From IMG/VR virus record IMGVR_UViG_3300034073_003591, positions 1-56,037 of that record: a stretch of DNA of 56,037 bases; one strand, 5' to 3'. This DNA comes from a virus. The notes under the pieces were generated by a model. It saw only the letters and a program-made list of their open reading frames with translations. It ran no database searches and was not told the DNA's origin. A program made the position numbers and the translations under genes. This document shows, piece by piece, positions 1 to 56,037 of the stretch (position 1 is the stretch's first letter; the number at the start of each line of letters is the position of its first letter).

Positions 1-34
1 CAATCCGAAAAATATCAGCATAGCATAAATCAAC

Positions 35-1687
35 TTATCCAAGACGAATCTCCTTTATATGAAAAATTGAAGGATAAAGAATAACTGAAGCGTCTTCAGA
101 AAATACTGGCATGTGAGTAAACACATCCTGATCACCAAGGCCATCACCATAAGCAGTCAAGATGAAATTTCCAATCTTGATAATAAGCCCGGACATGATG
201 TTCGAATACTCACAATTTGCTACCAATCCACCACTAATAGTAGTGGTATCTTCCACACGCAAACATAGCACACCGCTGTCCAAGAAAAACGGATTCGGCT
301 TATAATTTTCAAAAATAAGCTTACCGATTCTGCGGTCGGCAACATTTCTGAACAACTTACCTTCAGAGGAATAGCCATCACCAATATCTGTTGAGAAATG
401 GTCAAATTCGTGAATCAAAGTTGCAATAATATCTTGCACAGAGCTATCAGCGAGATGACTCAAAGAAACGGCAATTACAGAATTGCCATTGTAATTTCTG
501 AAAGTCATGCCCTTGACACTTTCGGTGTCATCATTCAAAACACCGAACGTGATATCTTCTGAATTCAAACCAGGCTCAGCAAGTCTTGCGATTGATAAAG
601 CAGTGTTCAATACTTGATAGCTTTCAATCTCATAGTCAATATCATAGTCAAACTGCTCACCAAGAGCATTTATATAACTATCAATACCGCTGCTAGCCAA
701 AACCTTATAAGCAAGTTCTGATTTTACAACAACGCCTTTTTTGCCACGAAGCTTCAAAGACTGGACAACAGAGTCTGTTGAATTATCAAATTTTACAATA
801 ACAGAATCTTCGCCATACTTTCTTGTGAAAACATCTTCCCAGTTACCAGAAAATAGATTTGCGCTGTAGTGAGAAGCGACGTTGCTGCTAAACTCAAACA
901 TCTCGCTGCCATCTTCACACTTCAACATACTTTCCAGATAATTCTGAGTAAGCGATTCCGTTGCACTTGCAACAGTAGTTGCAACAGCCCAACCAAGATC
1001 GTATTCAGATTGAATAGTGCGCTCTTCATTTAGCTGAATACGATCAAAGCGATAATCGTATAGAGACTTAACATCAGGCTTGTGATAAACAAGAACATCC
1101 TGACAGTAAACTCTCAAAGAACTATCATACGAATCATAGATGTGGCTGCTTCCATAAGAATACAGAGGCTTTCTGTTTGTCAGGAAATAAGAGTCAAACT
1201 TGTCGACAATGTTCATCAACTCGGTACTAGCACTCAAATAAACAGAAAAAGTGCATGGCTCAAATGGGGCAATAGAATCAACAACTTCAATATCCCAAGA
1301 GCCACCGCTGTCCTTAGCCCCGTCCATAGCGTTAGCGATAGGCTCACGAATCATCTGGAACGGATCTGTCCAAGAAAGCTCTCCAGCACCAATTGTGAAA
1401 GATGAAGGCTTCATCTCATCACCATAATCATGCCAGACACAATCGACTCCGTCTTCCTGAATAACTGCGTAAGACATTTGGTATTCGCCACGCGAATCTT
1501 CGCCAACGAAAACCCAATCCCAGCCATTACGCAAACAGGCGATCGGAGCAAACTTGATACCCGAACCAAAACGACCAATGGTATCTGGGTTATCACGCTT
1601 AGTTGACAATCCAAGCTTTTCAAGAGAAACTCTTGAGACAAGCGTTTTGTCAGGGAAGTAGTTTGTGATTTTGATATACTTTTTCAT
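35..1687 (-). CDS. GHKL-like ATPase motif protein with C-terminal HExxH metalloprotease motif
   Basis: 550 aa. Near the N-terminus (residues 38-47) is a glycine-rich GRFGSGIKFA string like the ATP-lid G box of GHKL (Hsp90/histidine kinase/MutL) ATPases. A second string, EPIANAMDGA at 115-124, resembles the GHKL N box (E..NA.DA). The usual order is N box before G box, so the fold would be permuted. Residues 426-430 read HEFDH, the zinc metalloprotease signature HExxH, inside a hydrophobic helix-like context. A GAAAGG ribosome binding site lies 9 nt before the ATG. It is the last complete gene of the leftward small-gene block. Motifs are seen directly; ATPase and protease activity are inference. 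Closest idea: large phage proteins that carry an IGxFGSGxK motif. Confidence 0.6.
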   Translation of the reverse strand: MKKYIKITNYFPDKTLVSRVSLEKLGLSTKRDNPDTIGRFGSGIKFAPIACLRNGWDWVFVGEDSRGEYQMSYAVIQEDGVDCVWHDYGDEMKPSSFTIGAGELSWTDPFQMIREPIANAMDGAKDSGGSWDIEVVDSIAPFEPCTFSVYLSASTELMNIVDKFDSYFLTNRKPLYSYGSSHIYDSYDSSLRVYCQDVLVYHKPDVKSLYDYRFDRIQLNEERTIQSEYDLGWAVATTVASATESLTQNYLESMLKCEDGSEMFEFSSNVASHYSANLFSGNWEDVFTRKYGEDSVIVKFDNSTDSVVQSLKLRGKKGVVVKSELAYKVLASSGIDSYINALGEQFDYDIDYEIESYQVLNTALSIARLAEPGLNSEDITFGVLNDDTESVKGMTFRNYNGNSVIAVSLSHLADSSVQDIIATLIHEFDHFSTDIGDGYSSEGKLFRNVADRRIGKLIFENYKPNPFFLDSGVLCLRVEDTTTISGGLVANCEYSNIMSGLIIKIGNFILTAYGDGLGDQDVFTHMPVFSEDASVILYPSIFHIKEIRLG

Positions 1688-1706
1688 AGCAAGCTACCTT
1701 TCTATA

Positions 1707-2408
1707 TCAGAGATTCCCATTAGTCAGCAGGATACGCAAATTTGAAAGTGTTTGATTGATAAACACATCTAGCTGATCAGCAGACCAAGATGGTCCGTTA
1801 ATAATAACAACATAATCCTTAGCAGCTTCATTCATTGCCTTTTTCACAACATCAATGATATTCAGCAAAGTTTCAAGAGTAATTTCCTGCTTCGAAGCAT
1901 TCATCTCATTCTGAAATTCGATGTCATCCTTCATCAAGAAGAGAATCGATTCCTTCACAGCATTGGTGAAAGCATTCCCAGTACTGCACCCATTACCTGG
2001 ACTGTACTGGTTTAGCAAACTCTCCAAAATATCAGCTGTGCGATCATCAGCATAAGATTCCATCTCAAGCCACAAATCAAAAGGATTAATATTTGACTTG
2101 ACCTCATCTATAATCTGATCGTAGTCTATCTCAGACTTTACAAGATCAGCCACCGCATCAACATCTAATTCTTCTAGCACATCTTGCTTGATCTGCCTAA
2201 CGTCGATATCTCCCATAACATTATCCTTGATCATATCGTAATCAATATCATCAAGAACATAATCCTTGACACGATCGTAATCGAACTCATCAAGAATATC
2301 GTTAACAATACTATCGCGATCTAAGACTTTAGACATTTCTGGGTCTTGAGCTAGAGCTTTGATAAGACCAGAAAGATCTAGATTTGCATTGAAGTTAAAT
2401 TCTGACAT
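1707..2408 (-). CDS. hypothetical acidic protein with five tandem 13-aa repeats
   Basis: 233 aa from ATG 2408, chosen because GAAAGG lies 7 nt upstream; an ATG 15 nt earlier, overlapping the upstream stop, is also possible. The N-terminal third holds five consecutive 13-residue units (EFDYDRVKDYVLD, DIDYDMIKDNVMG, DIDVRQIKQDVLE, ELDVDAVADLVKS, EIDYDQIIDEVKS) with D/E-[IFL]-D at the start and an amphipathic spacing of hydrophobics. The remainder is probably helical. No known family recognised. It follows the 2424-2792 gene directly, so the two are probably co-translated. Confidence 0.75.
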   Translation of the reverse strand: MSEFNFNANLDLSGLIKALAQDPEMSKVLDRDSIVNDILDEFDYDRVKDYVLDDIDYDMIKDNVMGDIDVRQIKQDVLEELDVDAVADLVKSEIDYDQIIDEVKSNINPFDLWLEMESYADDRTADILESLLNQYSPGNGCSTGNAFTNAVKESILFLMKDDIEFQNEMNASKQEITLETLLNIIDVVKKAMNEAAKDYVVIINGPSWSADQLDVFINQTLSNLRILLTNGNL

Positions 2409-2423
2409 TGGATTACCTTTCAT

Positions 2424-2792
2424 TCAGCTATACGACATTGCTTCGACAATCTCTTCGGCATAACGCCAAAGAGCAGAGTCGCGAGAAACATTCACTTGAG
2501 CATGATCAAACCAATCATTGAAATGATAATCAACAGAGTTGATATAATAATCTTGATCACAAGTAACCATCAACCAATCGCCAGGACCACCGGTTGAAAG
2601 AAGAATCTTGAAAGAAATCATCTTTTCAACATCAAGAGCAAACTCTGACATCAAGAACTCATAAGGATCAATAACCTCCTCGTGTTCAGTCTGATTATCG
2701 ATAGCATCATAAAGAGATTCAATAAACTCTTCACGACCCATCATGTGGTCATTAATTCTTTCACGACAAGTTTTTTCTTTAGATGATTCCAT
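2424..2792 (-). CDS. hypothetical acidic protein
   Basis: 122 aa from ATG 2792, preceded by ACAGGA; a TTG at 2819 in frame gives 9 more residues. Acidic, no cysteine motif, no membrane segment. Contains a central LLSTGGPGDWLMVTCDQD stretch that looks like a beta hairpin seen in several small phage proteins. It overlaps the end of the preceding gene by 14 nt, which suggests coupled translation. Function unknown. Confidence 0.65.
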   Translation of the reverse strand: MESSKEKTCRERINDHMMGREEFIESLYDAIDNQTEHEEVIDPYEFLMSEFALDVEKMISFKILLSTGGPGDWLMVTCDQDYYINSVDYHFNDWFDHAQVNVSRDSALWRYAEEIVEAMSYS

Positions 2793-2982
2793 TGATCCTG
2801 TCTCGCTTTCCTTGTTCAAAACCGTTCATGTACTCTTTCACAATATCAATATTGCAAATCTCCAAGTAATAATCATTTACTTCACTTAGTGGGACTTCAG
2901 GGATATCTGAAAGAAATGAGTCATGATAACCTCTAGCATACCAATACTTAGTGACATAAGAAGAGGTTTTACTTTTCATCAT
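2779..2982 (-). CDS. hypothetical protein, YARGYHD/YMNGFEQGKRD type
   Basis: About 67 aa from the tandem ATGs at 2982/2979. Codons upstream of this in the same frame are the antiparallel reading of the neighbouring zinc-ribbon gene, so the longer hydrophobic N-terminus is rejected. It has an aromatic-glycine YARGYHDS motif near the start and YMNGFEQGKRDR at the end, a pattern common to small phage proteins of unknown function. Overlaps its upstream neighbour by 14 nt. Confidence 0.6.
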   Translation of the reverse strand: MMKSKTSSYVTKYWYARGYHDSFLSDIPEVPLSEVNDYYLEICNIDIVKEYMNGFEQGKRDRINGII

Positions 2983-3247
2983 CACCAGCTTCAAAACTTT
3001 TTGTGAAATACTCACAATCTTCACAGTAGCCGGAATCGAAATAACGAATATCAGAACTATCGTAAACATTTACAAGTGCATCATAGTAAATGTTTTCACT
3101 TTTACATTTTGGACAAACAAGCATGTAGTCACCTATATCTTTCTCTGACTTTTCTTTGATAATAATAGGTAGAAAATTAGTTTTTGCGTCAGATGTCGTC
3201 ATAGCTCCTTCAAAATTTAACCCTTCTTCTGACCATTGATGCGTCAA
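2969..3247 (-). CDS. small zinc-ribbon protein
   Basis: 92 aa from a TTG start at 3247, which has AAAGGG 7 nt upstream. An internal ATG at 3202 has AAGGAG only 2 nt before it, so the TTG is preferred. Two CxxC knuckles (C45/C48 and C75/C78 in this numbering) are 26 residues apart, forming a zinc ribbon. This is one of at least eight small CxxC proteins in the left block. Role unknown; zinc binding is inferred from cysteine spacing. Confidence 0.65.
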   Translation of the reverse strand: MTHQWSEEGLNFEGAMTTSDAKTNFLPIIIKEKSEKDIGDYMLVCPKCKSENIYYDALVNVYDSSDIRYFDSGYCEDCEYFTKSFEAGDDEK

Positions 3248-3249
3248 AA

Positions 3250-3411
3250 TTATACCCTTTGAGCCTCAGCATAAACAAAAATAGTATTACCAAAAGCCTT
3301 ACTTCTGGACTCACGATCAGCCAAAATATCAGCAATCTGATTCGCTTCAGAATCAGAATCAGCTTCGATAATACACTCCTTAACCACCTTGATCTTATAA
3401 CGACTATTCAT
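3250..3411 (-). CDS. hypothetical 53-aa protein
   Basis: Short gene read directly: ATG at 3411 overlaps the TGA of the WhiB gene in a TGATG junction, and the TAA at 3250 lies just before the next start. The product begins MNSRYKIKVVKECIIEADSD, then an acidic helix (SEANQIADILADRESRSKAF) and a beta-like tail. The pattern is that of a beta-alpha-beta mini-domain often seen in phage proteins with a DSEAEA-like helix. Function unknown. Confidence 0.7.
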   Translation of the reverse strand: MNSRYKIKVVKECIIEADSDSEANQIADILADRESRSKAFGNTIFVYAEAQRV

Positions 3412-3695
3412 CACAGACTCTTTCCAGCCCTGCTATTCACAAAATTAATAATATACTCACTGCTTCTATTAGAGCCAATCAAGCGAATTAGTTTCATTCT
3501 AGACCTAGCAGACAAGCCTCCCCAAACACCAAAATACTCTTCATTCTGAACAGCGTGAATAAGACATTCCATTCTCACGGGGCATGATTTGCAGATAGAA
3601 ATAGCATTTTTTGTTGTTTTAGCGTTGTCAACTTCGGGATAAAAAACCGAAGGGTCAACCCCACGACAAACACCTTGATCATACCAATCTTTCAT
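3411..3695 (-). CDS. whiB: WhiB-family [4Fe-4S] transcription regulator
   Basis: 94 aa. It has the four WhiB cysteines C10, C35, C38 and C44 in the family arrangement C...CxxCxxxxxC, followed by the turn motif GVWGG at 56-60 and a basic C-terminus (RSRMKLIR). WhiB-like proteins are actinobacterial Fe-S proteins that bind the primary sigma factor; phage copies alter host transcription. The ATG follows the stop of the upstream gene by 1 nt. It is the strongest single host indicator in the window, together with a second copy at 31473-31769. Confidence 0.95.
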   Translation of the reverse strand: MKDWYDQGVCRGVDPSVFYPEVDNAKTTKNAISICKSCPVRMECLIHAVQNEEYFGVWGGLSARSRMKLIRLIGSNRSSEYIINFVNSRAGKSL

Positions 3696-3696
3696 A

Positions 3697-4077
3697 TCAA
3701 TCCCAGTACGGAATGAACGTACCGTTCTCCCTCATTTCAGGCATAATCGATTCGTTAAGAATTTCAACATACTTCTGAATAAAGTCAGAATCATATGCAT
3801 GACAAATATTGTAAAGAGTTAGAGTGTGAAAACACAAACAACTAATAATTTCAACACTACTCATGGTCATAGACTCTTGATTCATCTGGTCCAGATGATT
3901 TACAACACTTAGCATCCAAGTCATACGTGATTTATCATCTTGAGAGTCGGTATTCAATAGATCGGAAGTAATCTGATGAAACACATTGACAAATGACGAA
4001 GCATCAACCATGCCATCAGGCATTCTTTCATACGGACTGTTCATGATTTTATTAATATCTTCTGGGTCAAAAAACAT
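3697..4077 (-). CDS. hypothetical protein
   Basis: 126 aa, acidic, predicted mostly helical, with a cluster of Met residues (MTMSSVEI) and a CLCF dipeptide in the middle. No recognised domain. It lies immediately upstream of the WhiB gene (1 nt gap), so it probably shares its transcript. A 34-bp gap separates it from the Api92-like gene. Confidence 0.65.
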   Translation of the reverse strand: MFFDPEDINKIMNSPYERMPDGMVDASSFVNVFHQITSDLLNTDSQDDKSRMTWMLSVVNHLDQMNQESMTMSSVEIISCLCFHTLTLYNICHAYDSDFIQKYVEILNESIMPEMRENGTFIPYWD

Positions 4078-4111
4078 ACTATCAACTTTCTTTTAGAGAT
4101 TATAAAAACAA

Positions 4112-4666
4112 TCAACGCAAAGCGGCAGGCAAAATTTGCTCATCCAAGCCATAAAGAATAAACTCAGAATCACCAGCATCAGGAATGATATCTGCACTAT
4201 GTTCTTGAATAATTTCACCAGCAATAATCACAGTATAACCAGCGAACCCCATTCCTGATTCTCTATAAAATTCCATGAAAACAAAATCTGGAAACTTTTC
4301 AGAGATAGCGACAAAGCCAGCCGTACACGGACCCCAAGCAGAATCGTAATTGATTTCCACACACATGGAGTTTTCATCAACCTCATCAATGGTTGTGTGA
4401 CAATCACCCCACTTCGAACCCCAATTCTTTACAGCCCAATCATACCAATCGCGAGCGCCATACTTCTCAAGATTAGAAGATTCAATCTCATCGTCACCAA
4501 TAGGTGATGGATTATTAGACAAGTCAGTTGGGATAGGAAGATAGCATCCCATAACGCCATTCTTGCCATCAGTATCAGCCAAAGATTCACGGACTTTCAT
4601 CGCGAATTCATCAAGCTGATCAGGATTGCCATAAATAATTACACTGTTTTCACACCAATTAGGCAT
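4112..4666 (-). CDS. Api92-like protein (ferredoxin-like fold, MPNWCEN family)
   Basis: 184 aa from the ATG at 4666, which gives the characteristic MPNWCENSV N-terminus. An upstream in-frame TTG at 4717 would add residues that overlap the small gene at 4668-4847 and is rejected. The MPNWC start, the LPIPTDL motif and the later WGxKWG and SAWGPC strings match the family called Api92-like in many phages and plasmids. Function of the family is unknown. The start is 1 nt after the previous stop. Confidence 0.8.
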   Translation of the reverse strand: MPNWCENSVIIYGNPDQLDEFAMKVRESLADTDGKNGVMGCYLPIPTDLSNNPSPIGDDEIESSNLEKYGARDWYDWAVKNWGSKWGDCHTTIDEVDENSMCVEINYDSAWGPCTAGFVAISEKFPDFVFMEFYRESGMGFAGYTVIIAGEIIQEHSADIIPDAGDSEFILYGLDEQILPAALR

Positions 4667-4667
4667 A

Positions 4668-4847
4668 TCAATCACCCATGTCCATTCTGTCAGAAGCTTG
4701 CGATTCTTTAAAATCAAAGTAACTATTTAGAGTGCAGCAAATAGAACTGATCTTTTCATAATCAAAACTATTCGGATCAGCCATAATTAAATATGTTTGT
4801 AACACTTTTCTAATACAACTCAACTCGTTATCAGTCAAATTCAACAT
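4668..4847 (-). CDS. hypothetical 59-aa protein
   Basis: Small gene read directly from the minus strand: ATG at 4847, with AGAGG 9 nt upstream inside the end of the preceding gene, and TGA at 4668-4670 just before the Api92-like ATG. The product starts MLNLTDNELSCIRKVLQTYL and contains a CC dipeptide and an acidic C-terminus (DRMDMGD). LTDNELSCIRKVL looks like a short helix typical of phage ATPase-like or regulatory mini-proteins. Function unknown. Confidence 0.7.
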   Translation of the reverse strand: MLNLTDNELSCIRKVLQTYLIMADPNSFDYEKISSICCTLNSYFDFKESQASDRMDMGD

Positions 4848-5301
4848 GAACTGAATCCTCTCTGTCTTTCAAAGACTCCTCATATTTTTGAATGTTATAG
4901 CGATGAGCCATATACAACACATTTCGATCATTACGATCATTAGTAAATTGCTCATAATAATCAATCGTAGCCTGAATGCTTTCACGACACTTCTTAATCG
5001 AATCATCTTTTGATTTCAAAAAATCAAAATATGCTTCAGTCAGGGCTTCAGAGTCGAAATCATTAGATTCATCTTTGATGTAACCCATCATGAAATCAGT
5101 AACAGCTTGACTTTCGATATACTTACGATCAATCTGATTATAGTAAACTTCAATCATTTCATTAATGCTAGGATCTTGACCATATTCACATTGGCCACAA
5201 AGCACATCTGGACCCCACCAAGACCCAATAAATTTACCATGACGACAATGCTGACGAGGATCACTCGTATCCCAATCATAACGATCATATTCTGATTCCA
5301 T
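4831..5301 (-). CDS. zinc-finger protein, HCRHG...CGQC type
   Basis: 156 aa from ATG 5301, overlapping the preceding stop (TGATG). The N-terminal HCRHGKFIGSWWGPDVLCGQC motif (C20, H22, C37 and C40 region) matches a cysteine/histidine motif that recurs in actinobacteriophage small proteins. A helical acidic region follows. Zinc binding is inferred. It overlaps the next small gene by 17 nt. Confidence 0.7.
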   Translation of the reverse strand: MESEYDRYDWDTSDPRQHCRHGKFIGSWWGPDVLCGQCEYGQDPSINEMIEVYYNQIDRKYIESQAVTDFMMGYIKDESNDFDSEALTEAYFDFLKSKDDSIKKCRESIQATIDYYEQFTNDRNDRNVLYMAHRYNIQKYEESLKDREDSVHVEFD

Positions 5302-5603
5302 CACTTAACCCTTCCTGCAGTCCAAAGCGTTGACGTTGAAACAATCCGATCTGTCCACTCACCTCTCCAGTCAAAAGTTGACATAATCAAAACATTATAA
5401 TGCTCAAGACTTTTAGTCTTCAATTGCCCATCAGGAAACTTGATGATAAATTTTTTGATATTGTAAATATCATCAAGTTTCCCCTTATAACCCATCCGAT
5501 CCAGACATGACTTCAAAACTTCACAAGACTGTCTGATCTTTTTCTCATCTAGATGGGGAACGTTATCTTTTTTCAACTTTTCATACAAAGACTTGTCATC
5601 CAT
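5301..5603 (-). CDS. hypothetical protein
   Basis: 100 aa. The N-terminal part is charged and helical, and the C-terminal half is beta-rich (FIIKFPDGQLKTKSLEHYN). ATG 5603 lies at the stop of the deaminase-like gene, giving an 8-nt overlap, so translation is probably coupled. No family recognised. Confidence 0.6.
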   Translation of the reverse strand: MDDKSLYEKLKKDNVPHLDEKKIRQSCEVLKSCLDRMGYKGKLDDIYNIKKFIIKFPDGQLKTKSLEHYNVLIMSTFDWRGEWTDRIVSTSTLWTAGRVK

Positions 5604-6057
5604 TTTTACTTACATACCCTTTCCAAACAATTGAATTTAAATAAAAAGCACTAGCATCATTCTCTGAAGTTGAAAAAACAACTTTTTTCACATTATTATG
5701 CAACATGTGATTAATACAATATTCACAAGGCTTAGCTAAAGCTAACTTTTCAGAAGAATTTAGACGAGCAACATAAATAGTAGAACCATCTAAATCACTA
5801 GCCCACCTCATAGCATTAACTTCAGCATGAATACTTTCACGAAAAGGAGGTGTATCTGGACCCTTTTTTGTTACATTAACACCCTGAGAAAGGACGCGGC
5901 CACTCTTCACAACAACCGCACCTAAACGGAAACGGTGATGATCAGATAAAGCCGCAACTTTAGATGCAAATCTTAAAAAAGAGAAATCTTTACAAGACAC
6001 ATACTCTCTATCGTAAGTATAAGATTTAAAACGATACCTCATCCACATCCCGATCAA
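5596..6057 (-). CDS. cytidine/deoxycytidylate deaminase-like protein
   Basis: 153 aa. It holds the deaminase zinc signature: HAEVNA (H77, E79) and PCEYC (C111, C114), spaced as in the dCMP/cytidine deaminase superfamily, with the upstream FRLGAVVVKSGRVLSQGVN strand region. The expected reaction is zinc-dependent hydrolytic deamination of a cytosine nucleotide, which would feed dTMP synthesis; tRNA or RNA substrates cannot be excluded. Start is uncertain: ATGs at 6057 and 6042 are both possible. It overlaps the upstream gene by 32 nt. Confidence 0.85.
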   Translation of the reverse strand: MIGMWMRYRFKSYTYDREYVSCKDFSFLRFASKVAALSDHHRFRLGAVVVKSGRVLSQGVNVTKKGPDTPPFRESIHAEVNAMRWASDLDGSTIYVARLNSSEKLALAKPCEYCINHMLHNNVKKVVFSTSENDASAFYLNSIVWKGYVSKNG

Positions 6058-6313
6058 TCATCTGAGCGCTAAAACAATCTTCACAAAGATAAGATGGCTT
6101 ATCGTCAATGATGTAGTAATAATCAAGAACTGGCCGCTCAACTCCAGCACCCCACTTGTTATCAAAAGTTTGAAGATAAGCCCCAATTCTTTCATCACAA
6201 CCAGGGCAATAAGCAAGAGTGTCAAACTCAATAATCAAACCAGCCCAAGGGAGATCACCAGTATAGTTCTCATAATACTCAGGACCAATAAGAACAGGAA
6301 ACTCAATCATCAT
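6026..6313 (-). CDS. small zinc-ribbon protein
   Basis: 95 aa. Two cysteine knuckles, CPGC in the first half and CEDC near the C-terminus, form a split zinc ribbon. The C-terminal SYLCEDCF string occurs in other phage proteins of this size. It overlaps the following and preceding genes by a few nucleotides. Function unknown. Confidence 0.65.
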   Translation of the reverse strand: MMIEFPVLIGPEYYENYTGDLPWAGLIIEFDTLAYCPGCDERIGAYLQTFDNKWGAGVERPVLDYYYIIDDKPSYLCEDCFSAQMIDRDVDEVSF

Positions 6314-7035
6314 TCAAACTCCATCTTCAACTGACCGGGAATTTCTCGCTTCTTACCACCAAGATTTGTGTAATGATTCCAAACAATTGTCTTACCTTTC
6401 GACTCGCACCAGTCAACCCAAAAGTCAACTTCATCGAACTTGCAAAGACCATACTCAAAAGCAAACTGACAAATTTCATCTTCAGTAGGAGGCGATTCGT
6501 TACTACACCAACCAAGATGATCATGAACAAACGTGATGATATCAGAAGCCATCTCTTCAAGAGAAGTATCAATATGGATGCAATCATCAAGACGACTCAA
6601 CTCATCCATCGTCCACTTATGAATAGATTCATACTCTCGCTCAGAAAAATCCATTTCATCAGCAACAGGATAATCAGCCAAAGCATCATGCCACTCAAGA
6701 AGATCAACAAAAGCAGCAGTTACATCTTCAATATCAATATCATCATGATTGACTTCATCATTCAAGACACGAACAGTCAACTGATCCATCGAACCCCAAG
6801 CCCAATGATTACAACCAACAATCTGAAAATCATCAGGATACTTGTTCATCAGATCATTAGAAATCACATGAAAGTTCGACTCTTCAAGAATATCATCAGC
6901 ATTCAAACGAAGATTGATACCAGCAAAACCCCAAGTAACAAACATTTCATCACGACCCCACCAACCGAAATCATCAGGGCGAGTAAGGCTTTGCTTAGCC
7001 TTTTTGATAATCACATCATCAGGAATCACAGTCAT
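6310..7035 (-). CDS. hypothetical protein, phage DFQIVGCNHWAWG family
   Basis: 241 aa from ATG 7035, chosen because GGAG lies 7 nt upstream; a TTG 15 nt earlier lacks one. The protein is strongly acidic and rich in tryptophan. It contains FVTWGFAGI and QIVGCNHWAWGSMDQLTVRVL, a combination seen in proteins from several actinobacteriophages without assigned function. The start overlaps the previous gene. Confidence 0.65.
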   Translation of the reverse strand: MTVIPDDVIIKKAKQSLTRPDDFGWWGRDEMFVTWGFAGINLRLNADDILEESNFHVISNDLMNKYPDDFQIVGCNHWAWGSMDQLTVRVLNDEVNHDDIDIEDVTAAFVDLLEWHDALADYPVADEMDFSEREYESIHKWTMDELSRLDDCIHIDTSLEEMASDIITFVHDHLGWCSNESPPTEDEICQFAFEYGLCKFDEVDFWVDWCESKGKTIVWNHYTNLGGKKREIPGQLKMEFE

Positions 7036-7261
7036 CACAAATCTCCACAATCTCGCTTTTCACAACCCCATTAGAATTGTGAATCTTATACTTGTTTACA
7101 GGCATAGTGTAACCATTCTCCTTATGAATAGAAAAACGACACACACCGTTTACAATAATGAAAATCACATCGCAATCATAATTGTCAAAATTAAAACAAT
7201 CACCAATATCATTGACATCAATATAGACAGTCCGATCATAAAACTCAACATCAGTCATCAT
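7019..7261 (-). CDS. hypothetical protein with C-terminal CxxC
   Basis: About 80 aa from tandem ATGs at 7261/7258. Upstream codons in this frame overlap the previous gene and are not counted. Beta-rich, with a cysteine near the middle and ICDDC at the C-terminus, so it could be a small metal-binding fold. Overlaps both neighbours. Confidence 0.55.
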   Translation of the reverse strand: MMTDVEFYDRTVYIDVNDIGDCFNFDNYDCDVIFIIVNGVCRFSIHKENGYTMPVNKYKIHNSNGVVKSEIVEICDDCDS

Positions 7262-7523
7262 CTTGATCACCAAAACGATAATCTTCAATTTTACTTAGCA
7301 TCTCATTGATAACTTTCATATCATACTCAATCCAATCAGCGGTACGATCAGCAGCAACAGCGCCATCTTCACCATCAGCGAAAAGAGGATATTGAATACC
7401 GTTTCTCATATCAGACGCAGCTTTTCTCAAGCTAGAACAAGAAAGCTTCTTGCTTTCCTCATGCAAAATCAGAGCCTGATAGATAACAGACCATTCAGAA
7501 TCAGTAAAAGGAATCTCAATCAT
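7251..7523 (-). CDS. hypothetical helical protein
   Basis: 90 aa from ATG 7523, which has GGAG 6 nt upstream; the ATG 3 nt before it is too close. The product starts MIEIPFTDSEWSVIYQAL and is predicted helical, with a conserved-looking DGAVAADRTADWIEYD segment. No family recognised. The start lies inside the last codons of the 46-aa zinc-ribbon gene. Confidence 0.6.
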   Translation of the reverse strand: MIEIPFTDSEWSVIYQALILHEESKKLSCSSLRKAASDMRNGIQYPLFADGEDGAVAADRTADWIEYDMKVINEMLSKIEDYRFGDQDDD

Positions 7524-7656
7524 CATATTCTCCAATCGAAGTGTCGTAGGAATACTCACTCACAATGACCGATTCAAAACAAACAGGGCATTCGTTTTCA
7601 AAAGGTCGCTCATCAAAAAACTCACCACAATTAAGACACACAAAAGTATCATTCAT
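7516..7656 (-). CDS. 46-aa zinc-ribbon microprotein
   Basis: Short gene read directly: ATG 7656 to TGA 7516. The product MNDTFVCLNCGEFFDERPFE continues to a second knuckle CPVC, so C7/C10 and C23/C26 form a complete minimal zinc ribbon. The SD is weak (AAGGA about 13 nt upstream). It ends inside the next gene. Zinc binding is inferred from spacing; possible role as a nucleic-acid or protein adaptor. Confidence 0.75.
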   Translation of the reverse strand: MNDTFVCLNCGEFFDERPFENECPVCFESVIVSEYSYDTSIGEYDD

Positions 7657-7662
7657 AAAAAA

Positions 7663-8022
7663 TCACTTATCCTTCCATCCAAAACGTGTAAAAAGCTTCA
7701 GATCCACCCTGCCATAAGACAATTCATCATACGTCGACAAAACCAAGTCATCAATACAATACTCATCAACCAAATTCAAAGGCTTTGTCGAATCAATGAA
7801 AGCAGAGGTCGCAGAATAAGTCTTTTCAAGAAAGGTATTCAAAACGCCGCAAGCATGAAGAAAACAAAGCCCATTCACAACGGGATCATTACCCAACTGA
7901 TAATCAGCAGAAATACCGATACCAAGACTGCGTCGAACCTCATCCTTATAAGCGCAAACTTTACAAACAGTATAAGGTGAATTCACCTTGTTGTCACAAC
8001 CAATGCATTTTACACGCTTCAT
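7663..8022 (-). CDS. protein with N-terminal zinc ribbon
   Basis: 119 aa. CIGC (C6/C9) and CKVC (C20/C23) near the N-terminus form a zinc ribbon, followed by a helical domain with no clear relatives. The ATG overlaps the previous stop region (4 nt overlap). Two zinc-ribbon genes in succession (this one and 7516-7656) is unusual. Confidence 0.65.
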   Translation of the reverse strand: MKRVKCIGCDNKVNSPYTVCKVCAYKDEVRRSLGIGISADYQLGNDPVVNGLCFLHACGVLNTFLEKTYSATSAFIDSTKPLNLVDEYCIDDLVLSTYDELSYGRVDLKLFTRFGWKDK

Positions 8023-8279
8023 ACCTTGTAAAACTCCTGCTCACAAAACTGATTGAAAATCCTCTTCAACTCAATAACAGCATCCTTCTTACGCTTAGCC
8101 TTGACACCATATTGAAACTGAGCAATCTGAAGACAAGACATACCACGATTCATCTTCATACCAGTACGAATCTCAATCTCCAAAGCTTTAATCAAAGCCA
8201 TAAGGCGATAAGCATCAATACCATCACCAGTAATCATGATGCCACCACTAACCTTTTCAAAACCGTTATCAACACCCAT
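8019..8279 (-). CDS. conserved phage protein, ITGDGIDAYRLMAL family
   Basis: 86 aa from ATG 8279 (GGAG 7 nt upstream; the ATG at 8285 is too close to it). The body has ITGDGIDAYRLMALIKALE and then TGMKMNRGMS, a pattern shared with small uncharacterised proteins of many actinobacteriophages (helical, about 60-80 aa). Probably a small helical DNA- or protein-binding factor, but the function is not known. Confidence 0.7.
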   Translation of the reverse strand: MGVDNGFEKVSGGIMITGDGIDAYRLMALIKALEIEIRTGMKMNRGMSCLQIAQFQYGVKAKRKKDAVIELKRIFNQFCEQEFYKV

Positions 8280-8281
8280 AA

Positions 8282-8470
8282 TCATTCTCCAAACTTATCA
8301 AACTGTGCCAAAGCAAAATCATTCGCAAAAGCAGAACGATCTTCGTCTGTCATAATAGTAAAATTTTCTACTTCGTTTTCACTCCAATCAGTAGCATCAA
8401 CAAGAACAATATCATCAGCCAAACCAAAAGTTCCGGTAAAAACATCGACGTAAAAAACCATACGCTTCAT
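8282..8470 (-). CDS. hypothetical 62-aa protein
   Basis: Small acidic protein with a beta-rich N-terminus (MKRMVFYVDVFTGTFG) and a helical acidic tail. The ATG overlaps the preceding TGA (GCATGA junction). No family recognised. Confidence 0.6.
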   Translation of the reverse strand: MKRMVFYVDVFTGTFGLADDIVLVDATDWSENEVENFTIMTDEDRSAFANDFALAQFDKFGE

Positions 8471-8874
8471 GCACCCATCATCCTTTCACTACGAGTCATG
8501 TAAGCAGAATTGTATGAATCATCCCGATACTTTGCAATCCACAACAAAACATCCTCAGGAAGCGATCGAAGATTCAATTCTTTCACTTTACCTGAACCAT
8601 CACAGCGCTCACAAGTCTGATCATACCCACCAGACATGTAATAGTCCAAATCTTCATCATCCCAATCATCAATGATTTCTTGAGAAATAACACCAAGACG
8701 ACGAGAATGACCACCATTGCCACGACAAACATTGCAAATTTGCCAATCATAAACCAGCTTGCAATTTGCAACATCACCGTCACTCATTGCTTGCATGAGA
8801 TGATTGATCATCTCAGCCTCATATCTATTCACTTGATTCTGAAAATCATCTTCAACAGCATCGTAATCAATCAT
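8467..8874 (-). CDS. DnaJ-type zinc-finger protein (CxxCxGxG)
   Basis: 135 aa. It carries two half-repeats of the DnaJ cysteine-rich type, CNVCRGNGG and CERCDGSGK, about 40 residues apart, which would bind one zinc. There is no J domain. Such stand-alone zinc fingers are frequent in phages and are usually of unknown function. GGAG lies 7 nt before the ATG. Confidence 0.75.
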   Translation of the reverse strand: MIDYDAVEDDFQNQVNRYEAEMINHLMQAMSDGDVANCKLVYDWQICNVCRGNGGHSRRLGVISQEIIDDWDDEDLDYYMSGGYDQTCERCDGSGKVKELNLRSLPEDVLLWIAKYRDDSYNSAYMTRSERMMGA

Positions 8875-8876
8875 TC

Positions 8877-9050
8877 TTACTCTCCAATCTGACGAAAATC
8901 ATGGTTGATATACAGACCCTCAAAGTTAGGATCATCATCAATAACACTCTGAATCTTTTCCAACAAGTCGGCGAAATCATCATTAGAAACTAAGCCATGA
9001 TTAACACCGACATGTATACGAGTCACCAAAGGACTCAATACCTCATTCAC
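8877..9050 (-). CDS. hypothetical 57-aa protein, GTG start
   Basis: Gene read directly between two annotated neighbours: GTG at 9050, TAA at 8877. The sequence runs MNEVLSPLVTRIHVGVNHGL, then an acidic helix (SNDDFADLLEKIQSVIDDD) and NFEGLYINHDFRQIGE. Its end contains the GGAG used by the next gene. The SD for the GTG is poor, and TTG codons 4 and 8 residues further are alternatives. It fills an otherwise empty 168-bp gap in this tightly packed block. Confidence 0.65.
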   Translation of the reverse strand: MNEVLSPLVTRIHVGVNHGLVSNDDFADLLEKIQSVIDDDPNFEGLYINHDFRQIGE

Positions 9051-9285
9051 TTCCAAAGTTCTCCTTCAAAGCTTCCACATCACCCAACCAGAAATAACCT
9101 GAACCTTTGCTCTTACGCAACCATTCTTCGCAGACAGACAAATAGAATTTGATGTCTTCTTCAGTCAATTCCGAAACATCTTCACCATCATCACAACCGC
9201 AGCAATGGCAGATGTCTGAGTGTATCCAATACTGATTCCCATTCTCGTCGTAAACGATTTCACCACAGAACTTTTTCTGATTCAT
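9043..9285 (-). CDS. small cysteine-cluster protein
   Basis: 80 aa. A compact CHCCGC cluster (C26 to C31) and an early cysteine at position 7 suggest metal binding. An acidic helix and SGYFWLGDVEALKENF follow. No family recognised. Ends overlapping the GTG gene by 8 nt. Confidence 0.6.
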   Translation of the reverse strand: MNQKKFCGEIVYDENGNQYWIHSDICHCCGCDDGEDVSELTEEDIKFYLSVCEEWLRKSKGSGYFWLGDVEALKENFGSE

Positions 9286-9297
9286 TTCATTTCCCTT

Positions 9298-9525
9298 TCA
9301 GTATTCCAAGTAGTCACGGAGATTGTGAACACGATCAGTACGATCAGCGAAGCAATCATCACAAATGACAATCTGACCATACTTGCCATCATGACGAGAA
9401 CCATACCCAACCGAAAAAGTGAAAGCGACACCTTTCACCGGATCTTCAATCTTTTCAAGAGGTGAGCGAAGCCCTTCCCAATCAAGAACAATGTCACAGT
9501 TACAAATGAAACAGTTACCAGTCAT
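9298..9525 (-). CDS. conserved phage zinc-ribbon protein (GYGSxxDG type)
   Basis: 75 aa from ATG 9525 (GGAG 7 nt upstream). Pattern: CFIC near the N-terminus, GVAFTFSVGYGSRHDG in the middle, and VICDDC near the end. This CxxC...F.S.G.YGS..D...CDDC layout is a recurring phage family of unknown function. Zinc ribbon inferred. Confidence 0.7.
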   Translation of the reverse strand: MTGNCFICNCDIVLDWEGLRSPLEKIEDPVKGVAFTFSVGYGSRHDGKYGQIVICDDCFADRTDRVHNLRDYLEY

Positions 9526-9526
9526 A

Positions 9527-9748
9527 TCAGCTCTCCAAATCTGCGCGAACATTCACGCTTTTCAATTCCGACTTTTTCACCCAGAAATAGTTGCATTTAT
9601 GCAACAAAGCGGGAGTCCATTCTTTTCTGAACTCCCGCTCCCACTTATCCAAACCAATTTTTTGGCAAGGCTCTGACAAGCAATAATCGTAACCCAATTC
9701 TGATCGCTCGTCAGAATAGTTTTCCTGACAATAAACACAAACAGCCAT
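9527..9748 (-). CDS. conserved actinophage protein, ALLHKCNYFWV family
   Basis: 73 aa from the second of two ATGs (9748; GGAG 7 nt upstream). CVYC and YCLSEPC form a zinc knuckle, then WTPALLHKCNYFWVKKSEL and LKSVNVRADL. I recognise the LLHK.NYFWV...LN.RADL signature from small conserved actinobacteriophage proteins of unknown function. Confidence 0.7.
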   Translation of the reverse strand: MAVCVYCQENYSDERSELGYDYCLSEPCQKIGLDKWEREFRKEWTPALLHKCNYFWVKKSELKSVNVRADLES

Positions 9749-9750
9749 CA

Positions 9751-9984
9751 TCAGCCTCCATTGAAATCGTGATCCCAAACCTTGTAAAGGAAAGAAATCA
9801 TAACGTCAGCATTGTAGTTATGACGAGTATCAAGAATAGTGCCAGCAATCGCATTAGCAATCTGAGGCTTCCATTTTTCCAAACACTCAAAGAAATACTT
9901 ACCGTATGCTTCAGGATTTCTTTCCCCATCATAACTGCTAGACACATACGACAAAAAATCGTATGGACTCAATCCATCACTCAT
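9751..9984 (-). CDS. hypothetical protein, first gene after the tRNA region
   Basis: 77 aa from ATG 9984, with GGAG 6 nt upstream. Longer starts would run into the non-coding tRNA leader and lack an SD. Starts MSDGLSPYDFLSYVSSSYDG; a helical region follows. It is the first gene downstream of the tRNA and of two GTATAAAC candidate -10 motifs. Function unknown. Confidence 0.65.
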   Translation of the reverse strand: MSDGLSPYDFLSYVSSSYDGERNPEAYGKYFFECLEKWKPQIANAIAGTILDTRHNYNADVMISFLYKVWDHDFNGG

Positions 9985-10141
9985 TGCCAACTCCAATCTG
10001 CATTTTGTATTGGTGAAGAATAAAATGGGCAGATAACCTTTGTCCAACAAAGATAACGTTTATACAAGACTTTGATATAAACACACAATGAAGTTTATAC
10101 AGGTTATCCATCACGCCAGGAGTAGCGCTAGCCCATTCCAG
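9985..10141 (-). promoter_or_regulatory. non-coding leader with two GTATAAAC motifs
   Basis: 157 bp without a supported gene between ATG 9984 and the 3' end of the tRNA. On the minus strand GTATAAAC occurs at 10065-10058 and 10100-10093. Both could be -10 elements (TATAAA) for the genes that follow. Directly after the tRNA, GCGCT/AGCGC can pair in a 5-bp stem that could help 3' processing. No convincing -35 was seen. Confidence 0.4.
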
Positions 10142-10214
10142 CGCCCTTAGCAGGATTCGAACCTGCAACCTTATGATTAGAAGTCATCTGCTCTATCCAT
10201 TGAGCTATAAGGGC
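10142..10214 (-). tRNA. tRNA-Arg (anticodon UCU)
   Basis: 73 nt cloverleaf on the minus strand. The acceptor stem GCCCTTA/TAAGGGC has 7 perfect pairs with discriminator G; the D stem is GCTC/GAGC; the anticodon loop CTTCTAA gives UCU; the T arm is GCAGG-TTCGAAT-CCTGC. The anticodon stem has one mismatch at its top pair (27-43, G-A). The CCA is not encoded. UCU reads AGA and AGG, codons favoured in AT-rich genes, so this tRNA probably supports phage codon use. It sits 4 nt downstream of a 26-bp repeat that may be its promoter. Confidence 0.95.
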
Positions 10215-10218
10215 ATGT

Positions 10219-10244
10219 GAGCAGTTTATACTCATACTCAGGAG
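10219..10244 (-). repeat. 26-bp direct repeat, copy A, upstream of the tRNA
   Basis: Perfect 26-bp copy of 10339-10364, exactly 120 bp away. On the minus strand it ends in GAGTATAAACTGCTC. TATAAA could be a -10 element with the transcript starting about 6 nt later, which is 4 nt before the mature tRNA 5' end. Confidence 0.8.
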
Positions 10245-10249
10245 GGGAG

Positions 10250-10336
10250 TTTCTTGGTGGTGAAGATACCCTATGTAGAGCCATCACCTAACGGTTGGCG
10301 GAATATCCTCCTTACCGACTCTTGACCACCAAGAAA
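10250..10336 (-). ncRNA. structured RNA candidate closed by a 12-bp stem
   Basis: On the minus strand TTTCTTGGTGGT (10336-10325) pairs perfectly with ACCACCAAGAAA (10261-10250). Between the arms lie 63 nt with further pairing, including GCCAACC-GTTA-GGTGATGGC (2-nt bulge) and an alternative AGAGTC/GGCTCT helix. The interior contains TAAGGAGG, an eight-base complement to the end of 16S rRNA, without a start codon at SD distance. The element starts 3 nt after repeat copy B, just as the tRNA starts 5 nt after copy A. It does not fold as a tRNA and I know no matching family. Confidence 0.45.
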
Positions 10337-10338
10337 GG

Positions 10339-10364
10339 GAGCAGTTTATACTCATACTCAGGAG
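10339..10364 (-). repeat. 26-bp direct repeat, copy B, upstream of the structured element
   Basis: Perfect duplicate of 10219-10244. It lies directly before the 12-bp stem element and directly after the stop region of the gene at 10374. Conservation stops sharply at both ends, as expected for a functional unit (promoter or processing signal) or for a recent duplication of a leader. Confidence 0.8.
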
Positions 10365-10373
10365 TTTTGTTAT

Positions 10374-10571
10374 TCAGTCACCCCGATAATGCCAAGAATG
10401 ACCATGCATCTTCTCAGCCAAATCCAAATCACTTTTGGTAATCACACCAGCATACATTGCTGCAGACCAATACGAATACGGAGAACCGTAGTAGAAGTCA
10501 TCTTGACGATTTTCCTTAGCCCACTCGTTGACATCAGCCCGCAACAAGTGCCAATACACATCATGAGACAT
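10374..10571 (-). CDS. conserved actinophage protein, SYWSAAMYAGVI family
   Basis: 65 aa from ATG 10571 (AAGGAG 7 nt upstream). RADVNEWAKENRQ, SPYSYWSAAMYAGVI and the terminal HSWHYRGD are signature strings of a small protein found in many actinobacteriophages, function unknown. It is the last gene before the tRNA region. Confidence 0.75.
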   Translation of the reverse strand: MSHDVYWHLLRADVNEWAKENRQDDFYYGSPYSYWSAAMYAGVITKSDLDLAEKMHGHSWHYRGD

Positions 10572-10881
10572 AACCCAACTCCTTTCTTGCTTCCTCATCC
10601 CAATTGTAAGGAAGATTACTCTCGATTTCAAAAGCGTATGAAGTAGAAGCATCGTCAGCGTCATTGTAATCTACAACGACTTCACCATAGGCTCCGAAAT
10701 CGTGATTCTGCCAAACGATCCTAAACTCAACACCATCACGCTCCCAATCAGGAAACTCACGCTCCAACTGGTTGATATATGCTTTCATTTCACGAATCGC
10801 ATTCTTGCGGTAATCAGGATCACCAACCTGAGCGCAATCTTCATCACAAGGCACAGGGCCAAGATACAGATAATCTTTCAT
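10561..10881 (-). CDS. conserved phage protein, YLYLGPVPCDEDCAQVG family
   Basis: 106 aa from ATG 10881 with AAAGGG 6 nt upstream. The N-terminal YLYLGPVPCDEDCAQVGDPD is a signature of a small family widespread in actinobacteriophages; the remainder is alpha/beta. Two cysteines (PCDEDC) could bind metal. Function unknown. Overlaps the next gene by 11 nt. Confidence 0.75.
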   Translation of the reverse strand: MKDYLYLGPVPCDEDCAQVGDPDYRKNAIREMKAYINQLEREFPDWERDGVEFRIVWQNHDFGAYGEVVVDYNDADDASTSYAFEIESNLPYNWDEEARKELGYVS

Positions 10882-11072
10882 GGTCTTCCCTTTCCAATCC
10901 ACATGTTGTGAGTTTGCTTGATCATTTCAACAAACGAAGCGAAGTCGTCAACCATAATCGACAACTCCATATTGTCACAAATAAAAGTGACATACTTGCC
11001 AACACCAGCTTCTTCTGACATCTCAAACATCAGACTATCCGGCGACAAAAACATTTCCGCACAACCACTCAT
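10878..11072 (-). CDS. hypothetical 64-aa protein
   Basis: ATG 11072 overlaps the previous stop (GGAG 5 nt upstream); the TTG before it is ignored. Begins MSGCAEMFLSPDSLMFEMSE, then beta-rich. Ends WIGKGRP, overlapping the next ATG. Possibly a small beta-sheet protein. No family recognised. Confidence 0.6.
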   Translation of the reverse strand: MSGCAEMFLSPDSLMFEMSEEAGVGKYVTFICDNMELSIMVDDFASFVEMIKQTHNMWIGKGRP

Positions 11073-11368
11073 CAAAACTCCAGCTTATTCATCAAACCGA
11101 ACTTACCATTGACACGATCCTTCACACCTTCGAAGAACCAATACTCATTCTCACCATCGCTGTACAAACCATGAACAGCAACAACAGACATACCATCATC
11201 ATTTCCAGAAGGGCGCGGATAATCAAAAAACTTCAAAAGCCGCGGATACTCAAAGAAACTGACATTTTCAATGAAGTTGTAGAACTCAGTCAACTTCACG
11301 CCATGAATCAGATAATCATTCTTCACCCGATCCTGAAACTTTTGATTCAATTCTTTGAATTGAAGCAT
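11072..11368 (-). CDS. hypothetical protein
   Basis: 98 aa from ATG 11368 (GGAGG 9 nt upstream); a GTG at 11371 is the alternative. N-terminus is helical and charged; the C-terminal half contains GMSVVAVHGLYSDGENEYWF, a beta hairpin. ATG overlaps the preceding TGA. Function unknown. Confidence 0.6.
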   Translation of the reverse strand: MLQFKELNQKFQDRVKNDYLIHGVKLTEFYNFIENVSFFEYPRLLKFFDYPRPSGNDDGMSVVAVHGLYSDGENEYWFFEGVKDRVNGKFGLMNKLEF

Positions 11369-11652
11369 CACTCATCACCTCCGTAGATTTCATTCCAACA
11401 TTTATCATGAGTACCAGAAATCAGCATCTCACGATTCTCAATACTCATTTCAGGAAACGCCTCCTGCATCAAAGCGCCATTCTTATACCTTTCCAGATCA
11501 CTGTTAGTAACAGCAATCAATCCGCTATCACCACAATGATAGCAAGGCTTAGTCATCAAGATGGCAATATCCATACCGTGATACTTTTCCAAAAGCATCT
11601 GGTATTCTTCAAACAAAGGACTGCTTTCATGAAGATTGTCAACAATGTACAT
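11368..11652 (-). CDS. conserved actinophage protein, CYHCG...EREMLISGTHDKCW family
   Basis: 94 aa from ATG 11652 (GAAAGG 8 nt upstream). The PCYHCGDSG knuckle, the NGALMQEAFPEMS segment and the ending REMLISGTHDKCW match a small family that I recognise from mycobacteriophage and related genomes, function unknown. C/H content suggests zinc binding. Confidence 0.8.
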   Translation of the reverse strand: MYIVDNLHESSPLFEEYQMLLEKYHGMDIAILMTKPCYHCGDSGLIAVTNSDLERYKNGALMQEAFPEMSIENREMLISGTHDKCWNEIYGGDE

Positions 11653-11653
11653 A

Positions 11654-11893
11654 TCATTCACCTTTCGGATCGTAAGCGGTATCATTCAACAAATTGCTGA
11701 TCGAAGCAACGACACGATCAACAAACTCATCAGCAACCTCAAGCCGATCATGACGGATAGCGTGAAGCGCATCTTGCAGCAAATTCAGATCTTTAGACAA
11801 ACCACGACGCAAACGATGAACAACAGCCAAAGCGTCAATGTAGTCCAAGAAGAACTGCTCTTCCTTATCAGTTGCAAATACTTTGTTACTCAC
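11654..11893 (-). CDS. hypothetical helical protein
   Basis: 79 aa, helical, with a basic patch (VHRLRRGLSKD) and amphipathic HAIRHDRLEVADEFVDRVV. Stop lies 1 nt before the next ATG. Could be a small regulatory protein; not recognised. Confidence 0.6.
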   Translation of the reverse strand: MSNKVFATDKEEQFFLDYIDALAVVHRLRRGLSKDLNLLQDALHAIRHDRLEVADEFVDRVVASISNLLNDTAYDPKGE

Positions 11894-12192
11894 AGCTTGA
11901 TCCTCACTTCTTTAGTTTCACGAACAGTCTGAACAAAAATTCTACGGTCATTCAAAACCTTGATAACCTTGTCCATCTTTTCATTCTGCTCAGCCAATCG
12001 CTCAGCACAAACAATGTCAACCTGTTCCTGGTCTTCCTTACTCCAACCATAACCACGCGCTTTCCACGCCTCATCAGGAACATCAAACCTAGTCCAAGAC
12101 AGGATCGGAACCCAAGCCGGAAGCTTTTCCCTTTTCTCACGAAAACGACCAACGATCTCAGATTCGTCAATCTCTTCAAAAAAGTCACTCAT
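11890..12192 (-). CDS. hypothetical protein
   Basis: 100 aa from ATG 12192 (GGAG 8 nt upstream). WVPILSWTRFDVPDEAWKA is the most distinctive part and a charged helix follows. ATG overlaps neither neighbour upstream but the stop overlaps the next start by 4 nt. Function unknown. Confidence 0.6.
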   Translation of the reverse strand: MSDFFEEIDESEIVGRFREKREKLPAWVPILSWTRFDVPDEAWKARGYGWSKEDQEQVDIVCAERLAEQNEKMDKVIKVLNDRRIFVQTVRETKEVRIKL

Positions 12193-12206
12193 CACTCAAT
12201 CTCCAA

Positions 12207-12551
12207 TCACTTACCGTTACCGGGACGCTTACTGATGTTGATAGCATTCTCCTTATCGCGAGCGAATGCAGTATTCGGAATGTTTGCCGCACCATAAGCT
12301 TCAGCACGATACAACTTCTTAGCACCAGCAAAATACTTACTGTACGCAGTACCCTCGGGATAAATAGCATCAGTAATATTGCTGTTGAGCGCACGCAATA
12401 CCGAAGAAAGACGCAAACGAATATCATGATCGGTCAACAATCCATACTCATTGTCGACAGAAAAGAACTCAGTAACAATGCCGTAATCCTTACCACGAAT
12501 CACAACACGTTCCCCAACCCAACTTTTAGCGATATCAGACATCGAACGCAT
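12207..12551 (-). CDS. hypothetical protein, first gene of the left block
   Basis: 114 aa, GGAG 5 nt before ATG 12551. The N-terminal part (WVGERVVIRGKDYGIVTEFF) looks like a small SH3-like or KOW-like beta barrel. A basic tail ends NISKRPGNGK. It is the first gene after a 418-bp control region, so it is probably expressed first in this transcript. Confidence 0.6.
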   Translation of the reverse strand: MRSMSDIAKSWVGERVVIRGKDYGIVTEFFSVDNEYGLLTDHDIRLRLSSVLRALNSNITDAIYPEGTAYSKYFAGAKKLYRAEAYGAANIPNTAFARDKENAINISKRPGNGK

Positions 12552-12663
12552 ACCTACTCCATTTCCTGATCTGAACTTTTACCTGATACAAAACCCGAAG
12601 TGAGAAATATGACAAATAACAGCACAAAGTAAACATAAATGTTTGCGCTTTGTTGATGTATTT

Positions 12664-12735
12664 GTTACATATCCGATCCACTAAGAACATGATATCGGCT
12701 AGGCATTGGGTAGGGATTGGATCGCCATATGTAAC
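12664..12735. repeat. imperfect inverted repeat, 39-nt spacer
   Basis: Left arm GTTACATAT-C-CGATCC (12664-12679), right arm GGATCG-CC-ATATGTAAC (12719-12735). Fifteen matching pairs with a 1- versus 2-nt interruption. It could be a regulator binding site, part of an origin, or a recombination site; the sequence alone does not decide. Confidence 0.6.
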
Positions 12736-12833
12736 GGAGATATCAAGTATCTGGTCTAGTGACAGGCAGACAATCGGCAGGCAATCGGTCGGGAATTAGT
12801 CGGGAATAGCGTCGGGAGTAGGAAGGTAACGTT

Positions 12834-12887
12834 AAAAACGCTAGCGTCCTTAACGTTAAAAACCGAAGTTCTTAACGTTAAGGACGC
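12834..12887 (-). terminator. intrinsic terminator with 20-bp stem and UUCG tetraloop
   Basis: On the minus strand GCGTCCTTAACGTTAA pairs with TTAACGTTAAGGACGC (16 perfect pairs), continues through a G-U pair and AAC/GTT, and closes on a C(UUCG)G tetraloop. A T5 run follows 5 nt after the stem. It ends the transcript of the glycosyltransferase gene at 12970-13791. A third AACGTT (12828-12833) lies just beyond the hairpin. Confidence 0.85.
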
Positions 12888-12969
12888 CCATCATTTCATT
12901 ATCATATTTATTACAAATTTTAATATATTTTTTTTCACGGAACAGCAGCCTGCTACAAAAATGATTTTC

Positions 12970-13791
12970 CTAATCAGATTCTGAGCTTACAATGAACCGC
13001 TCTAGCTGATCAAACATCCTGCCTTCATACTTAAACCTACCAAGGTGTATAAAATCAATACTTGGGTCTACCCAGATATCGCCGCCAATCTTTGAAAAAA
13101 GGCGGCAGAAGCCATAATCTTCTGACAGAAACCTATTCGTGTCATCGTCCACGAACGAGTTAAAGAACGCATAGGTGTGCTTCTTTTCCTGTTCAGAAAG
13201 CGACCCTGTATCATCAGAATATTTCAACTCAGGGTAGGCCTCAACCATCCGTTCAATCACATCTCTTTTGATCAACATGAAACCAGTACCAGCTTCATAA
13301 ATCTTCATCGCACCATTGTCAATCTCAATGTCGCCACTCCGCCCCTTGACGGCATTAACCACATATCTCATGCTCTTTGACATAAGATTTTCAGGAGCAA
13401 CACCTTTATTGGATAGATCAGAGATCACATCCCAATTCAAATTTTTAATTGGATAAGAACCAGTCATAACATCTTTATCATGCCATAAAAGCTTAATAAC
13501 ATCCTCATAACTAAAACCAATATCTGCATCAATAAACATCAGATGTGTAAATTCAGTATTAGCAAGAAACTTTGCAACTAGCGTATTTCTACCCCTATTG
13601 ATAAGGGAATCAGAAACAGTTGAGATTCCAAAGTCCAGGCCTATAGAAGAAAAACCAACAGCCGCTCTTATCATAGAAATCATAAACGGCTCAGTAACCG
13701 TTTGGTCATAGCAAGGAATTGCAATCATAGGATGCCATTGACTAATTTGATCTTGAGTTATTTCAATTTTTTGATCTTGAATTTCAACCAT
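12970..13791 (-). CDS. GT-A fold glycosyltransferase
   Basis: 273 aa. INRGRNTLVAKFL (63-76), HLMFIDADIGF with the metal-binding D88-A-D90, DKDVMTGSYPIKNLNW and a late DFIHLG are hallmarks of a phage branch of family-2-like glycosyltransferases. It would transfer a sugar from a nucleotide donor; acceptor candidates are phage DNA, virion protein or host surface glycan. It is likely leaderless: an extended -10 TGATATAAT ends 6 nt before the ATG and no SD exists. Flanked by strong terminators on both sides, so it forms its own transcription unit. Confidence 0.85.
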   Translation of the reverse strand: MVEIQDQKIEITQDQISQWHPMIAIPCYDQTVTEPFMISMIRAAVGFSSIGLDFGISTVSDSLINRGRNTLVAKFLANTEFTHLMFIDADIGFSYEDVIKLLWHDKDVMTGSYPIKNLNWDVISDLSNKGVAPENLMSKSMRYVVNAVKGRSGDIEIDNGAMKIYEAGTGFMLIKRDVIERMVEAYPELKYSDDTGSLSEQEKKHTYAFFNSFVDDDTNRFLSEDYGFCRLFSKIGGDIWVDPSIDFIHLGRFKYEGRMFDQLERFIVSSESD

Positions 13792-13797
13792 GAAGGC

Positions 13798-13806
13798 ATT
13801 ATATCA
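13798..13806 (-). promoter_or_regulatory. extended -10 promoter placed for leaderless translation
   Basis: TGATATAAT on the minus strand is a perfect extended -10. It is followed by six bases (GCCTTC) and then the ATG of the glycosyltransferase, so transcription would begin at the A of the start codon. The T-run of the upstream terminator abuts it. Confidence 0.75.
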
Positions 13807-13834
13807 AAAAAAAACCCCCAGCTTTCGCTGGGGG
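13806..13834 (-). terminator. intrinsic terminator
   Basis: CCCCCAGC-GAAA-GCTGGGGG followed by nine T on the minus strand: 8-bp GC-rich stem with a GNRA tetraloop. It ends the transcript that covers the terminase genes and the 123-aa gene. Confidence 0.95.
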
Positions 13835-13863
13835 CCAAAAACTTTCTAGTTTTTATTTTTAAA

Positions 13864-14235
13864 TCATGAAGACTTAGCTGTGCGCTTACCGGCAGTCTTA
13901 ACTCCAACCTCAGAAGCCTGCACACCGCTTTCCTCTACAGCTTCAATAGGCTTAGTGGGAACCTTTTCGTTACCAGCACGATTAGCCTTAAAGTAAAGAG
14001 CGCCTGAATCGCGATCGAAGCGGATGATTACTTTATAACCAAGCTTCTTAGCTTGAGCACGAATGCGCTGCTGCATTGAGTTATAAGCATTTCCAGGCTC
14101 AATACCCTCAATACAGTAACGCTCACCCTTGCTAGCTGAGTCATGCAATGCCTGAATAATTGCCTGAAGCTCTTCAGAAGCACGACCTTGACGAGTGATC
14201 TCTGGGAAATGGTCTACCTTAGTAATGTTGAACAT
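13864..14235 (-). CDS. small basic-tailed protein, possibly nucleic-acid binding
   Basis: 123 aa. The central part GNAYNSMQQRIRAQAKKLGY and VIIRFDRDSGALYFKANR looks like a compact alpha/beta fold. The last 30 residues are an Ala/Lys/Thr-rich tail (KTAGKRTAKSS) like those of histone-like and Lsr2-like proteins. AAAGGA lies in good SD position. It lies between TerL and the terminator, with a 156-bp leader of its own, so it may be highly expressed. DNA binding is inference. Confidence 0.6.
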   Translation of the reverse strand: MFNITKVDHFPEITRQGRASEELQAIIQALHDSASKGERYCIEGIEPGNAYNSMQQRIRAQAKKLGYKVIIRFDRDSGALYFKANRAGNEKVPTKPIEAVEESGVQASEVGVKTAGKRTAKSS

Positions 14236-14391
14236 TTGTCTTTCCTTTGTTGCTCCGACCCTTTATTGGGCCTTTCCTCAGGAAGAGAACCGCTCTCATC
14301 CCGTGACAAGCACGTTATCAGGACATCGGGCCAGAAAGTGCGTCGAAAATAAATTTATCCAAAAAAAATATTACTCCGCACAAAAACGTCA
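14236..14391 (-). promoter_or_regulatory. 156-bp leader, possible promoter
   Basis: Non-coding apart from ORFs of under 30 codons. On the minus strand a TTGTGC, 18 nt, GATAAA arrangement gives a weak promoter candidate about 110 nt before the ATG. Small palindromes (TTCC-TCA-GGAA, CCC-TTTATT-GGG) occur before the SD. No strong terminator was seen. Confidence 0.3.
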
Positions 14392-14640
14392 TCAAAAATC
14401 GTCGCCAGATATCTCAGCAGTTTTATCAATAGTTTTCTTAGACGACCTCTGAGAGGTCGGCTTCTCAATGCTCTCAAGTTCTGTTTGCATATCAGAGATA
14501 GCTGCAACTAGCCTATTGATCACAGCTTGCTGAGCCATACTGTCAAGCCTGAGCTTGGAATTTTCTGCACTTAAAGTTTCAATAATTTTTTGAGGTTCAA
14601 CACTCAAAAGTTCCTGAATGTTTACAGTGTTTCTAGCCAT
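14392..14640 (-). CDS. hypothetical coiled-coil protein following TerL
   Basis: 82 aa, starting MARNTVNIQELLSVEPQKII. A heptad-like helix (ETLSAENSKLRLDSMAQQAV and beyond) is followed by a disordered Ser/Lys tail. The ATG lies inside the end of the terminase gene (19-nt overlap), which suggests coupled translation and a packaging-related or structural role. Not recognised. Confidence 0.65.
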   Translation of the reverse strand: MARNTVNIQELLSVEPQKIIETLSAENSKLRLDSMAQQAVINRLVAAISDMQTELESIEKPTSQRSSKKTIDKTAEISGDDF

Positions 14641-16352
14641 GGGTTAATATTTTCCTTTCGATTAGTGTTTTCAAATTCTCCGATATTTCTATTGAACGTC
14701 TGAGTATTCATAAAATTTTCCATGTCGTCATCGTCAATATCGAAGTCATCTCTAGGATACATTATTTCAATATCGATTTCCGTATCGACTGCGATATTTT
14801 TTACACAATTAGCTACAGCGCCAGCGAGAGCGTCTGCTAAATCTTTTGATCCAGTTGAAGGGTGATCGATTCTGTTATTTCCGAAAAGCCTAAGCTTCAA
14901 CAGTTCTTCTTCAACAAGAATATTATTCCAATAACCTCTTAATCTAGTATCATAAATAGCCGTCAATAGTGTGTCGTAGTCTGTTTTTTTGACGCTATGA
15001 AAATCTGCGTTTATCCCCTGCGCCCTTAATGACTGAATCATTTCAACAGACTGCCACCTGTCAAAAGTAACTTTTGCAACATCAAACTTTCTACACAAAT
15101 CAACAATCATTTGACGAATAGCAGCAAAGTTGATCTCATTGCCAACATTCGCCTCCCATGAGTAAACAAGATCGACATTCACTACTGGAAGAACTTCTGT
15201 TCCTATAGATGTCTGAATCTCTTTCATGCCAGCGCCATGAACAACGCATAACGCAGCCCTATCTCGTTTCAATGCAAGGTCTACATGGATAAACCTGACC
15301 CGACCATCAGAGCCATTAAACCAAGGCTTAAATGTGCCGTCATCCTCATCAATTGGGCTATCTGCATAATTAAAAGCTTTCCTCACCAAATCAGGATCTC
15401 TAAAGTATGCGTCTTCCATGTTTGGAGGTTCACACTCAAACCTAGCCCTAGCCTCAACAGGATTCCTGATATATTCTGATTTCAAATCTTCTTTTTTAAT
15501 TGTGGGATTAACTTCCCAAGTAGCGGCTTTCACAGTCCAAGTCTTAGGCTCTTCTTTTTCATTAGCATTATAGTACCTAGTCTCAATGAAATCCCCCTTG
15601 TATCTAGGGAACGATAGCAGAATAACTTTACCAACTTCAGGAAAGCGAGACATTACAGATAGCTTACTCATGTTGTAAATAGCAGAAGCAGACCCTTTAG
15701 ACCTCACTTCACCACGCAATTCGGCATCAGTTTTAAAAGCTGCAATTTCGTCCAAAACAACAGTCATAACTTCGTATCCTTCCCATCCTTCACTTTCAGA
15801 GTGCCCAGAGAAACATCTAACTGGTCTTGAGAAGAAAAAAATCTCAGACACTCTGGGTTCAAAACCAACCTCATTAAAGAATGGAGAAGAAAGCAGTAGG
15901 TTTTTTAAAGGTTCAAAGAACACTCTTTGCGCCTGTTGCGCGTTAACAGCCAGGTTCAGCAAGTCAATATATACACCATTAGCCTTACCATAGTAGTTGA
16001 GAGGATCCCTTAAGCAATGAAGTAGATATGTGGTGTATGCGATTGATATCCTAGAGCAGTGATCTTTACCACTACCCTTCCCAAGCATACATATCACCTC
16101 ATTATCGGTGTACTTATTGTAATACTCACTGCCAAGCTCTTCACCCATCAACTTTTGCAAAGTGGGTTCTTTAAATATCTGAGTGCTATGTTTAACGATT
16201 TCCATTTGGATCTCAGATAAAGGAGGTAACCCAAGATACTTCTTATCTTGAACAAATACCTCAATAGGTACAGGTTCCTCTTCAAGCTCATCCTGCCGAA
16301 GCAGTCTATCGAAATCTTTGAACTCTAAATTTATACCTATAAAATCTGACAT
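14622..16352 (-). CDS. terL: terminase large subunit
   Basis: 576 aa. The ATPase domain has a Walker A-like GKGSGKD (91-97) and Walker B VVLDE (D201, E202). The RNase H-like nuclease domain begins with HVDLALKRDRAALCVV (D358) and ends with a KDLADALAGAV motif. It translocates DNA into the prohead and cuts the concatemer. TerS lies just upstream (48 bp). Unusually, the portal and capsid genes are not adjacent. Confidence 0.95.
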   Translation of the reverse strand: MSDFIGINLEFKDFDRLLRQDELEEEPVPIEVFVQDKKYLGLPPLSEIQMEIVKHSTQIFKEPTLQKLMGEELGSEYYNKYTDNEVICMLGKGSGKDHCSRISIAYTTYLLHCLRDPLNYYGKANGVYIDLLNLAVNAQQAQRVFFEPLKNLLLSSPFFNEVGFEPRVSEIFFFSRPVRCFSGHSESEGWEGYEVMTVVLDEIAAFKTDAELRGEVRSKGSASAIYNMSKLSVMSRFPEVGKVILLSFPRYKGDFIETRYYNANEKEEPKTWTVKAATWEVNPTIKKEDLKSEYIRNPVEARARFECEPPNMEDAYFRDPDLVRKAFNYADSPIDEDDGTFKPWFNGSDGRVRFIHVDLALKRDRAALCVVHGAGMKEIQTSIGTEVLPVVNVDLVYSWEANVGNEINFAAIRQMIVDLCRKFDVAKVTFDRWQSVEMIQSLRAQGINADFHSVKKTDYDTLLTAIYDTRLRGYWNNILVEEELLKLRLFGNNRIDHPSTGSKDLADALAGAVANCVKNIAVDTEIDIEIMYPRDDFDIDDDDMENFMNTQTFNRNIGEFENTNRKENINPWLETL

Positions 16353-16400
16353 AGCTTATTTCAAAACCTTTATGGGGGAGGTTGTCAAAAGACGACTGGA

Positions 16401-16994
16401 TCACTCAATAACTTCAGCATCAGTTATAATTCTATCGTTAAACTGATCTTCTTCATTCATTAATTCGAAAGCAAGAGAAAGTTCCCTTCTTACTTGGTCA
16501 GCTATTTCTGGATGCTGAGAAATAACGTCTCTCAATATTTTTGACAATATATGGTTAACGTTCTCAGCTCTCTGCATTCTTTGAATATATTCTGCATCAG
16601 CATTGTTGCTACCAGACAGTAGACGATGAAGCTGAGCCTTTTTGGTGGCAACATCGCCAGCTAACTTTAAAGCCTGGATCCTTTGAGCAATCATTCCATG
16701 ATCTGTAGCAATTGAAACTGTTTCCCATGCCTCTTTACTTATTTGATCAAACTCATCTAAAGCTTTTATTGTATTGTATTGAAGCTTTTCAAGAAAGTAT
16801 GGATCATGCTCAGCTTGCTGAGCTAGTAGCTTTTTATACTCATCAACATATTTTTTAGCAGTCGCTTGAGGTACAGAGAGCAAAGATGCTATCTCATGGT
16901 TACTGTACCCTTTAACATGCAGAAGGCCAGCTTCAGTTATATCTTTAGCCTGATCTATAATTGTTTTATCTTTTATTGGTTCAATATCTGGCAT
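16401..16994 (-). CDS. terS: terminase small subunit
   Basis: 197 aa. The N-terminal helix-turn-helix GYSNHEIASLLSVPQATAKKY is typical of DNA-recognising TerS proteins. It is followed by helices with an oligomerisation-like pattern and an acidic tail. Placement directly upstream of TerL supports the call. Its start overlaps the end of the GT4 gene by 22 nt. Confidence 0.8.
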   Translation of the reverse strand: MPDIEPIKDKTIIDQAKDITEAGLLHVKGYSNHEIASLLSVPQATAKKYVDEYKKLLAQQAEHDPYFLEKLQYNTIKALDEFDQISKEAWETVSIATDHGMIAQRIQALKLAGDVATKKAQLHRLLSGSNNADAEYIQRMQRAENVNHILSKILRDVISQHPEIADQVRRELSLAFELMNEEDQFNDRIITDAEVIE

Positions 16995-18052
16995 AGCCTA
17001 TCACCGTACTCAGAAACCACAGTATTCCATGAATATTCCTTATGAATAATTTTAGCAGAATTATATGTTTTTTGCTTTATATATTCATAATTATTTGCAA
17101 CCCAAATCATTTTATCGCAAAGATCATCAAAACTAGGAACAGCCCACTCCCCACAATTAGTATAAATACCAAATTGATTTTCATTGCCCCACTTAAAATC
17201 CAGCGGTACTGACATACCAGCATATTCAGTACATGCTGTTGCATTAGTGCATATGGTCGGCAATCCGCAACCGATGGAGTTGAATGGGATCATACCCCAA
17301 CCCTCACCGTTCGTGGGATATATTAAACAATGAGCGGACCTATAAAGATTCCCAAGATCATAATCTGATATTTCATCATCAATAACGAAAACGCGATCAT
17401 GGTTTGATATAGCTCCATGATTCATTGAATCTGTTTTCCATCTTGCATCAGTTGGGCCTACTGATTTAATTATCAATCTATAATTTTTATTGCTTCCAAA
17501 AGTTTTTATGAAAGCATCAAATGCCATTTGAGAATTTTTTCTAGTGGATGGAGAGCCAACATGCAAAAATGTAAACGGACCATCATTAACTTTATCTGAT
17601 GCCCAAAAATAATCAGAGTCAATACCAAGCTTGAAGGCATGAACATTGGAGTGTCCTGTGCTCTCTTGAAAAACCTCCGAAGCCCAAGACGATGTTGTCC
17701 ATATTTCTTGAGATAAATTGATATTTTTAATCCAATTAGAAGGTAACTTATTTGTTTCCCAATAACTAAAACCAATATTATATTTTGTTTTAATTTGATA
17801 ATCAACTGGCAGGCAGTTATTTATCAATACATCACTATCAAGATAGCGGCCAGAAGGTACTTCAAAATACTCGCCATTTGGCGTTATGCACACCAACCTC
17901 TCATGCTCCAAACCAGAAACTAAAATATCCTCTGGACTCAGAATGTCTATTCCTGACATCGTAAGTCCAGAGGATATTTTTCTAGATGCATAACCGTAAC
18001 CGTCAGCTACTTTGTTCGATAAAGCTCTCCAAACGATTCGGCTGTTCATCAT
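16973..18052 (-). CDS. GT4-type glycosyltransferase (GT-B fold)
   Basis: About 359 aa (ATGs at 18052 and 18049). An N-terminal GYGYASRKI loop, central TFLHVGSPSTRKN (donor-domain start) and GEGWGMIPFNSIGCGLP with the E(x7)E-like donor-binding motif define family-4 glycosyltransferases. Retaining sugar transfer expected. It is placed upstream of the terminase genes rather than with the tail genes. It could modify virion proteins or DNA, possibly together with the GT-A enzyme at 12970-13791. Confidence 0.85.
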   Translation of the reverse strand: MMNSRIVWRALSNKVADGYGYASRKISSGLTMSGIDILSPEDILVSGLEHERLVCITPNGEYFEVPSGRYLDSDVLINNCLPVDYQIKTKYNIGFSYWETNKLPSNWIKNINLSQEIWTTSSWASEVFQESTGHSNVHAFKLGIDSDYFWASDKVNDGPFTFLHVGSPSTRKNSQMAFDAFIKTFGSNKNYRLIIKSVGPTDARWKTDSMNHGAISNHDRVFVIDDEISDYDLGNLYRSAHCLIYPTNGEGWGMIPFNSIGCGLPTICTNATACTEYAGMSVPLDFKWGNENQFGIYTNCGEWAVPSFDDLCDKMIWVANNYEYIKQKTYNSAKIIHKEYSWNTVVSEYGDRLCQILNQ

Positions 18053-18211
18053 TATTTTCTACAACTTTATAAAGAGTGAAGTCTTTAAAACGCTTCACCT
18101 CTTCAAGATTTTGTTCAACCTTGACGATTTTGATATCGGAACACCCCCTTTAAAAATAGAAGGAATCGAAGCAACAGGGAGAATCGTATCACGAAATCTA
18201 TCCGTTTTCAC
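18003..18211 (-). pseudogene. small frameshifted coding remnant or programmed-frameshift gene
   Basis: Two overlapping protein-like frames. Frame 1: GTG 18211 to TGA 18095, MKTDRFRDTILPVASIPSIF and onward. Frame 2: open from after a TAA near 18150 to TGA 18003, with DIKIVKVEQNLEEVKRFKDF and onward but no ATG. The switch would be a -1 shift (or one missing G) at AAAGGGGG near 18144-18151. The second frame runs 50 nt into the glycosyltransferase gene. It could also be two unrelated tiny genes or chance. Confidence 0.35.
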
Positions 18212-18230
18212 GGATTAGTGAGTTTTTCTA

Positions 18231-18983
18231 TCATTCTTTATTAAATACAAGCTTCTTGTTAACAGATACCGATTTTTCATTTAAATAGCCCCAATCGTAG
18301 CCGTGATCTTTAGTGAATTGAACTCTATAGTTAAACCAGCCGCTCACAGCTCTCCAAAACTTTGGATCAGTATTTTTTTGGAGATCAACAAGCTCGTCAG
18401 TTGTTAACAGAAAAGAAAGAACACCTGTCGGCATATAGACAACCATATCATATCCATCATCATTATTCATTGCATACTCTTCAAGAAGATTTTGAAAAGA
18501 TTGAATAATTTTTTTGACAGCATCACCTGAATAGTAGTCGATTTGACCAAATGGATTTCTAATTCTAGGGCAGTAATCATCTACACCAGTAACTGTTCCA
18601 AAAGTTCTACAAACCATAGGGCGAAAACGATAAATTGTGCAACCATTTTTAAAAAATGTACATTTACGCTCAGTCTCACCACCAATCTGCCATGTTTCAT
18701 CATACATGGCCTCTTTCAGACCAAAAACAATATCCTCAATCCATTCATCAGCGAAGGTTTTTCCTTTATCTTCAAGGTAAAGATAGTATTGTTGAGTTAT
18801 ATTGAAAGCAATATTCGCACATTCCATCATCGGGATAGTTAGACCAATTGTGCAACATTTACCAGATCCAAGACACTTATATTCCGTCTCATTCTGCTTT
18901 GCTTCTAAAGATCTAATTTGGTTATAAACCATATCTAGATGAGCAAAAGTTTGTATATCTTTAGTATTTACTTTACGCCTCAA
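18231..18983 (-). CDS. YkgJ/UPF0153-like cysteine-cluster protein
   Basis: 250 aa. The cysteine pattern CLGSGKCC (C37, C43, C44), CTFFKNGCTIYRFRPMVCRTFG (C108, C115, C125) and YC (C138) matches the YkgJ family (CxxCxxCC, zinc/iron cluster proteins). That family is of uncertain function, suggested to bind Fe-S or zinc and in some cases to modify proteins. Presence in a phage replication region is notable. Four nt overlap with the upstream HTH gene. Confidence 0.85.
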   Translation of the reverse strand: MRRKVNTKDIQTFAHLDMVYNQIRSLEAKQNETEYKCLGSGKCCTIGLTIPMMECANIAFNITQQYYLYLEDKGKTFADEWIEDIVFGLKEAMYDETWQIGGETERKCTFFKNGCTIYRFRPMVCRTFGTVTGVDDYCPRIRNPFGQIDYYSGDAVKKIIQSFQNLLEEYAMNNDDGYDMVVYMPTGVLSFLLTTDELVDLQKNTDPKFWRAVSGWFNYRVQFTKDHGYDWGYLNEKSVSVNKKLVFNKE

Positions 18984-19276
18984 CGTCCCATGCCTTTCTT
19001 TTTATATGAGTTTATTTTCTTCATCTCACGACGCTTTTGTTCAACACGTTCCTGCATTGGCGACTTAGGCCTCCTCATAGATGTCGTTGAAAGATTTCTA
19101 CCTTTACCCCTATACTTTAAAAGATCATACTTCTTAACCCAGTTATAAACTGCCTGAGGAGTCACATCAATATTGTATGACTTTTTTAAGATTTCGCAGA
19201 TCTTTGTTAGGTTCAATCTTTTTTTAACATAATGATCATATAGCCATTGCTTATCTTTGTACGGCTCCATACCCAT
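18980..19276 (-). CDS. helix-turn-helix DNA-binding protein
   Basis: 98 aa. Residues 8-55 form a homeodomain-like HTH (LTKICEILKKSYNIDVTPQAVYNWVKKYDLL), followed by a very basic tail (RGKGRNLS, MRRPKSP, QKRREMKKINSYKKKG). Probably a small DNA-binding regulator or recombination accessory. Overlaps the RuvC-like gene by 26 nt. Confidence 0.75.
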   Translation of the reverse strand: MGMEPYKDKQWLYDHYVKKRLNLTKICEILKKSYNIDVTPQAVYNWVKKYDLLKYRGKGRNLSTTSMRRPKSPMQERVEQKRREMKKINSYKKKGMGR

Positions 19277-19838
19277 GATTAATATGATACCATAACGCTA
19301 TACCGACTGAGTCGTTAATGTCTTCATCTTCAGTACTAAAATTTATTGATTTTTCAATAATATTTTTAACACGGTCTTTTCTTTCTTTAGAAAGTCTTTT
19401 TTGAATATTTTTATTTCCGTGTTGTTTTATTATTAATGCTTTATCGTTTTTAGACACATTCTTATATCCAATACCACTTTTCCAAACTAAGGGGTTCACA
19501 TCTATCACGCTATTACAATGATCATCTAACGTCCCCCATGTGAAACCAATTATGTAAGAAATAATCCTGCTTGACTGAAAATTTTGGATATAAACAGACT
19601 GCTCTACGACTGCAGCTTTAGGATTATAGTTTTCACAAATAGTCTTCAAATTTTTTTTAATTATAGCAAATTTATTTGATATCTCTTTTTCGTTTTTAAA
19701 ATCAATCTTTCCATAATCAACAACAGAAAGGCCAGAAGGTCCTGAATCACAAACAACCCACGCTAGAGAATGAGAGGCTGGGTCTATAGAAATAAACCGA
19801 ACGCTTTTAAAAGATCCGACGATCTTACCTATACTCAT
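19251..19838 (-). CDS. ruvC: RuvC-like Holliday junction resolvase
   Basis: 195 aa with RNase H fold landmarks: first strand FISIDPASHSLAWVV (D19), second-site AAVVEQSVYIQN (E79) and the C-terminal DINDSVGIALW (D173, D176). These give the acidic catalytic set for two-metal cleavage of four-way junctions. Together with the RecA-, Cas4- and PD-(D/E)XK-like genes it forms a recombination module that could resolve replication intermediates before packaging. Confidence 0.8.
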   Translation of the reverse strand: MSIGKIVGSFKSVRFISIDPASHSLAWVVCDSGPSGLSVVDYGKIDFKNEKEISNKFAIIKKNLKTICENYNPKAAVVEQSVYIQNFQSSRIISYIIGFTWGTLDDHCNSVIDVNPLVWKSGIGYKNVSKNDKALIIKQHGNKNIQKRLSKERKDRVKNIIEKSINFSTEDEDINDSVGIALWYHINHGYGAVQR

Positions 19839-20151
19839 CTCTTAGCTTGTCCTCATTCCAACCCCAAGAGACAAGCCTCATTATGAAACGCTCTGTTTTA
19901 CATTTCTCACATATCTCTTCAGAGTTGTACATTGAAAGAATTGTATCGCAATTTTCAGTAATACATCTTCTTTTTTTTGTTTTCTTTTCTTTATTAAAAT
20001 AATATTTATCTAATAATTTTTTATTGGTTACTAATCTTCGACATTCCGGTCCGCAATATATGGCGTTGTAAGTTTTAGGTAAAAAAGATTTATTGCATAA
20101 CGGATTTTTACAAACAGCTTCATCAAAATGACTCGTATTCTTTCTCTCCAA
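19825..20151 (-). CDS. zinc-finger protein, YNAIYCGPECRR type
   Basis: 108 aa from a TTG start (GGAGG 6 nt upstream). C14/C19 and C33/C37 around FLPKTYNAIYCGPECRR form one knuckle; C63/C68 and C80/C83 form a second. A basic central segment (KEKKTKKRR) suggests DNA binding. It lies between Cas4-like and RuvC-like genes, overlapping both, so an accessory role in recombination is plausible but unproven. Confidence 0.7.
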   Translation of the reverse strand: MERKNTSHFDEAVCKNPLCNKSFLPKTYNAIYCGPECRRLVTNKKLLDKYYFNKEKKTKKRRCITENCDTILSMYNSEEICEKCKTERFIMRLVSWGWNEDKLRDEYR

Positions 20152-20887
20152 CAGGAGCCTCCGACCAGCATTGCGTTGCTAAATCGCAATTAGCACAATG
20201 CTTTGAACTCCTTTTATAAGGTCGTTCCGGCATAATGCCGTCAATATAATTTTTATGAAATTTTCTATACTTCTTAAAAAGCTTCTCAAGAAATGCATCA
20301 TCTCGCTCTATGTAGATAGGTAATATTTTTTGATTGTTTTTATTTTCATAAATAACAAAACCACTATCTAAATTAAGACAATGCATGTAAATGTTAGCCT
20401 GTCTAACATGATCATCAGATGGCTTGTGATACAACTCTCTATACTGAAACCCTTCAGCAGAAATAGACTTAAGTTCGATAAGTTTGTGGCCACCAAGATC
20501 AATAATTCCATCAGCGGTTCCCTTGATGGGTGGGTCATCATTAGATAACGGAATCTCCTCAGCGACCAGGATTCCCATATCCTTGAAATAGGAATACAGA
20601 CGATCGTGAACGGCGTGACCGTTATCAAAAATTCGGTACGTCTGAGGTGAGAATGACGGTGTATAAGTTATGCCATCAAACATGTAATACCAATACCTGG
20701 CACACTGATTTGTTGAACTAGGCCTAAAGAAATCAACCTTTTTATAAACAGGTTCATTTCTCTTGGTAAGAGAGATATCAATACTTTCGCATAACATACT
20801 CTCCAGATCACGACCCGACAAAAGCACAGACTCAACAACAGCTTTTTTGTCTTTTGCCGCACCTTTAAGAGCAGAAATTGATTTCAA
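20123..20887 (-). CDS. Cas4/RecB-like PD-(D/E)XK nuclease with Fe-S cysteines
   Basis: 254 aa from a TTG start (AAGGAG 7 nt upstream, overlapping the previous stop). It has C62, GTADGIIDL (D126), LIELKS (E138, K140), the QANIYMH motif (Q163, Y167) and C231, C234, C240. This is the arrangement of Cas4 and AddB-type nucleases with a [4Fe-4S] cluster. Phage copies are usually recombination exonucleases and do not belong to CRISPR systems; no CRISPR array or other cas gene is present here. Confidence 0.85.
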   Translation of the reverse strand: MKSISALKGAAKDKKAVVESVLLSGRDLESMLCESIDISLTKRNEPVYKKVDFFRPSSTNQCARYWYYMFDGITYTPSFSPQTYRIFDNGHAVHDRLYSYFKDMGILVAEEIPLSNDDPPIKGTADGIIDLGGHKLIELKSISAEGFQYRELYHKPSDDHVRQANIYMHCLNLDSGFVIYENKNNQKILPIYIERDDAFLEKLFKKYRKFHKNYIDGIMPERPYKRSSKHCANCDLATQCWSEAPVGEKEYESF

Positions 20888-21204
20888 GACGAAACTCCTT
20901 TTGCAGCAATTTTTAAAACATTGATATTTTCACTCAAAGCCTCATACATTGTTTTCCAAATATCATTGGTAAACTTGTCTTCCTCAGACATTACTTGGGA
21001 TTTCCTCTTATAAACTTGAGATTTAATAATCATCGCAGTCCTAAATGCAGCAAGCTGATTAGCATACTTTAGAGCCTGACCTCCTACATAATCTTGAGGA
21101 TTATTAATAATATCCTCAACAATACGCATACACTCTAAAAACTCACCACCCTTATCTCCCATCATATGACTTATAGTATCATAATCAACAAAAAAATTAG
21201 CCAT
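20884..21204 (-). CDS. hypothetical helical protein beside the Cas4-like nuclease
   Basis: 106 aa, all-helical prediction. Contains LKYANQLAAFRTAMIIKSQVY and KFTNDIWKTMYEALSENIN. Its stop overlaps the start of the Cas4-like gene, implying coupled translation. Similar small helical genes accompany Cas4-like nucleases in other phages, which hints at a recombination partner. Function unknown. Confidence 0.65.
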   Translation of the reverse strand: MANFFVDYDTISHMMGDKGGEFLECMRIVEDIINNPQDYVGGQALKYANQLAAFRTAMIIKSQVYKRKSQVMSEEDKFTNDIWKTMYEALSENINVLKIAAKGVSS

Positions 21205-21457
21205 TAGAATTCCTATCTAAAATTATTGAAAACAAATCAGTATGCTTTAGCTTTGGAGGATGAATTAAATGCCATGTCAAGATAACCCACCCACCAGCAA
21301 CAAACAGCGACGTGTGCTTTCTAAAGAGGCCGCTTTTGAAGGCTTTTGACATAGTTTGCCTTCCAGTCTTAATTGCCCAGTAATCAAAAATCACAACTAC
21401 TAAAGTTGTTGCAATCCATCCAAAAATGCCATGATTTTCAATCTTTTTCTTTCTCAC
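21197..21457 (-). CDS. small membrane protein with two transmembrane segments
   Basis: 86 aa, GTG start. Basic N-terminus, TM1 about residues 10-30 (IFGWIATTLVVVIFDYWAIK), a basic loop with RKHT, and TM2 about 50-66 (SLFVAGGWVILTWHLIH). The C-terminal tail is polar. The conserved-looking SGLFRKHTSLFVAGGWVILTWHL string resembles a small membrane protein family seen in actinophages. Could be a superinfection-exclusion, antiholin or spanin-like factor; not decided. Confidence 0.7.
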   Translation of the reverse strand: MRKKKIENHGIFGWIATTLVVVIFDYWAIKTGRQTMSKAFKSGLFRKHTSLFVAGGWVILTWHLIHPPKLKHTDLFSIILDRNSNG

Positions 21458-21617
21458 GATTTTTCTCTAAAATTATATCTTTAGATCTCTGAAGTAAAGA
21501 CTCACACAAATCTATTGGATCAATATCTTCGTACCACTCGAAAGTTGAAATTAGCCCTGCTGAATAGTAGAAAGCAGTTCTATACAAAGTAAGCTCATCA
21601 ATATCGTCTTCACTCAT
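21438..21617 (-). CDS. hypothetical 59-aa acidic protein
   Basis: Starts at ATG 21617 (the upstream TTG at 21632 is possible), overlapping the previous stop by 8 nt. Acidic helical protein (DDIDELTLYRTAFYYSAGLI). Ends with a charged tail. Not recognised. Confidence 0.55.
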   Translation of the reverse strand: MSEDDIDELTLYRTAFYYSAGLISTFEWYEDIDPIDLCESLLQRSKDIILEKNREKEKD

Positions 21618-21909
21618 AATCAGATCCGTCAATTAAATCTTTAAACACTTGCCAGTCAATTATAGCAACTTTTACATCAGAATCCTCCCCTAAAACAACA
21701 GAAATACAAGGATATCTGTATTGGCTTCTCCAGGCATCCTTACGATGCTTTAGCCACGCAGCTCTTGTCAAGCTAAAACTAGAGCTATTATGCTTATAAT
21801 CAAGAAGAAATCTATGAAAGGTTGCATCACCCTTCTGGAATCCTCGTCCAGAATTCTTGACCGGCTTAGCGTTATCGATCTTAGCCTCTCTAGCCTCATC
21901 CCTCTTCAT
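21610..21909 (-). CDS. PD-(D/E)XK-like nuclease, Hjc-like
   Basis: 99 aa from ATG 21909 (GGAGG 8 nt upstream). KNSGRGFQKGDATFHRFLLDYKH places D-(x)n-DYK as in the PD-(D/E)XK core, preceded by a Ser-Gly-Arg-Gly loop like archaeal Hjc resolvases. Then SLTRAAWLKHRKDAWRS and strands VVLGE and VAIID. Likely a small recombination or repair endonuclease. It overlaps the end of the RecA gene, so the two are co-translated. Confidence 0.55.
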   Translation of the reverse strand: MKRDEAREAKIDNAKPVKNSGRGFQKGDATFHRFLLDYKHNSSSFSLTRAAWLKHRKDAWRSQYRYPCISVVLGEDSDVKVAIIDWQVFKDLIDGSDYE

Positions 21910-22837
21910 TTTCAGTTCCTCCATTCATAATTTCATTTTGAATATTCATAATATCTGAATCGGACAGATCAATCGAATTCATACCATTCCATTTATTTTC
22001 TTTATATGAGTACCAAGCTCCTCTTCTTTGAATAATATCATTTTCAATTGCAATTTCTATCAGCTCACGCCTTTGATCAATACGCCCCTCTTGAGGAAGA
22101 ACGTAATAGTAGCCCTGTGTTCCAATTGTAGGAAGCTGTTTAGTCTTCTCTATAGTCCAAGACGCCCTCTGGCTGGTAATCTTGTTGGTACGATCTTCTC
22201 TATCCATCTCTTTCTGAGACATAGACAGAAAGAGTTTCACAATATTATGCATATTGTGATGGACTGTGTTGCCCATCTTAGCTTTAGTCACAGCATACAT
22301 TCCACTTAGATCAATCGTTTGATGGGCGATAAAAAGCATGATATTTCGTTCTTTATGAAGATGATTTACTAGCTTTTGGAGAAAGTAGCCTTGAGATCTA
22401 GCTTGTAAACCCATAGCTTTGCCACCGTCTGGCTTATCATAAAACTCTTCTTTGATAATATTTGAAAGACTATCAAATAAGAAAATATGCTTTTCATCTG
22501 GATGGTTTAGGTAGCCAGTCAAATGTCTTAGAATATCTTCAACCACAGTAGACTGCACAAGCACCACATCATTAATATCAATGCCGCACTTTTCAGCGTA
22601 CTGCTCAGAATAAGAATATTCAGAATCAACGATGACAGGTCGATACCCCATTTTCTGGGCCTGAGCGAGAATTCTGAAGCACATAGTTGTCTTACCAACC
22701 GATGGTGTACCCCAAAATAAATGTGTTGCGCCAGTATATAAACCTCCACCTAGCGCAAGGTTTAGACCAAGGCTAGGTGTTGGAATAACCTCATGAATAG
22801 GGACGGTATCGCCTTTACGCTTATCAACAAATAACAT
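21896..22837 (-). CDS. recA: RecA-like recombinase
   Basis: 313 aa. Walker A GTPSVGKTT (43-51), VDSEYSYSEQYAEKCGI (the RecA-family catalytic Glu strand), Walker B IFLFDSLS and an IAHQT strand are in the RecA order. It forms ATP-dependent filaments on ssDNA for strand exchange. It is shorter than bacterial RecA and without its C-terminal lobe, so it is a phage RecA/UvsX-like protein. AAGGAG 5 nt upstream. Confidence 0.9.
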   Translation of the reverse strand: MLFVDKRKGDTVPIHEVIPTPSLGLNLALGGGLYTGATHLFWGTPSVGKTTMCFRILAQAQKMGYRPVIVDSEYSYSEQYAEKCGIDINDVVLVQSTVVEDILRHLTGYLNHPDEKHIFLFDSLSNIIKEEFYDKPDGGKAMGLQARSQGYFLQKLVNHLHKERNIMLFIAHQTIDLSGMYAVTKAKMGNTVHHNMHNIVKLFLSMSQKEMDREDRTNKITSQRASWTIEKTKQLPTIGTQGYYYVLPQEGRIDQRRELIEIAIENDIIQRRGAWYSYKENKWNGMNSIDLSDSDIMNIQNEIMNGGTENEEG

Positions 22838-22854
22838 TAAAACTCCTTAATCTA

Positions 22855-23544
22855 TTAGGGGATCGCTATCCAATTTTCGCCATCGGAATTCTCTATTGAA
22901 TAACCGATGTCATGAAGCATATCAGAAACAGTCCACTCAGCGTCGCAAGACTTGTGATTATTTTCATAACAAATAACCGGACGACACTTTTTTATTGTTT
23001 CAAAAGCGCCACTAACAACATAAGGCTCATAACCTTCAACATCAATCTTTATAAAATCACAAGACATTTTCAAACTATCAATCGTAATCATCTTGACACG
23101 CTCACCACCAGATCCAATAGAGATCCCGGCTAGATTGAAAATATTTTCATCATCATAATAAGCATTTTTAAAAGCGTTAGAGCCATCTTCTGAAAACTTA
23201 TTCATCTCAGCGTCACCAACAAAATGACCAACTGCATTATTATAACAATGGACATCTTCAAGATTATTAGACTTCACATTTTTTACAAGCAAACTATACA
23301 TAGCAGCTTGAGGCTCAAAAGCATAAATCTTACAATTTGGATTTATTCGCTTATAAAGAATCGTGTGTGAGCCACAATGAGCACCCACATCTAGAACTAC
23401 AGAGGACGCTTTTATAAAATCACTTAAATTATCTAGCACGAAATTTTGCTCAAAAAATAAATTATCTTGCTTCTGTTTTAACATCTCTTCGTCATTATCA
23501 AAATACTCTATACTTCCAAACTTATTACTAATAATAAAAGTCAT
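22855..23544 (-). CDS. FkbM-family SAM-dependent methyltransferase
   Basis: 229 aa from ATG 23544, overlapping the DnaE stop (TGATG). VVLDVGAHCGSHT is the SAM-binding loop, KIYAFEP follows, and DFIKIDVEGYEPYVVSGA is the FkbM signature. FkbM enzymes O-methylate sugars and other small acceptors. Together with two glycosyltransferases it suggests that the phage decorates and caps a glycan, either on the virion or on DNA. Substrate unknown. Confidence 0.85.
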   Translation of the reverse strand: MTFIISNKFGSIEYFDNDEEMLKQKQDNLFFEQNFVLDNLSDFIKASSVVLDVGAHCGSHTILYKRINPNCKIYAFEPQAAMYSLLVKNVKSNNLEDVHCYNNAVGHFVGDAEMNKFSEDGSNAFKNAYYDDENIFNLAGISIGSGGERVKMITIDSLKMSCDFIKIDVEGYEPYVVSGAFETIKKCRPVICYENNHKSCDAEWTVSDMLHDIGYSIENSDGENWIAIP

Positions 23545-26500
23545 CACTCTGGCGCTTTCAAGTTTTTTCTATTAATGTAATCTTCAATTGTGATCAGTGA
23601 ATTTTCATTTGCAAAAGTGTAAGAATCAAGCCTAGCCGCTACTTCCAAATCTTTAACGTCATTCAGCTTAGCTGCAAACCACCCGGTCCCACCAATCAAA
23701 TGTCGCATTTTTGCATACATAGATGGGAATACAACAATTTTCAAAGTACGCTCTCCATCCCATGCATACACATTAGCCATATCTTTACCTTTAGCAGTAA
23801 CAAAAGTTCTTGTACTAAAGATATACAAAAGGCTACGATCAGAAAACGCATCACCAAGCCCAGTATCATACAACCATGAATACTCATGATTCTTGTTAAG
23901 ACTTTTGATCTTAGTCAGATTATATAGATCAGAACCAACATAATCGTAAGCATCACAGAACATATGTAAAGTTCTGTCACCGATAAGACAGTACAAAAAA
24001 TCCCTGTTTGCGATCTCAGCATTTCTATCACAGAAAACGCTGACAGACGCTGTCTGGTCCTCCATCTCCACACGCAAATATTTCGGGGTCTTCTTAGTTG
24101 ACCTAATAACAGCTTTCACCATTCTCAGATCAGAATAAATCTCATGGAACCCGTCAATAGGTTCAACAAACTCATCCATCTCGTTATTTGAAGATGACAT
24201 GTTGAAAGCAAAACCAAGAATTGGTAAATAATATTTCTCAAAATCATAAGAAGAAATATAACCAATATTTTGAAAACACCCCACCTTCTCCATGTTTTCT
24301 TTCAAAGGAGCTTTAACTGATGTTTTACTACATTTATTGACAAACTCATCATAAGAAGAATAAGGACGATGTTTAAAAATCTCAGCAATGGCGTTCTTGC
24401 CACATCCAAGAATGTTCTTCAAACCAAAACGAATACCATTCTCATCAATAGAAAAGGATTCGTCAGAAGCATTTACATCAGGAGGCAAAACAGTAATCCC
24501 AAGACGTTCAGCCTCCATCAAGTAAGCCGTAATTTTACTCTTCTCACTTTCATTTGAAAGCATCGACCAAATAAACTCACGAGGATAATTAATCTTCAAC
24601 CACATCGTCTGATATGAGAGCATCGAATAGGCGACAGCGTGCGACTTGTTAAACATATACAAAGCAGCAAGCTCAAAATCAGCCCAAATCTTCTCAGACT
24701 GCTTGCGAGTCAAATAAGTATTGCTACAAAACTTTTCTCTATATTCATCAAAACCTGCAGCATCACGTTTCTTACCAATAATCTTACGAAGCTTATCAGC
24801 CTCAGACCAAGAGAAATCGGCAAGAACAACAGCCATTTGCATAAGCTGTTCCTGAAAGATAACTGTGCCATAAGTGTCAGACAAAATATCTTTTACGACT
24901 TCATGAGGATACTTCGGGGAAGCAACTCCCTTTTTACAATCAATATAAGCCTGACCCTGAGAAAGAAGCGCACCAGGCCGGACCAAGGCGTTGGACACTA
25001 CCAAATCGTTAAAATTGTCGATACCCATTCGATCAATCAAATTGCGATAAGCAGCAGCATCAGCCTGAAATACACCGACAGTATTGCCATCATTAAAATT
25101 CTGGAAAACGGCAACATCGTCAAGTGCTAAAGACTTCTCTGTGACATCGACACCATGAATCTCACGGATCTTTTCAATGCAGTCCTTGATAACAGAAACA
25201 GTCTTCAACCCAAGAATATCAACTTTGATCAAACCAATCGACTCAGCGTCCTCCATATCAAAAGATGTAACAGGAGAACGACCATCACCGGAAGCATTCT
25301 TGCGACTCTCAACAGGACAAATTTCAGTCAAAGGAACAGAAGAAACAACCATACCGGCAGCATGAACACCAGTATTTCGGATACGGCCCTCAAGCTTCTT
25401 GGCAACAGGCAGAACATCCGGATACTTCTTAATAAACACCTTACCTTTATCAGTAGACTGCAACTCATCAAGAGTCTCAAAAAATGGTGTCACACTATTC
25501 GTTTCATCAAAAGGAACCTGAAACACACGGGCGACATCTTTAATAACAGATTTAGGCTTAAAAACACCATAAGTTGCAATAGCAGCAACATTATCAGACC
25601 CCCAACGATCAGACAAATACTGCTTCACCAACTCACGCCGCTTATCCTCAAAATCCAAATCGATATCAGGATAATCATTGCGGTCAGGATTCAAAAAACG
25701 AGAAAAAAGCAACCCATACTTAATCGGATCAACCTTAGAAATATCCAACAAGAAAGCAATAAGAGAACCACCAACAGAACCACGGCCAGGACCACGACCA
25801 ATATTGTTCATATCAGCCCACTTAACCAAATCCCAAACCATCAAGAAATAGTCGGCAAACCCCAATGAAGAAATAATAGAAATCTCTTCACCCAGACGGT
25901 CCAAATAAACCTGACCAGACAACCCCTTGTCTTCAATAGCATTCAAACACAAATCCATCAAATACTGATCGGAATCCAAAGCCTTAATATACTTCGGCAA
26001 AAGATTATTTTTCTTCTTCAACCTAGCAGAACACTTATCCGCAACCTCAACAGTATTTTCAAAATAAGAAACGTCATGAAAACCTTTATCCGCAAACCAC
26101 GACATCACTTCAGAAGCATCGGCAACATAAGGATTAATCTCATCAAACCGCAAAAAACGATCCGGATACATCCTATTAATCATCTCAGTAACATTACCAC
26201 CACCAGACAACTTCTCCTTAGCATTACGAACCTGCGCCGTATTCAAAGAAGGATACTGAGAAATCATCAGCAAAACTTCTTCATCATGAGCATCATGAGC
26301 AGTAGGGAAATGACAATCAGCAGTAGCAACAACTTTCTTCCCAAAAGAAGAAGCAAGATCAATCAAAGACTTATTCAAAGACACAGGATTCCAAGCCTGA
26401 ACCTCATAATAAAAATCATCACCAAAAATACTGATAAAGCGCTCAGACAACCGCTCCGCTTCAGTTAAATCACCACGCTCAATCGCCTTAGAAATAGCGC

Positions 26501-26918
26501 CACCCATACACCCAGACAAAGCAACAACATCACCATCAACTAAATCCTCCAACAAATCAAAATCCAAACGAGGCTTGTAATAAAAATTGTCACCCCAACC
26601 AACACTATTGGCCTTAAACAACTTTCTTAAGCCCTCATCGTTCTTAGCGAGAAGAATCAAATGAAAACGTTCCTGCTTTGAATCAGAATCGCGAGCAACA
26701 GAAGGAACAAAATAAGCCTCAATACCAAACAAAGGACGCACACCAAAAGAATCACAAGCATCCTGAAACTTCAGAACACCACCCATCGTCCCATGATCAG
26801 TAATAGCCGCAGCAAACTGGCCATTAGAAGACGCAACCCTAGCAATATCCAAAGGAGTAGACATCCCATCCAACAAAGAATACTCACTATGACAATGCAA
26901 ATGAACAAAATCAACCAC
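23544..26918 (-). CDS. dnaE: DNA polymerase III alpha subunit (DnaE)
   Basis: 1,124 aa with a GTG start. The N-terminal PHP domain has HLHCHSEYSLLDG (H6, H8, H10) and AAITDHGTMGG. The polymerase core has GRGPGRGSVGGSL and DYPDIDLDFEDKRRE with the catalytic aspartates. The fingers, helix-hairpin-helix region (IRFGLKNILGCGKNAI) and an OB-like C-terminus follow in DnaE order. It probably replaces a family A or B polymerase. Coding strand here is markedly G+T rich compared with the structural genes. Confidence 0.95.
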   Translation of the reverse strand: MVDFVHLHCHSEYSLLDGMSTPLDIARVASSNGQFAAAITDHGTMGGVLKFQDACDSFGVRPLFGIEAYFVPSVARDSDSKQERFHLILLAKNDEGLRKLFKANSVGWGDNFYYKPRLDFDLLEDLVDGDVVALSGCMGGAISKAIERGDLTEAERLSERFISIFGDDFYYEVQAWNPVSLNKSLIDLASSFGKKVVATADCHFPTAHDAHDEEVLLMISQYPSLNTAQVRNAKEKLSGGGNVTEMINRMYPDRFLRFDEINPYVADASEVMSWFADKGFHDVSYFENTVEVADKCSARLKKKNNLLPKYIKALDSDQYLMDLCLNAIEDKGLSGQVYLDRLGEEISIISSLGFADYFLMVWDLVKWADMNNIGRGPGRGSVGGSLIAFLLDISKVDPIKYGLLFSRFLNPDRNDYPDIDLDFEDKRRELVKQYLSDRWGSDNVAAIATYGVFKPKSVIKDVARVFQVPFDETNSVTPFFETLDELQSTDKGKVFIKKYPDVLPVAKKLEGRIRNTGVHAAGMVVSSVPLTEICPVESRKNASGDGRSPVTSFDMEDAESIGLIKVDILGLKTVSVIKDCIEKIREIHGVDVTEKSLALDDVAVFQNFNDGNTVGVFQADAAAYRNLIDRMGIDNFNDLVVSNALVRPGALLSQGQAYIDCKKGVASPKYPHEVVKDILSDTYGTVIFQEQLMQMAVVLADFSWSEADKLRKIIGKKRDAAGFDEYREKFCSNTYLTRKQSEKIWADFELAALYMFNKSHAVAYSMLSYQTMWLKINYPREFIWSMLSNESEKSKITAYLMEAERLGITVLPPDVNASDESFSIDENGIRFGLKNILGCGKNAIAEIFKHRPYSSYDEFVNKCSKTSVKAPLKENMEKVGCFQNIGYISSYDFEKYYLPILGFAFNMSSSNNEMDEFVEPIDGFHEIYSDLRMVKAVIRSTKKTPKYLRVEMEDQTASVSVFCDRNAEIANRDFLYCLIGDRTLHMFCDAYDYVGSDLYNLTKIKSLNKNHEYSWLYDTGLGDAFSDRSLLYIFSTRTFVTAKGKDMANVYAWDGERTLKIVVFPSMYAKMRHLIGGTGWFAAKLNDVKDLEVAARLDSYTFANENSLITIEDYINRKNLKAPE

Positions 26919-27516
26919 GGCCAGAACCCTTCCTAAACACTAAAGCAGTAGAATAATCACGATGAGCATGAAGCTGCCGCTTATTACCCGGCTGCTTCCT
27001 AAACCCACGAACCATCAAAGAATCTACCAAACGAACCCCCGGAAAAAGCTCAGCACGATCAGAAAAAAGACGAGTCTGCCACACCATCCGACCAGACGTA
27101 ACCTGATCCTGACACTTCAAAACAACAAACTTCGAAGCAACACGACAACACTCATCAACACCAGCATAAATCAACTCAAGACGATCAGCAGCAGAAACAT
27201 AAGAGCCACCCACCCCATAAGAATCATCACCAGCAAACTCGCCAGAACGACCATTCAACTTATAAGGAGGATCAAAAACCACCGTATCAAAAGAACAATC
27301 ACCAAAAGGCAAATCTGTGAAATCCACCGAAACCCCTAACGGCGACTTCTCCACAACCAAATCACAACCAACAAACACCTCCGGACAAAACTTAGACCAC
27401 CAACGACCCAAACCATACGTCACATCCAAAACAGAACCAGGAAAATAACCAATCTCAGCTAAATCAACAACAAGATCAGCATTACTCGTCCTGTCACCAA
27501 AAGCATAAACAGTCAC
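26911..27516 (-). CDS. DNA methyltransferase (DPPY type)
   Basis: 201 aa. SVLDVTYGLGRWW (29-40) is the SAM loop and FDPPYKLNG (DPPY at 82-85) the catalytic motif of amino (N6-adenine or N4-cytosine) methyltransferases. A late STALVFRK strand closes the fold. No target-recognition domain of full size is present, so specificity is unclear. It probably protects phage DNA. No cognate restriction gene nearby. Overlaps the DnaE start. Confidence 0.85.
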   Translation of the reverse strand: MTVYAFGDRTSNADLVVDLAEIGYFPGSVLDVTYGLGRWWSKFCPEVFVGCDLVVEKSPLGVSVDFTDLPFGDCSFDTVVFDPPYKLNGRSGEFAGDDSYGVGGSYVSAADRLELIYAGVDECCRVASKFVVLKCQDQVTSGRMVWQTRLFSDRAELFPGVRLVDSLMVRGFRKQPGNKRQLHAHRDYSTALVFRKGSGRG

Positions 27517-27521
27517 AAAAC

Positions 27522-27671
27522 CTACTTAACAGAACGACCCGAACCAGACAACGCAGTAAAAACAAACCAAACAATACCAAGCTTCCAACTATACAAAAAA
27601 GTACAAACAACAGGTATACCAGCAACAACCAAAGTCTCGGCAACAGAAAAAATTCTAGACCTACCAGACAT
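27522..27671 (-). CDS. 49-aa membrane protein
   Basis: ATG 27671 with GGAGG 6 nt upstream. Two hydrophobic segments (VAETLVVAGIPVVCTFLYSW and LGIVWFVFTALS) separated by a short turn, with basic ends (MSGRSR, GSGRSVK). Located between the HAD and methyltransferase genes. A tiny inner-membrane protein of unknown role. Confidence 0.65.
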   Translation of the reverse strand: MSGRSRIFSVAETLVVAGIPVVCTFLYSWKLGIVWFVFTALSGSGRSVK

Positions 27672-27672
27672 A

Positions 27673-28191
27673 TCAAACCTCCAAATCAAACAAAGATCCA
27701 ACAGAATCAAAATCATCCCAAAACTGGGAATTATACCAAGCACGCCTCAGAAAAGCCTTACCACCACCATCAACAACAGAACGAACCTCATAAGGATTAT
27801 CCTCAACTAAAAACAACCCACCACAATCACGCAAAACATCAATCTTAGAACCAACATCAGCAAAAACAACATCAGAATACTGAAACTTCCAATCATCCAG
27901 CCAGTCATGCACACAACCGCGAGAAGCATCAGAACTACGAGCAGTCACAAAAACAACATCAAACCCGCGACCCCACAAAGAATTCACAACATACCAAGAA
28001 GAAACAAAAGGCTTCAAATTCTTCCAAAACAAAACATCACCAAAAACATCAGAAGCCAACTCATCCTCAAAACCACCAACAAGCCAATGAGCATAGTCAT
28101 AATTTTCAATGCCAAGCCGGTCCAAAGCGACATTGATGCCAGCTGCGATATCCGCGATAACACCATCAATATCAAAACATACAGTAGCCAT
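27673..28191 (-). CDS. HAD-superfamily phosphatase
   Basis: 172 aa. FDIDGVIAD with catalytic D7 and D9 (HAD motif I), VVFVTARS (motif II, Thr) and LFLVEDNPYE (motif IV region). This resembles phage 5'-nucleotidase/HAD hydrolases that act on nucleotides or nucleic-acid ends. GAGG 5 nt upstream of ATG. It follows a terminator-like element, so its promoter must be nearby or it depends on read-through. Confidence 0.8.
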   Translation of the reverse strand: MATVCFDIDGVIADIAAGINVALDRLGIENYDYAHWLVGGFEDELASDVFGDVLFWKNLKPFVSSWYVVNSLWGRGFDVVFVTARSSDASRGCVHDWLDDWKFQYSDVVFADVGSKIDVLRDCGGLFLVEDNPYEVRSVVDGGGKAFLRRAWYNSQFWDDFDSVGSLFDLEV

Positions 28192-28200
28192 AATTACCTC

Positions 28201-28266
28201 AAAAAATTAAAGAATGTGGGCGTCCGCAAAGCGATAAAGTGAATAATGCAAGACACACCGCCCACA
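28201..28266 (-). terminator. probable terminator after the ssDNA-binding protein
   Basis: On the minus strand TGTGGGCG (28266-28259) pairs with CGCCCACA (28222-28215) around a 36-nt loop, followed by TTCTTTAATTTTTT. The long loop makes it weaker than the other terminators, so partial read-through to the HAD gene is likely. Confidence 0.55.
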
Positions 28267-28285
28267 AAACTTTATGATACCAAAA

Positions 28286-28930
28286 TCACCAACTGTCTAC
28301 GTTAAATTCACCAGTCGTCAAAAACGTCTTCTGCTTTTCATAAGCAAGCACCATGTAAACATTGTCGAGCTGATGAAGCGGAAGATTTGCAATTGACGGG
28401 TCAGGATCAGACGCTCCCAGCGGGATCAAGCTGTAATTTGTATCCTGAGCGCCGGACCCGGTACGGCTATACTTAAAAGTCTGATTTGTAATCGTACCAA
28501 ATTCCTTAGCGTACTCCATGATCATCAGGCCAACATGTCGCTGGTTGAAAGTTGTATCAAGAATACGAGACTCCCAAACCCCATCAATCTCAACAGCAAC
28601 GTTGATTAGAAGATGAGGCTTCGGACGCCAGCGTGAATCCTGATTAATCTGCTCAGAAGCCCAGCACCGATAGCCATGCTCAGCCATTGATAAAGTAGAG
28701 GCGCACCGCCACTTCCAATTGATTGGTGATGTAACTACAGGAACAACAATGCCTGTCCCTGCGTCTTCACTGTACCCGCGAGAATCCTCTGTAAGCTCTT
28801 GCAGGAATCTGATTCTGTAAGTGTCTCCTGATTGAAGGTTGAAAAACTTCTTACCAGTCCCCCCAGAAGAACCTGACTGGGGGATGCTCTTTTCGATATC
28901 CTTAAGTGTTTTAATGCTTGAAAATGTCAT
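28286..28930 (-). CDS. ssDNA-binding protein (phage type)
   Basis: 214 aa from ATG 28930 (GGAG 6 nt upstream). KFFNLQSGDTYRIRFLQEL is the first OB-fold strand pattern of a group of phage proteins annotated as ssDNA binding. It also carries a WKWRCASTLSMAEHGYRCWA segment (two cysteines). It follows primase and helicase in the same operon, consistent with coating of the lagging strand. Assignment rests on pattern and context. Confidence 0.6.
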   Translation of the reverse strand: MTFSSIKTLKDIEKSIPQSGSSGGTGKKFFNLQSGDTYRIRFLQELTEDSRGYSEDAGTGIVVPVVTSPINWKWRCASTLSMAEHGYRCWASEQINQDSRWRPKPHLLINVAVEIDGVWESRILDTTFNQRHVGLMIMEYAKEFGTITNQTFKYSRTGSGAQDTNYSLIPLGASDPDPSIANLPLHQLDNVYMVLAYEKQKTFLTTGEFNVDSW

Positions 28931-28931
28931 T

Positions 28932-29882
28932 TTATACTCCAATGTGATTTATTTTATTAATGATAGCATCCTGTATTTGATGCTCTGTCATGTCGCCAGG
29001 ATCTTTTATGCCGTCAGGTATTTTAACGGTAAACAAGTCCTTGCCACAGCATTGATCAATTATAACACGCTGCATCTCGCGTCCTGCATCATCATTGTCA
29101 GAAAATATGATGATTTGATCAAAATATTTACTCATTAGACTAATCTGATTATGTGAAACTTTAGCTCCAAGAGTTGCTACAACGTTTTCAAAACCAGATT
29201 GTTTTACTTTTATAGCATCTAAACTCCCTTCACAGACAATTACAGAGTCAAACAGTTTAGCATTCTGTATATTGAATAATACGTCAGCTCTTCTGAAGCT
29301 TTTGTTGTATAGATATCTTGGATCTTGCCATTCATGAATTGCACGGCCTATCAAACCAACAAGCTTATACTGCGAATCACGAACAGGTATCGTTATCCTA
29401 TCTTTAACTTTTGAATACCCTATCTCGAAATGCTCCAGAGTTTCTAAACTAAACCCTCTATCAATAAGAGTTGATAGTTTATCTAAAGAATCTAAAGATG
29501 AATAATCAATCGCAACAGATTCTATTGAAAGCGTCTCTGATTGAGCAGTCTCATCTAAATACGAGTCCAACTGTCTTTGCAGATTGATAGGATCAAGAAT
29601 CCACTCTTTACTAAATGTTTTACCAGTAATATGCTTATAAAGCTGTCTAAAATTACCTTTTTTGCCGCAAGAGGGGTTGAAGCATTGCCACAATCCTGTT
29701 TTTAAATTTATGTAGCAAGCAGGACTATTAGTATTGTCATGAAATGGGCAATATATCGCAACCTCAGTACCGGACTGCGTATGAACTTCAATATTATTGC
29801 TATTTAAAAGATCTAATACTGACTTTTGTATATTACCCGATGAAAACAATTTTGAATCCAAAGAGTTGCCTCTCACGATCAT
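28932..29882 (-). CDS. dnaG: DnaG-type DNA primase
   Basis: 316 aa. The zinc-binding domain CPFH...C...C (C45, H48, C67, C72) is a CHC2-type finger. The TOPRIM domain has VIVCEGSLDAIKV (E218) and FSDNDDAG. The RNA-polymerase basic core is compact and the DnaB-binding C-terminal domain is missing, so this is a short phage primase. The start is uncertain: ATG 29882 overlaps the upstream gene by 50 nt, and a TTG at 29861 has GAGAGG 7 nt before it. Confidence 0.9.
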   Translation of the reverse strand: MIVRGNSLDSKLFSSGNIQKSVLDLLNSNNIEVHTQSGTEVAIYCPFHDNTNSPACYINLKTGLWQCFNPSCGKKGNFRQLYKHITGKTFSKEWILDPINLQRQLDSYLDETAQSETLSIESVAIDYSSLDSLDKLSTLIDRGFSLETLEHFEIGYSKVKDRITIPVRDSQYKLVGLIGRAIHEWQDPRYLYNKSFRRADVLFNIQNAKLFDSVIVCEGSLDAIKVKQSGFENVVATLGAKVSHNQISLMSKYFDQIIIFSDNDDAGREMQRVIIDQCCGKDLFTVKIPDGIKDPGDMTEHQIQDAIINKINHIGV

Positions 29883-30027
29883 AGTCTGTGATTAAGTTTG
29901 TCTTTGAAAACTCAACCTTTTCACTAATAATATCTTCAATCCATTGCCGTAAACGTACGACTGCTTCAATATCAACAGCCTCTCCGCATTCTACATGGAC
30001 AACATTATCGTTTACCCTACGTCCCAT
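29833..30027 (-). CDS. hypothetical 64-aa protein between helicase and primase
   Basis: Starts MGRRVNDNVVHVECGEAVDI and ends with a beta-like FGFKIVFIG. Acidic helical core (VVRLRQWIEDIISEKVEF). It overlaps the helicase end by 16 nt and the primase start by up to 50 nt. Its position hints at a replisome accessory role. Not recognised. Confidence 0.55.
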   Translation of the reverse strand: MGRRVNDNVVHVECGEAVDIEAVVRLRQWIEDIISEKVEFSKTNLITDYDRERQLFGFKIVFIG

Positions 30028-31232
30028 TCTTCACCCCACTTTCCTGTCTCAAGATCCCATCTTAAATAAAAGCCGAAGTGTGTTGCCCTACGAACTTTTC
30101 TCGAAACAACTTGAAAAAGATCAGAGTTAAATTCTCTGTGAATCGCCAACACAAGATCGGCATCATAAGCCAATTGCTTAGACCAGGCGACTTCTTCAAG
30201 TTCAGGAGGTCTATCGCCATGACCGTCAGACATCGTTACAGCAGCAACATCGATAATCGGCACATTGTTTTTTACAGCGATTCTCTTAAATGCCTTTGAT
30301 AGATTTTTTGCCTTTTCAGTTTCATTTCTTGCACCAGTCGCATCGTCAAAAAGGCCATGATAGTCAAGAATAACAAGATCAGGCTGATACTGGTCAATCT
30401 TAGCCTGAACCATATTCTGGTCTGCAGTTTCAAGACCCTCTGATGTGATCAAGTAAATAGGCTGCTTACCACCAAATGTTTGCTCAGCCCAGCCTTCATA
30501 GGTTCCAACAATTGATGGATTAGCTTTAATCAAGTCTGTATTGGTGAAATACCCCTCACCATTATTAAGCAAAGTATCAAGCCGTTGACCTTCTTGCTTC
30601 TTATTCATCTCAAGAGAAATGATCATAGGTCGGTAGCCAGCACGCCATGCGTTAACCGCAAAGAGCCTCGCAATAAACGACTTACCTACGCCAGTCCAGC
30701 CAAGTAGTACAATGAAGTCGCCCTCTTGCCATCCACCAAAAGTCTTATCAATGACATCAATCCCACTAGGTATCCCTACATACTGCTTATCTGGATTTTT
30801 AGATCTTTCAAGAAGATCATCATATCTATCTCGCCACTCTCCAACAAGATCAGTATCTTTTAAAGCACTTGAATACTTATAAAGTTTACTGGTGCTCTCC
30901 ATCAAGTAGGAGAGAGCTTCTTTAGGACCCATCTCACCAATTAAAGAGTGAGCTTTTGCAACAATCTGCCTTGTCTGAAAGGCCAGCGACTCCTTTTTAG
31001 CAAGATCAACATAATACTCCAAAGGTTCAGGAGTATTCATGTATTCAAAGTCTGAGAAATGTGACTTTACTGTATCTTTGGATGGAACCTTTTTATGATC
31101 ATCGTAATGAGAAACGATAAAGTTCCACACATCACGATATTGAACAAAAACATTTTCAACACCTGAGTTGACAGCGTCAACATAATTTGTTGAATCAATA
31201 ATTGAATTCAACAGTTTGATTTCGTAGTTCAA
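30012..31232 (-). CDS. dnaB: DnaB-type replicative helicase
   Basis: 406 aa from a TTG start overlapping the previous TGA. The RecA-like motor has IVLLGWTGVGKSFIARLF (Walker A, about 178-190), MIISLEMNKKQ (H1a with Glu) and LVILDYHGLFDD (Walker B). The IAVKNNVPIIDVAAV and H4 strand regions match DnaB. The N-terminal domain is short. It unwinds the fork and recruits the primase encoded two genes later. Confidence 0.92.
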   Translation of the reverse strand: MNYEIKLLNSIIDSTNYVDAVNSGVENVFVQYRDVWNFIVSHYDDHKKVPSKDTVKSHFSDFEYMNTPEPLEYYVDLAKKESLAFQTRQIVAKAHSLIGEMGPKEALSYLMESTSKLYKYSSALKDTDLVGEWRDRYDDLLERSKNPDKQYVGIPSGIDVIDKTFGGWQEGDFIVLLGWTGVGKSFIARLFAVNAWRAGYRPMIISLEMNKKQEGQRLDTLLNNGEGYFTNTDLIKANPSIVGTYEGWAEQTFGGKQPIYLITSEGLETADQNMVQAKIDQYQPDLVILDYHGLFDDATGARNETEKAKNLSKAFKRIAVKNNVPIIDVAAVTMSDGHGDRPPELEEVAWSKQLAYDADLVLAIHREFNSDLFQVVSRKVRRATHFGFYLRWDLETGKWGEEWDVG

Positions 31233-31534
31233 GAGTTTTCCAATCTTTTACGGGTTTCTTCTACGATATCTTGAAAGCGAAGCTTAGCTTCGTTTTCATA
31301 TTTTACTTTTTCAACAATCTGCCTTGATTCAATGGCAAAATCAAAAATAAGAAATGGACCTTGCCTATTTTCAAAATACCACTTTACAGCTTTTTCAAGC
31401 AACTCGCCATCATAGTGCTTAACAAGGCTATCAGCTATCTCTGACTGACGAGGGTTGTCCGGAATAAATAATTTATGCGATTTCTCTGAACAGTCCCTGA
31501 ATAAGTTGATCAGATCGCTTCCAGTTAGTTTCAT
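31229..31534 (-). CDS. hypothetical protein, possible helicase loader
   Basis: 101 aa, helical. LINLFRDCSEKSHKLFIPD and a charged C-terminal helix (KYENEAKLRFQDIVEETRKR). It directly precedes the DnaB gene with overlapping stop/start, the place where helicase loaders or replisome organisers often lie. No AAA+ motif, so the loader idea is context only. The start lies about 60 nt inside the WhiB gene. Confidence 0.5.
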   Translation of the reverse strand: MKLTGSDLINLFRDCSEKSHKLFIPDNPRQSEIADSLVKHYDGELLEKAVKWYFENRQGPFLIFDFAIESRQIVEKVKYENEAKLRFQDIVEETRKRLENS

Positions 31535-31769
31535 CTTCCGACTCCGCTTCCTCCCATGTCCTTATAAGGAACTCTATCTCAGATAGTCCGCCGTTGACAC
31601 CGACAAATTCTGATTTTTCATAAATTGCTGAATACAGGCATTCTAGTCGGACAGGGCATTTCTCACAGATTGATTTTGCAATTTTAATCTCCTCATAATT
31701 AGAGGAAATCCAATATGATTGGTTTACATGGTTATTGCATAAAGCCTCTGAAAGCCAGTCAGCTACCAT
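31473..31769 (-). CDS. whiB: second WhiB-family regulator
   Basis: 98 aa. Cysteines C11, C35, C38 and C44 match the WhiB cluster ligands exactly as in the copy at 3411-3695. The turn motif is GVNGG (57-61) in place of GVWGG; loss of this tryptophan could change contacts with the sigma factor. The C-terminal tail is acidic and not basic, so DNA binding may be altered. It is in the replication operon, next to the helicase. Confidence 0.9.
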   Translation of the reverse strand: MVADWLSEALCNNHVNQSYWISSNYEEIKIAKSICEKCPVRLECLYSAIYEKSEFVGVNGGLSEIEFLIRTWEEAESEDETNWKRSDQLIQGLFREIA

Positions 31770-31962
31770 TTTCGCTATCTAGCTCCCGAAGCCTAGACTC
31801 AATTTGCTCATCGACAGCCCTCCACAATTCAGCCCATGCTTTTTCATCATTTTCCGACGACGCCTTAACTCTGGCACCAGCGTCAAGCCGAAGAGATTCG
31901 TAGTTACCAAGATTCTTAGTAATACCAATTGATGCCCAGATTTCTACATTTGAATTTTCCAA
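31759..31962 (-). CDS. hypothetical protein, KNLGNYESLRLDAG type
   Basis: 67 aa. ITKNLGNYESLRLDAGARV is a beta hairpin motif found in many small phage proteins, followed by an acidic helix (AWAELWRAVDEQIESRLREL). Stop overlaps the WhiB start. Function unknown. Confidence 0.65.
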   Translation of the reverse strand: MENSNVEIWASIGITKNLGNYESLRLDAGARVKASSENDEKAWAELWRAVDEQIESRLRELDSENGS

Positions 31963-31963
31963 T

Positions 31964-32407
31964 TTAAAAACTCCTATTAATTGTGGTTACTTTATTGTTT
32001 AAATTTTGTAACTTCAAATCATTCCAAGATGTATGGAGATGACTTGAAGGTCTGCCTGGAGTGCGATCTGAAAAGAAATCCATAATGTAACGGACTTCTT
32101 TAGTTGTATAGAACCTCCAGCTACTGTAGGAATCGTAGCCACTATACTCCGTCGGCTTCTCCAAGAGGCCGCTTTTTTCATATTTTCTTATCGTGTCAGC
32201 CCGCCTTTCAACAATTTTTGAAACCTCACCAATTGTATAAAGTCTAACAAGTAAAAGATCTGATCCTTCAATAGGCATCTCCACACAGTTAAGAGATTTA
32301 ATATTTTGCAAAATAATCTTATTTTTTGATTTTTGGATTTTTTTAACTTTATGAATGTCTCCAGCATAAAGGTAAAATTTGTTAACAATAATTTTATCTG
32401 TTAGCAC
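31964..32407 (-). CDS. MerR-like helix-turn-helix regulator
   Basis: 147 aa. Residues about 56-110 have LYTIGEVSKIVERRADTIRKY, EKSGLLEKP and WRFYTTKEVRYI, which is the MerR/excisionase winged-helix pattern with the wing around the GYDSYSSWRFY segment. The N-terminal part (MLTDKIIVNKFYLYAGDIHK) is a small beta domain. It is the second gene from the promoter at 32602, so it may regulate the replication operon, or help DNA recognition. Confidence 0.75.
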   Translation of the reverse strand: MLTDKIIVNKFYLYAGDIHKVKKIQKSKNKIILQNIKSLNCVEMPIEGSDLLLVRLYTIGEVSKIVERRADTIRKYEKSGLLEKPTEYSGYDSYSSWRFYTTKEVRYIMDFFSDRTPGRPSSHLHTSWNDLKLQNLNNKVTTINRSF

Positions 32408-32595
32408 TATGAGACACCACCTTGAAGTTTAGATATAAAACTTTTCAAGAAAGATTGCTCAACAATCTTGGTGTCACCACAGCTTAAACAGACAATATCA
32501 ACAAACCAAGTATCAGAAATAAGATAAGGCTCATCAATGTATTTAGCCCCTCCACACTTTGAACATTTCAAAGGAATTTTGACTTTAATATCCAT
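32407..32595 (-). CDS. zinc-ribbon protein, first gene of the replication operon
   Basis: 62 aa. CSKC (C11/C14) and CLSC (C36/C39) form a zinc ribbon. The promoter extended -10 TGATAAAAT ends 6 nt before the ATG with no SD, so the mRNA is probably leaderless. The coding sequence contains one arm of a 16-bp inverted repeat whose other arm lies upstream of the promoter. Confidence 0.7.
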   Translation of the reverse strand: MDIKVKIPLKCSKCGGAKYIDEPYLISDTWFVDIVCLSCGDTKIVEQSFLKSFISKLQGGVS

Positions 32596-32634
32596 ATGAA
32601 TATTTTATCACAGTTCTTGTGCGGAGGGGCTAAA
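32542..32634. repeat. 16-bp inverted repeat flanking the replication promoter
   Basis: Plus-strand arms: TTTAGCCCCTCCACAC (32542-32557) and GTGCGGAGGGGCTAAA (32619-32634), 15 of 16 pairs. One arm is inside the zinc-ribbon gene, the other is between holin stop and promoter. Only an RNA reading through from the holin would contain both arms. Confidence 0.7.
32602..32610 (-). promoter_or_regulatory. extended -10 promoter placed for leaderless translation
   Basis: TGATAAAAT on the minus strand, then ATTCAT, then the ATG at 32595. Same TG-A-TA...T form and same 6-nt spacing as at 13798 and 54978. It would start the replication operon after the holin. Confidence 0.65.
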
Positions 32635-32643
32635 ACAACAGAA

Positions 32644-32841
32644 TTATCGCAAAGTGGCTGCGCTTTCCTTATCGCCAATCCTAGAGGCTGCAAACCCCTT
32701 GACGACACTGAGCGCTGCAGCAACACCAGCGATTGCTGCAGACTTAGCGCTGCTTGGGTCGCCTATGATCCAAACTGCAATAAAAGCCTGAACGGCAGTC
32801 CATAGCGCTCTTTCTGCCATATCAATATATAAATTTCTCAT
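32644..32841 (-). CDS. holin (r1t-like)
   Basis: 65 aa. ERALWTAVQAFIAVWIIGDP is the first membrane segment and AAIAGVAAALSVVKGFAAS the second, ending with a polar tail that includes SRIGDKESAATL. This is the r1t-type holin signature common in actinobacteriophages. It makes the membrane lesion that lets endolysin reach the wall; no endolysin gene is in this window. AGGAG 5 nt upstream of ATG. Confidence 0.85.
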   Translation of the reverse strand: MRNLYIDMAERALWTAVQAFIAVWIIGDPSSAKSAAIAGVAAALSVVKGFAASRIGDKESAATLR

Positions 32842-32849
32842 TTTTTCTC

Positions 32850-34022
32850 CTAATCTAGCCAGCAGTTATATTCAGCTGTAACTATACCCTTTTCTGGGTG
32901 AACAAACATCAAAGGCTGTGAAGGACGGCCTATAGCCGCTAAACTTTCCATAGCATAAGTGTTTGTCGACTCCGGGCTTCCTGAAACTCTAACCTGAATA
33001 GTGTTAAATGTCATTTTAGTTGGAGTATGCCAGTGCCCAATATAAACATCATCAAAATCTTCACCTAAAGCGCCAACTTTCCAGCCATACACTTTCTTCT
33101 GGAAAGAATAGAAAGATGACAAACCATTGAACTGATCGCCGTGACAAAGCAAAGTCTTATAATTACCAATTGCAGGCACAGCGAACCAATGCTTCTCCCC
33201 ACGACCATCTGGGATATCAAAAGTAATTCGCTTTTCTTTCTCAAAGATCCAATCTACAATCCTATACAGCATTCTGTCAGCATTTGTTTCTGGATCGTGA
33301 TCACGACGACCTCGGCCGCCAATTGCTCCATGATTACCAATTACTCCAGTAAAATGAACTTGATCAAAATTATCAAGCATCTTTGAGAGGAAATTTTTAA
33401 GAATCCTGGGGCCATCAACAGTTACTTGACGGTACAAGCCCCCATCAACCAGAAAAGATTGACCTGGAAAAATAAGCTCACCTTCAACAATATCACCCAA
33501 CGCCCAAACATGCAGCTTATTAACTGGATGATCTGCTCTCTGGATATTAGTTAGATCAATGATCTTATTAGCATACTGCTCTATACGCTTTTCACATATT
33601 TCTGAATTATAGTCTGGCGTAATTTTAGCAAGCTGCCAGTCAGCAATAACCGCAACAGCAACCTCTTCAGTTGAAGAGGTTCTCTTCCTAACCTTCACCG
33701 GCGAAGGTGTTGGTTCAGCTTGTGGTGTAATCTTAGTATCAATCACTGCTCTATAAACTGCATCAGCAAGATCATCCTTTTTAGACTTAAGCTTTTCATA
33801 TTCCTGAACAAGCTTGGTATAAGCAATACGAAGGTCTGAATCAGACGTCGGAACTTCATCCGACAATACATCTTTAGGCATCTCTACAAGTCCAATCTCT
33901 TTTCTTAACTTACAGATTCCCAGCGAATCAATACTTTTTCTGCAAGACGGATCTGCATATTTTTGATTCGCAGAGTTAGGCTCAAATTGTAATCTGCAAC
34001 CATCTGCTTGACATGTTTTCAC
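32850..34022 (-). CDS. calcineurin-like metallophosphoesterase with N-terminal zinc finger
   Basis: 390 aa from GTG 34022 (AGGAG 5 nt upstream). The N-terminus has a C4/C9/C27/C37 zinc-binding pattern, then a coiled linker. The phosphoesterase domain has VIADWQLA (in place of the usual DxH), ALGDIVEGE, FTGVIGNHGA, LLCHGDQF and YIGHWHTP, the five metal motifs. It could be a DNA exonuclease/phosphodiesterase (Mre11-like). Its place between holin and HNH gene is unusual for such an enzyme. Confidence 0.8.
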   Translation of the reverse strand: MKTCQADGCRLQFEPNSANQKYADPSCRKSIDSLGICKLRKEIGLVEMPKDVLSDEVPTSDSDLRIAYTKLVQEYEKLKSKKDDLADAVYRAVIDTKITPQAEPTPSPVKVRKRTSSTEEVAVAVIADWQLAKITPDYNSEICEKRIEQYANKIIDLTNIQRADHPVNKLHVWALGDIVEGELIFPGQSFLVDGGLYRQVTVDGPRILKNFLSKMLDNFDQVHFTGVIGNHGAIGGRGRRDHDPETNADRMLYRIVDWIFEKEKRITFDIPDGRGEKHWFAVPAIGNYKTLLCHGDQFNGLSSFYSFQKKVYGWKVGALGEDFDDVYIGHWHTPTKMTFNTIQVRVSGSPESTNTYAMESLAAIGRPSQPLMFVHPEKGIVTAEYNCWLD

Positions 34023-34130
34023 AAAAACTCCTGTACGCGTATATATTCATGTGACGGTTCTGTAGGTGTATACAATACGCGTCATGGTGTACTAATTAGT
34101 AGAGTACCACCGACTGCGTGCAGATGTGTG
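34023..34130 (-). promoter_or_regulatory. 108-bp intergenic region with palindromes
   Basis: Contains palindromic ACTAATTAGT inside an imperfect hairpin (GGTGTAC...GTACCACC) and an 8-bp inverted repeat ACGCGTAT/ATACGCGT. A TTGACA lies at the stop of the HNH gene, but no -10 at proper spacing was found. It may hold a processing or termination signal. Confidence 0.35.
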
Positions 34131-34556
34131 TCAAATTGAGAATTTTTCTCTTGGAGGTCTGTTGCCACTATTTCTTTTTTTTAAGTGAGGTTTATTACTT
34201 TTTGCTACTTCTCTCATTTTATTTTTATGAGCTATCGATGGCTTTTTACCTTCTCTATGAATAGCACTATGTTCCTGAGGAGTACAAAGAAATAAATTTT
34301 CAACTCTGTTATCAACTTTAATTTCATTAATGTGATGAACAGTTTCCCAAGGGAGCAACATTCTTCCCAAGTATTTTTCCATTACAGCTCTATGCTCATA
34401 AATATAGCCACGAATATTTTTTGGGTGCTCAGGTCTAAGAATTTTTACATAACCCTTATCATCAATATATCTGCCACCCTTAAACCCAGGCGCATCACTA
34501 GCCTTTACGTATCCATCTTTCCATTCAATGTCATTACGTTGAGAGGCTAATGCCAT
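34131..34556 (-). CDS. HNH homing endonuclease
   Basis: 141 aa. EHRAVMEKYLGRMLLPWETVHHIN then NRVENLFLCTPQEH gives the HNH (HNH_3-like) metal site (HH at 74-75, Asn and late His). The N-terminal part KGGRYIDDKGYVKI is a NUMOD4/AP2-like leader, and the basic C-terminus (KKPSIAHKNKMREVAKSN) resembles NUMOD DNA-binding helices. A free-standing homing endonuclease inserted between tail and lysis genes. It is likely mobile and nonessential. Confidence 0.9.
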   Translation of the reverse strand: MALASQRNDIEWKDGYVKASDAPGFKGGRYIDDKGYVKILRPEHPKNIRGYIYEHRAVMEKYLGRMLLPWETVHHINEIKVDNRVENLFLCTPQEHSAIHREGKKPSIAHKNKMREVAKSNKPHLKKRNSGNRPPREKFSI

Positions 34557-34558
34557 AC

Positions 34559-35215
34559 TTACGAAGTACCTCCGATATCTTCAGCATAAAATTCTAAAGG
34601 AGAAGTTGACGATGCCATTATAGAATACGATGGAGCGTTTGTTATATCAGAGTTTGCAAATCTTTGAATAGAAACATAAAATTCTTCATTTGTAAGGCCA
34701 GAAACTGAAGTATTTATGATGGCGGAATATGAACCGGCACCAAAAAAAACGTCATTTCCAGAACTTCTAACAGAAACTGTTTCAGTAGATGTGTTTGATG
34801 AAACATCATAAAATCCAAATAAATGTGGATTTAAATAAAATTTAGCGACAGTTAACGGAGAAACTGTGCCTTGTTTTATATTTAGCTCATACTTAGTGTC
34901 TTCCGCGCCTCTTGCTGATACTCTGATTCCAGGCATGGTGACATTAAGCCTTATATACCTATTGGCATCTGCGTTTACTCTGTTGTCAGCACTCGCTGGG
35001 CTGTCATCTCTTAAATAAACTAAGACATTCTCTGCAACATCTTCGCTTGGATAAGTTGTCAAAGATGTCAATTTTGAATACTTCAAAAGACCTTGAGGTC
35101 TATCGTCTGTGGCAAGTTTAACTTGCTCAATATTTGTAGACATTTGAGAAAGTCTTTCACCAGTAATAGGTGTACCTGTTGCCCAATTTATAAATCTATA
35201 ATTTTCGTAAGCCAT
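34559..35215 (-). CDS. virion-associated protein, probable tail appendage
   Basis: 218 aa. FINWATGTPITGERLSQM and TDDRPQGLLKYSKL are typical of phage tail-fiber attachment or appendage proteins; the remainder is beta-rich with many Ser/Thr/Asn. It lies just after the fiber gene. TATAAT 10 nt before its ATG may provide a nearly leaderless transcript. Role in the distal tail is inferred. Confidence 0.6.
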   Translation of the reverse strand: MAYENYRFINWATGTPITGERLSQMSTNIEQVKLATDDRPQGLLKYSKLTSLTTYPSEDVAENVLVYLRDDSPASADNRVNADANRYIRLNVTMPGIRVSARGAEDTKYELNIKQGTVSPLTVAKFYLNPHLFGFYDVSSNTSTETVSVRSSGNDVFFGAGSYSAIINTSVSGLTNEEFYVSIQRFANSDITNAPSYSIMASSTSPLEFYAEDIGGTS

Positions 35216-35225
35216 GATAACTTCT

Positions 35226-35231
35226 ATTATA
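35226..35231 (-). promoter_or_regulatory. -10 element TATAAT before the 218-aa appendage gene
   Basis: Consensus TATAAT in the 36-bp gap after the fiber gene, 10 nt before ATG 35215. No TG extension; the -35 region is AT-rich without a clear TTGACA. Confidence 0.45.
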
Positions 35232-35251
35232 CCCCAAAAATAGTTAGAAAA

Positions 35252-36811
35252 CTAAACAGTACCACGAAGCTGGGAGACAGTCTCTTCCAATTCAGTAATT
35301 CTAGATCTAGCATCCTGTAATCCTATAGTCAACAAATTAATCCAAGATTTAATATTAATACCTTCTAAAGTTTTAACCACTTCGCCATGCTCATCCAAAT
35401 CAATACCGCAAGCAACTAGGAAGGGCGAGATAGCCTCCATGTCTTCAGCCATAGGGCCAATCTCAGGTATCCCAGGGGCTGTCTTCCTATTCCACAGAAG
35501 CGGGTTTATTTGGTCAATCATATCCGGAACCAACCATTCGCCTACTTCTTGTATATTTTCTTTTGTTCCAGAAAGAGATGTATCTCTGTATATAAAATAA
35601 AACCCAAAAGCGTTAACAAGTTCGCATAGTGAACCAGATCCAGTCGGTGGATTTAAACCCATAGTAGCACCGCTTGTCTGAAGAAGCACATTGCCATTGT
35701 CTTGAATTCTTAATCTCTCAACACCACCTGTAGAGATAGCTAAATTATCTGCACTAGGGCTAAATATACCAGTATTAGTGTCACTATTAAATCCAAAAGC
35801 TGGTTCAGAAGCTGAACTTGAGTTTGCAGTAACTGTATATGCTGTTGAAATACTTGAAAATCCAACACTAACAGCATTACCTCTAATAAATGGATCTCCT
35901 GTTTGAAGTATTATATCTGTTGCAACCGTGCTAACATAAGTGCCAGTAAGCCACAATGTCCCAGTAGTCCCATATATATTAGCGCCACTACCCAATAAAA
36001 TTTGACCTGTTGATATCTGGAGATCATCGTACCCACCAGAACCTTTAACAGTAAGTACGCCAGAAGATGAAACTTTAAAAACACCATTAGCAAAAGTGCC
36101 AGCACCAAGCCACATGTTGCCAGAAGAATCAACATGAAAAGAGGATGAATCACTACCTCCAATGTCGATAGTGCCACCAGTCACTGCTCCGCTAATATCT
36201 AGAGAAGAACCGTCCCATTTAAGGTAATCAGTCGAATCACCAAAATTTATTTTATACTGTCCACTATCAAGACCTAAAAAAAATCCGGCGGTTGAATCCG
36301 AATAACCATTTTTATTTCCAAGAAGGTTGCCTTTAAGGTTTAAAGTTCCAGACACAAAAGAAAAATTAGAACTAATTATGTCTCCATTATCCAAATCTAA
36401 AAATGTTCCCACATCTGAGTATATGTTTGAAGATGGATTTGAATAATTTAAACTCTTAATAGAATCAGTAGCAAGTTGATTTGTTGTTATTGAATTTGAA
36501 ACAATGTTATAACCAGTTATAACATTTTCACCTAAAGTTATACCTGCTGGCTCTAAAACATTTGTGTTTACAGTATTGACAATAAAAGACTTGAATCTTT
36601 CAATATTTGTGACCTGCCTAGACAGCCTTGGATTTGTTGTTGGAATTTTATCAATTGCAAAATCCCAAATACTATATTTTGTAAAATCGATCAGAGTAGA
36701 ATTTATTCCGTCATGCGAATGACCGCCAGCGTCATAAAAAACAACACTGTTTTCGCTTATAGCACTAGACGAACTGCCAGACGAATTTGAATTGATCGTA
36801 TATCTAGGCAT
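35252..36811 (-). CDS. tail fiber with S74-type intramolecular chaperone
   Basis: 519 aa from ATG 36811. Long beta-rich repeats (LxxxTGTLWLTGTYVST, FGFNSDTNTGIFSPSADNLAI) precede a C-terminal domain with GTKENIQEVG, a PLLWNRK loop, IGPMAEDMEAISP and a terminal coiled coil (ARSRITELEETVSQLRG). These match the S74/endosialidase-type chaperone that trimerises fibers and cleaves itself off. Probable receptor-binding fiber. Overlaps the upstream gene by 1 nt. Confidence 0.8.
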   Translation of the reverse strand: MPRYTINSNSSGSSSSAISENSVVFYDAGGHSHDGINSTLIDFTKYSIWDFAIDKIPTTNPRLSRQVTNIERFKSFIVNTVNTNVLEPAGITLGENVITGYNIVSNSITTNQLATDSIKSLNYSNPSSNIYSDVGTFLDLDNGDIISSNFSFVSGTLNLKGNLLGNKNGYSDSTAGFFLGLDSGQYKINFGDSTDYLKWDGSSLDISGAVTGGTIDIGGSDSSSFHVDSSGNMWLGAGTFANGVFKVSSSGVLTVKGSGGYDDLQISTGQILLGSGANIYGTTGTLWLTGTYVSTVATDIILQTGDPFIRGNAVSVGFSSISTAYTVTANSSSASEPAFGFNSDTNTGIFSPSADNLAISTGGVERLRIQDNGNVLLQTSGATMGLNPPTGSGSLCELVNAFGFYFIYRDTSLSGTKENIQEVGEWLVPDMIDQINPLLWNRKTAPGIPEIGPMAEDMEAISPFLVACGIDLDEHGEVVKTLEGINIKSWINLLTIGLQDARSRITELEETVSQLRGTV

Positions 36812-39800
36812 CACACCACCTTTCTCAGCATCATTGATTGGGACGGTGAATCTGAATAAGACATAGATTTAGAAACAACCCAATACTCACCATTAATTAT
36901 ATCAAAAGCATCAAGGGATGATATTTTAATTCTGTCACCTATTGCAATTTTTGGAGTCAAAATCGTAGTGATATTTAAGATCGGAACAGGGGTACTCATT
37001 TTGCTTATAATAAAGTCCGCTATTTTTTGCCCATGATTAAAATTTGTAATAAATTTATTTTCTATTACAACTTCTTTTAATCCATAAAGCCTAATATTAT
37101 CACTAAGCTGCGCGACTTGCTCTTCTATCTGACTACCCTGCTCAGTTATTAGGACAGGGATTCCAGCAATTGCTGTATATGCGACTTTTTCAGTCAATGG
37201 GTTTGTTCCTTCTGCAAACACAAAAGACCCTTTTTCAACACCTGTATTAGCAGCTATAATCAACTCTGCCCCATAAAATCCAGCATTCCATTTAAGAATA
37301 TCTATTTGATTAGGAGTCTCAAATTGAATACCAGTAATAAAGGGATCTTTTACTCTAAAAGCAGGAGCTTTGTCATACTTTAGGTCCCAATAACGAACTT
37401 CTCTGACTTTAGAGTCAGCAGTGTGTGAAGTGGCAGTTGTTCCAAACATGCCTCTTTCAACATTATTAAATGAATTAGGTGTTTTAGAAGAATATTTAAC
37501 TATTTCATCATCAATAATTAAATATCCAGCATTATAGAATGGGGGATCTGTTGTTGAAGAAACAGATATTGATGTTGAATTAGAAGCAATATTAGATTCT
37601 AAATTCACAACAGCTAATGTCGTAGGATCGTCAGCCCTCCAGAGCGATTGAGTTCCGGATAGATTTGTAGACAGCCCTGCAATTTTTACAACCACTTTAT
37701 TCGTCTGAAGTTGAACAGAAAAATCAGAAGATATTATATGACTATTATCATTAATAATCTGCTGCACATTTGCATGAACATCTATAGAAGGCTCAAAGAA
37801 AGCGTAGAAGTGCTCATACTTACCGAACCCCTGCTCATCTATATAAAACCGCCCAAGATCAGAAAGTGTTATTTCTTCAATAACATCTCTAACAGAAGCC
37901 TCATTGCCATATAGGAATGGATAAACAGTTAATGGCTGCATCTTTACTTCGGTGTATCTATCAGACACGGATTCCTGATTCAAACAACTTCTGTAGATTA
38001 TGAACTGATCTGCATAAAATGGCCTGATTGCTGCAGGTGGAACCTCTCCAGTACCAACTAAGTAGTATGCATTTCTACCACCAAAACATATATCAAGATT
38101 ATTCCAAGAAGAAATGGATCCAGTTAAAACAGTCGTATCCTCCAGAACTCCATTTAGATAATATCTAATAGATGATCCATCAAAAGTAACAACAATGTTG
38201 CTCCAGCCATCAGTTGGCAAAGCACCGGATGCAGAGACAGTCTCAACCCCACTAGATGTCTTAATTTTAAAACCATTATTTGAATTATTATAAAATTCAA
38301 AACCCCCAGCCGGTGTACTGGAGTCAAAAGAGCTTATATAGTCACCATCACCCGAGAACCCTGCTTCCGAACCTGTTTCTGGTTTTACGTTTATCTCAAC
38401 AGACCATTCTCCGGTGTAGTTGCTGCTAGATGAGTTGCTCATATCTATAGATAGGTCATAAGGAAGTCTCATGTACTTCCCCGATTCAAATTTTACAGAA
38501 AAATTTTCAGAACTCGAAACAAGACCACCGTCATTACCGATTAGAGCTTCTCCAATATAGATGCCGTTATTGGTAACTTTGCCTCTGTCCAAGGACCCAG
38601 CGGTGTATGGAGCATCCACAGCCCCAACCATGTCCAAAGAAGCCATTGTGTATACATTTGATGCAGGGACTATCGTTAATGGATTAGACCCAATCGCGTA
38701 TTGTAAATACACACTAAACTTGTCTGTTGCATTAGATGAAACAGTATGAAAACATTCTATTCGAATCTTATACGGCTTGCCTGCAACTAAGTTTAAAAGC
38801 GAAGATTGTATATCTTCATAGACACCCTCAGCGACAGGATGTAAAAAAAACTCATCTAAAATTAAAATATCTTCAAGGAAAACCCTGACGCCTCCATGGG
38901 CTATTGCAATACCAAGATATTGATTACCGCTATCTGGTGGAACGTAGAACCCGTCAAAAACCATGTTGTAATAAGAGTCAACCTGCTCACCAGACAGATC
39001 ATTAAAAATAAAATCAATTAAATCTAGCGCATTAGATGTGTTTGATGAAATTTCAGAAGAATTAGCGGTGTAGTCAGCAGAGTTGAAAGATGTATTGCCT
39101 AAAGCTTTTTCTAGCTCACTAAGTTCCCTGTCAAGGGCGTCTGCCGTTATGTCTTTAACCTTATTATATTGAGACATGGGCATAGAAAAAAATCTAGATC
39201 TTAATCCATTTTTTATAGGTATAGAAGTCCCACTTCTATCCGATACTGTTTCCGAAAAATTTAAATGCAAAATTGCATTTTTTTCTAAAGCTGACTTATT
39301 ATATAAATTTAAAGCCTTAAACTTTTTTTTAGGAAAGTTTGTCGTTAAAAGCAAATCTCTTACAGCATCAGCTACGACAGCTTTTTCTATAAAAAATCCA
39401 TTAGTTATTACTTTCTCAGAAGCGAATTTTGTCCAATCTGTAGATGCTGCCGATAAAGTCATAGAGTCTGTATCGGACGACCACTCATCAACCCATGACT
39501 CACTAAACGCTGGGTATTCAAAAGTTTCAAACCTGACCATGGTACCGGCAGAATGATCTCTGGCTTTAGAATTATTAAAGCCTCTTTGTTCAACATTTAA
39601 AACACTACTTCCAGACTTTGAAGAAACAAGCACATATTCTCTTGTATAATTTTCTGGATCAATAATTACAATAAAGCTATTCCCAACACCGCCGTCAGGG
39701 AAGTCTGAGTTTGATGCAATAGATATGGTGTTTGAAGTAGACGAAATATTTGAAAGCAAAACCTGATCTACATATAAATCATTATTTTTTTTAATTTGCC

Positions 39801-40728
39801 ATCCAATTGTAGATTTTAATTTTACATTTTTTTTAATATAAGGACCATATTTTGATGAAGAATTAAAAATATTATAATCTTTAGATGTGTTGTCTAAAGA
39901 TATAGATATTGAACTGCTACTGCCTCCAGCAATAGGTAATTCTGTGACATGCAAATCTCTAGTTTTTTCCATATCAAGAGATATAATGTCATCAGAAACA
40001 TCTGATTCAAAAATTACGTTAACTTCTTGCAATCTTGCATAATCTAGCGGGTTCTTAGTTGTTATAACTTCTATTTCAACTTCATTAACATTTATAAATT
40101 CGTTAGAATTGCCACTAATTAGAGACGGAGGTATAAAATGATCATAGTAATAGCTATCATCAGGGATAGTGATGATCTCTGTATACAAAGGATTAGGTGC
40201 TCCTGAATCACTTGATCTAACAGTTATCTTATATGTATGGACAGGGCCATTGAACTCCGAAGTCGAAACTCTGACTAAATTACATGGTCTAGAATCAAAA
40301 TTAAATGTAACGGTTGGATTATTAGCAAATGAATAACCGCCGTAGGTTGTGTTTGCATTAGATGTAGAAACAGACCCAGACCACCACCCAAACTCATAGT
40401 TCTCAGAAAGATCTGAAGGCATTGTGTACCAAGATCCGTCAGCTCTTATAACTTTTCCATCAAAATCTTTAGCTCCAGCGACAGCCCATGTGAATGATTG
40501 CCTATCAAAACTATTCATAGCTTGCTCTGGTGTGAAGTAGTAACCAATATCACCAACAGCTGTTGATGCGTGATTATTTGGTGAATCAACCGAGACTGAT
40601 AAGTTTTCGTTATGCTTACTTTCAAGCCATACAGCTACAACTTTTGGTTTTAACTTCTGAGCAGTCGCTGAAGCTTTTGCAATAAAGTCACTACTTAATG
40701 GTTTACCATAAATATCTACTTCAATCAC
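36811..40728 (-). CDS. large tail protein with LamG-like domain
   Basis: 1,305 aa, GTG start. Central part has WSVEINVKPETGSEAGFSGD, WSNIVVTFDGSSIRYYLNG and LDICFGGRN, typical of the LamG/concanavalin fold. Two beta modules of the form ...SISVSS...DDEIVKYSS...NVERGMFGTTA(T)SHTADS are similar to modules in baseplate proteins. Likely a baseplate hub or receptor-binding protein that recognises carbohydrate. It lies between the distal-tail genes and the fiber. Confidence 0.75.
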   Translation of the reverse strand: MIEVDIYGKPLSSDFIAKASATAQKLKPKVVAVWLESKHNENLSVSVDSPNNHASTAVGDIGYYFTPEQAMNSFDRQSFTWAVAGAKDFDGKVIRADGSWYTMPSDLSENYEFGWWSGSVSTSNANTTYGGYSFANNPTVTFNFDSRPCNLVRVSTSEFNGPVHTYKITVRSSDSGAPNPLYTEIITIPDDSYYYDHFIPPSLISGNSNEFINVNEVEIEVITTKNPLDYARLQEVNVIFESDVSDDIISLDMEKTRDLHVTELPIAGGSSSSISISLDNTSKDYNIFNSSSKYGPYIKKNVKLKSTIGWQIKKNNDLYVDQVLLSNISSTSNTISIASNSDFPDGGVGNSFIVIIDPENYTREYVLVSSKSGSSVLNVEQRGFNNSKARDHSAGTMVRFETFEYPAFSESWVDEWSSDTDSMTLSAASTDWTKFASEKVITNGFFIEKAVVADAVRDLLLTTNFPKKKFKALNLYNKSALEKNAILHLNFSETVSDRSGTSIPIKNGLRSRFFSMPMSQYNKVKDITADALDRELSELEKALGNTSFNSADYTANSSEISSNTSNALDLIDFIFNDLSGEQVDSYYNMVFDGFYVPPDSGNQYLGIAIAHGGVRVFLEDILILDEFFLHPVAEGVYEDIQSSLLNLVAGKPYKIRIECFHTVSSNATDKFSVYLQYAIGSNPLTIVPASNVYTMASLDMVGAVDAPYTAGSLDRGKVTNNGIYIGEALIGNDGGLVSSSENFSVKFESGKYMRLPYDLSIDMSNSSSSNYTGEWSVEINVKPETGSEAGFSGDGDYISSFDSSTPAGGFEFYNNSNNGFKIKTSSGVETVSASGALPTDGWSNIVVTFDGSSIRYYLNGVLEDTTVLTGSISSWNNLDICFGGRNAYYLVGTGEVPPAAIRPFYADQFIIYRSCLNQESVSDRYTEVKMQPLTVYPFLYGNEASVRDVIEEITLSDLGRFYIDEQGFGKYEHFYAFFEPSIDVHANVQQIINDNSHIISSDFSVQLQTNKVVVKIAGLSTNLSGTQSLWRADDPTTLAVVNLESNIASNSTSISVSSTTDPPFYNAGYLIIDDEIVKYSSKTPNSFNNVERGMFGTTATSHTADSKVREVRYWDLKYDKAPAFRVKDPFITGIQFETPNQIDILKWNAGFYGAELIIAANTGVEKGSFVFAEGTNPLTEKVAYTAIAGIPVLITEQGSQIEEQVAQLSDNIRLYGLKEVVIENKFITNFNHGQKIADFIISKMSTPVPILNITTILTPKIAIGDRIKISSLDAFDIINGEYWVVSKSMSYSDSPSQSMMLRKVV

Positions 40729-41474
40729 TACACTTCCTCCAATTCCAAACTACAATCCCAAAAGTAAACATTTTGATTTTCATCTCTTCTCAACAAAGTT
40801 TCTGTATAAGATATAACTAAAACATTATATTCGTCTTCGCTATAAGGTGTTAAGCCATCAGTATCAATATTTCTTATTTTTAAAATATGAACATCTGGAT
40901 CTTGAGCCAGTTCTTTGATTTTATTTCTTCCAAATCTTAAATCAGCAGTAAATTCTCTCTCCCCCGGCAGATATGTCCAAGAGATACTAAATGTTTTGCG
41001 ACCGTTTGTTCTTCTATAATATCTTCTTAGTCTAGCATCCCAATTTTTTGTTTCAACATAAGAATGAAATATTGATTCATTAAAAGTTCTTCCATGTTCA
41101 GAAATAGGTATTCCATCAATAACCAGAAGGGGCCTAATAGACTGAGTGTCTTCAACTAAAGACGGGCTAAATTTAATACCACCGATAAAATTTAAAGTTG
41201 CAGAGCTTGAGATGGTGATTTCAGGGGATAAAAGTATTTCAATAAAAGCGGCTAATGTTACCGACGTTGAATCCATAGAGGACTCGCCAAGTGAAATCTT
41301 TAAAGATGATAATGAAGTGGTAAGTTCGCCATCAAGTGATGATGTACCTAAAGCTATTACAGTACCTGTTGACTCAACTGACCCTGAAATTGAGACTGAA
41401 ACCTCATTTGCGGGGTCTGGGCCATAAAAATCAATTCCACGGAGGCTATCTGTAAAAGAAAACTTTCCTAGCAT
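40728..41474 (-). CDS. distal tail-like protein
   Basis: 248 aa. The N-terminal half is Ser/Thr-rich beta repeats (VSVSISGSVESTGTVIALGT, SSLKISLGES); the C-terminal half has RRYYRRTNGRKTFSISWTYL and ENQNVYFWDCSLELEEV, like phage distal tail or minor tail proteins. Follows the tape measure and 139-aa gene, the usual place for Dit. The Dit call comes mainly from synteny. Confidence 0.6.
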   Translation of the reverse strand: MLGKFSFTDSLRGIDFYGPDPANEVSVSISGSVESTGTVIALGTSSLDGELTTSLSSLKISLGESSMDSTSVTLAAFIEILLSPEITISSSATLNFIGGIKFSPSLVEDTQSIRPLLVIDGIPISEHGRTFNESIFHSYVETKNWDARLRRYYRRTNGRKTFSISWTYLPGEREFTADLRFGRNKIKELAQDPDVHILKIRNIDTDGLTPYSEDEYNVLVISYTETLLRRDENQNVYFWDCSLELEEV

Positions 41475-41893
41475 TACGCCTCCATTATATCAAAAGTCAT
41501 TTCATAATAAATGCATTGATTTTGTATATCTCTTCTAATAACCGAGTCACTATAAGAATCTATAAATCCATAAAACTGCTCATCTACCCCATTCGGGTCA
41601 TCCCTATATGAGACAAAAACATACGGAGCAGAAACTGCTAAATTATGTATAAAATCACGACCTTCACGGCCATCTACTGTTTTGTCGCTAGACGAGGCGA
41701 TATAGCTATATGATACATTTATACTTTTTTTATTTTTTTTATAAAACCTCTTTTTTCTACCGGCAGCAGTCTCTATATCAGAAACGTTTAAATTTTCTGT
41801 CGCAGAAATAACGGATCCGCCAACTGTAATTTGCGTGTTATTTAAAGACATGTATTTTATCAAAGACGTTTGTTGATTTTGAATAACAGCCAT
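41474..41893 (-). CDS. minor tail protein (distal tail region)
   Basis: 139 aa from ATG 41893, 1 nt after the tape-measure stop; the longer start would overlap that gene by 46 nt. KKRFYKKNKKSINVSYSYIA, GREGRDFIHNLAVSAPYVFV and CIYYEMTFDIMEA resemble minor tail proteins that contact the tape measure end. Function by synteny. Confidence 0.6.
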   Translation of the reverse strand: MAVIQNQQTSLIKYMSLNNTQITVGGSVISATENLNVSDIETAAGRKKRFYKKNKKSINVSYSYIASSSDKTVDGREGRDFIHNLAVSAPYVFVSYRDDPNGVDEQFYGFIDSYSDSVIRRDIQNQCIYYEMTFDIMEA

Positions 41894-41894
41894 A

Positions 41895-44800
41895 TCAGTA
41901 TCCGGCCTCCGAGCGATAAGTTGAATAGAATCTATTCCCACCGCTCATCTGTTTTTCAGCTATCGGTTTGTGCTTAATGTTGTACTCTTTAAGCATTGAC
42001 TGGAACCACTTATCTTCCCCAACAAAAGTCTCAACATAAATATTTGTTGTGCTAGTTTTATTTATAGTGGTTCCGCTATTATTTCCTGAATAATTTGAAG
42101 GAGATGAAAACCTCATATTATTCAGAGATTGGAGGGTGGCCATCCCTATATTTTTGACCGCATTTGCACTTACAACAAACTCTCCGCCATGTAATGTCGC
42201 CGGGATACTTTGATTTGCAAACTTAGGCACATATCCTCCATTAGCAAGAAGCATTGAGTTCCTGCCGCTACCTGAAGCATTTGCCCCACCTCCACCGGTA
42301 TATGTGACAGCAGCCCCGTATCTGCTTGTAACCCAGTCTTTAAACAGATTTAAATTACCACCCATAGATGCAGATATCGTCGCATAAATACTTCTTCTCA
42401 CATTTAAATCTGAGTTTGTCATATACTGCCTAACAATATTTATGGCACCACCTGACATTTGAGAAACAATCGATGGGACAATGCTGGCCGGAAGTCGTCC
42501 AGACAAGAATGCGCTCAAAGAAGACCTAACAGACGCAGCAATGGCCGCAGAAGCTGGCGCTGGAGGGTTCACAGCCGCTACTGGCGGATTGGAAGGTGAA
42601 GGTCCGCCACCAGGGGGTCCGCCACCAGTCGCTCCGCCACCAGTCGCTCCGCTAGCTGCCGAACCGGCACTCCTTGCAGCATCAGCTAGCATCTCAAAAG
42701 CAGTTTGAGCTTTAAGAATCTCTGTAAGCATTGGGTCCATAAAGCCAACCAGCCCCTCTACTTCAGAAGCAATATGACCTAAAGTTCCACGCCATTCATG
42801 AAGGATTGACTGGTTTGCATTATCAATAGCTTCTTCCAGGACTTTTTGAGGTCCATACATTTCAATAACTTCTGCTATCTTCCCAGTCCCAGCATTTAAT
42901 ACTTCATTTTCAATATCACCAAGTAGAGACACCCAGGATGGCAGAACGTTTGAAGTATCAATAGAGTTGCTAATATTTTCAAGCATTGAGGTTGTCGCTC
43001 CGACAATCCCAGAATTCATATCGCCTAAACCATACTTCTCAATAGCTACAGCGATCATGTCATCCAAATTTTCACCAAAGACACCTACCACTTTATTAGG
43101 CATATCAGAAGATATTTTTTGATTCATATTCTCAAAAGTTTGAGAAAATTCGGCAGCATTGTCTTCAGCAAAGCCGGTAGCAAGGGCTACGAGATCATCA
43201 AGCTGCTTTTGATAATCCTCTATTGTATTTGGAGCAAACTTTGTAATCTCTTGAGAAGCTGTTTTAAAAGCTTCGATTTGCTCTCTGAAAAACTCATCAG
43301 CAGCCTCTTTAGCTTCCTTAATTTGATCTTTTAAGAAGTCAAGATTTTCTTTTCTTAACTCTTCATTCCTTTTATCCTGCAGATCCTGAAGTGAAGATGC
43401 GCTATCAGCAGCACTCTTTTGCTCTTCCAAATCAAGCATTCTTGCATCATCAATCCTACCCTCATAAATAGCGAGCGCCCTATTGCGCATATAATTCTGA
43501 CGGTTAAGCTCTCTCTCGTCAAGAATTTTTTTCCTATTTGCAATAAACTCTCTTTCACGCATCAAAGACTGCTCGGCTTTTTCTAAAGCATCCAGAGCCT
43601 TTAATTGCTCATCAAATACATTAAGAGCTGTTTCCCTCTGAGCTTCTAAAGCATTAGTAAGTTCATCAGTAACAGATTTTATTTTATCACCAATAAAGTC
43701 TTTAACTAAACCTACAAATTTTTCTTGTAAACCTTTTAGAGCTTCTGCGAATTTTTCCGCAAAAGACTCACCAGCAGCAGCTCCAGCATCTTCGGCGGCA
43801 CTTTCCATTTCAGGCTCAAATATTTGATCACCGTCCAAAGCATCCCTTGCTCCATCAGTTATATCGCGCCCAACTCTTTCGCCAATAGGTGTAGGCTCAA
43901 AACGTTTTAGTGAATCATTTATTGTATTTTTTAAAGAATCAAGAATTCCATCTAGACCATCTTCAAGAGATGCAAGAGGTGCATCAATAAAATCGCTGAG
44001 CCATGATCCGGCATTAGCAGCAGCGTTACCGACTCCATCAAGCCCACTCTGAACACCGTTGATAACTGATGACAGAGCACGGTCAACACCTCCAAGCATA
44101 CCTACAAGATTGTCTGTTAAACTGGCCCCAGCGTCTTCAACAGATTGACCAAAGTTTTCGACTGCAACAGTGGCACCACCAACTTTTTCTTCAACAAAGT
44201 TGAAAACTGTATTTACAAGACCATCAAACCCTGGTATGTTACTAAGAAGACCACCAAGATTAATTACATTTCTTGCAATAGTGGCTATTATATCAATAGC
44301 TAAATTTGCAAAATCAACAATTACATTTAAAACTTTATTAAAAGCCATTGCAGCATACTTTGGCAAATTAGCCCAAAGATGAAAAACGCCCATGACAAAA
44401 GCTTTAAATAAATCAAGACCAATATTTACAACTTTCAAAAATATCTTTACGAGCATTCCAAGAATCGAAGGGGACCTTTGAACTATTGCAATAAAAATTT
44501 TAAGAACACCTTTTGCTAAAGCGAAGAAGGCGCTGACAATAGCTGGGACTACAGTACCCAAAACAAATTGGACTATTCCGTTAAATACCCTGTTTAAGCC
44601 CTCTTTCATCGCCTCGCCAGAACCCTCTACACCATTTTTCATATTGATGGCTGCTTTAATAATATCCACAAAACCACCTATGAACTCTTGAAGTGCGCCG
44701 AGAGCTTTTCTTATAAAAGGCTCAACATAATCTTCCACAAAACTTCTAACAGCTTCAGATGCTTTAAGAATAAAATCTGATACTTTATTCACAATATCAG

Positions 44801-47800
44801 CAATGGCGCTCATTTTCTGATAACCATTGCTTCCACCACCCATAAGTGATGATATAAAATCTTGGAATGGAGAAATTATAGCCATAACAGCAGCTTTGAC
44901 GTTATCGAAAGCTTGCTTTAAAGCCTTGACTGCTCCAGAAGTTTTTACTTTAAAAACTTCAAAATAGTCAACAACTGCTTTTATATATGGAAGAAGTAAG
45001 GCTACGGCTCCAGCTATTAAACCAAGACCTAAACCACCTATCAATATTTTAAAAATTTTAAAAGATTTATTTAATTTTAAAATAACATCTAATATTTTTA
45101 AAGCTGGGAAAGCGAAGGCTTTAAACCCTTTAACTATAAAATTTAAACCTGATTTTAAAGGACCAAAGTTAAACAAAGTTGAGAATATACGACCAACTTT
45201 TCCAAATGGCCCTTTAATAACATTAGGTAGCTTATTAAAAATTCTTGATACTCTATTAAGTGATCCTTTTGCTGCATCATCGACATAATCTAATTTGATA
45301 AACTTTTTAGCTCTAGCCATAGGCCTTCTTGCAGCAGCTCGTTCAGCCGCCAATTGATCACGTCGATTTTTTGCGAAATCTATACCATATTGTCTTCTGG
45401 TGGAGCGTTCAAGCCTATCTTTCGCCACTTCAATATTTGCACGCCTAGCCTGCTGGGCTGGTGACTGGAAAAAATCCCTTCTACGCCTGGCGGCATCAAG
45501 CCCAGCTTGTCTTCTGATCGCTCTGTCATTGGCAATCATATCCCTTCTCTGCTTCGCCGCATCGATTCCTGCTTGCCTTTGAGTCTGCCTTGCGTTAATG
45601 GCGTCTCTTCTTTGTTTTGCTGCATCAATTCCGTACAGTCGCTTTCTAGCAAGAGACTGCTGAGCTTTATAATTTTGCTTAGCTTGAGCTGACTGCTGAG
45701 CTGCTTGTTGAGTTGCTAATGTTTTGGCATTCGCAGCTTGCTGAGCCGCTGCGGCTTTACCTGCGGCGTTGCTAGCAGCAAGCTGTTGAGCTTTCGCTGC
45801 AGCTTGCTGCTGAGCGATAAGGTCTAGCCTGCGAACTTCTGCATTAACTAGACCGTTATAGCGTCTCTTGACACTTGTATCAAAATTTTTAAAATCTTGG
45901 ACATCTATATCTTTCTGGACTTGTCTTATTTTTTGTCCGCCTCTATCAACTATTTTTACAACTTTTTCTTGACCTTTAATATGTGCTAATTGAAGATCAT
46001 TATACGCGTCAATAGTTAACCCTTGACGCAAATTGTTTAAAGCTCTTTCTTGAGCCTTATTGAAAAGGCCAGCCTTAACAGTGGAGCTAAGCTGAGGTTT
46101 ACTGGCAGATTTTGGAATAGAGCCTGAAAGTGGTGCCGCTCCCATCGCAGCGAACCCTGAGATAGCTCCTGATCCAGTTTTAGCTAAACCTGTTAATGGC
46201 TTACCTGTCGATGCAGCAAGAGCCGCGGCTGTCTGCGACGCTGTTGGCGCTGCACCAATGGCTGCAAATCCAGTTAGAGCACCAGAGGCTGTTTTAGACG
46301 CACCGCTCAACGGCTTGCCTGTTGCCGCAGATAAAATAGCAGCAGATTGTGTTGCACCAGCAACCATTGTCGCAGAAGCATTCGTTGCAGCATTAGTTGT
46401 TATACTGGCAGCAGTAGTTGCTCCTGAAGTGGTTGTGCCTGCAGCGGTTGAGGCTGCAGTCGTTGCTGTAGTCCCTGCAGTTGTTGCTGCAGTCGTTGTA
46501 GTGGAGGCAGCTGTGGATGCAGCAGTTGTCATTGTAGCCATTGATTCGCTAAATGCGTCATCAACAAGTTGCTTCATTGAGCGGCCACCCATTGCTGTTT
46601 GTGAAGATATAGCGGCCTCAACACCAAGACCGGCAGTGGTTTGCTTCTTCAGAATTCCAGTCATCAAACCAAGCCTGTTAGCCACTGATGCTATTCTTCC
46701 TTCGCCACTAGCCAAACTAGCTACAAACATTGAGAAACGACCAGCAGAAGTGCTGAAGCCATCGCCAGTCAGCTGAACACTTCTTTTAAGTCTCAACATA
46801 GCTGGCGCTGCAATAATCGATTCAGCAGTAACCGTAGACATTGCTGGTATAAAACGAAGAAACGCTCCAGTCAAAACCCCAAAAGCCAGCTTTAGCTGGC
46901 CTCCAATAAAAACAGCCGGGCCGATCGCCGTGGCGAGGCCAAAAAACGAAACAATAGCTATTTTAAGAATTTCCGGCATTCCTCTAAAAGCTTCAGCGAC
47001 TCTAACAGTAAAATTACCGGCAGCTTTTATTGGTCCTTCCAGAACAGATAAAAGTTCCACAGCCATATTTTTCAGACCTATTTTTATTCGGTCCATCGAT
47101 TTTGATGTAGAATTTAAAGCAATATTAAGCTCTTTCTGAGCTAGTTCCGCAGCATTCGATGCGCCAAGAAGCTCCACAAACAAAGTTTTGCCTGCTTGTG
47201 ATGTAATCGTATCTACAATCTGAACACCATCAGCAGAAGTTGTCTCTATATCTTTAATGTATTCCCTAAACTCTTCCCTAGCCTGCCTTGCAGCCTGAAT
47301 GTCTTTTTCAGCTAACGGACCAACAAAGCCTTGAACAGTCTCACCAGCCATAGAGTTTGCAATACTTGTTACGAGAGTAAATGTTTCAATATCTTTAATA
47401 GCTGGTATTGCTGAATCATGAATGCTGTTCATATTCGCAACAATATTGTTAAGCTGAGCTGTATATTGAGCGAACGGGCCTGTGTTCATTTCCCTCTGGA
47501 AAGCAACCAAGCTATCCATTGCAGTTAACATTCTAGTAGACTGTCTTTTCTGGAACAGTAAAGAGTAAAACCTTAAAACAGTTTCATCATCAGCTACATC
47601 TCTAAGCTCCATTGTTGCATCAATCAAACCTTGAATCGAAGACATCCCGATCCCAGTAGTTCTATCAAAAGCATCACGAAGAACCTCTGAGGATTCGGAA
47701 TACATTGATGTCAGCCTGTCCATCTCTTTAGTTAGCAGGCCGGTTGGGGTGATTAACCTCTGTAGAGAAACTTTTAAACCATTGGCTGCAACTGACACAT

Positions 47801-48854
47801 CAATGCCACCAGCTTTCATTGGGGCTAAGAAAGCCGCAGCTTGAGTTAAAGAAATACCAAATGGCACAACTGCAGCTGTGACTTCTGGCAAAGACTCGGC
47901 CATATCTCTGAATGAGAGAGCCGTGTTGTTTTCAACAGCGTTGAAGACATACATTTGATTAGTCAGAGACTTTATCGCCAACTCTTGCTTCTCCATCGCA
48001 TTCATTGATTGGATGGAAGCATTAGACATTGTCTCTAAAGTTCTAATTGTTCCTAAAAACATTGTTTGAATGAGATCTTGAGAATCTGAGATATCCATCG
48101 TACCCAGAATGGCTACCTCATTGGTAAGTTCTGTCAACCTCATCAAAACTTCGTCGCCAGTAACACCTAGTTCGGCAAAGTCAGCGGTGACGCCTGTTAT
48201 CAAATCCCTTGAGACACCAAACTTATTGCTCATAGCAAATAACTGGTCTTCTAGGTTAGACATTGTTTTTACTGAATCGCCTAAAATTTTATTTAGACGA
48301 ACAAACTCTCTATCATAAGCAACAAGGGCTGCGATGCCTCTATTAGCAAACCCAATAATTGGCATTGTTAAACCTATGATAAGGCTTCGACCTACGAACT
48401 GGGCATCCTTACCAGCTTTTTTAATTTGAACGGAAAGGGACTTTAAATCATTAACTAAAGCTCTCGGCCTAACCTGTTTAAGGTTACGCTCCATTTCTTT
48501 AAGACCTTTAGAGTAAGTCTTTAACTGCCTAACCTGTCTTGGACTAAATTCTCCATTAAGATTTTTGGCCGCATGATTGAGCTTGCCAGCTTCTGCAGCA
48601 AGCTTTTTCATCTCACCAGAAATGACTTTATGGTTACCTATAGCCTCTTTTAGACTTCTAGCATACTCTTGATTGCCTTTAGATGTAAGACCTATCGCTT
48701 TGCTAAGAGCGCGCTGCTTAGCATCCATCTCTTTTGTTTGCCTGGTAAGATTTTTACCCGCAGTAAGAACTGATCTCAAAGAGCCAGAAAGCTGGTCAAT
48801 CTGTTCTTTGCCGTCAACAGATACCTGAAGAACAAAATCTTCTCTACTAGCCAT
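41895..48854 (-). CDS. tape measure protein
   Basis: About 2,319 aa, ATG 48854. The N-terminal third holds the TP901/PhageMin_Tail-type core (MSNKFGVSRDLITGVTADFA, FLAPMKAGGIDVSVAANGL). A stretch of Ala/Thr low complexity follows around 46.3-46.55 kb, then five Arg/Lys-rich repeats (45325-45640), several transmembrane-like hydrophobic helices, a coiled coil and a Gly/Pro linker near 42.6 kb. Length predicts a tail of roughly 350 nm by the usual 1.5 Angstrom-per-residue rule. Ends with a small domain (GGGANASGS...YIPKFANQ-like). Confidence 0.95.
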   Translation of the reverse strand: MASREDFVLQVSVDGKEQIDQLSGSLRSVLTAGKNLTRQTKEMDAKQRALSKAIGLTSKGNQEYARSLKEAIGNHKVISGEMKKLAAEAGKLNHAAKNLNGEFSPRQVRQLKTYSKGLKEMERNLKQVRPRALVNDLKSLSVQIKKAGKDAQFVGRSLIIGLTMPIIGFANRGIAALVAYDREFVRLNKILGDSVKTMSNLEDQLFAMSNKFGVSRDLITGVTADFAELGVTGDEVLMRLTELTNEVAILGTMDISDSQDLIQTMFLGTIRTLETMSNASIQSMNAMEKQELAIKSLTNQMYVFNAVENNTALSFRDMAESLPEVTAAVVPFGISLTQAAAFLAPMKAGGIDVSVAANGLKVSLQRLITPTGLLTKEMDRLTSMYSESSEVLRDAFDRTTGIGMSSIQGLIDATMELRDVADDETVLRFYSLLFQKRQSTRMLTAMDSLVAFQREMNTGPFAQYTAQLNNIVANMNSIHDSAIPAIKDIETFTLVTSIANSMAGETVQGFVGPLAEKDIQAARQAREEFREYIKDIETTSADGVQIVDTITSQAGKTLFVELLGASNAAELAQKELNIALNSTSKSMDRIKIGLKNMAVELLSVLEGPIKAAGNFTVRVAEAFRGMPEILKIAIVSFFGLATAIGPAVFIGGQLKLAFGVLTGAFLRFIPAMSTVTAESIIAAPAMLRLKRSVQLTGDGFSTSAGRFSMFVASLASGEGRIASVANRLGLMTGILKKQTTAGLGVEAAISSQTAMGGRSMKQLVDDAFSESMATMTTAASTAASTTTTAATTAGTTATTAASTAAGTTTSGATTAASITTNAATNASATMVAGATQSAAILSAATGKPLSGASKTASGALTGFAAIGAAPTASQTAAALAASTGKPLTGLAKTGSGAISGFAAMGAAPLSGSIPKSASKPQLSSTVKAGLFNKAQERALNNLRQGLTIDAYNDLQLAHIKGQEKVVKIVDRGGQKIRQVQKDIDVQDFKNFDTSVKRRYNGLVNAEVRRLDLIAQQQAAAKAQQLAASNAAGKAAAAQQAANAKTLATQQAAQQSAQAKQNYKAQQSLARKRLYGIDAAKQRRDAINARQTQRQAGIDAAKQRRDMIANDRAIRRQAGLDAARRRRDFFQSPAQQARRANIEVAKDRLERSTRRQYGIDFAKNRRDQLAAERAAARRPMARAKKFIKLDYVDDAAKGSLNRVSRIFNKLPNVIKGPFGKVGRIFSTLFNFGPLKSGLNFIVKGFKAFAFPALKILDVILKLNKSFKIFKILIGGLGLGLIAGAVALLLPYIKAVVDYFEVFKVKTSGAVKALKQAFDNVKAAVMAIISPFQDFISSLMGGGSNGYQKMSAIADIVNKVSDFILKASEAVRSFVEDYVEPFIRKALGALQEFIGGFVDIIKAAINMKNGVEGSGEAMKEGLNRVFNGIVQFVLGTVVPAIVSAFFALAKGVLKIFIAIVQRSPSILGMLVKIFLKVVNIGLDLFKAFVMGVFHLWANLPKYAAMAFNKVLNVIVDFANLAIDIIATIARNVINLGGLLSNIPGFDGLVNTVFNFVEEKVGGATVAVENFGQSVEDAGASLTDNLVGMLGGVDRALSSVINGVQSGLDGVGNAAANAGSWLSDFIDAPLASLEDGLDGILDSLKNTINDSLKRFEPTPIGERVGRDITDGARDALDGDQIFEPEMESAAEDAGAAAGESFAEKFAEALKGLQEKFVGLVKDFIGDKIKSVTDELTNALEAQRETALNVFDEQLKALDALEKAEQSLMREREFIANRKKILDERELNRQNYMRNRALAIYEGRIDDARMLDLEEQKSAADSASSLQDLQDKRNEELRKENLDFLKDQIKEAKEAADEFFREQIEAFKTASQEITKFAPNTIEDYQKQLDDLVALATGFAEDNAAEFSQTFENMNQKISSDMPNKVVGVFGENLDDMIAVAIEKYGLGDMNSGIVGATTSMLENISNSIDTSNVLPSWVSLLGDIENEVLNAGTGKIAEVIEMYGPQKVLEEAIDNANQSILHEWRGTLGHIASEVEGLVGFMDPMLTEILKAQTAFEMLADAARSAGSAASGATGGGATGGGPPGGGPSPSNPPVAAVNPPAPASAAIAASVRSSLSAFLSGRLPASIVPSIVSQMSGGAINIVRQYMTNSDLNVRRSIYATISASMGGNLNLFKDWVTSRYGAAVTYTGGGGANASGSGRNSMLLANGGYVPKFANQSIPATLHGGEFVVSANAVKNIGMATLQSLNNMRFSSPSNYSGNNSGTTINKTSTTNIYVETFVGEDKWFQSMLKEYNIKHKPIAEKQMSGGNRFYSTYRSEAGY
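45325..45640 (-). repeat. five imperfect Arg-rich repeats in the tape measure gene
   Basis: Units of about 17-22 residues of the form YGIDAAKQRRDAINARQTQRQ-like: YGIDAAKQRRD, AGIDAAKQRRD, AGLDAARRRRD, ANIEVAKDRLE and YGIDFAKNRRD. The diverged DNA copies indicate old tandem duplication. Helical, highly basic; may contact DNA during ejection. Confidence 0.8.
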
Positions 48855-48902
48855 CACTCACCACCATACAATTATCTCACTCTAAAGAGAATAAAGCAAT
48901 AA

Positions 48903-49199
48903 TCAATTAGACTCATAACCTAAACCAATAGGTATAAATCTCATATCATCTTTCTCTATAAGTTCAGGAGGCCGAGGTGGTTCTGGATCATACCAATCCT
49001 CTTCCCAATCAACTTCTGCTCCCTGAACGGACGCAAGGGCTTTAACATTCATGCCGAATTCGGCATTTGAAGCTCTATATAGCAAGAAAAGCTCATCAAG
49101 TGTTAGGCTATCTTCAATATCGTAAATTGATTTCCAAGCCCCGCACTTGACGAGCAATTCTGATTCATATTTAAGGAGAGGGATCTCATCCCAAGTCAA
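48903..49199 (-). CDS. tail assembly chaperone, C-terminal part (gpGT-type)
   Basis: About 98 residues if begun at the TTG 49199, but the frame is open upstream to 49235 and beyond (LNPEGGVEDSQGGLTWDEIP), as expected for the T part of a G/GT fusion reached by -1 frameshifting. Its second half is acidic (WEEDWYDPEPPRPPEL). Tail chaperones coat the tape measure during assembly. A frameshift near 49232-49241 is likely. Confidence 0.75.
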   Translation of the reverse strand: MTWDEIPLLKYESELLVKCGAWKSIYDIEDSLTLDELFLLYRASNAEFGMNVKALASVQGAEVDWEEDWYDPEPPRPPELIEKDDMRFIPIGLGYESN

Positions 49200-49234
49200 A
49201 CCGCCTTGAGAATCTTCAACGCCCCCCTCCGGGT

Positions 49235-49534
49235 TCAGGAAGGGTCGCCGCCCATAGCTGCGTTCATCAATTCACCAAAACACCGAAGATCCAAAATATC
49301 TTCTAAAGCATCTGGGTCTTCAGCAAGATCTGGGTCAACCTTTGCCAAAGCAATCCCGGCAGCTTCAATCATTTTGTCAATATCTTCGTCGCTCATTTCA
49401 GACTCAGTATTTAACTGAGATGCTACTTTCATAAACTTACGAAGTTGACGGATTGTAAGAGGCTTGATGGTACGTTTCTTCCCATCGGCAAACACGATTT
49501 CAGTACCACTATGTAAATCTTTATTTTGTGACAT
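49235..49534 (-). CDS. tail assembly chaperone, N-terminal part (gpG-type)
   Basis: 99 aa from ATG 49534 (GGGAG 4-5 nt upstream). KKRTIKPLTIRQLRKFMKVA is typical of phage tail chaperones, then an acidic helix-rich region. Located between major tail and tape measure genes as in most siphoviruses. The TGA at 49235-49237 ends the short form. Confidence 0.8.
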   Translation of the reverse strand: MSQNKDLHSGTEIVFADGKKRTIKPLTIRQLRKFMKVASQLNTESEMSDEDIDKMIEAAGIALAKVDPDLAEDPDALEDILDLRCFGELMNAAMGGDPS

Positions 49535-49551
49535 TTTTCTCCCTATAGATA

Positions 49552-49611
49552 AAAGAGGAATACCCTCCAACTGTAGATTATACCATAGTTGAAGGGTATT
49601 GCTCTTTTTTT
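49552..49611 (-). terminator. long hairpin terminator after the major tail protein, with -10 in its loop
   Basis: Minus-strand AAAAGAG-C-AATACCCTTCAACT pairs with AGTTGGAGGGTATT-C-CTCTTTT (21 pairs, one C-C mismatch and one G-U). The loop holds TGGTATAAT (49585-49577), an extended -10. The T-rich right edge is short on the minus strand (CTCTTTTAT), while seven T follow on the plus strand. Partial termination is expected so that the major tail protein is more abundant than the downstream proteins. Confidence 0.75.
49577..49585 (-). promoter_or_regulatory. extended -10 inside the terminator loop
   Basis: TGGTATAAT lies exactly in the 14-nt loop of the hairpin. Transcription would begin near 49570, about 36 nt before the chaperone ATG. 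Whether it is used cannot be seen from sequence. Confidence 0.45.
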
Positions 49612-49622
49612 ATTAACTTTTA

Positions 49623-50216
49623 TCACGCAGTCTGATCAATAATTTTACCGTATTCATAACCAGTATCGGCGGATACTGGAAGAATTCTGAAAGAAACAGC
49701 GAAGGTGGTGGCCTCTGCGCGCTTCATTGAGATCGTTGAAGACTCAAAAGAGATCGCTCTCTTCGTGTTGAACTTACGAGTTCTGGTAGTTGAAGCGTTT
49801 GAACCTGGGGCATTTCCAACAATCTGGATCGCTTTCTCGTATGGATAAACATTTTGAACACCAAACATGAAAGTTTTGGTGTTTGCGCCATCGTTGTTTA
49901 CCAGAACATCTGCGCCGTCATCAGCATTATCATACGACCAAGCAACGGCGAGGTTGTTGAGAGTAGCCTCTGCCATAGTGGTCTTCAACATGACCTTAAC
50001 TTTTGACTGAATTACTTTAGCAGCATCGCCATACTGATCGACTTCAATATCGACCATATCTGGCTCCCAAGAGATTTCCACACCTTCCTGAGTACCACCT
50101 ACTGAGGTAAGGCTATCGAAATCACTGTTTGTCATGCTGGTGTTAGAAGAGCCAATCTTGACTTCCGCTTCACCAACAACAATATTTGCAGTATTAACTG
50201 AACTTGCACCTGGCAT
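49623..50216 (-). CDS. major tail protein
   Basis: 197 aa. SSVNTANIVVGEAEVKIGSS, the DMVDIEVDQYGDAAKVIQSK region and the beta-rich end (SFRILPVSADTGYEYGKIID) match phage major tail tube proteins. Size, position just upstream of the tail chaperones and the strong following terminator all agree. It forms the tail tube. Confidence 0.85.
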   Translation of the reverse strand: MPGASSVNTANIVVGEAEVKIGSSNTSMTNSDFDSLTSVGGTQEGVEISWEPDMVDIEVDQYGDAAKVIQSKVKVMLKTTMAEATLNNLAVAWSYDNADDGADVLVNNDGANTKTFMFGVQNVYPYEKAIQIVGNAPGSNASTTRTRKFNTKRAISFESSTISMKRAEATTFAVSFRILPVSADTGYEYGKIIDQTA

Positions 50217-50227
50217 TTTAAATCCTC

Positions 50228-50431
50228 CTATTCAAGGACAAAAATTCTTTTGCCCCGCTTATCGCGCCATTTAGCGATTTTTTTTACATGGTCTGGCGGT
50301 ATTTCACCTTCACGATTTCCAATAGCCACACCTTTCTGCCATTCAAATTCGTAAACATTTTTACCTACTCTAGCAAAGAACCCCTTGCCAGACCGACCTA
50401 CATATGTAATAGTAGTATACTTCATATCCAT
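50228..50431 (-). CDS. small beta-rich virion protein
   Basis: 67 aa; the second ATG (50425) is possible. Sequence has TYVGRSGKGFFARVGKNVYEF and ends KWRDKRGKRIFVLE. A TGGTATTAT -10-like string lies directly upstream with no SD, giving a possibly leaderless mRNA. Small basic proteins in this place may act at the head-tail joint. Confidence 0.6.
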   Translation of the reverse strand: MDMKYTTITYVGRSGKGFFARVGKNVYEFEWQKGVAIGNREGEIPPDHVKKIAKWRDKRGKRIFVLE

Positions 50432-50444
50432 TTATAATACCATA

Positions 50445-50870
50445 CTATTTAGGAACATAATACAGAATAAACTCTAAATTCATATTAAACCAACCGTCAC
50501 GCTCTATAGATTCACTAACAGAGCTTCCGTTAAAATAAGTAGAAAAAATTCTTGTATCAGTGCCCTCTTTTCCAGAAGACGTTGAAATTTCATCACCTTT
50601 AGATAAAAGATCTATCATTCTCTCACCTATTCTGAGCATCCTATCTATATCTGTATCGTAAATGACATAATTGACAGCATCGTAACGATTCCACCAAGCC
50701 TCAACACTCGGAATGTTATGGTTGATATAGTAAATAACAAAAGGACCAAGCTCTGAGTCTGGCGCAACTATTGGGAAAAATCCTAAACTTTTACCTGAGA
50801 TAGACGATAAAGAAGAGTCCGCCTTTAAGAAAGAGTTTATATCATATACTGCCAATGTATTTATAGTCAT
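50445..50870 (-). CDS. tail terminator-like protein
   Basis: 141 aa. GPFVIYYINHNIPSVEAWWNRYDAVNYVIYDTD followed by a helix IGERMIDLLSK and a final beta strand LEFILYYVPK matches the alpha/beta layout of tail terminators (gpU-like). Located between the connector and the small virion gene, before the major tail protein. Function by fold pattern and order. Confidence 0.6.
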   Translation of the reverse strand: MTINTLAVYDINSFLKADSSLSSISGKSLGFFPIVAPDSELGPFVIYYINHNIPSVEAWWNRYDAVNYVIYDTDIDRMLRIGERMIDLLSKGDEISTSSGKEGTDTRIFSTYFNGSSVSESIERDGWFNMNLEFILYYVPK

Positions 50871-51463
50871 ACTGGGTTATCTCCACGGGTGACTCTTGAA
50901 GTACCACCCCTGCCACCAATCCCCTGGTTTGCAAGAGCCTTCGTCAAATTTTTTTTAAACATTTTGCTTATCATACCACCTGTTATAAACTTTCTAAATT
51001 GATAATTTGGTGACTTAGCTGGTACTGTAAAACCGTAAGCATACTCTATCGCCCCACTGCTCCACTTAACTAGATTGTATGGATCATCTAATTTAGATCT
51101 TTTTGCAGTATATCTCCTTCGACCTCTCAACATTATATTTGCATGAAATCTTGCCCTAGTCGTATCGTTTTGAGTCACTGCATTTGGATTTGGTTCTGCC
51201 CAAAGTACGCTAGCTTTTATTTTTATATTGTTACCATTTATATAAACTTTCACAGGCACAACGTCTTCTCTTGCAAGCTTAGTGTTTCTATAATTAGTTC
51301 TAAGTTTGTCTTTGGTATCTTTTTCAGTTTTTTTTGCTGCATCATGAATAGCTTTATCAATACGATTAGGATAAAGAGCCATGGCGTTCGCTAAATTGTT
51401 AAGACGAGAAATTGAATTCTCATCAAATTCAATTTGAAAATGTCTTCTAGACCTTGCAACCAT
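50867..51463 (-). CDS. neck protein, HK97 gp10-like
   Basis: 198 aa. An N-terminal helix (ALYPNRIDKAIHDAAKKTEKDTKDKL) is followed by RNTKLAREDVVPVKVYING, a long basic loop (MLRGRRRYTAKRSK) and a C-terminal helix (ISKMFKKNLTKALANQG), the pattern of HK97-gp10-type tail-completion proteins. Overlaps its neighbour by 4 nt. Very basic. Confidence 0.65.
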   Translation of the reverse strand: MVARSRRHFQIEFDENSISRLNNLANAMALYPNRIDKAIHDAAKKTEKDTKDKLRTNYRNTKLAREDVVPVKVYINGNNIKIKASVLWAEPNPNAVTQNDTTRARFHANIMLRGRRRYTAKRSKLDDPYNLVKWSSGAIEYAYGFTVPAKSPNYQFRKFITGGMISKMFKKNLTKALANQGIGGRGGTSRVTRGDNPV

Positions 51464-51464
51464 A

Positions 51465-51842
51465 TCAGCTAGCCTCTACAACAAGACGAATCCTGACCAG
51501 GATATGGCTAAGTTTGCCATTCCACCCAGTCCTTCTATTTATTTCAACAATCTCAAATGGACCGGTCACTATAGCTGTATTATATCTATCTTTAATGCCA
51601 TCAATTCTATAGCCATAAGAGAAATAGCTAGCATATGAATGAGGAACTAACACTTCGTACTCATCAATATTTGCAATATAAGGCGTAACTCGTCTCTCAG
51701 ACGAAACTGGCTGGAGAACGCATGGGATTTTTTCTTTATAGACAGACCAGTTGTTATATTTTTGTCCAGCATTGTTTGTTGATGAAATATTTTTATACAA
51801 ATCTAAAACTTGATGATATCTAAAATATGTTTTATATGCCAT
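51465..51842 (-). CDS. head-tail connector (head closure type)
   Basis: 125 aa of mostly beta structure: YHQVLDLYKNISSTNNAGQKYNNW, KIPCVLQPVSS, DEYEVLVPHSYAS, IVTGPFEIVEINRRTGWNG. This beta barrel-like pattern matches head-closure proteins (gp16/Hc1 type). It is encoded directly after the 307-aa connector gene with 1-nt overlap. Confidence 0.6.
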   Translation of the reverse strand: MAYKTYFRYHQVLDLYKNISSTNNAGQKYNNWSVYKEKIPCVLQPVSSERRVTPYIANIDEYEVLVPHSYASYFSYGYRIDGIKDRYNTAIVTGPFEIVEINRRTGWNGKLSHILVRIRLVVEAS

Positions 51843-52765
51843 TACGTTATATAATCCATCACAAAAAGAGTGTAGTCCATTAACAATATATCGGCTTCGA
51901 TATTGCCAGTAGACTCATAGAAATTACCAGCCATAGTGAATCTCATAGTATCCATATCAACGGACGTTAAGGCGTGTCTTCTGTACTCAGAGTCGTCATT
52001 AAGGATATCAAGAATAATAAGCTCAGCCGCCTGCTTTATATTCAATGGCACAAAACGCCATCCAAAATCACCTTCAATTCTATAGTCGGAAACGCTTTTA
52101 AATGTTTGAGTTCTAACTCTATTGGAGCTTGTCTCAGAAACTCCAGACTTATATCTTATAAAATAAGATGACTCAAAATTAAAATTTTGTCTAACTTTCT
52201 CTATATTGTTTAATGTTTCATCTTCAAAATCATGGATGACTTGTGCAACATTGTCACCATAATCAATAGTTACTTTTCTTAAAGTAGATATTGGTAGTGG
52301 AAGATGTAAATTTTTACTATCAGTCCCGTCAATAGTGATTGATTTATCCGGATAAAATTCAAATGTTTGCCCGCAAAAAGTATTTATTATACTTCTAGCT
52401 CTTTTTTCAGCTGAATCAAACACACCTGCAAGAGTAACAAGTTCTGGATGAGACGATGCAAAATCTTCCCAGACTATATATGGTGTATAAACATTGATAT
52501 ATTTAGATTGAGTATAAGATGTTCCAGATATAGAATAATTAAAGTCTATCCTATGAATTCCAGATGAGTTCAAAGAATAAATACCAGAACTGCTCTGTCC
52601 GAAAGTAACAGAATAGACACCATCAGAAACCCTGGTTGCAGAGATATTGCTCTGCACTGTATCTCCAAACTCATGAATTAAGCTCACGGTAACTGCATTT
52701 GAATCTGCATCAGACGGTAGAGTTAAGCTTAAAGTTTTAGAAGTATTTATCTTTACATCATCCAT
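51842..52765 (-). CDS. head-tail adaptor protein with extra N-terminal beta domain
   Basis: 307 aa. The C-terminal two-thirds (EDFASSHPELVTLAGVFDSAEKRARSIINTFCG... FRVPL-like, IKQAAELIILDILN) is a helical adaptor typical of gp15-like connectors. An N-terminal Ig-like beta domain (VTVSLIHEFGDTVQ, GVYSVTFGQSS) of about 95 residues is added. Such decoration on the neck may bind the host surface or stabilise the neck. Position before Hc1 supports it. Confidence 0.65.
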   Translation of the reverse strand: MDDVKINTSKTLSLTLPSDADSNAVTVSLIHEFGDTVQSNISATRVSDGVYSVTFGQSSSGIYSLNSSGIHRIDFNYSISGTSYTQSKYINVYTPYIVWEDFASSHPELVTLAGVFDSAEKRARSIINTFCGQTFEFYPDKSITIDGTDSKNLHLPLPISTLRKVTIDYGDNVAQVIHDFEDETLNNIEKVRQNFNFESSYFIRYKSGVSETSSNRVRTQTFKSVSDYRIEGDFGWRFVPLNIKQAAELIILDILNDDSEYRRHALTSVDMDTMRFTMAGNFYESTGNIEADILLMDYTLFVMDYIT

Positions 52766-52775
52766 TTTTTACACC

Positions 52776-52853
52776 TCAACATGTGCATTCATCGCATCCG
52801 CAATCACAATGTTCACCGCATTCGCACCCACAACTGCACGATTTAGTTCTCAT
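52776..52853 (-). CDS. 25-aa cysteine-rich (metallothionein-like) micropeptide
   Basis: ATG 52853, TGA 52776, strong SD AAGGAG 5-7 nt upstream. The product (MRTKSCSCGCECGEHCDCGC then DECTC) has nine cysteines in 25 residues at 6, 8, 10, 12, 16, 18, 20, 23 and 25, almost all in CxC pairs, plus one histidine and five acidic residues. This is the composition of metal-binding metallothioneins. It lies alone in a 106-bp gap between the head-tail adaptor and a fiber-like gene. Confidence 0.75.
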   Translation of the reverse strand: MRTKSCSCGCECGEHCDCGCDECTC

Positions 52854-52871
52854 AAAATCTCCTTAAATATT

Positions 52872-53534
52872 TTATATATCAAATATAAAACCAAAAGCAT
52901 CAATGATATATTGACCAGCTTGTGATGAATAAATTTTAAATTGTCTTGAACTATTCAGCTTCACAATCGAAAAAGCTGTAATAGCATTACCACTACCTTC
53001 ATAATTTACAGAAGAAACAGATGGTGTTGTGGTGACCGAAGTTGGAACTATTGCAGCAAATCCACCACTTGCACCGGGAATAAATGTAACAGCCAACATT
53101 ATACCATCAGCTCCACTTACAGAAATCCCACCAACAGATGTCGCACAGGTGACTGTTTCAAAAGCCCCTGCTGCTATAGCATTTGCAGTAACAATTCTTG
53201 ATGGTGGATCACATAAAGCAATCTGTGAAAGAGAACTTATACCAAGCGTTGTTCTAGCTTCTGAAGAAGAAGTATCATCTAGCAATGTTTTTGCATATGT
53301 GCTTATTGTTGTTGAGCTTGGAAGTGACAATGTTTTAATATCACTATCAACCTCAGAATCCATCAAAGCACCAGCAGATGTGACATTTGTAGTATCTGTA
53401 ACATCAGCATTAGCTTCAACACCATCAAGCTTACTTCCATCAGTAGAGAGATCTCTACCATCGACAGTCCCCCCAACAAGAATGTTGTTCAAAACCTCAA
53501 TATTTTTATATCTTCCAGAAAGATTTTTTATCAT
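52872..53534 (-). CDS. fiber-like structural protein
   Basis: 220 aa. ILVGGTVDGRDLSTDGSKLDGVEANADVTDTTNV is a sequence module common in phage structural proteins and fibers, followed by a beta-rich Ser/Gly/Thr domain. Ends DAFGFIFDI. It lies between the head and neck genes, so it may be a head fiber. Overlaps the next gene by 4 nt. Confidence 0.65.
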   Translation of the reverse strand: MIKNLSGRYKNIEVLNNILVGGTVDGRDLSTDGSKLDGVEANADVTDTTNVTSAGALMDSEVDSDIKTLSLPSSTTISTYAKTLLDDTSSSEARTTLGISSLSQIALCDPPSRIVTANAIAAGAFETVTCATSVGGISVSGADGIMLAVTFIPGASGGFAAIVPTSVTTTPSVSSVNYEGSGNAITAFSIVKLNSSRQFKIYSSQAGQYIIDAFGFIFDI

Positions 53535-53863
53535 GCAACATACTCCACACCGCTAACAGTCAGTGTCAAGTTTGAATCTACTGGATCAAAATACACTGAG
53601 CCACCAGCATTTAAAACAAAAATTGTGTCAGAAACTATTACATCATTAGCTGGCACAGATATGTTGCTCATCACCTTGTTATTAGCACCAGCAGATCCTG
53701 ATGCCGGAACTATATGTAATGAAAAAGTTTTATCTGTACCTGAAGTATTGCAAACGTTAATAGTCCGCAAAATAGCATAAGATCCGACATTTGAAGAAGC
53801 CGTATATACATTAGAAGCTGTATCATTACCTATATATAGAAGTTTTGGTACAATATTAGCCAT
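53531..53863 (-). CDS. beta-rich virion protein
   Basis: 110 aa. Ends with SNLTLTVSGVEYVA and contains RTINVCNTSGTDKTFSLHIVP and GGSVYFDP, a pattern of small beta-sandwich proteins present in phage heads (for example phage decoration or fiber knob modules). No stronger clue. Confidence 0.6.
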   Translation of the reverse strand: MANIVPKLLYIGNDTASNVYTASSNVGSYAILRTINVCNTSGTDKTFSLHIVPASGSAGANNKVMSNISVPANDVIVSDTIFVLNAGGSVYFDPVDSNLTLTVSGVEYVA

Positions 53864-53866
53864 AAA

Positions 53867-54217
53867 TTATCCCCCGATCCCACTCCATAAAAGTATGGAA
53901 TTATTAAAAGTTGTATTATTCATGCTCTGCACAGCTATTGCGTCTAAAACATGATCTATTTTTTCGCCCGAAGTATGGGCGCTGGCTGATGTGCCATCGT
54001 AACCTCGTTGCACAGCTGTTATTGTATTTCCCGACCTGTCTGAGCAAAGAACTTTTTCTTCACTAGAAAATCCCTTGTTAATAACAATAACAAAATTGTT
54101 ACTATCCCCTGTTGGATAAGATGAACCATCAGCAACAGTTATAGATGTATCTGAATCTGAAATCCCGGCAGTTAAAGAAGTTTCCTCAACAGCGCCACTA
54201 AACTCTCTTCTTTCCAT
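53867..54217 (-). CDS. beta-rich virion protein, GYDGTSASAHTSG type
   Basis: 116 aa from ATG 54217 (AAGGA 6 nt upstream). TSLTAGISDSDTSITVADGS, FVIVINKGFSSEEKVLCSDRSGNTI and VQRGYDGTSASAHTSGEKIDH form a beta module that is also found in the large tail protein of this phage (ERGMFGTTATSHTADS). Probably a head or neck appendage protein. Confidence 0.65.
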   Translation of the reverse strand: MERREFSGAVEETSLTAGISDSDTSITVADGSSYPTGDSNNFVIVINKGFSSEEKVLCSDRSGNTITAVQRGYDGTSASAHTSGEKIDHVLDAIAVQSMNNTTFNNSILLWSGIGG

Positions 54218-54225
54218 AAGCATCC

Positions 54226-54609
54226 TTAGTCAATTGACACAATAATATCGCCGGTCTGCGCTCTAAAAATATCTCCAGCATCTAAAGTTTTATTTACAGC
54301 TAAATCTCCATAAACAAGTAGATTGCCAGAAGTCAAAGCGTCAAAAACACCAACAGCCACAACAGTACAGGCTGGCATACCTGTAAAATCAACATTGGAG
54401 TCGTTCGAAGTAGTTCCACCGCTAGAAGATAAAAAGGTGATAGGTTTTCTTGCATAAGACCCACCAGTCACCTCTGTGCCACCACCAGCATCTGTCGGGG
54501 CGACTGTATAGAGTGCAAGATATACAGTTGAAGGCATCGTGTAAGAAGTCGTGCCAAGAAAATGATCAAGGATCTTATTCTCAAGATAATTACTTAAATT
54601 ACCGGCCAT
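54226..54609 (-). CDS. virion protein, TMPSTVYLALYTVAPTDAG family
   Basis: 127 aa. NLSNYLENKILDHFLG and SYTMPSTVYLALYTVAPTDAG, followed by GGSYARKPITF, is a signature of small phage structural proteins usually annotated as tail-fiber- or decoration-like. Ends with FRAQTGDIIVSID. Overlaps the next gene by 1 nt. Confidence 0.75.
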   Translation of the reverse strand: MAGNLSNYLENKILDHFLGTTSYTMPSTVYLALYTVAPTDAGGGTEVTGGSYARKPITFLSSSGGTTSNDSNVDFTGMPACTVVAVGVFDALTSGNLLVYGDLAVNKTLDAGDIFRAQTGDIIVSID

Positions 54610-54971
54610 CAGGTGTTCTCCTTATAATATTGCTCCATCTCAATCTGATTAGGAATTCTAAAATTATCAAAATTTAGAAGATGATCGGCCTCATCAATAG
54701 GAAGTTCATAAATTCTATTCTCCGGAGAAAATCTAAAACCACCCTTGGTCACATAAGCTGACCCGCTATCAAAGTAGATAAACTTTGTATCTATCTTTTT
54801 TTGATTAGGAGATTGCTTCTTAGGAGCTGACCTTTTAGCTGCAACTTTTTTAGCAGGAGGTGTTTCAGAATCTTGCCCACCAACAGCACCATCATCTAAA
54901 CCCGCATCATCATCACTCTCAGATGTCGATGAAACATTCACATCAGTCGATTTAATTACATTATTACTCAT
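54609..54971 (-). CDS. hypothetical head-region protein, leaderless candidate
   Basis: 120 aa. N-terminal 60 residues are disordered, acidic then basic (SESDDDAGLDDGAVGGQDSE, then AKKVAAKRSAPKKQSP); the C-terminus is beta-rich (FIYFDSGSAYVTKGG). The start ATG is 6 nt after TGATAATAT with no SD. Follows the capsid terminator. Confidence 0.65.
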   Translation of the reverse strand: MSNNVIKSTDVNVSSTSESDDDAGLDDGAVGGQDSETPPAKKVAAKRSAPKKQSPNQKKIDTKFIYFDSGSAYVTKGGFRFSPENRIYELPIDEADHLLNFDNFRIPNQIEMEQYYKENT

Positions 54972-54977
54972 ACAATA

Positions 54978-54986
54978 ATATTATCA
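54978..54986 (-). promoter_or_regulatory. extended -10 promoter placed for leaderless translation
   Basis: TGATAATAT on the minus strand, then TATTGT, then ATG 54971. Same layout as at 13798 and 32602. It is 22 bp downstream of the capsid terminator, so it restarts transcription for head and tail genes. Confidence 0.6.
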
Positions 54987-55007
54987 TAATTGAAGTTATA
55001 AGAACAG

Positions 55008-55034
55008 AAAAAGGCGGTGATTTTACTCACCGCC
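55008..55034 (-). terminator. intrinsic terminator after the major capsid protein
   Basis: GGCGGTGA-GTAAAA-TCACCGCC followed by TTTTT on the minus strand. Eight-bp GC-rich stem. It separates the abundant capsid transcript from the following genes. Confidence 0.9.
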
Positions 55035-55050
55035 CCTCTCTGTAGGACTA

Positions 55051-55070
55051 TAACTATAACGGCCCTAAGG
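55051..55070. other. 23S rRNA-like 20-mer in the capsid mRNA 3' region
   Basis: Plus strand reads TAACTATAACGGCCCTAAGG. The conserved 23S rRNA segment that is also the start of the I-CeuI homing site reads TAACTATAACGGTCCTAAGG, so 19 of 20 bases agree. The capsid mRNA carries the opposite strand here, so it would be antisense to 23S with a G-U pair at the one difference. It lies between the capsid stop codon and the terminator. Confidence 0.6.
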
Positions 55071-55076
55071 CTTTTA

Positions 55077-56037
55077 TCAGCTACGAAGCTTGACGTTCTT
55101 AGCGATTACGTAGCTATCAGCATTCTCAATGTTGCAAGCAACACGCATATACTGAGTGTACTCAATAGTGTCAGTCTTAGGCTGGAACTCGCGGTATACC
55201 GTGATGTCCCGGTGAAGACCAACAACTCGGTTATTGGGGAAAGTCAATTCAACATAACCATGTGAACCGGCAGCGCCAGAGTAGTCTCCAGAAACAGCCT
55301 CTGGCATTAGAGGAACTTCAATAAGCCCGATACCGAATGGAGCAAGGCCAGTCGAACCAACACCGCCATTTGCACGCATAGCCCCGTTCAAGAAAGCCAT
55401 GTCGCCAGTGGTTGAACCTGGGCTTGGAGCACCAGCGGTAGCCTCTGTTGCAGAGTTAGGATTCTGTAGTGAGTAGATTGCATCCTGAACAATGCCTGGG
55501 CCAGTAAAGAACCGAAGCTCATTACGACGCTGAAGATACTTGTTGGGGAGATTACGCAGAACCCGATCGAATACCGAACGAGAAACGTTGTCGCCACCCT
55601 CATCAACCGTGGTGCCGCTAGCAAGAGCTAGCTTAACAAAACCGTCAAGAGCCTTAAGCAAGGTATTCGAAGACGAAGTGTTGCCGTTGATGAGAAGATC
55701 GTCAAGATCGTTCGCAGTCTGGCGAGCCATGACTTGAGCGAGATGATCCTCAAGCGAAGAACCCTCAATGTTGTCCTCTAGAGACTCGGTTGAGACTTCC
55801 CAGTCAAGACGAAGTTTGACGCTGGTGAGCGAAACCTTTGAAAAGGTTACCGCTGCGTTGGTGCCATCATCAGTAGCTTCAGTTGCCTTCCGCATGATTC
55901 TAGTTCCAACTGACATCTTATCGATGTCCATAGTAGGTGTCCGCATCCGAACGACGCGGCTATTTTGCATAAGAACAGACTGATCGACCACGAAATCAAG
56001 GAAGCGATTAGACTGTTCAGCGTTAAGAAGGCAACTG
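55077..56037 (-). CDS. major capsid protein (HK97-like), partial at window edge
   Basis: At least 304 aa visible from the GTG at 55991, but the frame remains open upstream to the window end (LNAEQSNRFLDFVVDQSVL), typical of HK97-like capsids. So the true start lies outside. IDKMSVGTRIMRKAT, WEVSTESLEDNIEG and VELTFPNNRVVGLHRDITV match the family. It forms the capsid shell; portal and protease should follow beyond 56 kb. A strong terminator follows. Confidence 0.9.
   Translation of the reverse strand, partial: SCLLNAEQSNRFLDFVVDQSVLMQNSRVVRMRTPTMDIDKMSVGTRIMRKATEATDDGTNAAVTFSKVSLTSVKLRLDWEVSTESLEDNIEGSSLEDHLAQVMARQTANDLDDLLINGNTSSSNTLLKALDGFVKLALASGTTVDEGGDNVSRSVFDRVLRNLPNKYLQRRNELRFFTGPGIVQDAIYSLQNPNSATEATAGAPSPGSTTGDMAFLNGAMRANGGVGSTGLAPFGIGLIEVPLMPEAVSGDYSGAAGSHGYVELTFPNNRVVGLHRDITVYREFQPKTDTIEYTQYMRVACNIENADSYVIAKNVKLRS

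Follow-up and report, generated by a model that had tools for sequence, protein, structure and literature searches.

The animal metallothionein β domain has a CxC-rich layout. The fungal copper metallothioneins, which are eukaryotic, are likewise CxC-rich, with seven cysteines in about 25 residues, and the bacterial metallothioneins, of which MymT is one, are about twice as long as the phage peptide described here. Nine cysteines can bind three zinc ions as a Zn3Cys9 cluster, an arrangement that a passage of PMC3447885 gives for metallothioneins, the CXC domain of MSL2 and pre-SET domains, and that part of PMC10243857 gives for metallothionein β domains. In the CXC and pre-SET domains, as that passage of PMC3447885 has it, the nine cysteines fall within about 50 residues and two loops surround the cluster; MSL2 binds DNA. 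Bacterial metallothioneins act as zinc buffers at the very low levels of free zinc that bacterial cells contain, and are well folded, with histidine residues common (a section of PMC10612145). Regulatory short ORFs rich in cysteine exist in mycobacteria, according to part of PMC9094748. We found no phage metallothionein family in the literature (open-licence PMC papers); in PMC3974807 the term occurs in a table of bacterial genes.

Here we describe a 25-residue phage peptide with nine cysteines, encoded in a 56,037-nucleotide stretch of viral DNA (IMG/VR record IMGVR_UViG_3300034073_003591, hereafter the window). This 56 kb record is likely a fragment because its capsid gene is cut by the record end. 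Translation of positions 52853 to 52776 on the minus strand gives MRTKSCSCGCECGEHCDCGCDECTC; the plus-strand reading of the same positions differs. Eight steps separate the cysteines: six CxC, one CxxxC and one CxxC. The peptide gene is shorter than most gene finders will call; it fits into the gap between a 220-residue fibre-like gene and a 307-residue adaptor gene, and the sequence GAGGTG precedes the adaptor ATG at 52765 (Table 1).

Table 1. Positions, strands and assignments of the features discussed; coordinates refer to the window unless another contig is named.
Feature	Position	Strand	Remarks
Micropeptide gene	52776..52853	-	25 residues, 9 Cys: CxCxCxCxxxCxCGCxxCxC, Cys-terminal
Shine-Dalgarno AAGGAG of the peptide gene	52859..52864	-	5 nt before ATG
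TGA stop (52778-52776) overlapping GAGGTG, likely adaptor ribosome site	52772..52778	-	
Head-tail adaptor, 307 aa, next downstream	51842..52765	-	PHROG 442 head-tail adaptor 1.5e-6; PHROG 33253 5.6e-12
Tail-fibre-like protein, 220 aa, upstream of the peptide	52872..53534	-	PHROG 892 tail fiber 1.4e-11
Major-capsid-like protein, cut by window end, marks upstream head block	55077..56036	-	PHROG 1623 virion structural protein 2e-77
Glycosyltransferase gene	16973-18052		
FkbM-type methyltransferase gene	22855-23547		
Micropeptide, 29 residues	L422 from about 2463; L441 from about 9976	+	by eye

The ORF does not arise by chance. Among ORFs of 15–60 residues (about 1254 per shuffled window), 100 dinucleotide shuffles of the window produced none with at least five CxC pairs, and the window has one. 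ORFs with at least nine cysteines occurred three times across all 100 shuffles, and ORFs with at least 30% cysteine five times; the window holds one of each. These shuffles, together with the conservation data, rule out a chance ORF, and we regard conservation as the decisive evidence that the nine-cysteine ORF is a real gene. A first-pass annotation had reported an ORF of this length and cysteine number, with a Shine-Dalgarno site, in the gap between the adaptor and fibre genes; it is indeed there, on a strand that the annotation left unstated. The annotation had also argued against chance, and had expected a spurious ORF to be lost from relatives that share the flanking genes; in those relatives the ORF is kept. 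Its description of the peptide as metallothionein-like is apt for the cysteine content and spacing: 9 of 25 residues, about a third, are cysteine, both CxC and CxxC motifs are present and hydrophobic residues are few, the make-up of the metallothionein class.

We scanned IMG/VR with the adaptor and the capsid as baits, keeping the best 80 relatives for each. The peptide gene stands ahead of the adaptor in L002 to L007 and in L097, and ahead of a different gene in L131, L146 and L153. Lax cysteine filters that presuppose no spacing recovered the same nine-cysteine core in the family copies among these 160 capsid- and adaptor-found loci (the filters also let through three minus-strand ORFs, in L054, L058 and L060, that are unrelated), and a spacing-free filter applied to 80 endolysin-found loci gave 22 positives, all with this core. 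No degenerate copies were found by these laxer screens of flank-found loci. A fixed-spacing search that allowed two mismatches matched 9 of 56 whole records of relatives, every one with zero mismatches; the other 47 records, many of which are fragments, had no match.

A motif scan of IMG/VR for all nine cysteines, the conserved glycine, an acidic residue and the stop, which presupposes nine cysteines at fixed spacing, returned 67 contigs with 35 distinct peptides. Relaxing the query to the last five cysteines and the stop gave 71 stretches, of which 67 have all nine cysteines at identical spacing; the other four have no start codon and look like chance. Family members are about 23–33 residues long, and all the contigs that bear them are metagenomic. 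A lysine two residues before the first cysteine is nearly invariant across the 35 peptides, and all 18 distinct cores from flank-found loci keep the glycine between cysteines 6 and 7. One peptide form, present in 5 of the 67 contigs, has a tenth core cysteine, so that nine is not an upper limit and an odd count is not universal; the reading from L188 has one extra cysteine ahead of the core.

The 18 flank-found cores also show how the gene evolves. All 162 of 162 core cysteine codons are kept, and both TGT and TGC are used at each of the nine positions. Counting single-base pairwise differences, which are not independent events, we found 663 synonymous and 0 nonsynonymous at cysteine codons, as against 313 synonymous and 380 nonsynonymous at the remaining codons (uncorrected pN/pS 0.52). 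Because the cysteine codons are invariant despite the mixture of TGT and TGC, and pN/pS elsewhere is about 0.5, the peptide is, as judged from its codons, a protein under selection.

What might such a protein do? Nine mainly-CxC thiolates, with acidic and glycine spacers and without a hydrophobic core, point to a metal-thiolate cluster. The CxC spacing fits metal thiolates, from which we infer that the peptide binds metal, and nine conserved cysteines (the ten-cysteine form excepted) is the number found in Zn3Cys9 cluster domains. Like the animal β domain, the peptide places nine cysteines in a short stretch; unlike the animal metallothioneins it stands alone, with no α domain and no sequence match found. 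The bacterial metallothioneins SmtA and PflQ2MT are likewise small, cysteine-rich and prokaryotic, whereas the gene described here is borne by phages, lies near lysis genes and has no Pfam or NCBIfam match. The fungal copper metallothioneins are alike in length and CxC-rich make-up, which is a resemblance only. The CXC (MSL2, tesmin/TSO1) and pre-SET Zn3Cys9 domains share the nine invariant cysteines, as far as the source passage describes them, and we found no sequence match between them and the phage peptide. Profile searches gave no family in Pfam or NCBIfam for six members at E up to 10, and none in PHROGs, such short peptides being hard for HMMER; PDB sequences likewise gave no match at E up to 10, again a hard case at this length. 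An AlphaFold2 model of a 33-residue relative (mean pLDDT 68.7, pTM 0.27) is uninformative.

The genomic neighbourhood of the peptide is informative. Within 1.3 kb upstream, 60 of the 67 contigs have an endolysin-like or nuclease-like (SNase-like) gene. Using queries drawn from these same peptide loci, we matched the endolysin in 58 contigs and the SNase in 6 (both in 4), and neither in 7. In L440 and L447 the upstream neighbour is only a short peptidoglycan-binding-like protein. The window's phage is itself among the seven exceptions. One of these (L404) is cut by the contig end; five (L407, L427, L428, L432 and L453) have a neighbour of 61–65 residues, membrane-like by eye in those inspected; and the last (L436) has compared genes 100% identical to those of the window. 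Among the upstream genes, Pfam recognizes VanY in L439, PG_binding_1 in L411, L417, L439 and L188, an Rv2525c-like domain in L188, and SNase in L426 and L441; the short L217 endolysin has no Pfam match. An extra gene lies between the endolysin and the cysteine peptide in two contigs: in L463, otherwise like L460, the endolysin ends at 3522 and the peptide follows about 250 nt on, and in L446 the extra gene encodes 84 residues and looks membrane-like by eye.

The start of the peptide gene overlaps or abuts the upstream stop (from 4 nt before to 3 nt after the end of that stop) in 17 of 39 distinct copies, 16 of them with an M15, VanY or SNase gene and one (L405) unclassed. Of the other distinct copies, 18 have a Shine-Dalgarno-like site and 4 have neither such a site nor coupling, so that 35 of the 39 starts are coupled to the upstream stop or preceded by a Shine-Dalgarno-like site. 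On the downstream side, within 640 nt, the neighbour is the adaptor in 20 of the 67 contigs, a putative tail protein of about 111 residues in 45, and neither in two (L422 and L441). The adaptor and the 111-residue protein are unrelated. The L217 form of the latter matches PHROG 1084 (unknown function) and, more weakly, a tail-fibre assembly family. Many relatives (L082:3 onward, L087, L089, L093, L101, L111–L116 and L118) have further homologues of the 111-residue putative tail gene, several kb upstream of the capsid gene, which suggests a duplicated or relocated module.

The reading that we prefer, and hold to be somewhat probable, is that the peptide is a micro-metallothionein, expressed along with the lysis and tail genes, and that it buffers zinc or copper in the infected cell as it lyses. 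The peptide would be translated within the lysis-plus-tail gene block, presumably late, and ribosomes would often come straight off the endolysin or nuclease gene onto it. Its nine thiolates would then enclose a small cluster of metal, in the simplest case three zinc ions as Zn3Cys9 and otherwise Cu(I), and the peptide would have little fold beyond that cluster. Once formed, it could buffer free zinc or copper as the cell lyses, either protecting the infected cell in general or controlling the metal of the neighbouring enzyme. Several observations count against this reading: the profile and PDB searches gave no match, the ten-cysteine form departs from the count of nine, a related clade has similar endolysin genes without the peptide, and no recognizable endolysin lies near the peptide in the window's own phage.

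If the peptide does bind metal, it would be one of the smallest metallothioneins and, within what was searched, the first to form a conserved gene family in phages. Selection would then act on metal handling while these phages infect their hosts, and the coupling to lysis enzymes in many relatives would connect metal ions with lysis in a way that can be tested. At 25 residues the peptide is a concrete target that can be synthesized and assayed. More generally, the family shows that motif scans of viral metagenomes can recover functional phage genes as short as 23–33 codons.

The overlapping gene pairs make a closer relationship attractive, in which the co-translated peptide controls its enzyme neighbour, supplying metal to a zinc M15/VanY endolysin or a nuclease, or withholding it, and so timing or restraining activity. 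Most of the upstream endolysins carry an M15/VanY zinc-peptidase-like signature (SxHxTGxAxD and WxHxE). In 46 of the 67 contigs, an M15 or VanY signature is present in the longest gene whose end lies no more than 300 nt upstream; of the 26 distinct copies with such a gene, 14 overlap or abut it. The pairing with SNase is seen again in L422 and L441, where the surrounding genes differ and the overlap is 1 nt. However, the enzymes with which the peptide is paired (M15 type, Rv2525c-like hydrolase, SNase) are chemically unrelated. Moreover, such endolysins are common without the peptide, and these relatives, together with the window's phage, which has no such neighbour, weaken the idea to the point where we consider it doubtful. 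A broader version, to which we give a little less credence, is a metal-gated lysis module, in which a co-translated micro-metallothionein would set the metal state of its partner or of the cell and thereby time lysis or DNA clean-up. If true, this module would represent a class of phage gene that gene finders miss, being about 25 codons long.

The loci without the peptide bear directly on these ideas. Of the 80 endolysin-found loci, 58 have no peptide (three of the 58 have less than 400 nt of downstream sequence), and those of them that were read have other gene surroundings. None of the 24 distinct rows of the related clade, whose endolysin and tail genes are similar, has the peptide. In 19 adaptor relatives read closely, roughly 30 nt separate the endolysin-like gene from the 111-residue-type gene after it, too short a gap to hold the peptide. 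A tree built from 42 distinct adaptors (18 with the peptide, 24 without) needs a single change of the presence label, with support 100/99, in a non-random sample: the rows with the peptide come partly from motif-selected contigs, those without were picked because endolysin, tail gene and adaptor are all present, and peptide-less records found via the capsid gene are left out. Within that sample, as the tree reads, the peptide gene has been retained across deep divergence, with one loss or one gain. The adaptor tree does not bear out a patchy, mobile gene, one change of state being sufficient.

The L217 endolysin, the 111-residue protein and a 501-bp stretch round the L217 peptide had no match in 50,697 phage records; nor did the window peptide by tblastn in the same records, perhaps because a low-complexity filter removed it. 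In the isolated Streptomyces phages NootNoot and Phredrick, the capsid is followed by one gene and then the adaptor, with no annotated gene in between that could be the peptide. In 394 genomes of one actinobacterial class, the peptide had 0 matches at one mismatch. Plain cysteine-spacing scans of viral and genome contigs were swamped by TGC/TGT trinucleotide repeats, and a single tail protein used as bait returned only two loci. SNase-like genes are common among isolated phages (603 records); with SNase as bait, the best 80 of 582 relatives contained three ORFs of less than 80 residues that pass the cysteine filter, none family-like by eye.

The first-pass annotation had placed the peptide in the head-tail module and had considered a role in the virion. 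We think it very improbable that the peptide travels in the particle or is injected from it, with a place near the neck or fibres where it would hold metal or protect thiols on entry. It does stand ahead of the adaptor or the putative tail gene in 65 of the 67 contigs, but the more constant neighbour is the lysis or nuclease gene upstream. Downstream there are two alternatives, unrelated to each other, and L422 and L441 have neither of them. Relatives with similar structural genes are cleanly without the peptide, and no match came from 47 of the 56 whole records noted above, many of which are fragments. A part in head-tail morphogenesis as such was rejected, since the neighbours change among relatives.

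Still less credible to us is a thiol or redox buffer, or an inhibitor that acts on a host protein through a zinc cluster, in place of metal storage. The acidic cysteine cluster is strongly conserved, and the lysine two before the first cysteine is present in most members; the nine-cysteine CxC layout, however, does not suggest a disulfide framework. A disulfide-rich secreted peptide was rejected: the cysteine layout and the nine core cysteines (one ten-cysteine form excepted) are against it. By eye, the peptides have no hydrophobic N-terminal stretch that would serve as a signal peptide, except perhaps in L188, where the start is doubtful.

The least likely of the alternatives, in our estimation, is a cysteine-sensing leader ORF, in which ribosomes stalling at cysteine codons would control the next gene, as in mycobacteria. 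The ORF is short, cysteine-rich and upstream of another gene, its stop overlaps the next ribosome site, the phage's relatives infect actinobacteria, and the mycobacterial polycysteine short ORFs are similar in these respects as far as part of PMC9094748 describes them; by contrast, all copies of the phage peptide found without presupposed spacing keep that spacing, its non-cysteine codons are also constrained, it has a ribosome-binding site or upstream coupling, and it stands ahead of two unrelated genes. An RNA switch in the leader was rejected on the same codon ratio (pN/pS 0.52) and on the RNA itself: the window has no stable structure (fold z 0.29), and its one terminator-like site is not at the junction.

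L422 and L441 deserve separate description. Both have a shorter form of the peptide, starting MFF or MFI, after an SNase-like gene that it overlaps by 1 nt. Directly after the cysteine peptide, both contigs have a hydrophobic micropeptide that resembles a single membrane span (Table 1). By eye, the capsid-like gene of L441 resembles that of the window, and L441 therefore probably belongs to the wider lineage, with the SNase–peptide pair at another place.

Among the matches listed, the window's capsid gene is about 66–69% identical by blastn to capsid genes of Streptomyces phages, and the adaptor and major tail proteins match Streptomyces phages by tblastn at 25–30% and 38–44%, respectively. 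Two of the matched phages are placed in the Stanwilliamsviridae, and these homologous capsid, adaptor and major tail genes would assign the window's phage to a Stanwilliamsviridae-like lineage. The host may be an actinobacterium, judging only from these distant relatives; phages of freshwater actinobacteria exist, according to part of PMC10202952. For window positions 50000–56037, 5 phage records match some part at 80–95% identity and 106 at 60–80%, and Podophage and Lauvirus records are among the organisms tallied. Neither the 56-kb window nor a 70-kb contig that shares the region, both of them fragments, has a recognizable M15/VanY-type or PG_binding endolysin, so that the lysis gene of the window's phage would lie elsewhere or be of another kind. 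Elsewhere in the window there is a single tRNA-Arg (tct) gene at 10141–10214, and the gene for the FkbM-type methyltransferase sits between those for DNA polymerase III alpha (23544–26918) and RecA (21896–22837).
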